The translations under genes and the position numbers were made by a program. 39,795 nucleotides of DNA, taken from Acidobacteriota bacterium (GTDB lineage Bacteria > Acidobacteriota > Terriglobia > Terriglobales > Acidobacteriaceae). The DNA is taken from positions 143,676 through 183,470 of the forward strand of contig QIAB01000036.1 of assembly GCA_003225455.1 (NCBI GenBank). The letters are read 5' to 3'. Within the stretch, counting starts at the first letter, position 1, and each line of letters opens with the position of its first letter. Positions 1 to 39,795 of this stretch are shown in pieces. A model generated the notes under the pieces. The model was not told where the DNA came from and made no database searches. It saw only the letters and a list, made by a program, of their open reading frames with translations.

Positions 1-150
1 AGAGCCCGAAGTCGTCTGCACCGGAGCCGCAGAAATCGGCGGCTGCTGGGCGCAGGCCACAGCGGAACAAAGCAGATACGTTATCGCCAGCACCAGTCTC
101 GACGATTTACCAGCCAGGATTTCCTGTTCCCAAGGGGAGCAAATGGGCAT
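1..150 (-). CDS. Probable Tad/type II-like secretin (CpaC/RcpA), N-terminal fragment
   Basis: The first 50 codons of a minus-strand gene run off the left edge. The ATG at 150-148 has a GAGG ribosome binding site about 8 bases upstream. The peptide has a short polar start, a hydrophobic stretch (LVLAITYLLCSAVACA) and then AQQPP, which reads as a signal peptide with cleavage near residue 34. The gene lies 26 bases downstream of cpaB in the same direction. In Tad loci the gene after cpaB usually encodes the outer-membrane secretin CpaC/RcpA, so that is the likeliest identity. No secretin domain is visible in the fragment, so the call rests on context only; any other exported Tad component is possible. 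Confidence 0.45.
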   Translation of the reverse strand, partial: MPICSPWEQEILAGKSSRLVLAITYLLCSAVACAQQPPISAAPVQTTSGS

Positions 151-176
151 GTATGAAACCTCAGAGCTGCGGGCAA

Positions 177-1019
177 TCATTGCGAATCAAATTTAGTCAC
201 GTCCTTCTTGTCACCCCGGTAGACGTCCACTTGATATCCAGAGCCGGTTGGAGGAGCGGTGAGCACAACTTGCTTAGGAGCCTTCGAGTGCTGCGCCAGC
301 TTCGCGGGTGCTGAGGCGCCTCTGTACAACGCGGCCTCTTGCACAGACATCAATTCTTGCTGCTTTGTATCGAGCGGATTCCGCAGGGCTAGTTGAATTT
401 TGCCTTGGCTCTGTGCCAGCGCTAGCTTTTGCGCATCGTCCGGAGAGACGAGCAACGTAATCACCGGAGCCGTCTGCGCATCACCCGCCACGCTTCGCTC
501 CAGCCTTTGACCTGAGGCAATGACGGCAACGTTTTCGAGAACGGTAGTGGTGCGCTCCCCGCCGCTCCCGGATGGGTTCCCAGTCAGCATCACGTCCACT
601 CTGGTACCAGGCACCACGAATCCGGCGACCCCGATCACTTCATTGACGCGCACCGATACCGCGCGCATTCCCGTGGGAATCAGTGCCGGCAGCCCGGAGC
701 CGGCATTCTCGCCCGCCAGCTTTTCAGGAAGCACAAATTCCCCCTGGGCAATGGGCACGATTACGCCGCGCCCGAGCACCTGTGATTTTTGCCGGAAGTG
801 GCGCGGGGGCAGATCGGCGGCAGGGAGTTGGACAACCTTAATGTCCTTGTCCTCGATCTTCGCTCCTAAGGAGATATCGATGGCCGCGATAACGATACTA
901 TCGCTCGGGGCAACATTGGCTCCGCCCGGAGCATTCAGCCGGCGATAAACCGAAAAGCTGACAAATGCGGCCAGCGCCAGCGCTACAACTCCAATCATCA
1001 GAAGACGGGTGCGGTTCAT
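177..1019 (-). CDS. cpaB: Flp pilus assembly protein CpaB/RcpC
   Basis: A 280-residue periplasmic, inner-membrane-anchored Tad pilus assembly protein. I chose the ATG at 1019 because AAGGAG lies five bases before it; a TTG ten codons upstream is possible but has no such site. Residues 6-26 form one N-terminal membrane segment. A SAF-like region follows (VIAAIDISLGAKIEDKDI, then VVQLPAADLP), with GRGVIVPIAQGEFVLPEKL and a CpaB-type beta-rich core containing GMRAVSVRVNEVIGVAGFVVPGTRVDV. CpaB is thought to stabilise or gate the secretin channel through which the Flp pilus passes. It lies downstream of the flp pilin gene and directly upstream of a probable secretin gene, which fits the usual tad gene order. 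Family assignment is firm. Confidence 0.92.
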   Translation of the reverse strand: MNRTRLLMIGVVALALAAFVSFSVYRRLNAPGGANVAPSDSIVIAAIDISLGAKIEDKDIKVVQLPAADLPPRHFRQKSQVLGRGVIVPIAQGEFVLPEKLAGENAGSGLPALIPTGMRAVSVRVNEVIGVAGFVVPGTRVDVMLTGNPSGSGGERTTTVLENVAVIASGQRLERSVAGDAQTAPVITLLVSPDDAQKLALAQSQGKIQLALRNPLDTKQQELMSVQEAALYRGASAPAKLAQHSKAPKQVVLTAPPTGSGYQVDVYRGDKKDVTKFDSQ

Positions 1020-1222
1020 GCGTACTCCTTGCGACCTTGTGCAGACCAACGGGTTACGGCTAAAAATCGAATCCTGACAGCCGCCGCATTTTCAAACTTC
1101 ATTGCGCCCGGCAATGTCGGGCTTGCGCTTGGCGGCAGTGTAGTTGTTAACTGCACCATCTTTCGACATATTCGCGCAGAGTCGCCCGACTTGCGCCAAC
1201 GCGCGCCTTGCCACAATGAAAA

Positions 1223-1387
1223 TTATTGAACGGAACTGGCCACTGAAGAGAAAACATTGTTGGCGTTAGAGCCAATTAGCCGCACCGTCGCAACCACGAT
1301 GACCAGTATCACCGCCAGCATCACCGCATATTCCGCAATGTCTTGTCCTTCCTGTTCCCTCCATACCTGACTAAGAATATTTTTCAT
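1223..1387 (-). CDS. flp: Flp-family type IVb pilin
   Basis: A 54-residue prepilin. The ATG at 1387 is preceded by GGGAGG with good spacing; a longer reading from 1489 would add 34 residues unlike any pilin. The sequence shows the Flp hallmark: a short charged leader ending in Gly, then QDIAEYA, in which the mature protein carries Glu5 and Tyr6, followed by a hydrophobic helix (VMLAVILVIVVATVRLIG) and a short serine/asparagine-rich tail. The leader would be cut by a TadV/CpaA-type prepilin peptidase, which is not in this window. The pilin forms the fibre of the Tad pilus used for surface attachment. About 200 bases without a convincing gene separate it from cpaB. Confidence 0.93.
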   Translation of the reverse strand: MKNILSQVWREQEGQDIAEYAVMLAVILVIVVATVRLIGSNANNVFSSVASSVQ

Positions 1388-1651
1388 TTTCTGGACCTCC
1401 CATGGAATCAGGCGGCACACACCCCTTCCTGATCTTGTGCAATTGTCTGCGCAATTCAGCCCGGAGCAACAATTTTTTGTGTTTTCCAAAGCAACGAGTT
1501 GCGAGGGGAAAGGAGAGCGTCTCGAATCCCTCGCCCAATAATACCCCGTGATGCGGCGAAGCGGACGAATTTTCTTGCAAGCTGCGGCTCAATGAAGCCA
1601 CCCCTACTGGACTGAGCTCGCCGCGCGGAATATCATCTAAGTAATTTAATT

Positions 1652-3124
1652 TCAATGATTTCGGCGCGAATCCGTGACCTCGGTTAGCACCGTAACCTGG
1701 GAATCAGCGTAAACCCGTGTCCAGCCCGGCTCCGACTCCAGGGCTGTAACCAGTGGGGCGTCCGGGGGCAGGACGATGCTCCGAATGCCCCATGTTTGCA
1801 GCAATCTGCGCCATTCACCCGTCAGATAATAGCTGGCGGCGAAGTTGTTCATGAAGGAATCTCCGTACAGGTCTGCTCGACCGTCGATAAACACCCGGTA
1901 ATTGGGGTACAGCTTCCAGATGAAATAACCGCCCCAGCTGTAGTGGTTCAGCATCGGGGCCGTGGGATGCTGACTGCAGATAAATTGAACCGCTCTCGCC
2001 GGGAAACGCTCGGCCTCAATCTCCGGTTGCTGGTGTTCGACATAGCGGATTCGGGCGAACGTAAAGGTGCCAAACGCGGCAAGGATCACTGCGTTTAGTA
2101 CGGCTGTTCTCCACGTACCAGGTCTCGGTTTCGGTGTTAGTAGCCAAGCGGATCCGTACCTTTCGATGCAGCCTTCGGTCAATTTGCAAAGGACGGGAAC
2201 CGCGATGAGAACAAATACCGGAATGTGCCTGACAGAACGCAAGGCGGCAAACAAGGCGGCTGACAAAAAGAGAATCTCCCGGCAGCTCAGCCGGCGGGGA
2301 GAGATGGTGAGCATCACCAGCGTGGCTAAGATCATCCCCAGGAGTAGCACATACCTGGCCTGATGAAAGTCAGGCGAAAACCACTCATTGATATACGTCT
2401 GCATTGCGCGGGAGCGCAGCGTTTCTAGAGGATACGAGTACAACCGCATCCCGTTTGGATTTAACGAGACGACCGTCAGACTGGCAATAAAGGCTAGAGT
2501 CAGCGCGCGCCGATTTTCAGCCGAGTGGGGATATTGTCTGGATCCAAACGCCGCGTCTAAGCCTGCGCCGATTAGAGCTAGGGCAAGCAAGCCGATGCCC
2601 AGCGCGTAGCCAGCATGAAGATTTACCCATAGCAAACTCAGTGGCACGGTCCACCACAAAATAGCTGGGCGCTCGTCCGAGCGATCAATGATCAGCAGAA
2701 AGGTCGCTGCCAGCAGCAATGTGAACATTTGCGGGCGCGCGCCCCAACTGAGCGTCGCGGCCTCAGCGCCCCAGAGCGTAAGAAACGCCGCAAGGTATGG
2801 GCGTCCTGGACACCGGCGATAGACCAGAAGGAAGGTTGCAGCAATGATTGCGGCAAAGGTCACCATCAGCCCAGCGAAGCCGCTGGTGCGGTATACAGAG
2901 AAGATCAGCACGTCCGAAAGCCACTCGTGGTTGACCCACCGCTGGCCGAACCGGGTGAAGGAGTACGGATCGGTGCGCAAGAAGCTGTGCGTTTTAACGA
3001 TCAGTTCGCCGGTGCGCAGATGCCACCAGAAATCGGGATCGCTGATTCCCCGCACCGCCATAACAAAAAGACCGAGTGCCAGGATGGTTACGAAAACCCG
3101 GCGAGTTGTCAGGAGCGATCTCAC
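1652..3124 (-). CDS. Polytopic membrane protein, GT-C-like, function unknown
   Basis: A 490-residue protein with about ten to twelve hydrophobic segments. The N-terminus has a motif-like loop after the first helix (DPDFWWHLRTGELI, then DPYSFT and RWVNHEWLSDVLIF). Acidic/aromatic residues in the first extracytoplasmic loop are typical of GT-C fold glycosyltransferases that use polyprenyl-phosphate sugars. The soluble C-terminal part contains YSWGGYFIWKLYP followed by VFIDGRADLYG, a pattern I associate with conserved uncharacterised acidobacterial membrane proteins. No catalytic residue can be assigned with certainty. It is divergent from the GT87-like gene at 3191, and a role in transferring lipid-linked sugars at the envelope is an inference from this neighbourhood. 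Confidence 0.6.
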   Translation of the reverse strand: MRSLLTTRRVFVTILALGLFVMAVRGISDPDFWWHLRTGELIVKTHSFLRTDPYSFTRFGQRWVNHEWLSDVLIFSVYRTSGFAGLMVTFAAIIAATFLLVYRRCPGRPYLAAFLTLWGAEAATLSWGARPQMFTLLLAATFLLIIDRSDERPAILWWTVPLSLLWVNLHAGYALGIGLLALALIGAGLDAAFGSRQYPHSAENRRALTLAFIASLTVVSLNPNGMRLYSYPLETLRSRAMQTYINEWFSPDFHQARYVLLLGMILATLVMLTISPRRLSCREILFLSAALFAALRSVRHIPVFVLIAVPVLCKLTEGCIERYGSAWLLTPKPRPGTWRTAVLNAVILAAFGTFTFARIRYVEHQQPEIEAERFPARAVQFICSQHPTAPMLNHYSWGGYFIWKLYPNYRVFIDGRADLYGDSFMNNFAASYYLTGEWRRLLQTWGIRSIVLPPDAPLVTALESEPGWTRVYADSQVTVLTEVTDSRRNH

Positions 3125-3177
3125 GCGTGGATCATAAACTGTATTTGGGATTTACAATGTGTGCCAGTTAACCACCT

Positions 3178-3203
3178 GACAGCCGGCAAGATGCCGGCGA
3201 TAC
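3178..3203. repeat. 26-bp palindromic dispersed repeat unit
   Basis: This unit starts GACAGCCGGC and ends GCCGGCGATAC, with a hairpin formed by the two GCCGGC arms. It differs at only two of 26 positions from the reverse complement of 30716-30741. It contains the ATG at 3191 that I use as the start of the following gene. Confidence 0.75.
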
Positions 3204-4450
3204 GAGCGGGGCTCAACATCTTGAAAGCTCAAAAATTGAGGCGGCTTCTGGCGTTGCTGCTCGCGGCGATGTTGTTTCTTCATCTTATGCTGGCGTGGCA
3301 CTCGCGCGATCTGGTGCGCAAAGGATACGCAGATTTCACAATTTTCTATTCTGCCGGGAAGATGGTTCGAATGGGGCTCGGGCCACGGCTGTACGATGAG
3401 GCGAAACAGTACGATGTCCAGCAGGAATTTGCCTCAGGCGTAATCATTCGCAATGGGCCGTTGCCCTACAATCACCCACCTTTTGAGGCGCTCGTCTTTG
3501 TGCCATTTACGTTTCTGCCCTATTTCGTGGCCTACCTGGTTTGGGATTTCATCAATCTCTTGATCCTGCTCGGACTGCCGATTCTGCTCTGGCCCTATAT
3601 TCCCATCCTGGAGCGAGCCTCGCCTTTAGCGTGGCTTTTGTCGGCTTTGGCATTTTTCCCCGCGTTTATTGATCTTCTGCAGGGGCAGGACGCAATACCC
3701 CTGCTGCTGTTGTTCACGATGACGTTTATCGCACTAAAGAAGAACGCCGACTTTACTGCTGGTTGCTGGTTGGGCCTGGGATTGTTCCGCTTTCACTTGC
3801 TGTTGCCGCTCTTGTTCATTTTCGCAGTTCAGAAAAAGTGGAGAGCGATTTTGGCGTTCTTGTCGGTAGCGCTTGCTCTGGCTCTGATTTCCATTGCCAC
3901 GGTTGGATGGGGTGAGGCGGTTCACTATCCGGATTATGTCTGGCATGTCGAACAAGTGATGGGCCGGGGGGCCATCGTCCCAGCAGACATGCCGAACCTG
4001 CGTGGGCTGCTGGATACATTTCTCAAGGGACTGTTTTCCAAGACGATTATCACTGGGATCGTGATTCTCGCTTCAATCGGGCTGCTGCTTTTTTTAGCAA
4101 AGCTTTGGAATCGCACGAGCACCGGGATGAGATTGGATTTGGGATTTTCTGCGGCCGTCATCGTGACGGTGCTGGTGAGTTATCACGCGTTTGCGTATGA
4201 CCTGCTCCTGCTGCTCTTGCCAATTTTATTGTTGGGACAATATACGTGGTCAAGTGGTCCGGCGCGCCGCCCTGGTTTCCTCGTGCCCGCTTTGATTCTT
4301 TTTGTCAGCCCAATTCACATGTTGCTTTGGTTTCGCTATGGGCAACTGAACCTGATGGCCTTGCTTCTGTTGTGGTGGTTGTGGGAAATTTCGCGCGAGA
4401 CTTTGGCTGGGAATCTACTGGCAGACGAGCCCTACGGATCGCCTCGGTGA
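3191..4450 (+). CDS. GT87/DUF2029-family membrane glycosyltransferase-like protein (copy 1)
   Basis: A 419-residue polytopic membrane protein of the DUF2029/GT87 type, a family that includes mycobacterial polyprenyl-phosphomannose-dependent mannosyltransferases. Features seen are an N-terminal helix, then YADFTIFYSAGKMVRMG and LYD, the loop motif NHPPFEALVF, and FPAFIDLLQGQ with WLGLGLFRFHLLLPL, followed by further helices. The frame stays open upstream to 2729, but that part overlaps the divergent gene and is non-homologous. ATG 3191 lies inside a dispersed repeat; a TTG at 3221 (LKAQKLRRLL) is an equally plausible start. A TACAAT box at 3153 may be the -10. Copy 3 at 5850-7106 is a clear paralog, sharing the FY-A-K-V, NHPPFE and GLF-FHL motifs. 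The substrate is unknown. Confidence 0.72.
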   Translation: MPAIRAGLNILKAQKLRRLLALLLAAMLFLHLMLAWHSRDLVRKGYADFTIFYSAGKMVRMGLGPRLYDEAKQYDVQQEFASGVIIRNGPLPYNHPPFEALVFVPFTFLPYFVAYLVWDFINLLILLGLPILLWPYIPILERASPLAWLLSALAFFPAFIDLLQGQDAIPLLLLFTMTFIALKKNADFTAGCWLGLGLFRFHLLLPLLFIFAVQKKWRAILAFLSVALALALISIATVGWGEAVHYPDYVWHVEQVMGRGAIVPADMPNLRGLLDTFLKGLFSKTIITGIVILASIGLLLFLAKLWNRTSTGMRLDLGFSAAVIVTVLVSYHAFAYDLLLLLLPILLLGQYTWSSGPARRPGFLVPALILFVSPIHMLLWFRYGQLNLMALLLLWWLWEISRETLAGNLLADEPYGSPR

Positions 4451-4549
4451 AATCCGCAGCCGCATAAGAAGGAACCACCGCAAAACTCCGGTTACGATTC
4501 CAATTATCACCGAGATCAGCATGCGAAGTCACAACAGGCTCACTTCTGC

Positions 4550-5875
4550 ATGAGTTGTAACATGGAGCGGATTTGCTCCGCCAGATCATTGTCCAGAAAG
4601 TCCATATTCGGTGTGCTGCTCGCGCTGCTTTCGGCCGCAAGCATGTGGTGGTATGTGCAAGAGGTGTTGATTCCCTATCAGCGTGCCGATGCCGCGGCAC
4701 ACGGGCGCCCGCGTGGCAATCTCTCCGACCTATACCCGCGGTGGTTAGGGACGCGGGAGTTGCTGCTGAACCATCGCAATCCCTACAGCCCGGAAGTCAC
4801 ACGTGAAATTCAGGCTGGGTACTACGGACGACCGCTTGAGCCGGGGCGGACGGCGGACCCTCGCGATCAGCAGGGATTTGCCTATCCGGTATACGTCGTA
4901 TTTCTCCTTGCTCCTACGGTGCGCTTGCCATTTGCCCTGGTGCAGGAAGGATTCCGCTGGTTGTTGGTTGTTTTGACGGTCGCGTCAGTGCCACTCTGGT
5001 TGGCCGCCGTGCGCTGGCATCCTAAACCTATGGTGAATTTCGTGCTGGTTGTCCTTACCATCGGCAGCTTCCCCGCCGCGCAAGGGATCAAGTTGCAGCA
5101 ACTAAGCCTGCTGGTGGGTGCGCTAGTCGCGGCATGCATGGCTTTCGTTGCTGGGGACCATCTGGTGGCAGCGGGGGTCTTGCTTGCCATGGCGACAATC
5201 AAGCCGCAACTTGCCGCTCCCCTCGCAGGGTGGTTAGTTCTGTGGGCGCTGGGCGATTGGGGGAAACGTAAAGGGCTCATCTGGGGATTCGCCATCACAT
5301 TGATGGCTCTGCTGGGAGCTGCCCAGTACGTTTTGCCGGGATGGATTCCAGACTTCTACAGTACGGTTTTGGCTTATCGGAAATACACCGCCGGTGCGGG
5401 ATCTCTGCTCGATGCGCTGATAACGCCAGGATGGGGCAGAGTGTTGAGCTTCCTGATCGTGGCTGCGGCAGCGGGTGTTTGCTGGCGTTTGCGCCGCCAG
5501 GGAGCGGATTCCTTTGCGTTCGCATTGATCTCTTCAATGGTGCTCGCGGCAACGGTCGTGATCGTCCCCATGGTGGCGCCATACAATCAGGTGCTGCTAC
5601 TGCCAGGAATTTTCCTCCTCGTTCGTGAAAGGGCGCGGATCTGGAACACGAATCGCTTGGTCCGGTTCAGTTGCTTCGCGGCAGCGCTTCTAGTGTTGTG
5701 GCCGTGGCTGGCGACATTCTCTTTAGCCCTGGCGTCAATTGTGCTGCCAACACAGTCACTGCAACGTGCTTGGGCTCTGCCGCTGTATACCAGCCTCGGC
5801 ATTCCGCTTGGAATTCTGGGGTTGCTATGTTTCTTGCTCAGAGACTTGTTCAGACCGCAAGAGAGCCTTTCCTGA
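4550..5875 (+). CDS. GT87/DUF2029-family membrane protein (copy 2)
   Basis: A 441-residue polytopic protein with a first helix near residues 20-40. A long extracytoplasmic loop carries DLYPRWLGTRELL and NPYSPEVTREIQ, then GFAYPVYVVFLLAPT. Six or more further helices follow, including a segment with KLQQLSLLVGALVAACMAF and MATIKPQLAAPL. The WLGTRELL, NPYSPE and IKPQ pattern is typical of DUF2029 proteins. It lies 99 bases after copy 1 in the same direction and may be cotranscribed. No strong ribosome binding site precedes ATG 4550; ATG 4562 is an alternative. The 3' end overlaps the convergent copy 3 by 26 bases. It is more divergent from copies 1 and 3 than they are from each other. Acceptor and donor cannot be read from the sequence. 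Confidence 0.7.
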   Translation: MSCNMERICSARSLSRKSIFGVLLALLSAASMWWYVQEVLIPYQRADAAAHGRPRGNLSDLYPRWLGTRELLLNHRNPYSPEVTREIQAGYYGRPLEPGRTADPRDQQGFAYPVYVVFLLAPTVRLPFALVQEGFRWLLVVLTVASVPLWLAAVRWHPKPMVNFVLVVLTIGSFPAAQGIKLQQLSLLVGALVAACMAFVAGDHLVAAGVLLAMATIKPQLAAPLAGWLVLWALGDWGKRKGLIWGFAITLMALLGAAQYVLPGWIPDFYSTVLAYRKYTAGAGSLLDALITPGWGRVLSFLIVAAAAGVCWRLRRQGADSFAFALISSMVLAATVVIVPMVAPYNQVLLLPGIFLLVRERARIWNTNRLVRFSCFAAALLVLWPWLATFSLALASIVLPTQSLQRAWALPLYTSLGIPLGILGLLCFLLRDLFRPQESLS

Positions 5876-7106
5876 GCTCGGTGTAGGAACCGAGGAAAAA
5901 GATCAAGACCGGAATCCCCGCATAGGCATAGGAATGTAGAGCCAACAGGACTAGATGCAGCGGCGGCAGATACAAAATCATCAGACTTGCGATCAGGATT
6001 GCGCGAATTCGCATTGAAACCGGATGCGGGGACAGTAGGTACGTTGAGATCACTGTCATGGGCAGTAACAGAAGACTGAGATCGTGCGGACTAAGGTGAT
6101 AACTCACCAGCACCGAGACAAGCACAGCATTCGCGAACGTCAGGCCTGTGGCTTGCGGTCGTTTGCGAGCCATGGCCCTCTCGCGCACGGCGACTGAGAG
6201 CAGCAGTAGCGATGCCGCAATTGTCAGCGCCAGGGAAGCGGATTTTGATCCAGGGAGGAGAAGCGCAAATAACCCGCGCAAATTTGCCATTTGCCGCGGA
6301 TGAATGCCAGAAAACGGCAGATTTGGCAAAGCCAAAAGGAAGCGAGGATAGGCAATAGGAAATCCAGGCCCGCAGATTGCCATCGAAATCACGATCAGAA
6401 CCGCGGCGAAGAGAAGAAAGCCCAGCAGAAATTTCTTGGTTCTGTTCACAGCAAGAATCAGCGCGAGCGGAAAAATCAAGTGGAATTTGAATAACCCGCA
6501 CGCGAGCAGGCAGCCTGCAAGAAACTGCTTGCCAGTATTCAGCGCTGCAAAACTCATGACGACGAAGAACAGCAACAGGACGGAATCTTGGCCTTGTAAT
6601 AAATTGAGCAGGACTGGAGGGAACACCAGAAACAACGCCAGTAGTGCTTGCCAGCCGAGCCGCGTGAACGCGTAATGGTGTAGCGATCTTGCGATTACGA
6701 TCAGCAGGCCCAGATTCAGTAGAGACCATAGTACGTAGGCGCGATGAGGAAGCTGGGCCGCGAAAGGCAAATAGAACAGCACCTCGAATGGTGGATGATT
6801 GAAATATGTGCCTATCCGCCCTGCATATTGAATCTGAAATTGCTGCTGGACCGCTGGATTGTAGAGTTTGTGTCCTAGGCCCTCATTGACCATCTTTGCG
6901 GCAGCATAGAACTCAGGAAAATCAGTGCCTTTCTCCATCTCCGGGAAACGGTGGGCAAGATAAATGGAAATGAGCCCGAGCGCCGCCAGCAGCAAAAAAT
7001 TCTTGCCTAGATCGGCTCTTCTCGAAACTTGCGTCTTGTGTGTCATCACCACGTGCGGGCAGTCTAACCAAGGTTTTGCAACTGTGCTATCCGATTTGTT
7101 CCTCAC
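5850..7106 (-). CDS. GT87/DUF2029-family membrane protein (copy 3)
   Basis: A 418-residue polytopic membrane protein read from a GTG at 7106; ATG 7046 (MTHKTQ) is an alternative 20 codons in. It is a paralog of the gene at 3191: GTDFPEFYAAAKMVNEGLG, LYN, FNHPPFEVLFYLPF, FPPVLLNLLQGQDS and ACGLFKFHLIFPLALI align position by position with that protein. About ten hydrophobic segments are visible. It is convergent with copy 2, and their coding sequences overlap by 26 bases (5850-5875), so no space is left for a conventional terminator. The arrangement fits duplication with inversion. The family suggests sugar transfer from a polyprenyl-phosphate donor, but no substrate can be inferred. Confidence 0.7.
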   Translation of the reverse strand: MRNKSDSTVAKPWLDCPHVVMTHKTQVSRRADLGKNFLLLAALGLISIYLAHRFPEMEKGTDFPEFYAAAKMVNEGLGHKLYNPAVQQQFQIQYAGRIGTYFNHPPFEVLFYLPFAAQLPHRAYVLWSLLNLGLLIVIARSLHHYAFTRLGWQALLALFLVFPPVLLNLLQGQDSVLLLFFVVMSFAALNTGKQFLAGCLLACGLFKFHLIFPLALILAVNRTKKFLLGFLLFAAVLIVISMAICGPGFPIAYPRFLLALPNLPFSGIHPRQMANLRGLFALLLPGSKSASLALTIAASLLLLSVAVRERAMARKRPQATGLTFANAVLVSVLVSYHLSPHDLSLLLLPMTVISTYLLSPHPVSMRIRAILIASLMILYLPPLHLVLLALHSYAYAGIPVLIFFLGSYTELRKGSLAV

Positions 7107-7179
7107 ACTTGCATAGGTTTGGGCAACGGGTTAGGCTTCTCAAACGCCGCCGCTTCCGTGGTGCTTCGGAGGGTACAGG

Positions 7180-7551
7180 ATGAATTTGAAGATAGAAACG
7201 CACGTGGCGGACGGAGTTACGGTTATTTCCTGCCACGGCCGCATTATGTTTGGGGAAGAAGCCACTTCTCTGAGGGATACCCTTAAGAAGGTCTTAAGCT
7301 CCAACCGGCTTATCGTACTGAATCTCTCTGGAGTGACCTACATCGATAGTGGCGGCCTCGGAACGCTTGTGGGAGTGTATTCATCGGCCCGCTCGGGAGG
7401 CGCAGATATCAAATTGACTGGCCTTGGACAACGATTGAGGGATGTACTGCAGATCACCAAGCTGGCTACCGTCTTCGAGCTGTACGATAGTGAAGAGCAG
7501 GCGATTGCCGCCTTCCGCCGTGGCGGACCCGCGGATGCTGTGCCGAAATGA
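7180..7551 (+). CDS. STAS-domain anti-sigma factor antagonist
   Basis: A 123-residue single STAS domain protein. ATG 7180 is preceded by GGAGG about nine bases upstream. The fold signature is clear: a short beta strand (VTVISCHGRI), then LIVLNLSGVTYIDSGGLG with the conserved Ser that is phosphorylated by the partner anti-sigma kinase, and a final helix (DVLQITKLATVFELYDS). In SpoIIAA/RsbV-type switches the dephosphorylated STAS protein binds the anti-sigma factor and frees sigma; a PP2C phosphatase reverses the phosphorylation. The next gene encodes such a phosphatase, so the two form a likely partner-switching pair. No RsbW/SpoIIAB kinase is present in the window. The usual length of the family is 100-125 residues. 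Confidence 0.92.
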   Translation: MNLKIETHVADGVTVISCHGRIMFGEEATSLRDTLKKVLSSNRLIVLNLSGVTYIDSGGLGTLVGVYSSARSGGADIKLTGLGQRLRDVLQITKLATVFELYDSEEQAIAAFRRGGPADAVPK

Positions 7552-7608
7552 GGCTTCCGATGTTCCCAAGATTCTCGTAACATATGTGACGTTCGTCGGC
7601 GCGCTACT

Positions 7609-9274
7609 ATGGCCCTTCAACCCATTACCGGTCCATCATCATCTGCTGGATCAGGGATCTTCCCTACGCTCATCTTCGTGCAAGGAAACGAGCAGCGCAC
7701 CCTCAATCTCGATCACAGCCCCTTCACTGTCGGCCGCAAAGTAGATAAGGATTTGGTGATCGGATCCGCGTGTGTCGCGGGATCACGCGCTGATTACGTT
7801 GGAAAACGGCCAATTCTATGTGGACGATCAGGGAAGCAAGCATGGGACCTTCGTCAACGGCGAACGCGTGCAGCGTAAGAGCCTGGAACGGAATGACCGG
7901 GTGGAATTTGGCGTTCGCGATGTCGCGTACGTAATTTTTAATCCTCAACATGTGACTTCCAATACGGCGCGCGAATTCCTGGACCAGATTTCGGGAATTC
8001 ATATTTCTGCCGAGAGTACCGACCTCGAGAAGCTGACGCTCTTTCTGGAAGCGGCGCGCAAGCTGAACACGGCGGGCGTGTTGGATGAAATTCTGGTTAC
8101 CCTCCTGGATGCAACCTTAAAACTGGCCCGGGCCGAGCGCGGATACGTATTCATGAAAGGCGAGGATGGGGCACTGCGGCTGGCTGCAGGCCGCAATTCC
8201 AAAGGCGAACCGCTGCTGGACGACAAGACGATTTCGCATTCCATTCTCGATGATGCCCTCAAAGCAAATTCGGAATTTGTCATAACCGATACCAGCCAGT
8301 CACTCGATCTGGCAGGCCGCCAGAGCATCGTCGCCTACGATCTGCGCACCGTGATTTGCATCCCGCTGCGCAAACCGCAAGTGCAGACCACGCGCGATGC
8401 TCAGTCCCCTGAATCGCTGACTGGTGAGGCTATGGGCGCGCTGTACGTGGATTCGCGGTTTGCGTCACGGGATATCTCAACTGTGAGTAATGACATTTTG
8501 CGGGCCATCGCGACCGAGGCCGCCTCGCTTATCGAGAATGCGCGATTGGTGCAGGCCGAGGACGCAGCCCGGCGCTATCAGCAGGAGCTCTCCATCGCCG
8601 CTTCCATACAGCAGCGGCTGATGGCCGTCACCATTCCGGAAGTCCCTTTCGCTCGCCTAAAGGGCCGAAATCTTTCCTGCAAGGAGATTGGAGGCGATTT
8701 CTTCGACGCGGTCAACACCGATGAAGGACTTGCTGTAGTTCTGGCCGACGTCAGCGGCAAAGGAGTCTCAGCCGCGTTGCTGGCCTCGACGCTTCAAGGA
8801 ATGATCTATTCTCAGCTCAGTGCCGGCATGCCGCTGCTTGACATCGTGACCGCGGCGAATCGATTTTTCACTCACAAGCACATCGGCGAAAAGTACGCGA
8901 CGCTGATCATCGCGCGGATTCGCCGCGACGGGGAACTCGAATATGTCAATTGCGGGCACGTTCCGCCTTTGCTGGTCTGCAACCACGAGGTGATGCGGCC
9001 GCCGCACGGCAACCTCCCGGTTGGACTGCTGGCGGATGCAACCTACGAAAGCGATCATTGCAGCCTGCATGCGGGAGACCGATTGATCTTGGTGACGGAT
9101 GGGGTCACCGAGGCGGAAAACGCGCGCGGTGATTTCTTTGAAGATTTCCGGCTGGAAGCTGTGGCGGCAAAGAGCGAAACGCTTGAAGATATTTTTTCTG
9201 CAGTGGCGAATTTTTGCGGTGGCACACCGCTGAGTGACGATTGCACTGTGGTGGAGCTTGTTTATTCGGGATAG
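7609..9274 (+). CDS. FHA-GAF-PP2C (SpoIIE/RsbU-type) phosphatase, frameshifted in the FHA domain
   Basis: The uninterrupted frame is 7772-9274 (500 codons, GTG start), but it begins in the middle of an FHA domain at VSRDHALITL. The missing FHA N-terminus lies in another frame from ATG 7609 (LIFVQGNEQRTL, then FTVGRKVDKDLVIGSA), and the two join at the TGTGTC tract near 7771. Loss of one TG from a TGTGTG run would explain the break. After the FHA domain (SRDH, then GSKHGTFVNG) comes a GAF domain at roughly residues 95-255 of the open frame, then a PP2C domain with its metal-binding aspartates: GGDFFD, ADVSGKG, DGVTEAEN and DDCTVV. It should dephosphorylate the STAS protein encoded just upstream. 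FHA binds phosphothreonine peptides and GAF a small ligand; neither partner is known. Confidence 0.85.
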
Positions 9275-9370
9275 ATGTGCGCCAGCGCAGACATTTTGTG
9301 TCCCCGTCCTACAAATAATCGGCTCTATCAAACTGCGTTTTCGGGCCTGTGCGCACTATGAAGATGATCG

Positions 9371-10501
9371 TCACACCGCTACTGTAACCGACGTCTCTGT
9401 GCGCGTAACCGGCCGATAAAGCGTGTCACGCTCGATGGGATCACGTCCCGCTTCCCGGATCAGACGAACTAATTCCTGTCGCCGCATTCCTTGCGGAGTA
9501 GTAGCGCCGGCATCGTGATAGATCTTCTCTTCAATTACCGTTCCGTCGATATCATCGGCGCCGAATCGCAGGGAAATCTGCGCGATCTTCGCGGTCATCA
9601 TCTGCCAATACGCCTTGATGTGGGAGAAATTGTCGAGCACCAAGCGGCTGACCGCAATCTGCTTGATATCGAGCATGCCCGTTGTCTTTGGCAGATGTTG
9701 CAGCGGCGTATTGTCAGGATGGAATGCAAGCGGAATGAAAGTCTGAAAGCCGCCGGTGTCATCTTGTAGAGTGCGCAGCTTCATCAGATGATCCACCCGG
9801 TCTTCGTCGGTTTCGATGTGGCCGTACAGCATGGTCGCGTTTGACTTCAACCCGATCTGATGGGCTGTTCGCGCAGTTTCCAGCCATTGATCGCCGTCAA
9901 TTTTGTGATCGCAAATGATGTGGCGGACGCGATCCGCAAAAATCTCGGCCCCGCCGCCGGGAAGCGAATCCACGCCGGCTTGCTTTAACTGCTCGAGGGT
10001 CTGGCGAATAGAAAGCTTGGCGCGCTTTGCCAGATAAGCGACTTCGACCATAGTAAACGCCTTCAGGTGAACCTGCGGAAAGCGTTCCTTCAAGCCGGAA
10101 ATCAGATCGAGAAAATATTGAAAGGGCAGATCAGGATGCAACCCGCCAACGATGTGAAACTCGGTAACCGCTTCGGTATAGCCGGAAGCCGCAGTCTGAA
10201 ACGCCTCTTCGAGCGCCATTGCGTAAGCGCCAGGCGTATCTTTTTTGCGCCCGAAAGCACAGAGACGACACGCTGCTACGCACACGTTTGTCGGATTGAT
10301 ATGACGGTTGACGTCGAAGTAAGTCTTATCGCCATGCATCCGTTCGCGGACGTGATTGGCCATCCAGCCTACAGCCAGGATGTCGCCTGACTGGTAAAGC
10401 AAGAGCGCATCATCCGCGCTCAGGCGTTCACGAACAAGAACTTTGTCGTAAATCGGCTGTAGCCGCGAGTCGTCGGTTTGAAAGGGATGCGTTTTTGGCA
10501 T
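9371..10501 (-). CDS. mqnE: Aminofutalosine synthase MqnE
   Basis: A 376-residue radical SAM enzyme of the futalosine route to menaquinone. It joins the enolpyruvyl-benzoate made by MqnA to the SAM-derived adenosyl radical to give aminofutalosine. The iron-sulfur motif CX3CX2C is at Cys74, Cys78 and Cys81 (NVCVAACRLCAF). FHIVGGLHPDLPF and DSLPGGGAEIF are characteristic of MqnE and distinguish it from the cyclase MqnC. I start at ATG 10501 (MPKTHPF) because the longer frame to 10600 adds unrelated residues that overlap the ParD promoter region. No strong ribosome binding site is visible. The prenyltransferase of the same pathway lies at 11162-12028 on the same strand, separated by a ParDE cassette. 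Confidence 0.93.
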   Translation of the reverse strand: MPKTHPFQTDDSRLQPIYDKVLVRERLSADDALLLYQSGDILAVGWMANHVRERMHGDKTYFDVNRHINPTNVCVAACRLCAFGRKKDTPGAYAMALEEAFQTAASGYTEAVTEFHIVGGLHPDLPFQYFLDLISGLKERFPQVHLKAFTMVEVAYLAKRAKLSIRQTLEQLKQAGVDSLPGGGAEIFADRVRHIICDHKIDGDQWLETARTAHQIGLKSNATMLYGHIETDEDRVDHLMKLRTLQDDTGGFQTFIPLAFHPDNTPLQHLPKTTGMLDIKQIAVSRLVLDNFSHIKAYWQMMTAKIAQISLRFGADDIDGTVIEEKIYHDAGATTPQGMRRQELVRLIREAGRDPIERDTLYRPVTRTETSVTVAV

Positions 10502-10560
10502 CGAATTGATGATACCGCAGCGCAGAAAAAGAGTCACAGGCCAGCAAAAAGGAGCTGTGG

Positions 10561-10585
10561 TACTGATAACAGTAATTGCTATTTT
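10561..10585 (+). promoter_or_regulatory. Putative parDE operator and -10 box
   Basis: An inverted repeat TACTG-ATAA-CAGTA (10561-10574) is followed at once by TATTTT (10580-10585), a -10-like box about 18 bases before the GTG start of the antitoxin gene. RHH antitoxins usually repress their own operon by binding such short palindromes over the promoter. The palindrome is seen; the regulatory role is inferred. Confidence 0.4.
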
Positions 10586-10602
10586 ATGTATCCTACGCAC
10601 GC

Positions 10603-10851
10603 GTGAATATTTCCCTCACCCCGGAACTTGAAAAGTTGGTCAATGAAAAAGTGAGGAGTGGACGCTATGCATCGGCCTCTGCGGTAATTCGAGAAGGACT
10701 TCGGTTGCTGGAGGAGCAGGGAGCCCTCAAGCAGCATCGGCTCGTAGAAATCCGGCGCAAGATCGATCGCGCACTTGATCAGCTAGACAGTGGTCGTGGC
10801 ATTCCTGATCGAGAAGCCCGTAGGCGACTGCAGCAGACAAAACGGCCATGA
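10603..10851 (+). CDS. parD: ParD-family RHH antitoxin
   Basis: An 82-residue protein. The likely start is GTG 10603 (VNISLTPELEKLV), which matches the usual ParD N-terminus; a TTG nine codons earlier only adds residues read from the promoter. The N-terminal part is a ribbon-helix-helix DNA-binding domain (ISLTPELEKLVNEKV, then SAVIREGLRLLEEQ). The C-terminal tail (LDQLDSGRGIPDREARRRL) is the toxin-neutralising segment typical of the CC2985/PF03693 group. The stop codon overlaps the toxin ATG (ATGA), which indicates translational coupling. There is no Shine-Dalgarno sequence, so the short leader may be translated almost leaderless. It sits on the opposite strand to its neighbours, as expected for an acquired cassette. 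Confidence 0.88.
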   Translation: MNISLTPELEKLVNEKVRSGRYASASAVIREGLRLLEEQGALKQHRLVEIRRKIDRALDQLDSGRGIPDREARRRLQQTKRP

Positions 10852-11147
10852 TGCGATGCCGGGGGTATGTAATTTCACCGGAAGACTTGCAAAACATGCA
10901 GGACTTTATCGCATTGGATAATCCCAAGGCGGCCGAAAAAGTAATCGAACAATTGTTTGCCGCTTTTGAAAGCCTTGTGAAGTTTCCTCACAAAGGACAC
11001 CTCCGGCCTGATTTCACGAAACGAAACGTGCGTTTCTGGGCGGTAGGCTCCTATCTTGTCGTGTATCGGGTTACTCGTGGCTCACTTCAGGTGGCAGCGA
11101 TCCTCCACAGTGCGCGGGACGTTCTCCAGGTTTTGGAAATGAGGTAA
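10848..11147 (+). CDS. parE: ParE/RelE-family toxin
   Basis: A 99-residue toxin that overlaps parD by four bases; a second ATG follows directly at 10851. It has the ParE fold order: an N-terminal strand (GYVISPEDLQNM), two helices (FIALDNPKAAEKVIEQLF and AFESLVKFP), then the beta sheet with GHLRPDF, VRFWAVGSYLVVYRV and a final strand containing AAILHSARDV. The R/Y-rich end of the sheet and the HSARDV ending are standard for ParE proteins, which poison DNA gyrase. RelE-type ribosome-dependent RNases share the fold, so the target is inferred from the ParD partner. It ends 15 bases before the convergent end of mqnP. Confidence 0.88.
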   Translation: MMRCRGYVISPEDLQNMQDFIALDNPKAAEKVIEQLFAAFESLVKFPHKGHLRPDFTKRNVRFWAVGSYLVVYRVTRGSLQVAAILHSARDVLQVLEMR

Positions 11148-11161
11148 GTCCCAATCCAGAT

Positions 11162-12028
11162 TTACCTTCTGTGAAGCAACAAATCCCCCGCAATGAATGA
11201 GACGAACACCACCGAGATCACACCGTTCATCGTGAAGAATGCGGCATTAAGTCGGGAAAGATCGTCCGTCGAAACAAGCGAGTGCTCATAGGTCAACAAC
11301 AGGGCGACGAGCACTACCCCGAAAATCGCCAGCTTCCCCAACCCAAAGGCCGCAATTAGGCTGATAAGCAGGAACAGCATGAGAATGTGGAACGCCCGAG
11401 CGATCCACAGCGCTTTGCCAATCCCACAATAGCGCGGGATCGAGTGCAGCCCCGCTTGCCGGTCAAATTCATAATCCTGGCAACTATAGAGAACATCAAA
11501 TCCTCCCACCCAAAAAGTTACTGCCCCTGTAAGCAGCAGAATGCGAGGATCCAGCGAGCCTCGCACTGCAATCCACGCTGCAGCCGGCGCGATTCCCAGC
11601 GCGAATCCCAATATCAAGTGCGACCAGCGTGTGAAGCGCTTGGTATAGGAATAAAGCATCAAAATCGCTAGCGCGACGGGAGAGAGCAAGAACGCAAGGC
11701 GGTTTAGCTGCCAGGCGGAGAGCACGAATATCGCGCAACTGATAAGCACAAATTTCGTTACAAAGGCCTGCGAAAGTACGCCAGCGGGAAGCGCTCGCGT
11801 TTGCGTACGAGGATTCGCCGCGTCAATGGAAGCATCCGCCAGACGGTTAAATGCCATCGCTGCCGAGCGCGCCGCAACCATTGCCACTATGATCCCAAAA
11901 AGCTGATGGACGCTGGGGAGCCCGCGAGCGGCCAGCATCGCGCCGCACAAAGCAAACGGCAGCGCAAAGACCGAATGCTCCCACTTGATCATTTCGAGCG
12001 TAACGCCAAGGTTGCGGAAAATGGGCAC
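11162..12028 (-). CDS. mqnP: UbiA-family prenyltransferase, putative MqnP
   Basis: A 288-residue integral membrane prenyltransferase with about eight or nine helices. The first Asp-rich motif is FNRLADASID (Asn61, Asp65, Asp69) and the second is YSCQDYEFDRQAGLHSIP. Both coordinate magnesium and the polyprenyl diphosphate. EMIKWEHSVFALPFALCG is the normal start region of the MqnP-like branch found with futalosine genes, where the enzyme would prenylate the naphthoquinone-type intermediate. GTG 12028 places this region at the normal distance from the N-terminus; the frame is open to a TTG at 12103 inside pcm, which seems too long. MqnE lies nearby on the same strand, which supports MqnP over UbiA of ubiquinone synthesis. 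Confidence 0.85.
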   Translation of the reverse strand: MPIFRNLGVTLEMIKWEHSVFALPFALCGAMLAARGLPSVHQLFGIIVAMVAARSAAMAFNRLADASIDAANPRTQTRALPAGVLSQAFVTKFVLISCAIFVLSAWQLNRLAFLLSPVALAILMLYSYTKRFTRWSHLILGFALGIAPAAAWIAVRGSLDPRILLLTGAVTFWVGGFDVLYSCQDYEFDRQAGLHSIPRYCGIGKALWIARAFHILMLFLLISLIAAFGLGKLAIFGVVLVALLLTYEHSLVSTDDLSRLNAAFFTMNGVISVVFVSFIAGDLLLHRR

Positions 12029-12072
12029 TGAGGAGATTTTAAAGCAGACCCAATGTTTAGAGATGTTTAGAA

Positions 12073-12720
12073 TTAACCGCCGACCAGCGGCACGAAGCGG
12101 CAACCGTCCAGCCTGTGCACTATAGGGCGGCCTTCATGCCTGACCACTAACTGTAATTCCTGCGCATCAGGAGGTCCAACTGGAATCACCATGCGTCCTC
12201 CTTCGTTCAGTTGCTCGACGAGAGCGGCAGGAATGTGCGGAGCGGCGGCTGAGACCACAATCCCGTCATACGGTGCAAACTCGGCCAAGCCTTGACTCCC
12301 ATCACCAGTCAAAACGGTGACATTGCGATAGCCGAGCCGCGCGAGCGTAGTTTCCGCCTCACGCGCGAGCCGAGCATGCCGTTCAATCGAATAAACATGC
12401 GACGCCAACTCAGCCAGCAACGCCGTCATGTAGCCGGAACCTGTGCCTACTTCCAGCACTTTTGCATTTGGCTCCAGCTTCAGAACCTCCAACATTAACG
12501 CGACGATGTACGGCTGCGAGACAGTCTGGCCCTCCGCGATCGGGATAGGATGATCTTCGTAAGCCTGCTCGCGATAACGCTCGCTTACAAACTCATGTCG
12601 TGGAACACGTGCCATCGCGCTGAGCACTCGGTGATCGCGAATCCCGCGAGCGGCGAGCTGAGTCGCGATCATGTTCTCGCGTTCTGCGGAGAATCGATCA
12701 GATTGGGTCTGCGCAGACAT
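12073..12720 (-). CDS. pcm: Protein-L-isoaspartate O-methyltransferase
   Basis: A 215-residue SAM-dependent methyltransferase that methylates L-isoaspartyl residues in damaged proteins and so starts their repair. Motifs visible are ARVPRHEFV, PIAEGQTVSQPYIVALMLE (the substrate-binding segment of PIMTs), VLEVGTGSGYMTALL (SAM motif I, about residues 88-102), VYSIER (motif post I) and YDGIVVSAAAPHIP. Length is normal for the bacterial enzyme. ATG 12720 has no strong ribosome binding site; ATG at residue 17 is an alternative. It lies 50 bases after tamB and about 45 bases before mqnP on the same strand, so it is probably carried on the end of the envelope-assembly operon. Confidence 0.95.
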   Translation of the reverse strand: MSAQTQSDRFSAERENMIATQLAARGIRDHRVLSAMARVPRHEFVSERYREQAYEDHPIPIAEGQTVSQPYIVALMLEVLKLEPNAKVLEVGTGSGYMTALLAELASHVYSIERHARLAREAETTLARLGYRNVTVLTGDGSQGLAEFAPYDGIVVSAAAPHIPAALVEQLNEGGRMVIPVGPPDAQELQLVVRHEGRPIVHRLDGCRFVPLVGG

Positions 12721-12770
12721 ACTGCGAATTCGATGCGGCCGGATCGGAAAAGGCGAATCAGTAAAAGCCC

Positions 12771-15700
12771 TTATTTCTTTCGCCGCCGGATTCTCACGTC
12801 AAAGCTTACCACCCCGTTCTGGTCCCGTAGTCCGACAACGGAAACGTTGCGAGTAACGTTGTACTCAGCCTGAATGATCTGCTGGGAGGTCTGAGAAACG
12901 TTCGTCGTATACGTGAGTGTCAGGTTGTCCTTTACCTGCTGCTCGATGGTAACTGCCGGCCCTGTTTGCGTCGGAGACGTCTCTGTCGCTAGCCCTTGGG
13001 GGTTAATCTTGATGCGGCTCACGCCAAAGAGTCTCTGGGCGCGATTGCTCACAGTCGCATTCAAGGCGGCGTTCAGGATGGCGCTTGAAGCTTCCTGGCT
13101 GAACGCCGTCTGATTGGACTGTTGCAACTGCGCCGACTGCTGCGTCGTCTGTCCAAACGCCAGCAGTGCGATGATGTCAGCGGTCGGCAAAGGCGGCTCG
13201 GAGCGATAGGTCAGGCTGGGCCGGTCAATGGGGCCATTCAAATTCAGCGTGATGTCGTAGTCGCGAACCCGGGTGGAAGCTTGCAAATCAAGTACGGGCT
13301 TGGTCGTGACCGGATTCGTAAACGTCACATCGCCGCGCTCCAGCCGATATTTTGTTCCATTGAAGTAGACCTCGCCCTCGATAATGTCGGCTCGGCCCAG
13401 CAGCACGGGCTTTGCGGCCGTGCCTCGCATACGGAGATCGGCGTCTCCCGACAGCCGCACAACGGCCGTTTGCATCTGCAGCTCGGGTGCGGTTGCGATG
13501 TGGACATCAAGCCGTATTCGATTCAGCAGGGGGTTGGTCTGCGGCAAGGCGGAAGTCTGGGCAGTGCGTTCAAGATAGGCACCGAAATCGAATCCCGGCG
13601 TCATGGCCAGCTTGTTGACCGTGATCTCCCCGGTGAGCGTTGAAGCAGCAGGAGTGCCGACAAAGTGTAAATCGGCATCCGCAGTAGAGCTCACGCCCGG
13701 AGGGTAACGCAGACGCACACCCTGCCCCCGAAGCGTCAGATTGAAATTCAGCTGCCGATTGTAGGAGCTTGCATAGCCGCCGAAAGTGACAAGTCCTCCA
13801 CCCGTACGTGCTGTGAGATTGTCAATCTGCAACCGATCCTGATTGAAAGCCAGAGATCCATTGATCTCGCTCAGCGCGCTGGGCAGATCAACGTAAGCAA
13901 TCGCGCCGTTATCGATCTGGAGCTTGCCCTGCATCACCGGCTTCGCGGCACCGCCGGAAACTTTCACATCCACGGTGACCAAGCCTGAAGAGGTGAAGTC
14001 TGGATTAAAGCTCTCAATCAACTTGAGATTCACGCGCCCGCGTGCGTTCAGATCGAGCTGCCGTTCCCCGTTCAACTGCGCCGAACCGCTGGCGGAGAGG
14101 TCGGTTCCCTCGCCGACTAGATGGAACTGATCGATTGTGAGCAGCTGGCTGGAAATTGAGAAGCGCTGCGGCCCATCGTTACGCACTTTGACGTTTTCGA
14201 TGTCGGCAAACAAATCGGTGAGGTTGGCCGTAATCCGCAGCTCACGCGGGCGCTTCAGCGGACCTTCGACTTGCGCATCCCCCGCCAGTGCAGAATGGCC
14301 GGTCACTCGTCCCCGCAAGTAGGTCCGGAACAATGAGTCCACATCAAGACGATTGAAATGCAGGGAGAGATTGGCGGGCCAATCGCCACGCAAGTGTACG
14401 TTCCCATCAATCTGCAATTCCGCGTTCTGGAATTGAGAGCGGCCCGTAATATGGGTCTCCGGACCCTGCGTTACCGCGTCAATGGTGAAGTCACCCGCAA
14501 GCTCGTGATCGAGAGTGAGATCGTGAAAGTTAAGTGTGGCGTTGATGACTGGTTCTTCCAGCGTTCCGGATTCCGTAGCCGTAAAGCCCATCCGGCCCTC
14601 GATGGCTACACGGCTGCCCTGAAGCGCTCCAAGTCGCGCCAAATCAAAGTTTGTTCCCGTCGCATTCAGGCGGAAGTCATGCGTCGAGAGATTGTAAGTT
14701 GCGTTACCGGAGACACGAGCATCCTGCTGGACCATCTGGATGTTGGTGAGCTGCGCTTCTCTACCCCGGAAATGCAAGTCCCCGGTGATTCTCTGGAAAG
14801 GCTCGCCATATAAAGTCGCATCTGTGATGTGGATAGCTCCATCACCTTGCGGATCGGCGCGCGTGCCAGTCGCCCGAACATGCAAATTCATGATGCCACT
14901 CAGCGGATACTCATAACCTGCCAATGCAAGCACCTCCGCTGCATCAGCCTTTGTCATGTCTACCCGCGCCGTGAATGGGCTGCTCTCGGTTAATTGCCGC
15001 TCGTGGAGACCGGCGCTGACATCAAAGCTAATTTCGGAAGTACCGCGACGCAGGACAGCATTCCGCGCAGTAAACAAATGAGGTGAGAGTTGAACGTTGG
15101 CAACAAGTGAGTCCCAATGCAAGCGCTTTTCCGCGCCTCCGGACGGGTGAATGAGCACATCGAAGCTTTGCGATTGCAGATTTCCGGCAAACGCGATGTC
15201 AGACAACTTGCCGATTGCCGTGCCATTGAACGATGCCCTGCCCTGCAACGTAATCGGGATTCGTTCCTGATATCCGGCGGCTGATAAAACCGGCTGCCAC
15301 TCCCCGAAGTTTGTTGTGTTCAGGGAAATTTTTAGATTGGAAGATCGGGCAAGATTGCCCGAGGCGCGAACCTGGGTTGCGCGGGTGGAGGCGCTGAATT
15401 CCGACAATTCCAGCTCATCGCTGGCCACCCGATAAGTACCGCGCGCATGCGCACTGAGCGGCAATTGGTTGGACGCGGGATGCGCCGGCGGCACTACGTC
15501 CAGCAACAACTCGGCTTCCGAATTCTGAGGCGAACGCTTCCAGTGAGCATCGATGCTGCCGCTAGCCGCGCCGGCCAAATTCATACGATGAAACGGCCGG
15601 CTGCGCGTTGAGAACGCCGCAGCAACCTCCGCCATGGACAGACCCTTAATGCGGAGGTTCACTACGCCATTCTGCTCTTCGGTTTTTTTGCCTTTGACGA

Positions 15701-16790
15701 GTTGCGCAGGAGGAAGCCACTGTGTGACTTCGGCATTGCCCGCGATGTCACCACCAAGCATGTGCGCCTGGATCTTCGAGAGCGAAAGCTTTTGCTGATC
15801 AAGGGAGAATCGCGCATTCACCGATGCGCCTCGCAAGCCCAGCGGCGGCTCGCGCCAATCGACATTCTTCGTCAGCAGGTTACCGCTTGACGTAAACCCT
15901 GCGGGAGACCACGAGCCCTTTCCTTCCAATTGCAGTATTCCGCGGCGAACCTCCGGACGTCGCGCCACAGCCGCGGCTTCAGCCAGATCGATGCTGGCCT
16001 GGTAGTTCGCGATAATTTTCGGATTACTAAAATCGTCAATTCGCCCGCTGGCTTGCAGTCGCGAACGTCCAGAGGTCGCACTAATTGACTTCAGTTCCAG
16101 GCTTGTCTGTGCCAGGCTGAAGTGCGCTTCCGCAGTCCAGGCTATCGGGCGATAGCCATCGAAATTGGTATCGGCTTTCCCGAGCAGCAGCTTGCCATCG
16201 TACTTTTTCTCGAGCAGCGAATATGTCATGTCAGCCGAAACATCGTGCGCCGTGAAATCGAGCGGAATGCGGCGCTCATCCCAGGCGAATTCGCCTTTGC
16301 GCAGCTCGAAATTATCTATCGACAGCGCAAATAGCTCCTCAAGCGGCGTTTTCCCCGAGGCACGCAGCACTTCGGGCTGCGGCTGATTTGTGCTCCCGTC
16401 GGGATACGTGACAATGTGGATGACGGGATGCTCCAGAACCACCGAGTTGAAGCCAAACTCAGTTTCCAGAAGTGAAATAATTTTCAGTTCAGCGAGCAAC
16501 CGGCCCACATGCGCGTAGGGAACTTCTCCGGGGGCCTCGCGTCCATGAATCGTGAGATCGCGGATTTCCGCTCGCAAACGGAATGGAGTCGTGCGCACAG
16601 CAGCCAGCTCTACACGTCCTCCGGTGATGCGCTCGATCTCTGAGACGATGCGGCGGCGGACGGCAGCCTGGAACGAATCGGTTGTGGTGTACCAGGCTAG
16701 TCCAGCAAGCACAAGAAACCCGGCGAGGAGGATAAGCAGGAGATATTTCCAGACTTTGGGCAGACGCGGCTTGGGACCGCCGTTGGTCAT
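12771..16790 (-). CDS. tamB: TamB-like translocation and assembly module protein
   Basis: A 1339-residue AsmA/TamB-family protein. One N-terminal membrane anchor (YLLLILLAGFLVLAGLAWY, about residues 15-33) is followed by the typical AsmA-like start (VRRRIVSEIERITGGRVELAAV). The long middle is built of beta repeats rich in A-L-x-G-x-A and L-D-hydrophobic patterns, as expected of the periplasm-spanning taco-shaped groove. The C-terminal DUF490 block is clear: GDVTFTNPVTTKPVLDLQAS, YDITLNLNGPIDRP, LPTADIIALLAFGQT and a final beta strand ending RRRKK. TamB proteins bridge inner and outer membranes and are linked to lipid transport and to outer-membrane protein assembly. The ATG overlaps the SurA-like stop by four bases, and the BamA/TamA-like gene lies just beyond, matching a TamA-TamB unit. 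Confidence 0.92.
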   Translation of the reverse strand: MTNGGPKPRLPKVWKYLLLILLAGFLVLAGLAWYTTTDSFQAAVRRRIVSEIERITGGRVELAAVRTTPFRLRAEIRDLTIHGREAPGEVPYAHVGRLLAELKIISLLETEFGFNSVVLEHPVIHIVTYPDGSTNQPQPEVLRASGKTPLEELFALSIDNFELRKGEFAWDERRIPLDFTAHDVSADMTYSLLEKKYDGKLLLGKADTNFDGYRPIAWTAEAHFSLAQTSLELKSISATSGRSRLQASGRIDDFSNPKIIANYQASIDLAEAAAVARRPEVRRGILQLEGKGSWSPAGFTSSGNLLTKNVDWREPPLGLRGASVNARFSLDQQKLSLSKIQAHMLGGDIAGNAEVTQWLPPAQLVKGKKTEEQNGVVNLRIKGLSMAEVAAAFSTRSRPFHRMNLAGAASGSIDAHWKRSPQNSEAELLLDVVPPAHPASNQLPLSAHARGTYRVASDELELSEFSASTRATQVRASGNLARSSNLKISLNTTNFGEWQPVLSAAGYQERIPITLQGRASFNGTAIGKLSDIAFAGNLQSQSFDVLIHPSGGAEKRLHWDSLVANVQLSPHLFTARNAVLRRGTSEISFDVSAGLHERQLTESSPFTARVDMTKADAAEVLALAGYEYPLSGIMNLHVRATGTRADPQGDGAIHITDATLYGEPFQRITGDLHFRGREAQLTNIQMVQQDARVSGNATYNLSTHDFRLNATGTNFDLARLGALQGSRVAIEGRMGFTATESGTLEEPVINATLNFHDLTLDHELAGDFTIDAVTQGPETHITGRSQFQNAELQIDGNVHLRGDWPANLSLHFNRLDVDSLFRTYLRGRVTGHSALAGDAQVEGPLKRPRELRITANLTDLFADIENVKVRNDGPQRFSISSQLLTIDQFHLVGEGTDLSASGSAQLNGERQLDLNARGRVNLKLIESFNPDFTSSGLVTVDVKVSGGAAKPVMQGKLQIDNGAIAYVDLPSALSEINGSLAFNQDRLQIDNLTARTGGGLVTFGGYASSYNRQLNFNLTLRGQGVRLRYPPGVSSTADADLHFVGTPAASTLTGEITVNKLAMTPGFDFGAYLERTAQTSALPQTNPLLNRIRLDVHIATAPELQMQTAVVRLSGDADLRMRGTAAKPVLLGRADIIEGEVYFNGTKYRLERGDVTFTNPVTTKPVLDLQASTRVRDYDITLNLNGPIDRPSLTYRSEPPLPTADIIALLAFGQTTQQSAQLQQSNQTAFSQEASSAILNAALNATVSNRAQRLFGVSRIKINPQGLATETSPTQTGPAVTIEQQVKDNLTLTYTTNVSQTSQQIIQAEYNVTRNVSVVGLRDQNGVVSFDVRIRRRKK

Positions 16791-17476
16791 TGCGCCTGGC
16801 CTCCGGCGCTGGCTTCGAATGCGCCGTTGCGAATCTCACTTCCAGCCCGCAAACTTTGCAGCCATTGGGCAAGCAGTTGGTTCATCTTCAATTGAGTGAG
16901 CAGCTCTTTAATCTTGGGGGTCACTTCGCTCAAGGAAACATCTTGCGAACCTGACTGGCGAAGTTGAGGAAGAAGCTCTTGGTTGTAGTAACCCTCGATG
17001 CTCTTAGCATCCACACTCACTGTCGGACGCAGCCTGTTTTCTACCAATCGCATCAGATCAAGATCTGTTTGGATGCGGTTCTCCAGAGCGGCCTCCGTGA
17101 GGCCACATCGATTCAGCAGGGTCTGCCACGTTCCTTCTGCATACGAATCGGGGTATTGCTTCTGAATTTCCGCAACTCGCTTCTTGACTTCCTCGGGACT
17201 AGCGTGCTGCAAATTGGCGCTGCGAATCTGCTCGCGCAGCAACTCCTGATCAATCAGCCGATCAAGCGCAGCTTTGCGATCCGCTACGGTCAGAGCGCTC
17301 AAGGAACGGCCATTGGCGCAAGCTTCGTAGTTAATCTCATCCTCCCAGTCGCTCTGCAGAATAATGTGGCCGTTCACAGTAGCGACAATGCGATCCAAAA
17401 CGTCGGCTGCCTGCGCTGGCAACCTGAACGCCGCCACTGCAAGAATGAAGACCGGAATGAATAGTCTTTTAAACAT
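16787..17476 (-). CDS. SurA-like periplasmic chaperone without PPIase domain
   Basis: A 229-residue exported protein. Residues 1-23 are a signal peptide (FIPVFILAVAAFRLPAQA). The rest resembles the SurA/PpiD N-terminal domain: LDRIVATVNGHIILQSDWE is the standard opening, then ALDRLIDQELLREQI and a helical bundle with VKKRVAEIQKQYP. The final third (ISEVTPKIKELL-like helices, QLLAQWLQSLRAG) corresponds to the C-terminal helix that packs on the N-domain. No parvulin PPIase module is present, whereas SurA normally has one or two and is over 400 residues. The gene overlaps its upstream neighbour by one base and tamB by four, so translation is coupled. It is best read as a dedicated holdase for client barrels of this system; the role is inferred. 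Confidence 0.8.
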   Translation of the reverse strand: MFKRLFIPVFILAVAAFRLPAQAADVLDRIVATVNGHIILQSDWEDEINYEACANGRSLSALTVADRKAALDRLIDQELLREQIRSANLQHASPEEVKKRVAEIQKQYPDSYAEGTWQTLLNRCGLTEAALENRIQTDLDLMRLVENRLRPTVSVDAKSIEGYYNQELLPQLRQSGSQDVSLSEVTPKIKELLTQLKMNQLLAQWLQSLRAGSEIRNGAFEASAGGQAQ

Positions 17477-20400
17477 CAGAATGTCTGCCCAATACTAAAG
17501 AAAACGTTGAAATGGCTTGCGTGCTGCGGAACAAAAGTCTGAGCTTTCGTGACCGGGTTCGTTTGAAAGCTGGGAAACGCGGGTGGGTTGAGATTGTATC
17601 CGAAATCGAAACGCACCGGACCAACTGGCGTTTTATAGCGTACCCCCACTCCGATGGCATGAGAAATATAGCTGAAGTCGCATTGCGATGCAGTGCTTTG
17701 CTGCAAACAGGCTTGTGCGTTTTTCTGCTTCCAGCGCAGTAAATTGTGCAACATGTCATGACCGTCGGTAAAAACGTTTCCGGCATCGTGAAAAATCGCG
17801 AAGCTCAGGTTTTCCTGAAAGAACGGCAATGTCGGTGGCGGCATCCGAAGCTCCAAATTATTGAGAAAGAGCGCGCTGCCACCCAACGGGTATCCAGAGG
17901 TCAGGTCGCGCGGGCCCGCCTGATTCAAGCCGAAGCCACGATGCGAGTTCCCGCCGCCGGAGAAAAAACGCTCCGGTAGTGGAATCAATCGCGGAGCGGG
18001 CGGGCACTTGACTGTGGCGCTGCTTACGCATGTTCGCTGTGGCACATGAATATAGGTATTACCATAGACATCTTCAATACCGATACGAGTCGAACGGGCG
18101 AAAACATATTTCCTCTCCTGGGGCCGGTTTTTCCCAAACGCATGATAAGTAGAATTCTGAAGCAGCAGCCGGCTGAAATCCGCCTCTGACCCAAAATGGC
18201 TGTCGGCAACGCCACCATCGATTGTCGTGTAGTTGCCCTTGGTGGTTTCCAGGTCACTATCCCGCTTATTTCGGATATAGCTGAGGCCTGGCATGCCCAC
18301 GCGCGTCGGCTGGGAAAGAAGCGGAATGAGATTGCTTTTAATAGCAACATTCGTCGCCAGAACACGTCGAAAAGTCATCCGATAATCGATCACGCTGGAT
18401 TTGCTGATTCTCTGCTCCGCCTGTACCGAGCCTTCCAGCCGCTCGGAAGTAAAGGTCGAGACATCAACCGTATTGTCATAAAAAGTGGTAAAGGTAAGCC
18501 GCCAATCCGGGTTGTTGAACCAGCGCGGCGCTTCATAGCTCAGCAGTCCACGTTGCTGCAACCGCCCGGCATTCGCTTTGAAGGTGATGGTATGGTTGCG
18601 GCCGCGAAAATTAAGCCGGGTTACGGAGAAAGATACGCGCGGGCTAACGCCCGTTTGTCCTAGCGGCTGATTTTTCCCGACTGCGGGCTGGGTTTGAAAC
18701 TCCAGTCCTATACCATAGTTGAACGTATAGCGCTTGGCTTCCTGCACGTCAACGAGGACGTTCTTTTCCCGCTCGTTACCTTCTGGATTCTGGATGGCGG
18801 TATCTACCTGGCTAAAGATGCCCAGATCATAAAGATTCTTCTGCGTGTTCAGCATATCAATCTGGCTCAGCGGGTCGCCTGCCTTCACTGCAATCTCGCG
18901 CTGCACGACAAAAGGGCGTGTGTAATTGAGTCCCGATACAAAGACCTGATCCACAAAAACCCGCTTGCCCTCATGAATAGTAAAAGTCACGTCAATGTGA
19001 TTAGCATCGCTGGCTGGCTGGGTGGAGGCCTCGAATGAGGCATCAGGAAATCCATGATTAAAGTAATAGTTCAAAATGATTTCACGATCTTCGGCAATTC
19101 TGGTTTGAGAGAATCCCTGGCCCGGAGATGTGTTCAGCGCAGGCATTGCATCTTCGAGCGTCGTCGTATTGCCCACTATATTTAGTGCTCCTACTAAGGT
19201 TTGGGGCCCTTCATCAATCTGTAACTTAACCACAAGCTCATTCTTTCTGCCTTCGTAGTCATCAATGACTGTCGGCGTAATCTTTACCTGGCTAAAGCCG
19301 TTGTAGCGATATGGATTCTCCTCGAGAAAGCGGATGTCTGAATTCAGCAATCCTTGACTGTAACGTCCGTGCGTCAGGAATCTTCCGGCAGGCTGCACCT
19401 GCATACGTGAACGGAGTTGATCATCGGAGAATACCTTGTTGCCGGTGATCTCGACCTTCAATAGCTTGTGTCGCGGGCCGGGATCGACGATGTAGATCAC
19501 CCGCAGCTGCTTCTCATTCGGATCCGAGCGTTTCTGAAGTGTTACTTTCGCATCGAAGTAGCCTCGTGTCTGCATGAAGTTCAATAGATTGCGGCGACCT
19601 TCATTGAGAAGGTCGTCGTCGAGCGCATTCTCCTCGTAAACGGGAACATTCCTTTTGAGCAAGCTGCGGCTGATCTTGAATCCCTCCGTCACAATCTCGA
19701 CTCGCGGTCCCGGATTGATGTCGAATACGTAATCAACAGCATTCGCTTCCGGACGATAGGACTTGCTGAACAGTGCCACCTGAGCCAGCAAGCGATTCTG
19801 CTTCTGATAGCGTTTGCGCAATCTATCGAGCGCGTTAGTTATCCGCTGTGCGGTAACGGAATCACCAGGATGAATTTTGCCGATGTCCTCAATCTGCCCA
19901 ATTGAGTAACCTGGACTGCCGTTCGCCGCGATGGTACCGACCTGTGCCTGCCGCCCAGGGCTGATGCGCAAATTGATATCTACCTGCTGAGTCTGGGGAT
20001 GCTTTAACTCTTCTTCATTGATAGTTGATTGGTAATATCCGTTCTCTTGCATGAGCTGATAGATTTTCTGCACCGCGCGACTGACCTTGTCACGCGTGAA
20101 CAGCTCACCGAGCTGCAGCTTCGCAGCATTCGCCACCTGGTTGGCGGCGGGATGTGCCGGGGTTCCTTCGACATTAATCTGCCCGACAAAATAATTCGAG
20201 GCGGTTACGAAATGCAGGAGAACATTGCCTTCCGTGTTGCGCTCGGCCTCGACACGAAGATCGCCAAACCGGCCGGTATCGTGAAGCGCCAAAATGCTGT
20301 CACGGATGCGGTCGCGATCAAGCGGCTGCCCTGCTTTTTGCGGAATTAACTCCAGCAACTTCGCCCACTCGCTCTTAGGAATCTCAGGAAAATCTATGCT

Positions 20401-20676
20401 CTGCACAGTACGTCCGAGATAGGCGGTCATTCCCCCCCAAACAGACGCGGGAGGGGCTTGGCTCTGGGGTGGGTTTTCTTGAGGCGGCGCAATTCCCGGC
20501 TCTGCCGTTTGTTCCGCTGAGGGAGACTGTGCCGCCACGGCTGCAGCCGTGAGCGCCAGCGCGACAAGAGTTGTGCGCACTGCTCCCCTCAAAAGCAAAC
20601 TGTTTCCCCAACGCGGATATAGGCGCTCAACTGGTTCGATGAACCCATAGCCAGGCAATGTTGTATTCAGTTTCAA
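17476..20676 (-). CDS. BamA/TamA-family outer-membrane assembly protein with about seven POTRA repeats
   Basis: A 1066-residue Omp85 protein. It has a signal-like hydrophobic stretch at residues 28-50 (TTLVALALTAAAVAAQ), a proline-rich linker, then about seven POTRA-like repeats between residues 90 and 650, each ending in a form of the strand-P/E-G pattern (LRISPG, FDINPG, YIVDPG, LQIDEG, FTIHEG). The C-terminal barrel includes the loop 6 motif as SHRGFGLNQ and a near-terminal VRFDFGYNLN strand, and ends in Phe, the usual BAM recognition signal. BamA normally has five POTRAs and TamA three. Start is a TTG at 20676, directly after an in-frame stop, so the N-terminus is uncertain. It heads the operon with the SurA-like and TamB genes. 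It could be the sole BamA or a TamA-like second copy. Confidence 0.9.
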   Translation of the reverse strand: MKLNTTLPGYGFIEPVERLYPRWGNSLLLRGAVRTTLVALALTAAAVAAQSPSAEQTAEPGIAPPQENPPQSQAPPASVWGGMTAYLGRTVQSIDFPEIPKSEWAKLLELIPQKAGQPLDRDRIRDSILALHDTGRFGDLRVEAERNTEGNVLLHFVTASNYFVGQINVEGTPAHPAANQVANAAKLQLGELFTRDKVSRAVQKIYQLMQENGYYQSTINEEELKHPQTQQVDINLRISPGRQAQVGTIAANGSPGYSIGQIEDIGKIHPGDSVTAQRITNALDRLRKRYQKQNRLLAQVALFSKSYRPEANAVDYVFDINPGPRVEIVTEGFKISRSLLKRNVPVYEENALDDDLLNEGRRNLLNFMQTRGYFDAKVTLQKRSDPNEKQLRVIYIVDPGPRHKLLKVEITGNKVFSDDQLRSRMQVQPAGRFLTHGRYSQGLLNSDIRFLEENPYRYNGFSQVKITPTVIDDYEGRKNELVVKLQIDEGPQTLVGALNIVGNTTTLEDAMPALNTSPGQGFSQTRIAEDREIILNYYFNHGFPDASFEASTQPASDANHIDVTFTIHEGKRVFVDQVFVSGLNYTRPFVVQREIAVKAGDPLSQIDMLNTQKNLYDLGIFSQVDTAIQNPEGNEREKNVLVDVQEAKRYTFNYGIGLEFQTQPAVGKNQPLGQTGVSPRVSFSVTRLNFRGRNHTITFKANAGRLQQRGLLSYEAPRWFNNPDWRLTFTTFYDNTVDVSTFTSERLEGSVQAEQRISKSSVIDYRMTFRRVLATNVAIKSNLIPLLSQPTRVGMPGLSYIRNKRDSDLETTKGNYTTIDGGVADSHFGSEADFSRLLLQNSTYHAFGKNRPQERKYVFARSTRIGIEDVYGNTYIHVPQRTCVSSATVKCPPAPRLIPLPERFFSGGGNSHRGFGLNQAGPRDLTSGYPLGGSALFLNNLELRMPPPTLPFFQENLSFAIFHDAGNVFTDGHDMLHNLLRWKQKNAQACLQQSTASQCDFSYISHAIGVGVRYKTPVGPVRFDFGYNLNPPAFPSFQTNPVTKAQTFVPQHASHFNVFFSIGQTF

Positions 20677-20689
20677 GCAGACCGGAACC

Positions 20690-20695
20690 TATAAT
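20690..20695 (+). promoter_or_regulatory. Possible -10 box (TATAAT) of the ThiF-like gene
   Basis: A perfect TATAAT lies 23 bases before ATG 20719 in the 42-base divergent gap between the BamA-like and ThiF-like genes. No good -35 is seen at the usual distance. Confidence 0.4.
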
Positions 20696-20718
20696 AAAGG
20701 TTCGTAAGGCTGGGACTG

Positions 20719-21728
20719 ATGACCTCTTTGGAACTTGAGGAGCGATATTCGCGGCAGGTGCTGTTCCCGGGAATCGGCGTTGAAGGGCAGCGCAAGCTTG
20801 CCAACGCGCGCATCGCCATTGTGGGATGTGGCGCAACCGGCTCAGCGCTCGCTTCCCTGCTGGCCAGGTCCGGTGTGGGTACGATTCGCATCATCGATCG
20901 CGATTACGTCGAGCCCAGCAACTTGCAGCGGCAATCGCTTTTCGATGAGAGCGACGCGGCGGAATCCCTCCCTAAAGCAATTGCTGCGGTTCGGAAAATT
21001 GCCGCTTTCAATTCGCAGATCGTGCTGGAACCGCATGTTGCCGACCTGATTCCAGCAAATATTGACTCGCTGCTGGCAGGAATTGACCTGATCCTCGACG
21101 GAACCGACAATTTCGAAACCCGTTACCTGATCAATGATTATGCGGTGAAATTTTCGCTGCCGTGGATATACAGCGCCGCTGTGGGCAGCTATTGCGCGAC
21201 CTTGAATGTGCTGCCAGGCAGAACCGCTTGTTTGGCGTGTCTTTTTCCGGAGGCGCCGGGCGGAGCGTTGGACACCTGCGAAACAGCCGGTATTTTGAAT
21301 TCCGCTGTAAATCTTGCCGCTTCCCTGGCTGCGACTGAAGCGCTCAAATTGCTGACTGGCGCAAGCGATCATCTGCGGCGGACATTGCTTTCGTTTGATC
21401 TTTGGCGAAACCAACGCGCCGAGATCGTGGCCGACCATCCTCGCCCCGGCTGCCGCGCATGCGGCGCCCGCAACTTCATTCATCTCGCAGGCGAAGGACG
21501 GCCGCATATCACGCTCTGCGGCCGAAACTCAGTGCAAATCCACGAACGGCATCGTCCGCTGAATCTTGCTCAAATGACCGAGCGCCTGAAGCCGCACGGC
21601 ACCGTGCGCCACAACGATTTCGTGTTGAAATTTTGGCAAGTCTGTTTCCCGACGGCAGGGCGATCATCAAGGGAACCACGGATATGGCCGTGGCTCGCGG
21701 CCTCTACGCCCGTTACGTAGGAAGTTAG
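20719..21728 (+). CDS. ThiF/MoeB/HesA-type E1-like adenylyltransferase, C-terminal frameshift
   Basis: An E1-like enzyme that adenylates the C-terminus of a small ubiquitin-like sulfur carrier (ThiS, MoaD or a relative). Seen are RYSRQVLFPGIGVEGQRKL, the nucleotide-binding IVGCGATGSALA, IDRDYVEPSNLQRQSLF, DGTDNFETRYLIND, paired zinc cysteines CLAC and CRAC, and TCETAGIL with the likely catalytic Cys. The open frame ends at 21720 with an unrelated tail (VCFPTAGRSSREP). The normal ending (LFPDGRAIIKGTTD, then VARGLYARYVGS) is present in another frame and stops at 21728, so a frameshift or small deletion lies near 21630-21645 (TTGAAATTTTGGCAAG). No carrier protein gene is adjacent, so ThiF, MoeB and HesA cannot be told apart. 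Confidence 0.82.
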
Positions 21729-21786
21729 ATAAAGCATCCCTCGGTCCCGTCATCGAATCTTAATTATCGTCCTGTGGAGGACTCCT

Positions 21787-22497
21787 ATGCATCGAGTGCT
21801 GATTGCATTATCTGTTCTAGCGCTGTGCGGATTCGCTACTGCTCAGGTCACGGTCATCTCCGGTTACGCCAGCAATTGGGCGCCGGGCTACAGCGTCTAT
21901 CAGACACCTGGAGCATATGCTGCTCCGTTTGTGCCGCTGGTGACCACTCCTTCGGTATCGATTGAAACTGGGATGCCGACGCGGATTGGCGCAAGCAACG
22001 CCACAACCGGCAACGTCGCCGGCGCCACTAACTCCACGCCGGGCTACAGCATCTATCAGACGCCCGGAGCATATGCTGCTCCGTTCGTGCCGCTGGTCAC
22101 AACTCCTTCGGTATCGATTGAAACTGGGATGCCGACGCAGATTGGCGCAAGCAACGCCACAACCGGTAACGTCGCCGGCGCCACTAATTCCACCATCTCC
22201 CTTGTTGCACCCAACATTGTTGCACCGAACATGTCAGCGTCACCGGTCGTGCGGGCTGCCCCGGGAACGGAACTTGGACAACAAAACGGAGCCGGCACTC
22301 AGAGCGTAACTCCGCCAACAAACGATCGCCTCGAACTAGGAGCCGCATCGTTCCAAGCAAGCCGGGGCGCCGCTCAGTTGATCGCTTCTCGCCAACAACA
22401 GAAGCCGGCGCGAACCATCACAAACGACGATATCGATCGCTTGAACCAGCAGAACGGAACAGTTCAATTCAAAGGTAAAACCGAAAAGATCGAATAG
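21787..22497 (+). CDS. Secreted protein with two 52-residue tandem repeats, unknown function
   Basis: A 236-residue exported protein. ATG 21787 follows GGAGG at good spacing. Residues 1-20 form a signal peptide (VLIALSVLALCGFATAQ). Two tandem 52-residue units follow (residues 33-84 and 85-136), each with PGYS-V/I-YQTPGAYAAPFVP, VSIETGMPT and IGASNATTGNVAGATNST. The rest is low in charge until a basic/acidic C-terminal part with ARTITNDDIDRLNQQNG, a motif seen at the end of other short acidobacterial exported proteins in my recollection. There is no Cys for lipidation, no sortase signal and no barrel. It is probably periplasmic or extracellular. I do not recognise the family. Confidence 0.65.
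   Translation: MHRVLIALSVLALCGFATAQVTVISGYASNWAPGYSVYQTPGAYAAPFVPLVTTPSVSIETGMPTRIGASNATTGNVAGATNSTPGYSIYQTPGAYAAPFVPLVTTPSVSIETGMPTQIGASNATTGNVAGATNSTISLVAPNIVAPNMSASPVVRAAPGTELGQQNGAGTQSVTPPTNDRLELGAASFQASRGAAQLIASRQQQKPARTITNDDIDRLNQQNGTVQFKGKTEKIE
21883..22194 (+). repeat. Two tandem 156-bp coding repeats
   Basis: Units 21883-22038 and 22039-22194 agree at 146 of 156 positions by direct comparison. Eight of the ten differences are silent and two change a residue (Val/Ile and Arg/Gln). The unit is exactly 52 codons, so copy number could change without breaking the frame. Confidence 0.9.
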
Positions 22498-22499
22498 CG

Positions 22500-23795
22500 T
22501 TACCGCTGGACGAGGTTCTTCAGCGCCTCGAAAAAACCCGGATACGAAATTACGGCTGCATCAGCGCGGCCGATTTTCGTTGTGCCTTCCGCGCGCAGCG
22601 CCGCCACCGCGAATGCCATCGCAATTCGGTGATCCCCGAATGAATCGATCTCCGCTCCGTGCAGTTCCTGGCTGCCAGGAATTCTCAGCCCGTCGTCAAG
22701 CTCCTCCACCCGCGCCCCCATGGCGCGCAAATTCGTAGCTAGGGAAACAATTCGGTCCGACTCCTTGACGCGCAACTCGCGCGCATCACGGATTTCGATT
22801 CCCTTTGCCGTGTACGGCGCAATTGCAGCCAGTACAGGGATTTCATCGATTAGTACGGCGGTATCGGCTCCGGAAATCGTCGCCCCTGTCAGATGTCCCC
22901 CGCTAACCTGTACGGTGCCACGAAGCTCCCCATGTTGCTCTTCCAACTGCGTGACCGAAATTCCAACTCCCATCGCAAGGAGAATATCCAGCAGCCGCGC
23001 CCGCGTGGGATTGAGAAGCACATCGTTGATTACAAGCTGAGATTCCGGGAAGAGCGCCGCCGCGCCAAGAAAGAATGCCGCGCTGGAAATGTCACCAGGA
23101 ATCGCTGCTTCAATCGCGCGCAGATTCTGGCCGCCAGCGATGCGGCTTTCATTCCCAGTGTGCTTGACCTCCGCCCCGAATGCCGCTAGCGCCTGCTCGC
23201 CGTGGTCGCGGGTGCGAATCGGCTCAGAAACAATCGTCTCTCCCCCAGCAAACAGCCCGGCAAACAAAATGGCGGACTTGACCTGGGCGCTGGCCACCGG
23301 CATTTTGTAATTGATGGCCTGCAGCCGGCCTCCCACGATTTTCAACGGCGGCCACCCGCCATCGCCCGCTTCAAACTTTGCTCCCATCGCGCTGAGCGGA
23401 GTAATAACTCGCGCCATGGGCCGTCTTGAAAGCGATTCATCGCCGATCAACTCGCTGGTAAACTCCTGCCCGGCGAGAATGCCACTCAACATGCGCATGG
23501 TCGAACCGGAGTTGCCACAATCGAGAGCCGCCGCAGGCGCGGACAAGCGCGGCCCGGCCCCGTGGATCGTAACTTTCGACCCATCTCGTTCCCACTTCAC
23601 GCCAAGCGTTCGCAGACAAGCAAGCGTGCTGGCACAGTCTGCGCCGGCGGAAAAATTCTCCAGCCGGGTCGTTCCCTCCGCGATCGCTCCCAGCATGGCA
23701 TAACGATGCGAAATGGACTTGTCTCCGGGAAGACTCAACTGCCCAGCGACATTCCGGCCAGGGCGAACCACCACACAAGAAGATGTTTCTTTCAT
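22500..23795 (-). CDS. aroA: 3-phosphoshikimate 1-carboxyvinyltransferase (EPSP synthase)
   Basis: A 431-residue EPSP synthase, the sixth step of the shikimate pathway, joining shikimate 3-phosphate and phosphoenolpyruvate. Motifs seen are LPGDKSISHRYAMLGAIAEG (substrate-binding Lys, Ser and Arg), LDCGNSGSTMRMLSG, DESLSRRPMARV, ASAQVKSAILFAGL, ADTAVLIDEIPVLA, ARELRVKESDRI and DSFGDHRIAMAFAVAAL. Start is ATG 23795 (MKETSSCVVVRPG). The frame is open to 24047, but that extension is read from palindromic repeats and is not part of the enzyme; ATG 23831 is a second option. No clear ribosome binding site precedes either. The gene ends two bases after the convergent repeat protein gene. Confidence 0.95.
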   Translation of the reverse strand: MKETSSCVVVRPGRNVAGQLSLPGDKSISHRYAMLGAIAEGTTRLENFSAGADCASTLACLRTLGVKWERDGSKVTIHGAGPRLSAPAAALDCGNSGSTMRMLSGILAGQEFTSELIGDESLSRRPMARVITPLSAMGAKFEAGDGGWPPLKIVGGRLQAINYKMPVASAQVKSAILFAGLFAGGETIVSEPIRTRDHGEQALAAFGAEVKHTGNESRIAGGQNLRAIEAAIPGDISSAAFFLGAAALFPESQLVINDVLLNPTRARLLDILLAMGVGISVTQLEEQHGELRGTVQVSGGHLTGATISGADTAVLIDEIPVLAAIAPYTAKGIEIRDARELRVKESDRIVSLATNLRAMGARVEELDDGLRIPGSQELHGAEIDSFGDHRIAMAFAVAALRAEGTTKIGRADAAVISYPGFFEALKNLVQR

Positions 23796-23859
23796 GAGAC
23801 GACTGTCGATTGTAAGGGCAGGTGACTTCATCCGGCCATACCCGCCCTGGGCTCGATGT

Positions 23860-24022
23860 CGGTGTGGGGACGGGCGTCTCGCCGTCCAAGCCGAGTATCG
23901 CTCGGGCGGACCCTTCGACACCTTCAGGTCAGGCTCTCGCCCACGAAAATTCCATCGATGTAGGCGCGAGCGTCCCGCTCGTGCGATGTGCGATGTAGGC
24001 GCGAGCGTCTCGCTCGTGCTCG
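23860..24022. repeat. Dispersed palindromic repeats upstream of aroA
   Basis: A GACGGGCGTCTCGCCGTC hairpin (about 23870) is followed by a GGACCCTTCGACACCTTCAG segment that resembles the reverse complement of 31245-31275. Then come two copies, 35 bases apart (23957 and 23992), of a 28-base unit starting GATGTAGGCGCGAGCG, each folding as CGAGCG-TCT/TCC-CGCTCG. The units differ at one base. The aroA leader or its spacer is therefore repeat DNA. Confidence 0.75.
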
Positions 24023-24213
24023 TTTGAAAGGGCATGGCTTCAGGCAATACCGCTGACGAAACTTGGTCACGCCTTCCCGCTGGCCTTCGCGATCATCTGG
24101 TCGAACGAATGCGTGATCGCAGCATCAGCCGCGCCGATACTTGGCTAAAGGGAGTTCCTCCACGGCTAGACGACTTTCAAAACTGTTGACGTCGCATCAT
24201 TTTCAGCAGCCTG

Positions 24214-24621
24214 CTAGACGAGCGCCTGCGCCTCGGCAGTCGCTTCCTTCAGAATCTCCGGCGGAACTTCCTTGATTGCGACTTGAAATTCAAACATAGG
24301 GGTCTCGCTGCCACGCCCCCAACGATTCACTTCCCAGTGCGCACGAATGTGCTTGATGTCGGGGTGTGCGGTGAGATCCAGCAGCAGAGGATGCGTTCCG
24401 CGATAAAACTTCTGAGGAAACAGTGCCAGCGGCTTGGGTCCAAAGGTTGCGCCATCCGCAGAACCGTAAATGGATACGTCCAGCGCTTCCTGCTCAACGA
24501 TGTTGGTGATCTCCAGAGCGAGAAGAAAAACTCGATTGCTCGCGCCGCCCACTTCGACGGGAGCTCCGTCCCCTTTGGCATTAACTACGGTTTTTTGCGG
24601 AACAAGAAACGTATCCAGCAT
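24214..24621 (-). CDS. Conserved hypothetical protein, beta-rich, cytoplasmic
   Basis: A 135-residue protein with no signal peptide or membrane segment. It begins MLDTFLVPQKTVVNAKGDG and has alternating hydrophobic strands (RVFLLALEITNIVE, LDVSIYGSADGATF, IKHIRAHWEVNRWG, MFEFQVAIKEVP), which suggests a beta-sandwich. A short helix with EILKEATAEAQALV ends the protein. I do not recognise the family. It lies 28 bases after the alpha/beta hydrolase gene on the same strand, so the two may be cotranscribed. No strong ribosome binding site is visible. Coding is supported by the regular fold pattern and by the close packing with its neighbour. Confidence 0.6.
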   Translation of the reverse strand: MLDTFLVPQKTVVNAKGDGAPVEVGGASNRVFLLALEITNIVEQEALDVSIYGSADGATFGPKPLALFPQKFYRGTHPLLLDLTAHPDIKHIRAHWEVNRWGRGSETPMFEFQVAIKEVPPEILKEATAEAQALV

Positions 24622-24649
24622 GACGAGAGAATTGTAGCAAAGAACGCAT

Positions 24650-25444
24650 TCACGCCCCCGAGTCCAGGAATTGCCGCAGTATCTTGCCGACTTCCCCCGA
24701 TTGCTCCCAGGGCGAGAAATGGCCGGCTCGCGGTACGACCTTCATCTCGCTCCCCGCGATGTTTCTGTGCATCAGCTCCGTCTCTGGAGGCCCGGTCAAA
24801 ATGTCTTCGTCGCCGGTGACTAGGAGCGTCGGCACGTTGATCGTTCTGAGGATCGGCACAGAATCCGGCCGCTCTGCCATGCCGCGCTGCACTTGCGCAA
24901 CGTCTTCAGGAGACATCTTCCGCATCATGGCCAGCGCCCCGTCGACCAGATCTGGACGAGTCTCTCGCGTCGTCTTTCCTAGCAAGCGCGGAATCATGCT
25001 CTCGAAGAAAGGTTCCGCGTCGCGCTTGAGCACATCAGTGGCTGCCTGCAAACGATTCGCTTTAGCCTCAGGAGTATCAGCCTGAGCCTTGGTATTGCAC
25101 AACACGACCGCAGCTACCCGGCTGCGATAGCGACGCCAGAATTCAAAGAAGATGTACCCGCCAATGGAAACTCCAACAATCGGAGCACGCCCGACCTCGG
25201 CATGATCGAGAATTCGCGCAAGATCCTCAGCATGCTTTTCCATTCGCGCCGGACCTTCGCCCACGCCCGATTCCCCATGACCGCGCAAGTCAGGAAGAAT
25301 CAGGCGATAACGGGAGATCAACTTCTGTGCGGCGGGATGCCAGAACTCGTGATTGGCGGGAAAAGGATGAAGCAGAACGACCGGAGCGCCGCTCCCCAAA
25401 ACTTCATAGAAAATTTCTGCGTCGCCGCTGGTGATCCGCTCCAT
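24650..25444 (-). CDS. Alpha/beta hydrolase
   Basis: A 264-residue cytoplasmic alpha/beta hydrolase. The oxyanion region is VVLLHPFPANHEFWHP, the strand-turn is LILPDLRGHGESG, and the nucleophile elbow is GVSIGGYIFFEFW with Ser as nucleophile. The acid is in LLVTGDEDILTGPPE, and the His is in PRAGHFSPWEQSGEV. The lid region between the core strands contains DAEPFFESMIPRLLGKTTRETRP. Related enzymes include 3-oxoadipate enol-lactonases and other esterases; no pathway gene is nearby, so the substrate is open. The only close neighbour on the strand is the hypothetical gene at 24214-24621. Confidence 0.88.
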   Translation of the reverse strand: MERITSGDAEIFYEVLGSGAPVVLLHPFPANHEFWHPAAQKLISRYRLILPDLRGHGESGVGEGPARMEKHAEDLARILDHAEVGRAPIVGVSIGGYIFFEFWRRYRSRVAAVVLCNTKAQADTPEAKANRLQAATDVLKRDAEPFFESMIPRLLGKTTRETRPDLVDGALAMMRKMSPEDVAQVQRGMAERPDSVPILRTINVPTLLVTGDEDILTGPPETELMHRNIAGSEMKVVPRAGHFSPWEQSGEVGKILRQFLDSGA

Positions 25445-25495
25445 GCCCTAGAAGATATGTTCAAAAGTCGCGAGGGAAAAGCTTGCCTTGGAAGT

Positions 25496-25745
25496 GCGCG
25501 GCTGTGCAGCCGCGCGGACGTTAATTGAGAATACTACGGCACGGCCAGAAGAGTGTGCGTGAGAACTCGTGTCGTCCCTCCGGGACTCACTTCACTTTCC
25601 CACATCCACCCGGCACTCACGTGCCGGGCTATCACATTCCGCCCCTTCGGGGCTGGGATCCGATGGTTCGATTCCACATGGTTCCCCAAAAAATCAGTTC
25701 TCACGCACACGGCCAGAGGCCGTGCCCTTTCAAAGCCATTCAGAG
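25496..25745. repeat. Palindrome island with 15-bp terminal inverted repeats (MITE-like)
   Basis: No gene is seen from 25445 to 25752. The stretch opens with a strong hairpin, GCGCGGCTGTGCAGCCGCGC (25496-25515). A perfect 15-base inverted repeat, GTGTGCGTGAGAACT at 25553-25567 and its complement at 25696-25710, encloses a 158-base segment that itself holds three hairpins: TCCCTCCGGGA, CCCGGCACTCACGTGCCGGG and GCCCCTTCGGGGC. A CACGGCC-A-GAGGCCGTG palindrome follows the right arm. No transposase is present. The whole has the look of a non-autonomous, repeat-type mobile element. Confidence 0.7.
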
Positions 25746-25752
25746 CGCGCTC

Positions 25753-26067
25753 CTATGTGGTGGTAACCTGCTGACCAGCCGGGGCCGAGTGCACCTCCGG
25801 CTCTTCCGGCATCACAATCCAAGCCACGATATACGCGAGCAGACCGACTGTGGGTGGCATCAGGGCGACGATCAGCCACACCACGCGCACCACCGTAACA
25901 TCGATATCGAAGTACTCCGCGACACCGGCACACACGCCGGCAATTTTTCGTCCGGTTCGCGGACGCACCAGCCGCTTGCGCGCGGTAACCGCGCCTACGC
26001 GCTTTCCACAGTACGCGCAGAGATTTGCGTCATCCTGAATCACTTTACCGCAATAGTTGCAGTACAT
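25753..26067 (-). CDS. PspC-domain membrane protein with N-terminal zinc ribbon
   Basis: A 104-residue protein; ATG 26067 has GGAGG five to ten bases upstream. Residues 3-22 are a zinc ribbon (CNYCGK then CAYCGK). A PspC domain follows (RKIAGVCAGVAEYFDIDVTVVRVVWLIVALM) with two hydrophobic segments, the second being VGLLAYIVAWIVMP. PspC-type proteins sit in the inner membrane and in some bacteria take part in the envelope stress response; small acidobacterial versions like this are uncharacterised. No psp partner gene is in the window. The 3' end lies just beside the palindrome island at 25496-25745. Confidence 0.85.
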   Translation of the reverse strand: MYCNYCGKVIQDDANLCAYCGKRVGAVTARKRLVRPRTGRKIAGVCAGVAEYFDIDVTVVRVVWLIVALMPPTVGLLAYIVAWIVMPEEPEVHSAPAGQQVTTT

Positions 26068-26153
26068 AATGCCTCCTGAAAACCTGGGGGTTGCCGTGCT
26101 GGGGCTTACGCTTCTAATCTAGGATACGCTTCAAATGCCGCGAATGTTCCCTC

Positions 26154-27374
26154 CTACTCCCGATACGCGTCCTTCATTCGTTTACGCGCGGTTTCTGCCG
26201 GAGGAGTGCTGGCATTGGCGGCGATGACTGCCTGATATTTCTCGACCGCCCGATTTCGGCGTTGCAGCAAATCGTACATCTCGCCGGCGCCCAGGTTCGC
26301 CTTTTGCAGTACTTCGGGATCGGGCTGCGGCACCTGGCTCACCTGCTCGTAGGCAGCTGCTGCTCCGGAATAATCTTTCTGGGCACGCAGCAGATCACCT
26401 AAGCTGAGCGCCGCAATTTCGTAATGCAGGCCGGGATAATGGCCTTCGCGTCCGGCTTGCCAGATATTGCGGTACACAGTCGCAGCGTCCTGATCCTTCC
26501 CTGCGGCACGCAGCAGATTGCCCTCTTCGAGCGCCATCAATACGTCCTGCGGATAGATGGCGATCAAGGCGCGGGCGATTGGCAGCGCCTCGTCGTAACG
26601 ATGCTCGCGGCGCAGAAATAGTACGAGGAGAATTTTGGCATCGACGCTAGTCTCTCCGCCTCCAGTAGCACACTCCTGGAGATACTTAATCCCCTTTTCT
26701 TTATTTCCGCTCAGGCCCACAATCGATGCGCCTACTTTCGCCCCCCACGGCAAACTGCCGATGACGTAGTTATGTGCGCCCACGATCAGTTTGGCCTGGA
26801 CATCGTTGGGAGCCAGCTCCAGCACGCGTTCGTGATCGTGCCGTGCACCCACGGCGTTTCGCAGCGCTGAGAACCAGGCATGCTCGATCAGTGCCGTATA
26901 GGTACAGAACTGCGCGCGTGTCACTCCCCGGGCATAGAGCGCATCAATGTCTTTGGGATCAGCCTTCAGCCGCTTTTCTTCCAGCTTCAGCGCGCGATCG
27001 ACAAGCTGTTTGATCCGCTGTTGCGCTTTAGGATCTGCCTTGTGATGCGGCGCGTGAATAAAACTGTCGTTGGCGTACTCGCCGGTATTCAGCGCACCCA
27101 TACGATAGAGTTCGCGAAAAAGAACCGCGGTGAGCAGGTGGTTCACGGCAAAGGGATCGTCAGGATGCCTCTGCAACACCTGATCGAATTCCTGCACCGC
27201 GCGGTCGTAATCAAGGTTGTAGAAGTGATCAAACGCAGTGAGATTCAGCGGATCATTTGGGCGATAGGACAAAGTATCCGCGGCGTAGGTCGCCCGCGCG
27301 AGCGAGAGCGCCGTCCCGAGGGCTAAGCATGCGCACACAAGCAGGGACAAACGGGGTGAGGTGCGGGGGAGCAA
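26154..27374 (-). CDS. Exported TPR-repeat protein, unknown function
   Basis: A 406-residue protein with a signal peptide (SLLVCACLALGTALSLARATYAA, about residues 10-32) and then helical repeats. TPR-like units are seen at LDYDRAVQEFDQVLQRHPDDPFA, HDHERVLELAPNDVQA, HRYDEALPIARALIAIYPQD, KDQDAATVYRNIW, KDYSGAAAAYEQVSQ and RRNRAVEKYQAVIAAN. A central, less regular part has THYTALIEHAW-like and GALNTGEYANDSF segments. It is probably periplasmic and a scaffold. Start is a TTG at 27374, the first possible start after an in-frame stop; no better site is visible. It is divergent from the zinc-ribbon gene at 27650. Confidence 0.75.
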   Translation of the reverse strand: MLPRTSPRLSLLVCACLALGTALSLARATYAADTLSYRPNDPLNLTAFDHFYNLDYDRAVQEFDQVLQRHPDDPFAVNHLLTAVLFRELYRMGALNTGEYANDSFIHAPHHKADPKAQQRIKQLVDRALKLEEKRLKADPKDIDALYARGVTRAQFCTYTALIEHAWFSALRNAVGARHDHERVLELAPNDVQAKLIVGAHNYVIGSLPWGAKVGASIVGLSGNKEKGIKYLQECATGGGETSVDAKILLVLFLRREHRYDEALPIARALIAIYPQDVLMALEEGNLLRAAGKDQDAATVYRNIWQAGREGHYPGLHYEIAALSLGDLLRAQKDYSGAAAAYEQVSQVPQPDPEVLQKANLGAGEMYDLLQRRNRAVEKYQAVIAANASTPPAETARKRMKDAYRE

Positions 27375-27649
27375 GTTCGATCTCTGATGTCGAAGGTCTA
27401 CTGAACCTTAGTTTACCTGAATGCCTCCCTTCAACAGGAACCCAGAAGATCACGGTGCTCAGAGTCTGGCGGGGCGATGGTGAGCCTATAATCGGCCTCA
27501 GTGCATCTTTCCCAATCTAAGGGGTAAATCTTGCCGGAAGTCCCAAATCCAAAACGCGATTTGTCTGTCAAAGAAGCGAGAACTCAATGACTTAGGATTT
27601 GGCATCTTTGGCCACTCGCTTGCGAGATGAATGAGAGAGGCAGGGCTAT

Positions 27650-28069
27650 ATGTCAGAGGTCATGCACAACACGCAGCGCGAGTTCTGGCGCCCACCCGCC
27701 CCCCAGCAGAGTACCGCCGACGCCGCCTGCGAGCGTTGTGGCACTGAATTTATGGTCGGCTCTCGTTTCTGCCACGTCTGTGGGACCGCACGCCAGGGCG
27801 AAGCAGCAGTATCGGCACGAAACTGGACTCGCTATCTGGAGTTCCACAATATCCAGGAGGGGCTTGGCCTCTCCACCGCATCGCTGATCGCGTTCTTTCT
27901 TGGAGCGGTTTGTGTTCTGTTCACGGTCGCCACCGATTGGATCTACAGTGAGCGCACGGTTCTTGAGTGGCAAGCGGTTCAGGCGTTTCGTATTCAGGCT
28001 TTGTTGGGAGCAATCGCAGCCTTCGTCGCCGGCATCCTGCTAAAGAAGACACCTGAAGCAAAAGATTAG
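27650..28069 (+). CDS. Zinc-ribbon membrane protein, unknown function
   Basis: A 139-residue protein with an N-terminal zinc ribbon (CERCGTEF and CHVCGT, about residues 27-46) and two membrane helices: LSTASLIAFFLGAVCVLFTV (about 74-93) and IQALLGAIAAFVAGILL (about 115-131). A purine-rich AGAGAGGCAGGG precedes ATG 27650. The layout (cytoplasmic zinc ribbon plus two helices) is common in small uncharacterised proteins of this phylum. It ends at a strong bidirectional hairpin shared with thiD. The frame is real by its zinc motif and clean membrane pattern; function is unknown. Confidence 0.75.
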   Translation: MSEVMHNTQREFWRPPAPQQSTADAACERCGTEFMVGSRFCHVCGTARQGEAAVSARNWTRYLEFHNIQEGLGLSTASLIAFFLGAVCVLFTVATDWIYSERTVLEWQAVQAFRIQALLGAIAAFVAGILLKKTPEAKD

Positions 28070-28101
28070 TTTCCCACGGATTCTCTCTTCCCTCATCCGA
28101 T

Positions 28102-28133
28102 ACACCTCAAGCTCTTAGATGGGCTTGAGGTGT
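28102..28133. terminator. Bidirectional terminator hairpin
   Basis: Two perfectly complementary 11-base arms (ACACCTCAAGC at 28102-28112 and its complement at 28123-28133) flank a 10-base loop between convergent genes. The flanking T/A run is short, so efficiency is uncertain. Confidence 0.7.
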
Positions 28134-28147
28134 GCTTAAATTCCCGA

Positions 28148-28993
28148 TCAGTTCACCGGCTCAGGATCGGCAATCACGACGCGTCTCTGTTGATGCATCC
28201 GGTAAAGATGATGAACCGGTCCCGTGCCGCGTCCGAGCGGATGAGCGTTGACAATCGCTGCCGTGATGTACGCCTTCGCCAGCAGCACGGCCTCCGGCAA
28301 GCCCCGCCCCTGAGCCAAGTGACACGCAATCGCCGTGGCAAATGCGCATCCGGTGCCGTGGGTTGAGTTGGAACGCTGGCGCTCAGACTTGAAAATTTCC
28401 TGCTCCACGCTGCGGCGGGTTTTGAAACTGAGCAGATCGATGGCTTTTTCCAGATGCCCGCCCGTGACCACCACCGCCGCAGCGCCCATCTGGTGCAGCC
28501 TGTTGGCCGCCGCTCGCATCTGGTCGGGGTCGGTGACTGCTAACCCGGTCAGAGCAGAAGCTTCACCCACATTAGGAGTGACTACCGTGGCCAGCGGCAG
28601 CAGCTTTTCGACCATGAGGCGCGCCCCGCTCTGATCGATCAATTCCGCGCCTGAAGTTGACTTGAGAATGGGATCCAACACCACATTTTCCAGCTTTTTC
28701 TTGTCCAAAAAATTTGCCACCGCGCGTACGACTTTCGCTGATCCCAGCATTCCGATGCGAACCGCGGAGATTTGGAAGTCATCGCAGAGTTCATGGAGAG
28801 TTTCGGAGATCAACTCCGCTTTTATTGGTTCCACCTGCCGCACCCCGGCCGTAGATTGCACCGTCAACGCGGTAATACACGCCACCCCATAGCAGCCATG
28901 GGCGGCGATGGTCTTGATGTCGGCAGTTACCCCGGCCCCGGAAGATGGATCGAAGCCAGCAACAGTCAGCACTACGGGTGGCGCTTGAGCCAT
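28148..28993 (-). CDS. thiD: Hydroxymethylpyrimidine/phosphomethylpyrimidine kinase
   Basis: A 281-residue ThiD-type kinase of the ribokinase superfamily, which phosphorylates HMP and HMP-P in thiamine synthesis. Seen are VLTVAGFDPSSGAGVTADIK at the N-terminus, GVACITALTVQSTAGV, AVRIGMLGS, VVLDPILKSTSGAEL, VVTPNVGEASALTG, the GGH of VVVTGGHLE, and the anion-hole motif STHGTGCAFATAIA with its catalytic Cys/Gly region. Length is slightly above the usual 260-270. No thiC, thiE or TPP riboswitch is visible beside it, so it is a stand-alone thiamine gene here. The ThiF-like gene at 20719 could belong to the same pathway, but there is no direct link. Confidence 0.94.
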   Translation of the reverse strand: MAQAPPVVLTVAGFDPSSGAGVTADIKTIAAHGCYGVACITALTVQSTAGVRQVEPIKAELISETLHELCDDFQISAVRIGMLGSAKVVRAVANFLDKKKLENVVLDPILKSTSGAELIDQSGARLMVEKLLPLATVVTPNVGEASALTGLAVTDPDQMRAAANRLHQMGAAAVVVTGGHLEKAIDLLSFKTRRSVEQEIFKSERQRSNSTHGTGCAFATAIACHLAQGRGLPEAVLLAKAYITAAIVNAHPLGRGTGPVHHLYRMHQQRRVVIADPEPVN

Positions 28994-29363
28994 AGCTGCA
29001 ATCTAACGGAAACCTGGCCGGTTGCAAATCATCTTGCGGTCCCCGCTGACCGGACCGCCGAAGCTGAATATTGGTTACCGCTTCAGCGTTGGGCTGCAAC
29101 TTACAGAAAACAAAGCCATGTAATAATTTCAGACACTCAAAAATTCAGGTTATTTATTCTCTGGTAAACAGATAAATCACTAGGAGGCAGTAACATACAC
29201 CAGCTTACTCAACGTAACCAGCAAGTTACGTAAGCTATCCATTACCATCTGATTATCTTGCTACAGCAAATTCAGCATTGACAGGTTTGATTCTCGCCGG
29301 TAGCATCTCCCAATCCTTGGCGACTGGGTAGGGGAGGTGACTTTAGAGATGCGAGGTGTCTGA
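28994..29363. other. Intergenic region, comparatively AT-rich, without a recognised gene
   Basis: This is the divergent gap between thiD and rlpA. The middle (about 29100-29290) is clearly richer in A and T than its surroundings, with no ORF of note. The last 60 bases form the structured rlpA leader described separately. I see no tRNA or known riboswitch. Confidence 0.6.
29303..29363 (+). promoter_or_regulatory. Structured rlpA leader with two competing pairings and a 4-codon mini-ORF
   Basis: GCATCTC (29303-29309) pairs with GAGATGC (29346-29352), but the same bases can also pair with GGGGAGGTG (29331-29339), so two exclusive folds exist. A mini-ORF, ATG-CGA-GGT-GTC-TGA (29349-29363), abuts the rlpA ATG in the same frame. 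GAGGTG inside it is the likely ribosome binding site. It does not match a riboswitch class I know. Confidence 0.3.
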
Positions 29364-29843
29364 ATGTGCAGACGTATTGCTCGTGGACTGGCGATAGTTT
29401 TATCGGTCGTCAGCCTGGGAGCGGCTCAGAAGCCAACCAGCTCAGAGTCGGCTACAAACCGAAGTAACGTTACCCAGGCCGCAAAGGAAGTCCGCTATAA
29501 ATCGCGGAAGGCGAAGCCTTACCAGGTTGGAACCGCCTCCTGGTATGGAGACTATTTCCAAGGCAAGCCGACCGCCAGCGGCGTGCCTTACAACATGTAC
29601 GACCTGACCGCCGCCCACCCAACTCTTCCCCTGGGCAGCTTTGTGCGGGTCACGAACCTGCGCAACGGGCGCTCGGTCGTGGTCAAAGTCAATGACCGCG
29701 GTCCCATCGTTCCGGGCCGAATCATAGACGTTTCTTACAGCACCGCTCGCGTGCTCCAGTTCAAAGCGCAGGGTTTGCAACGGGTCCGTCTCGACCTGGT
29801 CGAACCGCAAACCATGGCGATGCTGCGGCCCATGGCGTATTAG
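29364..29843 (+). CDS. rlpA: RlpA-like septal ring lytic transglycosylase
   Basis: A 159-residue exported protein. A signal peptide covers about residues 1-21 (GLAIVLSVVSLGAAQ). A double-psi beta-barrel follows: YQVGTASWYGDYFQGKPTAS with the conserved Gly-Glu/Tyr region, YDLTAAHPTLPLGSFVRV, NLRNGRSVVVKVNDRGP with the catalytic Asp, and GRIIDVSYSTARVLQF. RlpA cleaves glycan strands that lack stem peptides. The usual C-terminal SPOR domain is absent, so septal targeting is not expected from the sequence. There is no lipobox Cys in the signal region, so it is likely periplasmic rather than a lipoprotein. The leader has an unusual structure. Confidence 0.9.
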   Translation: MCRRIARGLAIVLSVVSLGAAQKPTSSESATNRSNVTQAAKEVRYKSRKAKPYQVGTASWYGDYFQGKPTASGVPYNMYDLTAAHPTLPLGSFVRVTNLRNGRSVVVKVNDRGPIVPGRIIDVSYSTARVLQFKAQGLQRVRLDLVEPQTMAMLRPMAY

Positions 29844-29883
29844 GCATAGCTCCACAGCCGCAAATCTTTTAAACTCCCCCTGG

Positions 29884-30615
29884 ATGCGTAGTCGACTGAT
29901 AAACGATCCGCGTCAGCATCTGATCGTCGCCCTGGATGTGTCCACTGCGGCCGCCGCCAGAAAGATTGTGGCAGCCGTGGGCGACTCCGCGTCTACCTAC
30001 AAAGTCGGTATGCAGCTCTACACCGCCGAAGGCCCGCAGATCGTGCGCGAGTTCGTGGCCTCGGGACGCCGAATCTTTCTTGATTTGAAATATCACGACA
30101 TCCCCACGACCGTCGGCTCCGCGGTTCGCGAAGCCGCCAAGCTTGGCGTCAGCATATTGACGGTTCATGCCTCAGGCGGAAGCAAAATGTTGCGCGCCGC
30201 GGTGGAAGCCGCTCGAAGCGTCAATCCTGATCTGATTGTGCTCGGCGTTACAGTGCTGACGAGCATGGATGAACCCGATCTGCAAGAAACCGGCGCGCGC
30301 GGCAAGCTTCTGGATCAGGTGCTACGGCTGGCAGAACTGGCAATCCGCAGCGGATGCCAGGGCATCGTGACTTCTGCCCACGAAACCGCTCAGGTGCGCA
30401 GCCGCCTGGGCCACGGCTTCGCGATCGTGAATCCCGGAATCAGACCTGCGGGCGCCGATCGCGAAGACCAGAGCCGCGTCGTCACTCCCGCCGAGGCCAT
30501 CGCGGCCGGCGCAACACACATTGTGGTCGGGCGCCCGATTACGCAAGCGGCAAATCCCGCCGCGGAAGTCGAAAAAATTCTGCAAGAGATGGGCGCCGTC
30601 AGCGCCGTGCGTTGA
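29884..30615 (+). CDS. pyrF: Orotidine-5'-phosphate decarboxylase
   Basis: A 243-residue OMP decarboxylase, the last step of de novo UMP synthesis. The N-terminal strand is LIVALDVST, and the catalytic motif is FLDLKYHDIPTTVGSAV, with the Asp-Lys-Asp triad in DLKYHD. Phosphate and ribose contacts are in TVHASGGSKML, GVTVLTSMD and IVNPGIRPAG, and THIVVGRPITQA closes the barrel. The length is typical of the group I bacterial enzyme. It lies 40 bases after rlpA in the same direction and may be cotranscribed. No other pyrimidine gene is present. A 550-900-base repeat-rich gap follows. Confidence 0.96.
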   Translation: MRSRLINDPRQHLIVALDVSTAAAARKIVAAVGDSASTYKVGMQLYTAEGPQIVREFVASGRRIFLDLKYHDIPTTVGSAVREAAKLGVSILTVHASGGSKMLRAAVEAARSVNPDLIVLGVTVLTSMDEPDLQETGARGKLLDQVLRLAELAIRSGCQGIVTSAHETAQVRSRLGHGFAIVNPGIRPAGADREDQSRVVTPAEAIAAGATHIVVGRPITQAANPAAEVEKILQEMGAVSAVR

Positions 30616-31510
30616 AACTCCGCGTTCGAGTCAAAGGGGGTGCCCCGTTTTGCCGAAGGCCGTTCTCGGAACGCGGCAAGTGCAGTTATTCGGAGAAAGT
30701 TCCTAGAGTTGCTCCGTAGCGCCGGCATCCTGCCGGCTGTCTGGCGGGCGTCTCGCCCGCCTATTAAAGCCATCATAGGGGCGGGTGTCCTTCCTGCCCG
30801 GATACCCTATCCATTCGCATTTCTTGGAAACCTGGGGATTTTGAATTTGGGTGGCGCAGCGCTTCAGCGCTGCGGTAGGGGCACCTAGACTGGACGGCTT
30901 TAGCCTCTGAGGTTCCCTGCTCTGGCTCACTCCTCGACTTGTCATTCCGAATCCGCTTTAGCGGTGAGGAATCTGCTTTTTGCAAAAACATTAAAGATTT
31001 TTTGAGGAGCGCGGATCTCCCATCCTTTCGCATTTTTGGAAACGTGGGGATTTTGAATTCGCTAGCGTAGCGCCGGCATCCTGCCGGCTGTCTGGCGGGC
31101 GTCCCGCCCGCCTATTAAAGCCACGTAGGGGCAGGTGTCCTCACCTGCCCAATAAACTTCCCGCTTTGTCATCCAAGGGAGTCCTTCGCTCTGCGAAGGA
31201 CTCGCAACGAAGCATCTATGCATTTCTGTTTCGCGCGGGTGCCCCAGCCTGCCCTGAGCTTCGTCGAAGGGTCTCGCTGCCTTTGCGAGACCTGGGCCCC
31301 GCAAAATTTCCCCACCCCGACTCCATCCAGATCACGCTCGGGCAAGTCATGCGCATGATCGCTGCCGCCAGGTGGACACCAAAGCCGCCGGCCTGCTGCT
31401 CTACGCCCTGCAGATCGCGTCGGCCAGTGGAATCTGAGACTCTCCCAGGCGAGTTGCCTTCCGCGCCGACGCTTGACAGTTGCGTGCCTGGAAGTCCACC
31501 ATCTTTCGCC
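30616..31510. repeat. Repeat-rich intergenic region with composite palindromic elements
   Basis: I see no gene in these 895 bases. The region contains two 57-base copies (30716-30772 and 31067-31123) that start GTAGCGCCGGCATCCTGCC and differ at one base. There are also two copies of a GGAAAC-CTGGGGATTTTGAAT-like segment (about 30828 and 31036), a CGCAGCGCTTCAGCGCTGCG palindrome (from 30855), a GACGGCTTTAGCC segment (30894), a GATTCCG/GGAATC-bounded segment with CCGCTTTAGCGG (about 30948-30975), and a CCTGAGCTTCGTCGAAGG segment (about 31253). All are repeat-type palindromes. A short open frame at 31166-31510 only extends the VOC gene. Confidence 0.8.
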
Positions 31511-32455
31511 ATGAAAATCTTGCAAACGGTGTTGCTTTGCCTGTTGGTTTCGACTTGCGTAGCGCAAGCTGGCCCGAACGTCGCGTCCTCGCCGGCGGCG
31601 CCCACTCGCCCCAAGATTGTTGGCGTGGCTCATATCGGCCTCAGAACCGACAATCTTGATGCAGCCCGCAAGTTCTGTACAGGCGTACTTGGGTTTCAGG
31701 AGCCGTTCAGCCTGGACAAAGAGCCTGCGGAAGGGACTGGGTTGCTGCTGACGTATTTCAAAGTGAACGATCACCAATATATCGAAATGTTCCCTGCACT
31801 GACCGATCCGAAGATGGACCGGCTTTCGCACATTTCCTTTGAGACGAGTGATGCTGAGCAGCTTCGCGCGTATCTCGAGAGCCGCGGGGTGAAGGTTCCC
31901 GAGAAGCTGGAGCCGATGCGCGATGGAAACCGCGGATTCGATGTTACCGATCCCGACGGTCATGATGTTGAGTTCGTGGAATTGCGGCCGGGATCGATGC
32001 ACAGCCGCGAGTTCGGAAAATTTTTGCCGGAGGGGCGCATTTCGCAGCGGATTATTCATATCGGTGTAGTTGTCAACGATCGCGCCGCCGCCGACCGTTT
32101 CTATAAAGACATTCTGGGTTTTCAGGAGATCTGGCACGGCGGGATGAAGGACAAAGAGACAGATTGGGTAGACATGCGCGTCCCCGATGGAACGGATTGG
32201 CTCGAGTACATGCTAAATGTGCATAATCCGGACCCGCAGGAATTAGGAGTGATGAACCATCTCGCTTTAGGCGTGCCCAGCGTCAAAGCAGGATATGAGA
32301 CCGCGCTGAAGCGCGGCTATAAAGCGTCAGAGAAGCCGCAGATCGGGCGCGATGGCAAGTGGCAGTTTAATTTGTACGATCCGAATTTCACGCGAGTGGA
32401 GTTGATGGAACCGAAGCCGGTCCAGAAACCGTGCTGCTCGCCGATGCTGCAGTAG
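31511..32455 (+). CDS. Exported protein with two VOC (glyoxalase/dioxygenase) domains
   Basis: A 314-residue protein. The open frame runs from 31166, but ATG 31511 gives a normal signal peptide (KILQTVLLCLLVSTCVAQA, residues 2-20), so I start there; the upstream part is repeat DNA. The first VOC module begins VGVAHIGLRTDNLDAARKFC and includes DPDGHDVEFVEL. The second begins IIHIGVVVNDRAAADRFYKD and has LGFQEIWHGG, then MNHLALGVPS and YDPNFTRVELMEPK. His and Glu positions for a metal are present in each (HIG, VEF/VEL). VOC proteins include glyoxalases, ring-cleavage dioxygenases and antibiotic-resistance proteins. An exported double-VOC protein has no assignable substrate. Confidence 0.85.
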   Translation: MKILQTVLLCLLVSTCVAQAGPNVASSPAAPTRPKIVGVAHIGLRTDNLDAARKFCTGVLGFQEPFSLDKEPAEGTGLLLTYFKVNDHQYIEMFPALTDPKMDRLSHISFETSDAEQLRAYLESRGVKVPEKLEPMRDGNRGFDVTDPDGHDVEFVELRPGSMHSREFGKFLPEGRISQRIIHIGVVVNDRAAADRFYKDILGFQEIWHGGMKDKETDWVDMRVPDGTDWLEYMLNVHNPDPQELGVMNHLALGVPSVKAGYETALKRGYKASEKPQIGRDGKWQFNLYDPNFTRVELMEPKPVQKPCCSPMLQ

Positions 32456-32885
32456 TTAGCGTTTGCGCCGTTCCTGATTGCGCAGCCTTCTTGACTGCGC
32501 TAGAATAACTCCGCTCTCGCGATTCTCCCTTCCTTCTTCTTTTCCCATCAATTTTATAGGCGCGTGCTGCATTGTGTGTGCAAAATGATGGTGCCTCCTG
32601 TAAGGTCATACAAGATATGGTGTTTTATTCCTTGACCCCGGCGGGATTTCGCCGTTACAGTAGCTCTAATTTGTGCCCTGCCCCGTCCAGCCCGGGCCGG
32701 CAAACAAGGGGAGCGAAGCGCGGAGGAACCCTGTTGGTAAACCGGGCTGAAGCATCGTTCATCGAACGGCGAAAGTACGTGCACCGCGATATTTCTACGC
32801 CTGGACAGCCGCCAGGGCGGCGGCGCTACGCGTCATCAACATCGACTAGACAGCCGCCACGATTGGGGCGCTACAGGAGTTTCCG
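32456..32885. other. Intergenic region upstream of smc
   Basis: This 430-base gap has no convincing gene. It holds a GCGCAG/CTGCGC hairpin just after the VOC gene (about 32480-32498), a TTGACC (32632) with a weak TACAGT -10 (32656-32661, 18-base spacer) that could serve smc, and two copies of the GACAGCC hairpin unit (listed separately) just before the smc ribosome binding site. Confidence 0.55.
32804..32874. repeat. Two GACAGCC hairpin units in the smc leader
   Basis: Units 32804-32829 and 32849-32874 are 26 bases each and start 45 bases apart. Both start GACAGCCGCC and end GGCGCTAC, like the repeat unit elsewhere. The first has GCCGCC/GGCGGC arms in place of GCCGGC/GCCGGC, so the hairpin is kept by compensatory change. 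The smc ribosome binding site AGGAG follows directly at 32875. Confidence 0.75.
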
Positions 32886-35800
32886 TTGCTCAAACTGAAG
32901 AAGCTGCAGATTCTCGGGTTCAAATCGTTCTCGGACCGCACCGAACTGAAGTTTCATGGGGACGGGATTGCGGCGATCATCGGGCCGAATGGGTGCGGCA
33001 AGTCGAATATTGCCGATGCCATCTCGTGGGTGCTGGGAGAGCAGTCGGCGAAGACGCTGCGCGGATCGCGTATGGAGGACGTGATTTTTGCGGGCACGCG
33101 CGATCGCAAGCCGAATGGGATGGCGGAGGTGTCGCTGACGCTGATTAATCCTGAGGAGTATGACGGGGCGGACGCGAATGAGCCGACGGAAGTTGAGATT
33201 CAGGAGGAAATGCCCGCGGATGATTGGGATGAAGCGGAAGTGCGGGCGCGGGCGGCGGAGGAGACGGAGCGTCTGAGTGAGGAGTTGCAGCCGGGAGTGG
33301 TGGAGGGTGATCCCTCAGCGGCTAAAGCCGACGGTGATCAGGAGCAGGAATTCGCAGCGCTGAAGCGCTGCGCCACCCAAGAGCTTTCCCAAGCTGTGGA
33401 AACCATCAACGGCGGCGGGCGAGACGCCCGCCCGACAGCCGGCGAGGACGCCGGCGCTACGAGTGCTGAATCCGCGACAGTGCCGGGCGAGGACGCCGGC
33501 GCTACGGATCATCATATCGGGCCGGCGGTGGTGTTGAAGATTCGGCGGAGGAAGTTTCAGCAGCAGTTTCGTGCGGGAGAGATTGTCGTCACTCGGCGGC
33601 TGTTCCGGTCTGGGGATAGCGAGTACCTGCTGAACGGGAAGCTGTGCCGGTTGCGGGATATCCAGGAATTGTTCATGGGGACGGGGCTTGGGCCGGAATC
33701 GTATGCGCTGATCGAGCAGGGCCGGATCGGGCAGATTCTGAGCAGCCGTCCGACGGACCGGCGGGCAATTATCGAAGAAGCGGCTGGGATCACCAAATTC
33801 AAAACGAAGAAGCGGCTGGCGGAAGCGCGGCTCGAGGATGCAAAGCATAACCTGGCGCGCGTGAATGACATTTTCGAAGAAGTTACACGGCAGATGAATT
33901 CGCTGAAGCGGCAGGCGTCGAAGGCCGAGCGCTATGCCAAGCTGCGTGATGAAATGCGGGCCAAGCTGCGGGTTGTGCTGGCCAGCAAGTTCGCGCAACT
34001 CGATCGCGAGAGCGCGGAAATCGACGCGCAGATCAACACAGTTTCCGAAGAGATGCGGACGCAGGCTGAGAATGTTCAGCAGTTTGAAGCAGAGCATGGC
34101 GAGCGGACGCAACGTGGATACGCAATCGAGGCGGAGCTACGCGAGAATCGCGAACGGCTGAATGAGATCAAACTGGAAGCGGACCGGGCGCAGGGGCAGC
34201 GCCAGCACAATGAAGAACGCTGCGCAGAGCTAATCGTTCGCGCAGGTTCCTCGGAAAATGAGTTGGCGCAAGCTCAGCATAGGTTGACGACGCTCGAGTC
34301 AGAGAGGGACTCGAATCAGCAAGTGCTGGATTCGGCAGCGGCGGATGTAGCCGCGGCGCAGGAGGAATTGGCGCGTTGTCAGGAGGAGGCGGCTGCTGCG
34401 GCAACGGCGCTGGCGGAACTGGAGCAGCAGCAGGAAGCTTCGCGGCTGGCGATCATGGAATCTGTGGCGGCGGTTTCCAATCTGCGCAATCAGCTCACGC
34501 AGGCGGAAGAGCGGCTGGCGGCAGTGGATCGCGAGGCGCAGCGCCTGCTCGCTGACATGGAGGCGGCCAATTCTCAGGTGGAGGCTTTCGGCGGCCAACG
34601 CGGGCAGTTAGCGTTGGAATTTGAAACGGTGTCGCAGCGCGTCGCGGGGTTGACGACTGAGATCGCGTACACGCGGCGGGCGCTTGAGTCCAAACGTCGT
34701 GAAGAGGGGGAATCGAAAAACCGACTCGACAGCTTGCGGGCGGAGTATGCATCGGCGATTGGGAAGAAGGGATCGCTGGAGGCAGTGATCGCCGAGCACG
34801 GATATTCCACTGAGTCTGTCCGTCGGCTCTTTCAGTCAGGCGGGCTCGAGGGAGGACTAGCTCCAGCTGGCGTGTTGGCTGATTTTCTGGAAGTCGAGCC
34901 GCGCTATGAAGCCGTAGTCGAAGATTTTCTTCGTGATGAACTGAATTACATCGTGGTGAAATCGTGGGATGCAGCCGATGAAGGGCTGCGGCTATTGCGC
35001 AGCGATGTTGATGGCCGCGCGACTTTCCTGGTGCATCCTGAAGATTCGCAGGCGAAGTTTTCCTTTGTCGTAAACGAGAATGCGCGCCACGCGGCGCCGA
35101 ACCCGTCAATTGTGCCCTTGAAGAATGCTATTCGGGTGCTCAATGGGTTCGGGCGGTCGCTTGAAGTGATCCTGCCCAAGTTGCGCGACGGCTATATTGC
35201 CGGCGATCCTGCGAATGCGCGCGAACTCGCGCTTGAAAATCCTGATGCGTTCTTCCTTGCGCCATCGGGTGAGTGCTTCCACAACGTGACGGTGACGGGA
35301 GGCAAGCAACGTAGCGAAGGTCCACTTTCAATGAAGCGCGAGCTGCGCGATGTGCTGCGCGCCTTGACAGAGCTGGAACAAGCGTTGCGTACCGAGGAAA
35401 TGCGGGTTCTGACGCTCGGCCGCGAAATTAAAGACCTCACTTCCCTGCTCGACCGTCTTGAAGATGAAAAACGAGATGCTGAGAAGCAGGCGATGACTTC
35501 CGGCCATCTTTTGCAGCAGCTTGACTCAGAGATGGCGCGAATCAGCGAACGGATGGACATCAGCCAGAGCGAGCTTGAACGGCTGAGAGCTGAGCGCCGC
35601 GAGCAGGAAGCTCTGATTAGCGCGCGCCAAAGCGAGATTTCTACATTGCAGCAGAAACGTGACGAACTGGAGCGGAGCGCGACCAGCGCGCACGAGCAGT
35701 TGGCAGGTTTACGCGCGCGGCGCGATCAGGCTGCGGAAAATGCGTCGCGGCGCGTGGGGCGAGTGGCGACGCTTGAAGAGCGGCACCGGGCGGCAGCGGC

Positions 35801-36869
35801 AGTATTGGAACGAATTGAGTCGCTGGTTGGGGAAATGAGCGAGCGGGTGAGTTCGTTGCGCGCGCAGATTGAAGCTTCGCATGCCGAGAAGCTGCAACGT
35901 GAGGCGGAAAACGAGCAGATTGCGACGCAACTGGTCGAATTGGAAGCGGAACGCAATGCAAGCGCAGCCCGAGATGGCTTGTTACAGTTCGAGACCGAGC
36001 AGGTTCGGGCTCGATTAGCTGAGATCGATGAAGCCTTGCGAAACGCGCGGCAGTTGCTGGATCACGCTCGCGATCGCAGGGGCGAGCTTTCAGCGGCTGC
36101 GGCCAAATTGCAGTCCGATGTCCAGTACATGGGCGAGACTTGTTTAAATGAATTGGGCGCGCAGCGCTTGGAATTGATGGCGGATGCGACGATTCCGATT
36201 GCTGAAGGCGAGCAGCTCGCAGTCGAAGATCAGATTTATCGCGAGATGCGAACACGGCTCGATGCTATGGGTCCGGTGAACATGATGGCGTTGGAAGAGT
36301 ACAAGGAAACTGCTGAGCGCCATGCATTTCTAGAGACACAGAGAAAAGATCTGCTGGAATCCATTGAGAACACGCAGGCGACGATCCGCGAAATCGATAC
36401 GTTCTCGCGGCAGAAGTTCGTGGAAGCTTTCGGCAAAATCAACGAAAATTTTCAGACGACGTTCAAAAAGCTTTTCGGAGGCGGACATGCTTTCATGCGC
36501 CTCACCGACGAGGAGAACAGCGCAGAGAGCGGGATTGACGTGGTGGCATCGCCTCCGGGCAAGAAGCTGCAGAATGTTCTGCTGCTCTCTGGCGGCGAAA
36601 AAGCTCTGACCGCGCTGGCCTTGCTGGTTGGCATCTTCCAGTACCAGCCCAGCCCGTTCTGCATTTTAGACGAAGTGGATGCGCCGCTCGATGAGGCGAA
36701 CATTGCGCGCTTTACCGAGTTAGTCCAAGAAATGTCGGTGCAGACACAATTCGTGCTCATTACTCACAGCAAGAAGACGATGAGCATTGCGCCGGTGCTC
36801 TACGGTGTGACGATGCAGGAACCGGGAGTTTCTAAACTAGTGTCAGTGCGGTTTGGGGCGACGGCATAA
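32886..36869 (+). CDS. smc: Chromosome segregation protein SMC with a repeat-derived insertion
   Basis: A 1327-residue SMC ATPase, the core of bacterial condensin. TTG 32886 has AGGAG six bases upstream. The Walker A is IIGPNGCGKSNIADAI (residues 31-46); the signature LLLSGGEKALTALALL (about 1230) and Walker B FCILDEVDAPLDEAN (about 1257) close the head. Between them are two long coiled coils and a hinge at about 630-815 (GYSTESVRRLF, VTVTGGKQRSEG). Between SLTLINPEEY (about 90) and VVLKIRRRKF (about 215) is a long acidic insertion not found in Bacillus subtilis Smc. Part of it (residues about 143-192 and 199-207) is translated palindromic repeat, giving ALKRCAT, GGGRDARPTAGEDAGAT and a second GEDAGAT. 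No scpA or scpB gene is adjacent. Confidence 0.96.
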   Translation: MLKLKKLQILGFKSFSDRTELKFHGDGIAAIIGPNGCGKSNIADAISWVLGEQSAKTLRGSRMEDVIFAGTRDRKPNGMAEVSLTLINPEEYDGADANEPTEVEIQEEMPADDWDEAEVRARAAEETERLSEELQPGVVEGDPSAAKADGDQEQEFAALKRCATQELSQAVETINGGGRDARPTAGEDAGATSAESATVPGEDAGATDHHIGPAVVLKIRRRKFQQQFRAGEIVVTRRLFRSGDSEYLLNGKLCRLRDIQELFMGTGLGPESYALIEQGRIGQILSSRPTDRRAIIEEAAGITKFKTKKRLAEARLEDAKHNLARVNDIFEEVTRQMNSLKRQASKAERYAKLRDEMRAKLRVVLASKFAQLDRESAEIDAQINTVSEEMRTQAENVQQFEAEHGERTQRGYAIEAELRENRERLNEIKLEADRAQGQRQHNEERCAELIVRAGSSENELAQAQHRLTTLESERDSNQQVLDSAAADVAAAQEELARCQEEAAAAATALAELEQQQEASRLAIMESVAAVSNLRNQLTQAEERLAAVDREAQRLLADMEAANSQVEAFGGQRGQLALEFETVSQRVAGLTTEIAYTRRALESKRREEGESKNRLDSLRAEYASAIGKKGSLEAVIAEHGYSTESVRRLFQSGGLEGGLAPAGVLADFLEVEPRYEAVVEDFLRDELNYIVVKSWDAADEGLRLLRSDVDGRATFLVHPEDSQAKFSFVVNENARHAAPNPSIVPLKNAIRVLNGFGRSLEVILPKLRDGYIAGDPANARELALENPDAFFLAPSGECFHNVTVTGGKQRSEGPLSMKRELRDVLRALTELEQALRTEEMRVLTLGREIKDLTSLLDRLEDEKRDAEKQAMTSGHLLQQLDSEMARISERMDISQSELERLRAERREQEALISARQSEISTLQQKRDELERSATSAHEQLAGLRARRDQAAENASRRVGRVATLEERHRAAAAVLERIESLVGEMSERVSSLRAQIEASHAEKLQREAENEQIATQLVELEAERNASAARDGLLQFETEQVRARLAEIDEALRNARQLLDHARDRRGELSAAAAKLQSDVQYMGETCLNELGAQRLELMADATIPIAEGEQLAVEDQIYREMRTRLDAMGPVNMMALEEYKETAERHAFLETQRKDLLESIENTQATIREIDTFSRQKFVEAFGKINENFQTTFKKLFGGGHAFMRLTDEENSAESGIDVVASPPGKKLQNVLLLSGGEKALTALALLVGIFQYQPSPFCILDEVDAPLDEANIARFTELVQEMSVQTQFVLITHSKKTMSIAPVLYGVTMQEPGVSKLVSVRFGATA
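33313..33505 (+). repeat. Composite dispersed repeat embedded in frame in smc
   Basis: Three modules lie in the same order as in the reverse complement of 30716-30912. They are CCTCAG-C-GGCTAAAGCCG (from 33313), the 26-base CGCAGCGCTGAAGCGCTG plus CGCCACCC (33353-33378, a perfect match), and GGCGGGCGAGACGCCCGCC followed by the GACAGCC hairpin unit (33414-33460). An additional hairpin unit lies at 33480-33505. The reading frame stays open through the whole insertion. Confidence 0.85.
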
Positions 36870-36872
36870 CAC

Positions 36873-36904
36873 AATGTGTACGTTTGATCTATGATGTATA
36901 CATT
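36873..36904 (+). promoter_or_regulatory. Putative operator of the second toxin-antitoxin pair
   Basis: AATGTGTAC (36873-36881) and GTATACATT (36896-36904) form an imperfect inverted repeat ending at the antitoxin ATG. Its right half contains the perfect palindrome ATGTATACAT (36894-36903). CopG/RHH antitoxins bind such sites to repress their own operon. The site begins three bases after the smc stop. Confidence 0.5.
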
Positions 36905-37153
36905 ATGTCCCGATCCTCCCTTCTCAGTCTCCGCCTTGAACCCAAGTTGAAGAAGCAACTGGATCGTTTATCCCGCGCAACGAGCCGTAGTCGATCGTTT
37001 ATTGCGGCAGAAGCCATTCGCGAATACGTTGCCCTGAATGAATGGCAAATCGAGGAGATAAAAAAGGGAGTGGCGGAAGCTGATCGCGGTGAATTTGCCG
37101 CTGAGAAGGACGTCAAACAAGTTCTAAGTAAGTGGAAGCGTCGTGGAAGTTAG
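36905..37153 (+). CDS. CopG/RHH-family antitoxin
   Basis: An 82-residue antitoxin. ATG 36905 (MSRSSLLSLRLEP) is chosen; the TTG seven codons upstream lies inside the putative operator. The ribbon-helix-helix domain is LLSLRLEPKLKKQLDRLSRA followed by RSRSFIAAEAIREYVALNEW, the pattern of CopG/PSK-type antitoxins. The C-terminal tail (EEIKKGVAEADRGEFAAEKD, then VLSKW) is the toxin-binding part. It overlaps the toxin gene by 11 bases. It lies 35 bases after smc in the same direction. No ribosome binding site is clear, as the operator occupies the leader. Confidence 0.88.
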   Translation: MSRSSLLSLRLEPKLKKQLDRLSRATSRSRSFIAAEAIREYVALNEWQIEEIKKGVAEADRGEFAAEKDVKQVLSKWKRRGS

Positions 37154-37433
37154 GTGGCTGCGTGCGGCGCTGGCAAATCTGGACGCTGAGGCAGAATACG
37201 TTGCACGGGACAATGCAGCGGTGGCAGCGCGGCTGGTGGAAAGAATCTACGAGACGGTGGAGCAGCTTAAACAATATCCTTCGTTAGGGCGCGCCGGCCG
37301 CGTGCCCGGTACGCGCGAACTGGTCGTGTCCCATACACCCTACATAGTGCCCTATCGCGTGCACGGAACTGTCGTGGAAATATTGCGCGTCCTGCATGGG
37401 GCGCGACGATGGCCGTCCGTCTTTGACCGCTAG
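37143..37433 (+). CDS. ParE/RelE-family toxin (second system)
   Basis: A 96-residue toxin with a GTG start at 37143, overlapping the antitoxin by 11 bases. The order is ParE-like: VRWLRAALANLDAEAEYVA, then AAVAARLVERIYETVEQLKQYP, SLGRAGRVPGTRELVV, PYIVPYRVHGTVVEILRVLHGARRWP. The LGRAGRVPGTREL loop, PYIVPYRV strand and LHGARRWP ending are the features of RelE/ParE proteins of the StbE/RelE2 sort. The target, gyrase or ribosome, cannot be told. The pair sits between smc and an exported protein gene and is unrelated in sequence to the ParDE cassette at 10603-11147. Confidence 0.9.
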   Translation: MEVRWLRAALANLDAEAEYVARDNAAVAARLVERIYETVEQLKQYPSLGRAGRVPGTRELVVSHTPYIVPYRVHGTVVEILRVLHGARRWPSVFDR

Positions 37434-37447
37434 AAAACAGTTGATGC

Positions 37448-38338
37448 TCAGTGGCTCAGCGCGCAGAACGATCCAATCCGATCCCATAAATAATTCCTGG
37501 TCCCAAACGTATGGTTCGCGTGGGATCCGTTGGGCGCAAGGAACGTTGCGCCGTACACGAAGTTGCAGAGGTCAGCATTCTCCGCCCCATTCTTTGTGTA
37601 CCAGGCACTCAGGTCTGGATCGGTGACTGTCTCAGAAATTTCGTGGATCAAATCGTCGGCCACCGCGTCCATGCCGATGTCGCCATTGGGGCTAGTCGTA
37701 TCGCCGTAGTTGGCCACATTACCAGAACATCCGCTGTATAACGACGATGGCGGATCGGGGGCAACGGCGTATTTGATATCGGTGCCGCTGACAATGCTGG
37801 TCGAGTGAGTGTGGTAGGCGCACCAGGTACTCTTTGGGATGCTGACATCCGGTGATATGCTCAGGATGTAGATACCGTTGGCGTCGGCCGGAAGATGACC
37901 ACCCGAGATTGCATTTCCCACGAGCGTGCTGGCGAAGCTACCAGATAATTTTGTTCCCAAAGAATAATTGTCGTCGTAGCTATCCGTATTCGGCGAATAG
38001 TTTAGAACATTCTGAATAAACATATTTTGGGCGTCATAGTACTCGGAGTTGACGTTGAAAGCGCCCGACCCGCCGAGGTTCTGCAGGAATGTGTCCAGGA
38101 TGCTGTGCTGGGTGACGGTGAAGCTGCCATAGTAGATGACATAGAGACTTTTGCCGCTGATCATGACTGGGCCGCCATGATAAAGAATGACCGGTGTCTG
38201 GCGTGGTCGATGTTTCCTGAGTTCGTGTTCAGTGTTGAAAGGCAGGCGGGAACCGGGGGTTCTGCTGCGTGCCATTAAGGCAAGTGCCGCCACGACGCAC
38301 AGCAGGACCGAAAGCGTGGAGGAAAGCAGCCGTTTCAT
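37448..38338 (-). CDS. Exported EXORDIUM-like (phosphate-induced protein 1) protein
   Basis: A 296-residue exported protein. I start at ATG 38338 because AGGAG lies seven to eight bases upstream; the frame is open to 38365. Residues 1-23 are a signal peptide (LLSSTLSVLLCVVAALALMA). The body resembles the plant EXORDIUM/PHI-1 family: VILYHGGPVMISGKSLYVIYY at the start, GSFTVTQHSILDTFLQNLGG, then LPADANGIYILSISPDV. The middle and end have WCAYHTHSTSI and LIHEISETVTDPDLSAWY, in which HEISE resembles a HExxE-type metal-binding site. Cysteines in CAYH, SGCSG, DLCNF and GSFCALS suggest disulfides. Plant members respond to phosphate and brassinosteroid; bacterial versions are uncharacterised. This identity is by motif memory only. 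Confidence 0.6.
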   Translation of the reverse strand: MKRLLSSTLSVLLCVVAALALMARSRTPGSRLPFNTEHELRKHRPRQTPVILYHGGPVMISGKSLYVIYYGSFTVTQHSILDTFLQNLGGSGAFNVNSEYYDAQNMFIQNVLNYSPNTDSYDDNYSLGTKLSGSFASTLVGNAISGGHLPADANGIYILSISPDVSIPKSTWCAYHTHSTSIVSGTDIKYAVAPDPPSSLYSGCSGNVANYGDTTSPNGDIGMDAVADDLIHEISETVTDPDLSAWYTKNGAENADLCNFVYGATFLAPNGSHANHTFGTRNYLWDRIGSFCALSH

Positions 38339-38610
38339 GTCAGGATCTCCTAGAAAACGATTCACCTTCGCGAGTCGAAAGCGTCTGAAATTCTCTCACG
38401 AACTCTTCTTGCAGTGAACTGCCTTGGATTTCTTCTTTTCGGGAACTCAGGATCGATCTGACGGACAAGATATCCTCTGCCATCCTCAGCTTTTCCACAG
38501 TGCCAGGTCAGAGAAGCCGCTATGGGCAAGTCTTCCAGCGGCTCGGGCAGCTGTCAACTTTTTTCATTCAACTACCTTGAAGCTGTGGCCAGGCTGATCA
38601 ATCTAAATCA

Positions 38611-38638
38611 TTGACAAAAAATTTTGAAGGTCTAGAAT
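38611..38638 (+). promoter_or_regulatory. Near-consensus sigma-70-type promoter of purC
   Basis: TTGACA (38611-38616) and TAGAAT (38633-38638) are separated by 16 bases, five and six of six matches being nearly reached at each box. Transcription should start near 38645, leaving a leader of about 26 bases before ATG 38671. No PurR-type box is recognised. The rest of the gap 38366-38610 holds nothing I can assign. Confidence 0.75.
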
Positions 38639-38670
38639 ACGCGACGTTTTCCGCCTGTAAAATTTTCGTC

Positions 38671-39582
38671 ATGACCTCCGAACTTCTCGATCCCGTCCTT
38701 TTACAGACCGACTTCCCTGAACTGGAGCTGCATGCCAGCGGCAAAGTTCGTGACGTTTACCAGTTGGATAACGATCATCTGCTGTTCATCGCGACAGACC
38801 GCATTTCAGCGTTTGATTACGTGCTTGCGACGGGCATTCCTCACAAAGGCCGCGTCCTGAGCCAGGTTTCGCTGTTCTGGTTTGATTTTCTTCAAGACAT
38901 CGTTCCTAACCATGTTGTTACTGCCGACGTGGCGAAATATCCGAAATCTCTGCGTCCGTATGCAGACCAGCTCCGTGGGCGCTCCATGCTCGTAATGCGG
39001 GCGGAGATGTTTCCGGTGGAATGCGTGGTACGAGGATACATCTCTGGTTCGGCATGGAAGGAATACAGAGCCAACGTCTCGGTTTGCGGCATAAAACTTC
39101 CGAGCGGACTCAGAGAGTCCGATCAACTTCCAGAACCGATTTTTACGCCGGCTACCAAGGCGGCCAGCGGCCATGACGAGAACATTTCATTCGAGCAAAT
39201 GACGAAGCTGGTTGGCCCGGAAGTGAGCCGGCAATTGCGGGAACTGAGCCTGAAGATTTACGTCAAAGCGGCGGATTATGCCCGGCAGCGTGGGATCATC
39301 ATCGCAGATACAAAGTTTGAATTCGGGCGGACGGCTCAGGGAATCACATTGGCGGACGAAGTTTTGACGCCGGATTCCTCGCGCGTCTGGCCGGCGGATA
39401 AGTACCAGCCGGGCCGCGCTCAGGAGTCGTTTGATAAACAATACGTCCGCGATTACCTGGAGGAAATCCGCTGGAACAAGCAGCCGCCTGCGCCAACACT
39501 TCCGGCGGAGGTGGCACGTAGGACGAGCGGAAAGTATCTCGAGGCGTATCGGCGGCTCACTGGGCGCGAGCTGGATGTCTAG
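38671..39582 (+). CDS. purC: Phosphoribosylaminoimidazole-succinocarboxamide synthase
   Basis: A 303-residue SAICAR synthetase, the eighth step of purine synthesis. I use ATG 38671 (MTSELLDPVLL); the frame is open from 38611, but that part holds the promoter. Seen are ELHASGKVRDVYQLDNDHLL (ATP site), FIATDRISAFDYVL, the substrate motif VECVVRGYISGSAWKEY, PIFTPATKAASGHDENISF, IADTKFEFGRT with the conserved acidic residues, and LADEVLTPDSSRVWP. It belongs to the longer bacterial form, about 300 residues, like those of yeast type. A clean promoter precedes it. The CvpA-like gene follows 27 bases later in the same direction, which parallels the cvpA-purF association seen elsewhere. Confidence 0.97.
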   Translation: MTSELLDPVLLQTDFPELELHASGKVRDVYQLDNDHLLFIATDRISAFDYVLATGIPHKGRVLSQVSLFWFDFLQDIVPNHVVTADVAKYPKSLRPYADQLRGRSMLVMRAEMFPVECVVRGYISGSAWKEYRANVSVCGIKLPSGLRESDQLPEPIFTPATKAASGHDENISFEQMTKLVGPEVSRQLRELSLKIYVKAADYARQRGIIIADTKFEFGRTAQGITLADEVLTPDSSRVWPADKYQPGRAQESFDKQYVRDYLEEIRWNKQPPAPTLPAEVARRTSGKYLEAYRRLTGRELDV

Positions 39583-39609
39583 ATCCGGCGCTGTAGGCGG
39601 GAGAAGATC

Positions 39610-39795
39610 ATGAGATGGCCGGACTGGACCATCATCTTCGTGATTCTTCTGTCGACGATTCAAGCTGGCGCTGCGGGATTTTTTCGGGAAGCGTTTGGCA
39701 TCGCTGGTTTAGTCTGCGGATACTTGTTGGCGGCGTGGCAGTACCACCGAGCAGCAGCGTGGTACGGAAGTTTTTTGAAATCGGGGACAGTCGCT
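39610..39795 (+). CDS. CvpA-family membrane protein, N-terminal fragment
   Basis: The first 62 codons of a gene that leaves the window. A GGGAGA ribosome binding site lies eight bases before ATG 39610. The peptide starts MRWPDWTIIFVILLSTIQAG, then has AGFFREAFGIAGLVCGYLLA and a basic turn. This is the CvpA pattern of a first helix, a G-F/x-R-E motif and a second helix beginning with AG. CvpA proteins are small inner-membrane proteins, often beside purF, and needed for colicin V production in E. coli. The location after purC is in keeping, but the C-terminal half is not visible. Confidence 0.7.
   Translation, partial: MRWPDWTIIFVILLSTIQAGAAGFFREAFGIAGLVCGYLLAAWQYHRAAAWYGSFLKSGTVA

Follow-up and report, generated by a model that had tools for sequence, protein, structure and literature searches.

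How do palindromic repeats that normally lie between genes come to stand, in an open reading frame, inside the ATPase head of a chromosome partition protein? The question is raised by a window of 39,795 nucleotides (the whole stretch of DNA analyzed here), located on contig C18 of an acidobacterial genome (G000; 4.99 Mb, 195 contigs). Among named genomes, those of Terriglobales / Ca. Korobacteraceae type, metagenome assemblies for the most part, are its nearest relatives. The gene concerned, smc (32886..36869, + strand), starts with TTG and encodes a chromosome partition protein SMC of 1327 aa, recognized by its Pfam SMC_N and SMC_hinge domains and by the PDB Smc heads 3zgx and 5xg3. A first-pass annotation had read part of this gene as an intergenic composite repeat translated in frame, and a literature search on acidobacterial intragenic repeats in smc gave nothing relevant.

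Two families of palindromic repeats lie in frame within smc

All of the module matches proposed by the first-pass annotation are present in smc. Positions 33313-33330 agree at 17/18 positions with the reverse complement of 30895-30912, 33414-33443 is 97% identical to 30732-30761, and 33445-33461 and 33490-33511 both match 30715-30731. A match described as perfect over 26 bases is indeed perfect, and its true length is 28 nt: 33353-33380 agrees at 28/28 positions with 30847-30874 read on the opposite strand. No longer exact match exists between smc and the reverse complement of 30715-30912, and in 1000 codon-order shuffles of smc the maximum was 15 nt. The frame is open across all repeat modules, as had been claimed.

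These modules belong to two families rather than to one composite. Element A (33313..33380, ~68 bp, + strand), identified by sequence match, spans SMC residues 143-165 and is a double palindrome made up of CCTCAGCGGCTAAAGCCG, a 22-nt spacer and CGCAGCGCTGAAGCGCTGCGCCACCCAA, which together encode SAAKADGDQEQEFAALKRCATQ. Element B (33414..33461, + strand; SMC residues 177-192) is a 48-bp double-hairpin REP with a GTAG tag on the opposite strand and encodes GGRDARPTAGEDAGAT, and the extra hairpin that had been noticed near 33480 is a half element B, composed of the second hairpin and tag only (33486..33506, + strand), which encodes GEDAGAT. Intergenic copies of both families occur in the same window, B at 30715..30761 and 31066..31112 and A, as core plus left module, at 30847..30912, all on the minus strand. 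Two diverged half-B repeats also lie in the smc leader (32804..32874, + strand; 32804-32829 and 32849-32874), the downstream one ending ~11 nt 5' of the start codon, directly upstream of the ribosome-binding site. That A and B form a single composite element, as first proposed, is ruled out by their occurrence apart almost everywhere else and by unequal spacing: 30715-30912 is the only other place found in this genome with both, and there they are separated by 85 nt, compared with 33 nt in smc.

Elements A and B are dispersed genomic repeats

The core of A, GCAGCGCTGAAGCGCTGCGCCACCC, has four exact places in the 4.99 Mb genome, that is, three besides smc, while its reversed control has none. 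The first hairpin of B, GGCGGGCGNGACGCCCGCC, yields 21 genome matches compared with 0 for its control, and a covariance model built for the 48-bp unit of B returns 110 matches at E<=1, ~75 of them at E<=0.002, with the smc copy at E 6.6e-12. The general architecture of A is CCTCAGCGGCTAAAGCCG, ~20-25 nt and (A)TCGCAGCGCTGAAGCGCTGCGCCACCCAA(AA); its intergenic copies in this genome lie at 30847-30912 and two other places, and the related genomes G100, G101 and G102 contain many more. Element B reads GGCGGGCG-AGA-CGCCCGCC-nGACA-GCCGGC-loop-GCCGGC-GCTAC. Its terminal GCTAC (reverse complement GTAGC), which adjoins the GCCGGC-type hairpin, is invariant in 38/38 aligned copies, and the arms of the hairpin change in a complementary manner among these copies (GCCGGC/GCCGGC to GCCGCC/GGCGGC). 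Most of the examined copies of this multicopy element fall outside convincing genes, and its tag-side part, 20-28 bp, also occurs by itself, as at 33486-33506.

Since B starts with GTAG on the opposite strand, it belongs with the GTAG-tagged REPs as described by Di Nocera, De Gregorio and Rocco (2013; PMC3733652), with an extra hairpin. Such REPs are short palindromes that end on one side in an unpaired GTAG; they occur mainly between genes, as single units or dimers, and some lie wholly within ORFs of several species. The unit of B measures 46-48 bp and is longer than the typical REP unit of 20-40 bp because of its second hairpin, while the tag-side part, taken by itself, falls inside that range.

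The repeats occupy a linker that is hypervariable in Terriglobales

The first-pass annotation had the repeats add about 50-65 residues to a long insertion in the SMC head; that insertion is not itself the product of the repeats. All Terriglobales relatives that were read possess, at this place, a hypervariable linker of 46-116 aa, which follows a conserved acidic stretch (DWDE...QPG...VVLKIRRRK), and the repeats sit within it. In the species studied here the linker measures 103 residues, and the repeats lie in residues 143-207 of SMC. Solved Smc heads have almost no residues at the linker: query residue 97 aligns with chain residue 95, and query residue 232 with chain residue 97. An AlphaFold model of SMC 1-355 reached a mean pLDDT of 54 and rendered even the known fold poorly, and we therefore make no structural claim from it.

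Other palindromes occur in this linker in relatives. Over 124 distinct SMC linkers we counted 21 hairpins of >=7 bp compared with 9.5 expected from codon shuffles, an excess that we regard as an indication only because related rows are not independent. The SMC of genome G050 carries a third palindrome, GACGGGCGGGGACGCCCGTC, of which two further family copies lie at L252 of the same genome. A tandem repeat, SSINSSINSSIN, different from that of 13_2_20CM_55_8 described below, stands earlier in the same head insertion of the SMC of G013, and within the window a hypothetical protein (21787-22497) has a duplicated stretch, PGYSIYQTPGAYAAPFVPLVTTPSVSIETGMPT.

Element A is shared with the SMC of two other species

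Among the ~99 distinct SMC linkers of relatives that were read, B is present in none and A in two only, those of 13_1_40CM_3_55_5 and 13_2_20CM_55_8, in which it is read in the same phase (AALKRC[AT]TQ). The outcome that the first-pass annotation had named as refuting its view, namely identical residues in every relative together with a lack of nucleotide copies at other places in the genome, was thus not observed. In the linker of 13_2_20CM_55_8, tandem units of ~27 bp (TQNPxxxDD) follow element A, with the ACCCAAAATCC edge of A as their apparent source.

The three A-bearing genes could descend from one old insertion in the ancestor of these species, later lost elsewhere, instead of from parallel events. 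The linker, the orientation and the phase of both palindromes are all the same and a GAA(A/T)TCGCAGCG junction is shared, and a constrained tree that holds the three species together is not rejected (p-AU 0.46). Against this, the SMC tree groups the species studied here with that of G052 (94/87), whose 49-aa linker is without A. Furthermore, third codon positions of smc are 47-48% alike between our species and the other two, while those of the A core agree at 9/9 and 8/9, too closely for an old neutral insertion. A core left nearly unchanged across three species at nearly saturated synonymous sites would not be predicted by a purely neutral old insertion, as judged from these codon comparisons. 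We consider a single old insertion, which would refine the explanation favored below and not replace it, plausible, with a probability somewhat below even, and parallel insertion of A, or its homogenization by other copies, to be at least as likely.

Element B recurs in frame in other genes

The repeats are in frame in smc, as first reported, and they are not confined to it. We scanned for B copies well inside long ORFs and required recognized domains, a design to which genes broken by a REP are invisible. Besides smc, Pfam-confirmed genes of the same genome with B in frame are those for UvrA, FtsK, BshB1, a UvrD/PcrA helicase and a MoaD-MoaE fusion, and G050 has B in frame in MetH and in a beta-propeller repeat protein. 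The end of MurB in G050 may be a further host. Some candidates were discarded because the ORF was doubtful or had been extended too far at its N-terminus, namely hisD, a peptidase-like gene, a cytochrome b gene and the loci L006, L061, L138, L139, L257, L267 and L310, and a 24-nt match within a permease gene (L256) was taken as chance.

Comparison with structures and relatives indicates how these copies are accommodated. In BshB1, 30 residues from a REP pair stand between GLAKLD and NLAPHRPFK, which join nearly directly in solved homologs, and the BshB1 of G009 also carries B, with a peptide, RAGRPQDSRQDAGAT, identical to that of our species. In the MetH of G050, ~14 residues are added between PE and ELVRFRFPRQ, at a point where solved homologs have little or nothing between the flanking residues. 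The UvrD linker, ~106 residues long compared with ~10 in the PcrA structure, contains B in our genome and in G009, and half of B in G011. UvrA follows a different course: its linker consists of three consecutive REP-like units, from RTGETPAPTS to DAGAT, which replace the lysine-rich linker of relatives and do not lengthen it, and in G009 the same UvrA linker carries a REP-like stretch in the opposite orientation. The UvrD and BshB1 insertions common to G009 and our species may, from their sequences, be either inherited or parallel.

Two further observations concern these hosts. The inter-domain linker of the MoaD-MoaE fusion is itself a REP, which may have helped to make the fusion, and the UvrD linker of G001 has an in-frame TAA beside a KLETRNSKLET-type repeat, for which a frameshift, a pseudogene or an assembly error are possible explanations.

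Rickettsial palindromic elements have a preferred reading frame. Element B is open in 5/6 frames, and six of its eight host genes (SMC, UvrA, FtsK, BshB1, UvrD and MetH) read its tag end in the same phase, (D/E)A(G/S)AT. The most hydrophilic frame, RARRPPDSRQDAGAT, with a GRAVY of -1.9 compared with -1.2 to +0.15 for the other frames, is used in five of those six, the exception being SMC, where the copy is one base longer. In this small sample, the phase preference fits selection against frames that would place hydrophobic residues in a linker.

Transposase genes and the likely origin of the inserts

GTAG-tagged REPs are often associated with RAYT transposase genes. The genome contains 11 matches to the Y1_Tnp domain (RAYT/IS200 transposases), one of them a truncated match ~400 bp from a copy of B. 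At L111 (G000:C26:74810-75016) a Y1_Tnp gene is flanked by GTAG hairpins and is likely a REPtron; its hairpin family is a further one that has a copy in the window, recognized by sequence (GTAGGGGCAGGTGTCCTCACCTGCCC; 31125..31150, + strand). At L110 (G000:C18:237421-237720) a Y1_Tnp gene is flanked by 28-bp inverted repeats and GGCTAAAGCC palindromes, likely as a TIR-flanked tyrosine transposase element. The ends of L110, to be compared with the TIRs of acidobacterial tyrosine transposases (TIRYT; PMC3733652), resemble element A in their plan of GGCTAAAGCC, a ~20-nt spacer and a palindrome with a TGAA loop, but the second palindrome is of another sequence and A itself is not at L110. No transposase flanked by element A itself was found, nor was any intact transposase with full copies of A or B on both sides found in the genome, and we therefore infer the mover. 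The Y1_Tnp neighborhoods support, short of proof, mobilization by such enzymes, and A and B probably are, or formerly were, moved by Y1/HUH-type (RAYT-like) transposases.

The explanation that we favor, and consider likely, is that REP-type elements, probably moved by RAYT-like transposases, have landed repeatedly in tolerant protein linkers, where they survive if the frame is open and the peptide hydrophilic. The linker of the SMC ATPase head would already have been tolerant and hypervariable when small non-autonomous palindromic elements inserted into it on two or more separate occasions. The smc insert would then be translated as a flexible linker that is probably near neutral for SMC, although it could instead be skipped or removed. 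Two observations speak against this explanation: the near constancy of the A core across the three species, and the UvrA repeat, which takes the place of the usual linker sequence and adds no length. The same process would have been repeated in the linkers of other proteins, several of which serve genome maintenance.

Other readings of these data fare less well. A chance or compositional likeness of GC-rich coding sequence to the repeats has a negligible probability: 7-bp GC-rich palindromes do arise in such linkers, as the 9.5 expected in 124 illustrate, but an exact 28 nt against a shuffled maximum of 15, pattern controls of 0-1 and the E value of the smc copy of B are far from what chance provides. 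We also judge it very improbable that a metagenome-type assembly produced a repeat-induced chimera. Assemblers can be misled by repeats and the genome is in 195 contigs, but the site lies deep within a 243-kb contig with the frame intact on both sides, a repeat of 48 bp is shorter than the usual read, and further genes, some of them in assemblies independent of this one, also have copies in frame.

It is more difficult to dismiss the idea that the insertions are kept for a function, with hairpins that tune mRNA stability or translation or peptides that alter genome-maintenance proteins, comparable to the mutator-like effects suggested, as speculation, by Di Nocera and colleagues. Of the six host genes in our genome, four belong to genome maintenance (SMC, UvrA, UvrD and FtsK), a tilt like that described in the main text of PMC3733652, the core of A is conserved past synonymous expectation, and half-B repeats also directly precede the smc ribosome-binding site. 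But in relatives the linkers that hold these peptides are free to differ in both length and sequence, the elements are absent from most of these relatives, and the bias rests on six genes, was noticed after the fact and may mirror which proteins have long linkers. Its binomial chance of ~1e-5 to 1e-4, which assumes 3-5% such genes, is likewise post hoc and uncorrected for linker length. We regard a functional reason for retention as quite unlikely. The broadest form of the argument, namely that Terriglobales REPs are a recurrent, phase-selected source of linkers that strikes preferentially at genome-maintenance proteins (SMC, UvrA, UvrD, FtsK), independently on the same linkers across genera, and is functional for chromosome maintenance, seems to us unlikely as well.

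Relation to known intragenic repeats and significance

The first-pass annotation had likened the smc insert to rickettsial palindromic elements. The likeness holds in that mostly intergenic palindromes are found in an open frame: rickettsial elements stand in frame within proteins that are likely functional (cited in PMC3733652), and the smc, uvrA, uvrD, bshB1 and metH inserts are likewise palindromes that stand in frame in genuine genes and are missing from many orthologs. The elements described here are from another phylum and are mostly intergenic. Our comparison covered their placement in genes, and we do not file them as rickettsial elements. A closer precedent is provided by the intragenic GTAG REPs of the 2013 study, the main text of which itself cites the in-frame rickettsial elements and reports many intragenic REPs in replication and repair genes, namely uvrA, uvrB and uvrD (uvrABCD), recBCD, polA and dnaE2, including cases in uvrA and in UvrD-type helicases shared with B (PMC3733652). 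Because intragenic GTAG REPs have thus been described, the phenomenon is a known one, here in a new host group and in new host genes. In the main text of that study smc and ftsK are absent and Acidobacteria are named only for TIR-flanked transposases; SMC and FtsK are thus targets not named there, and Acidobacteriota are a new host group for intragenic REPs.

Normally intergenic repeats repeatedly turn into protein-coding sequence in these bacteria. The intragenic REPs reported in 2013 came from a limited set of complete genomes and had a puzzling tilt toward DNA repair (PMC3733652, main text), and the Acidobacteriota show the same tilt. With repeated strikes on the linkers of UvrD, BshB1, UvrA and SMC, and with many genomes at hand, the puzzle of gene bias becomes testable by counting, in a setting that lets mobile DNA be watched as it turns into the protein sequence of core genes.
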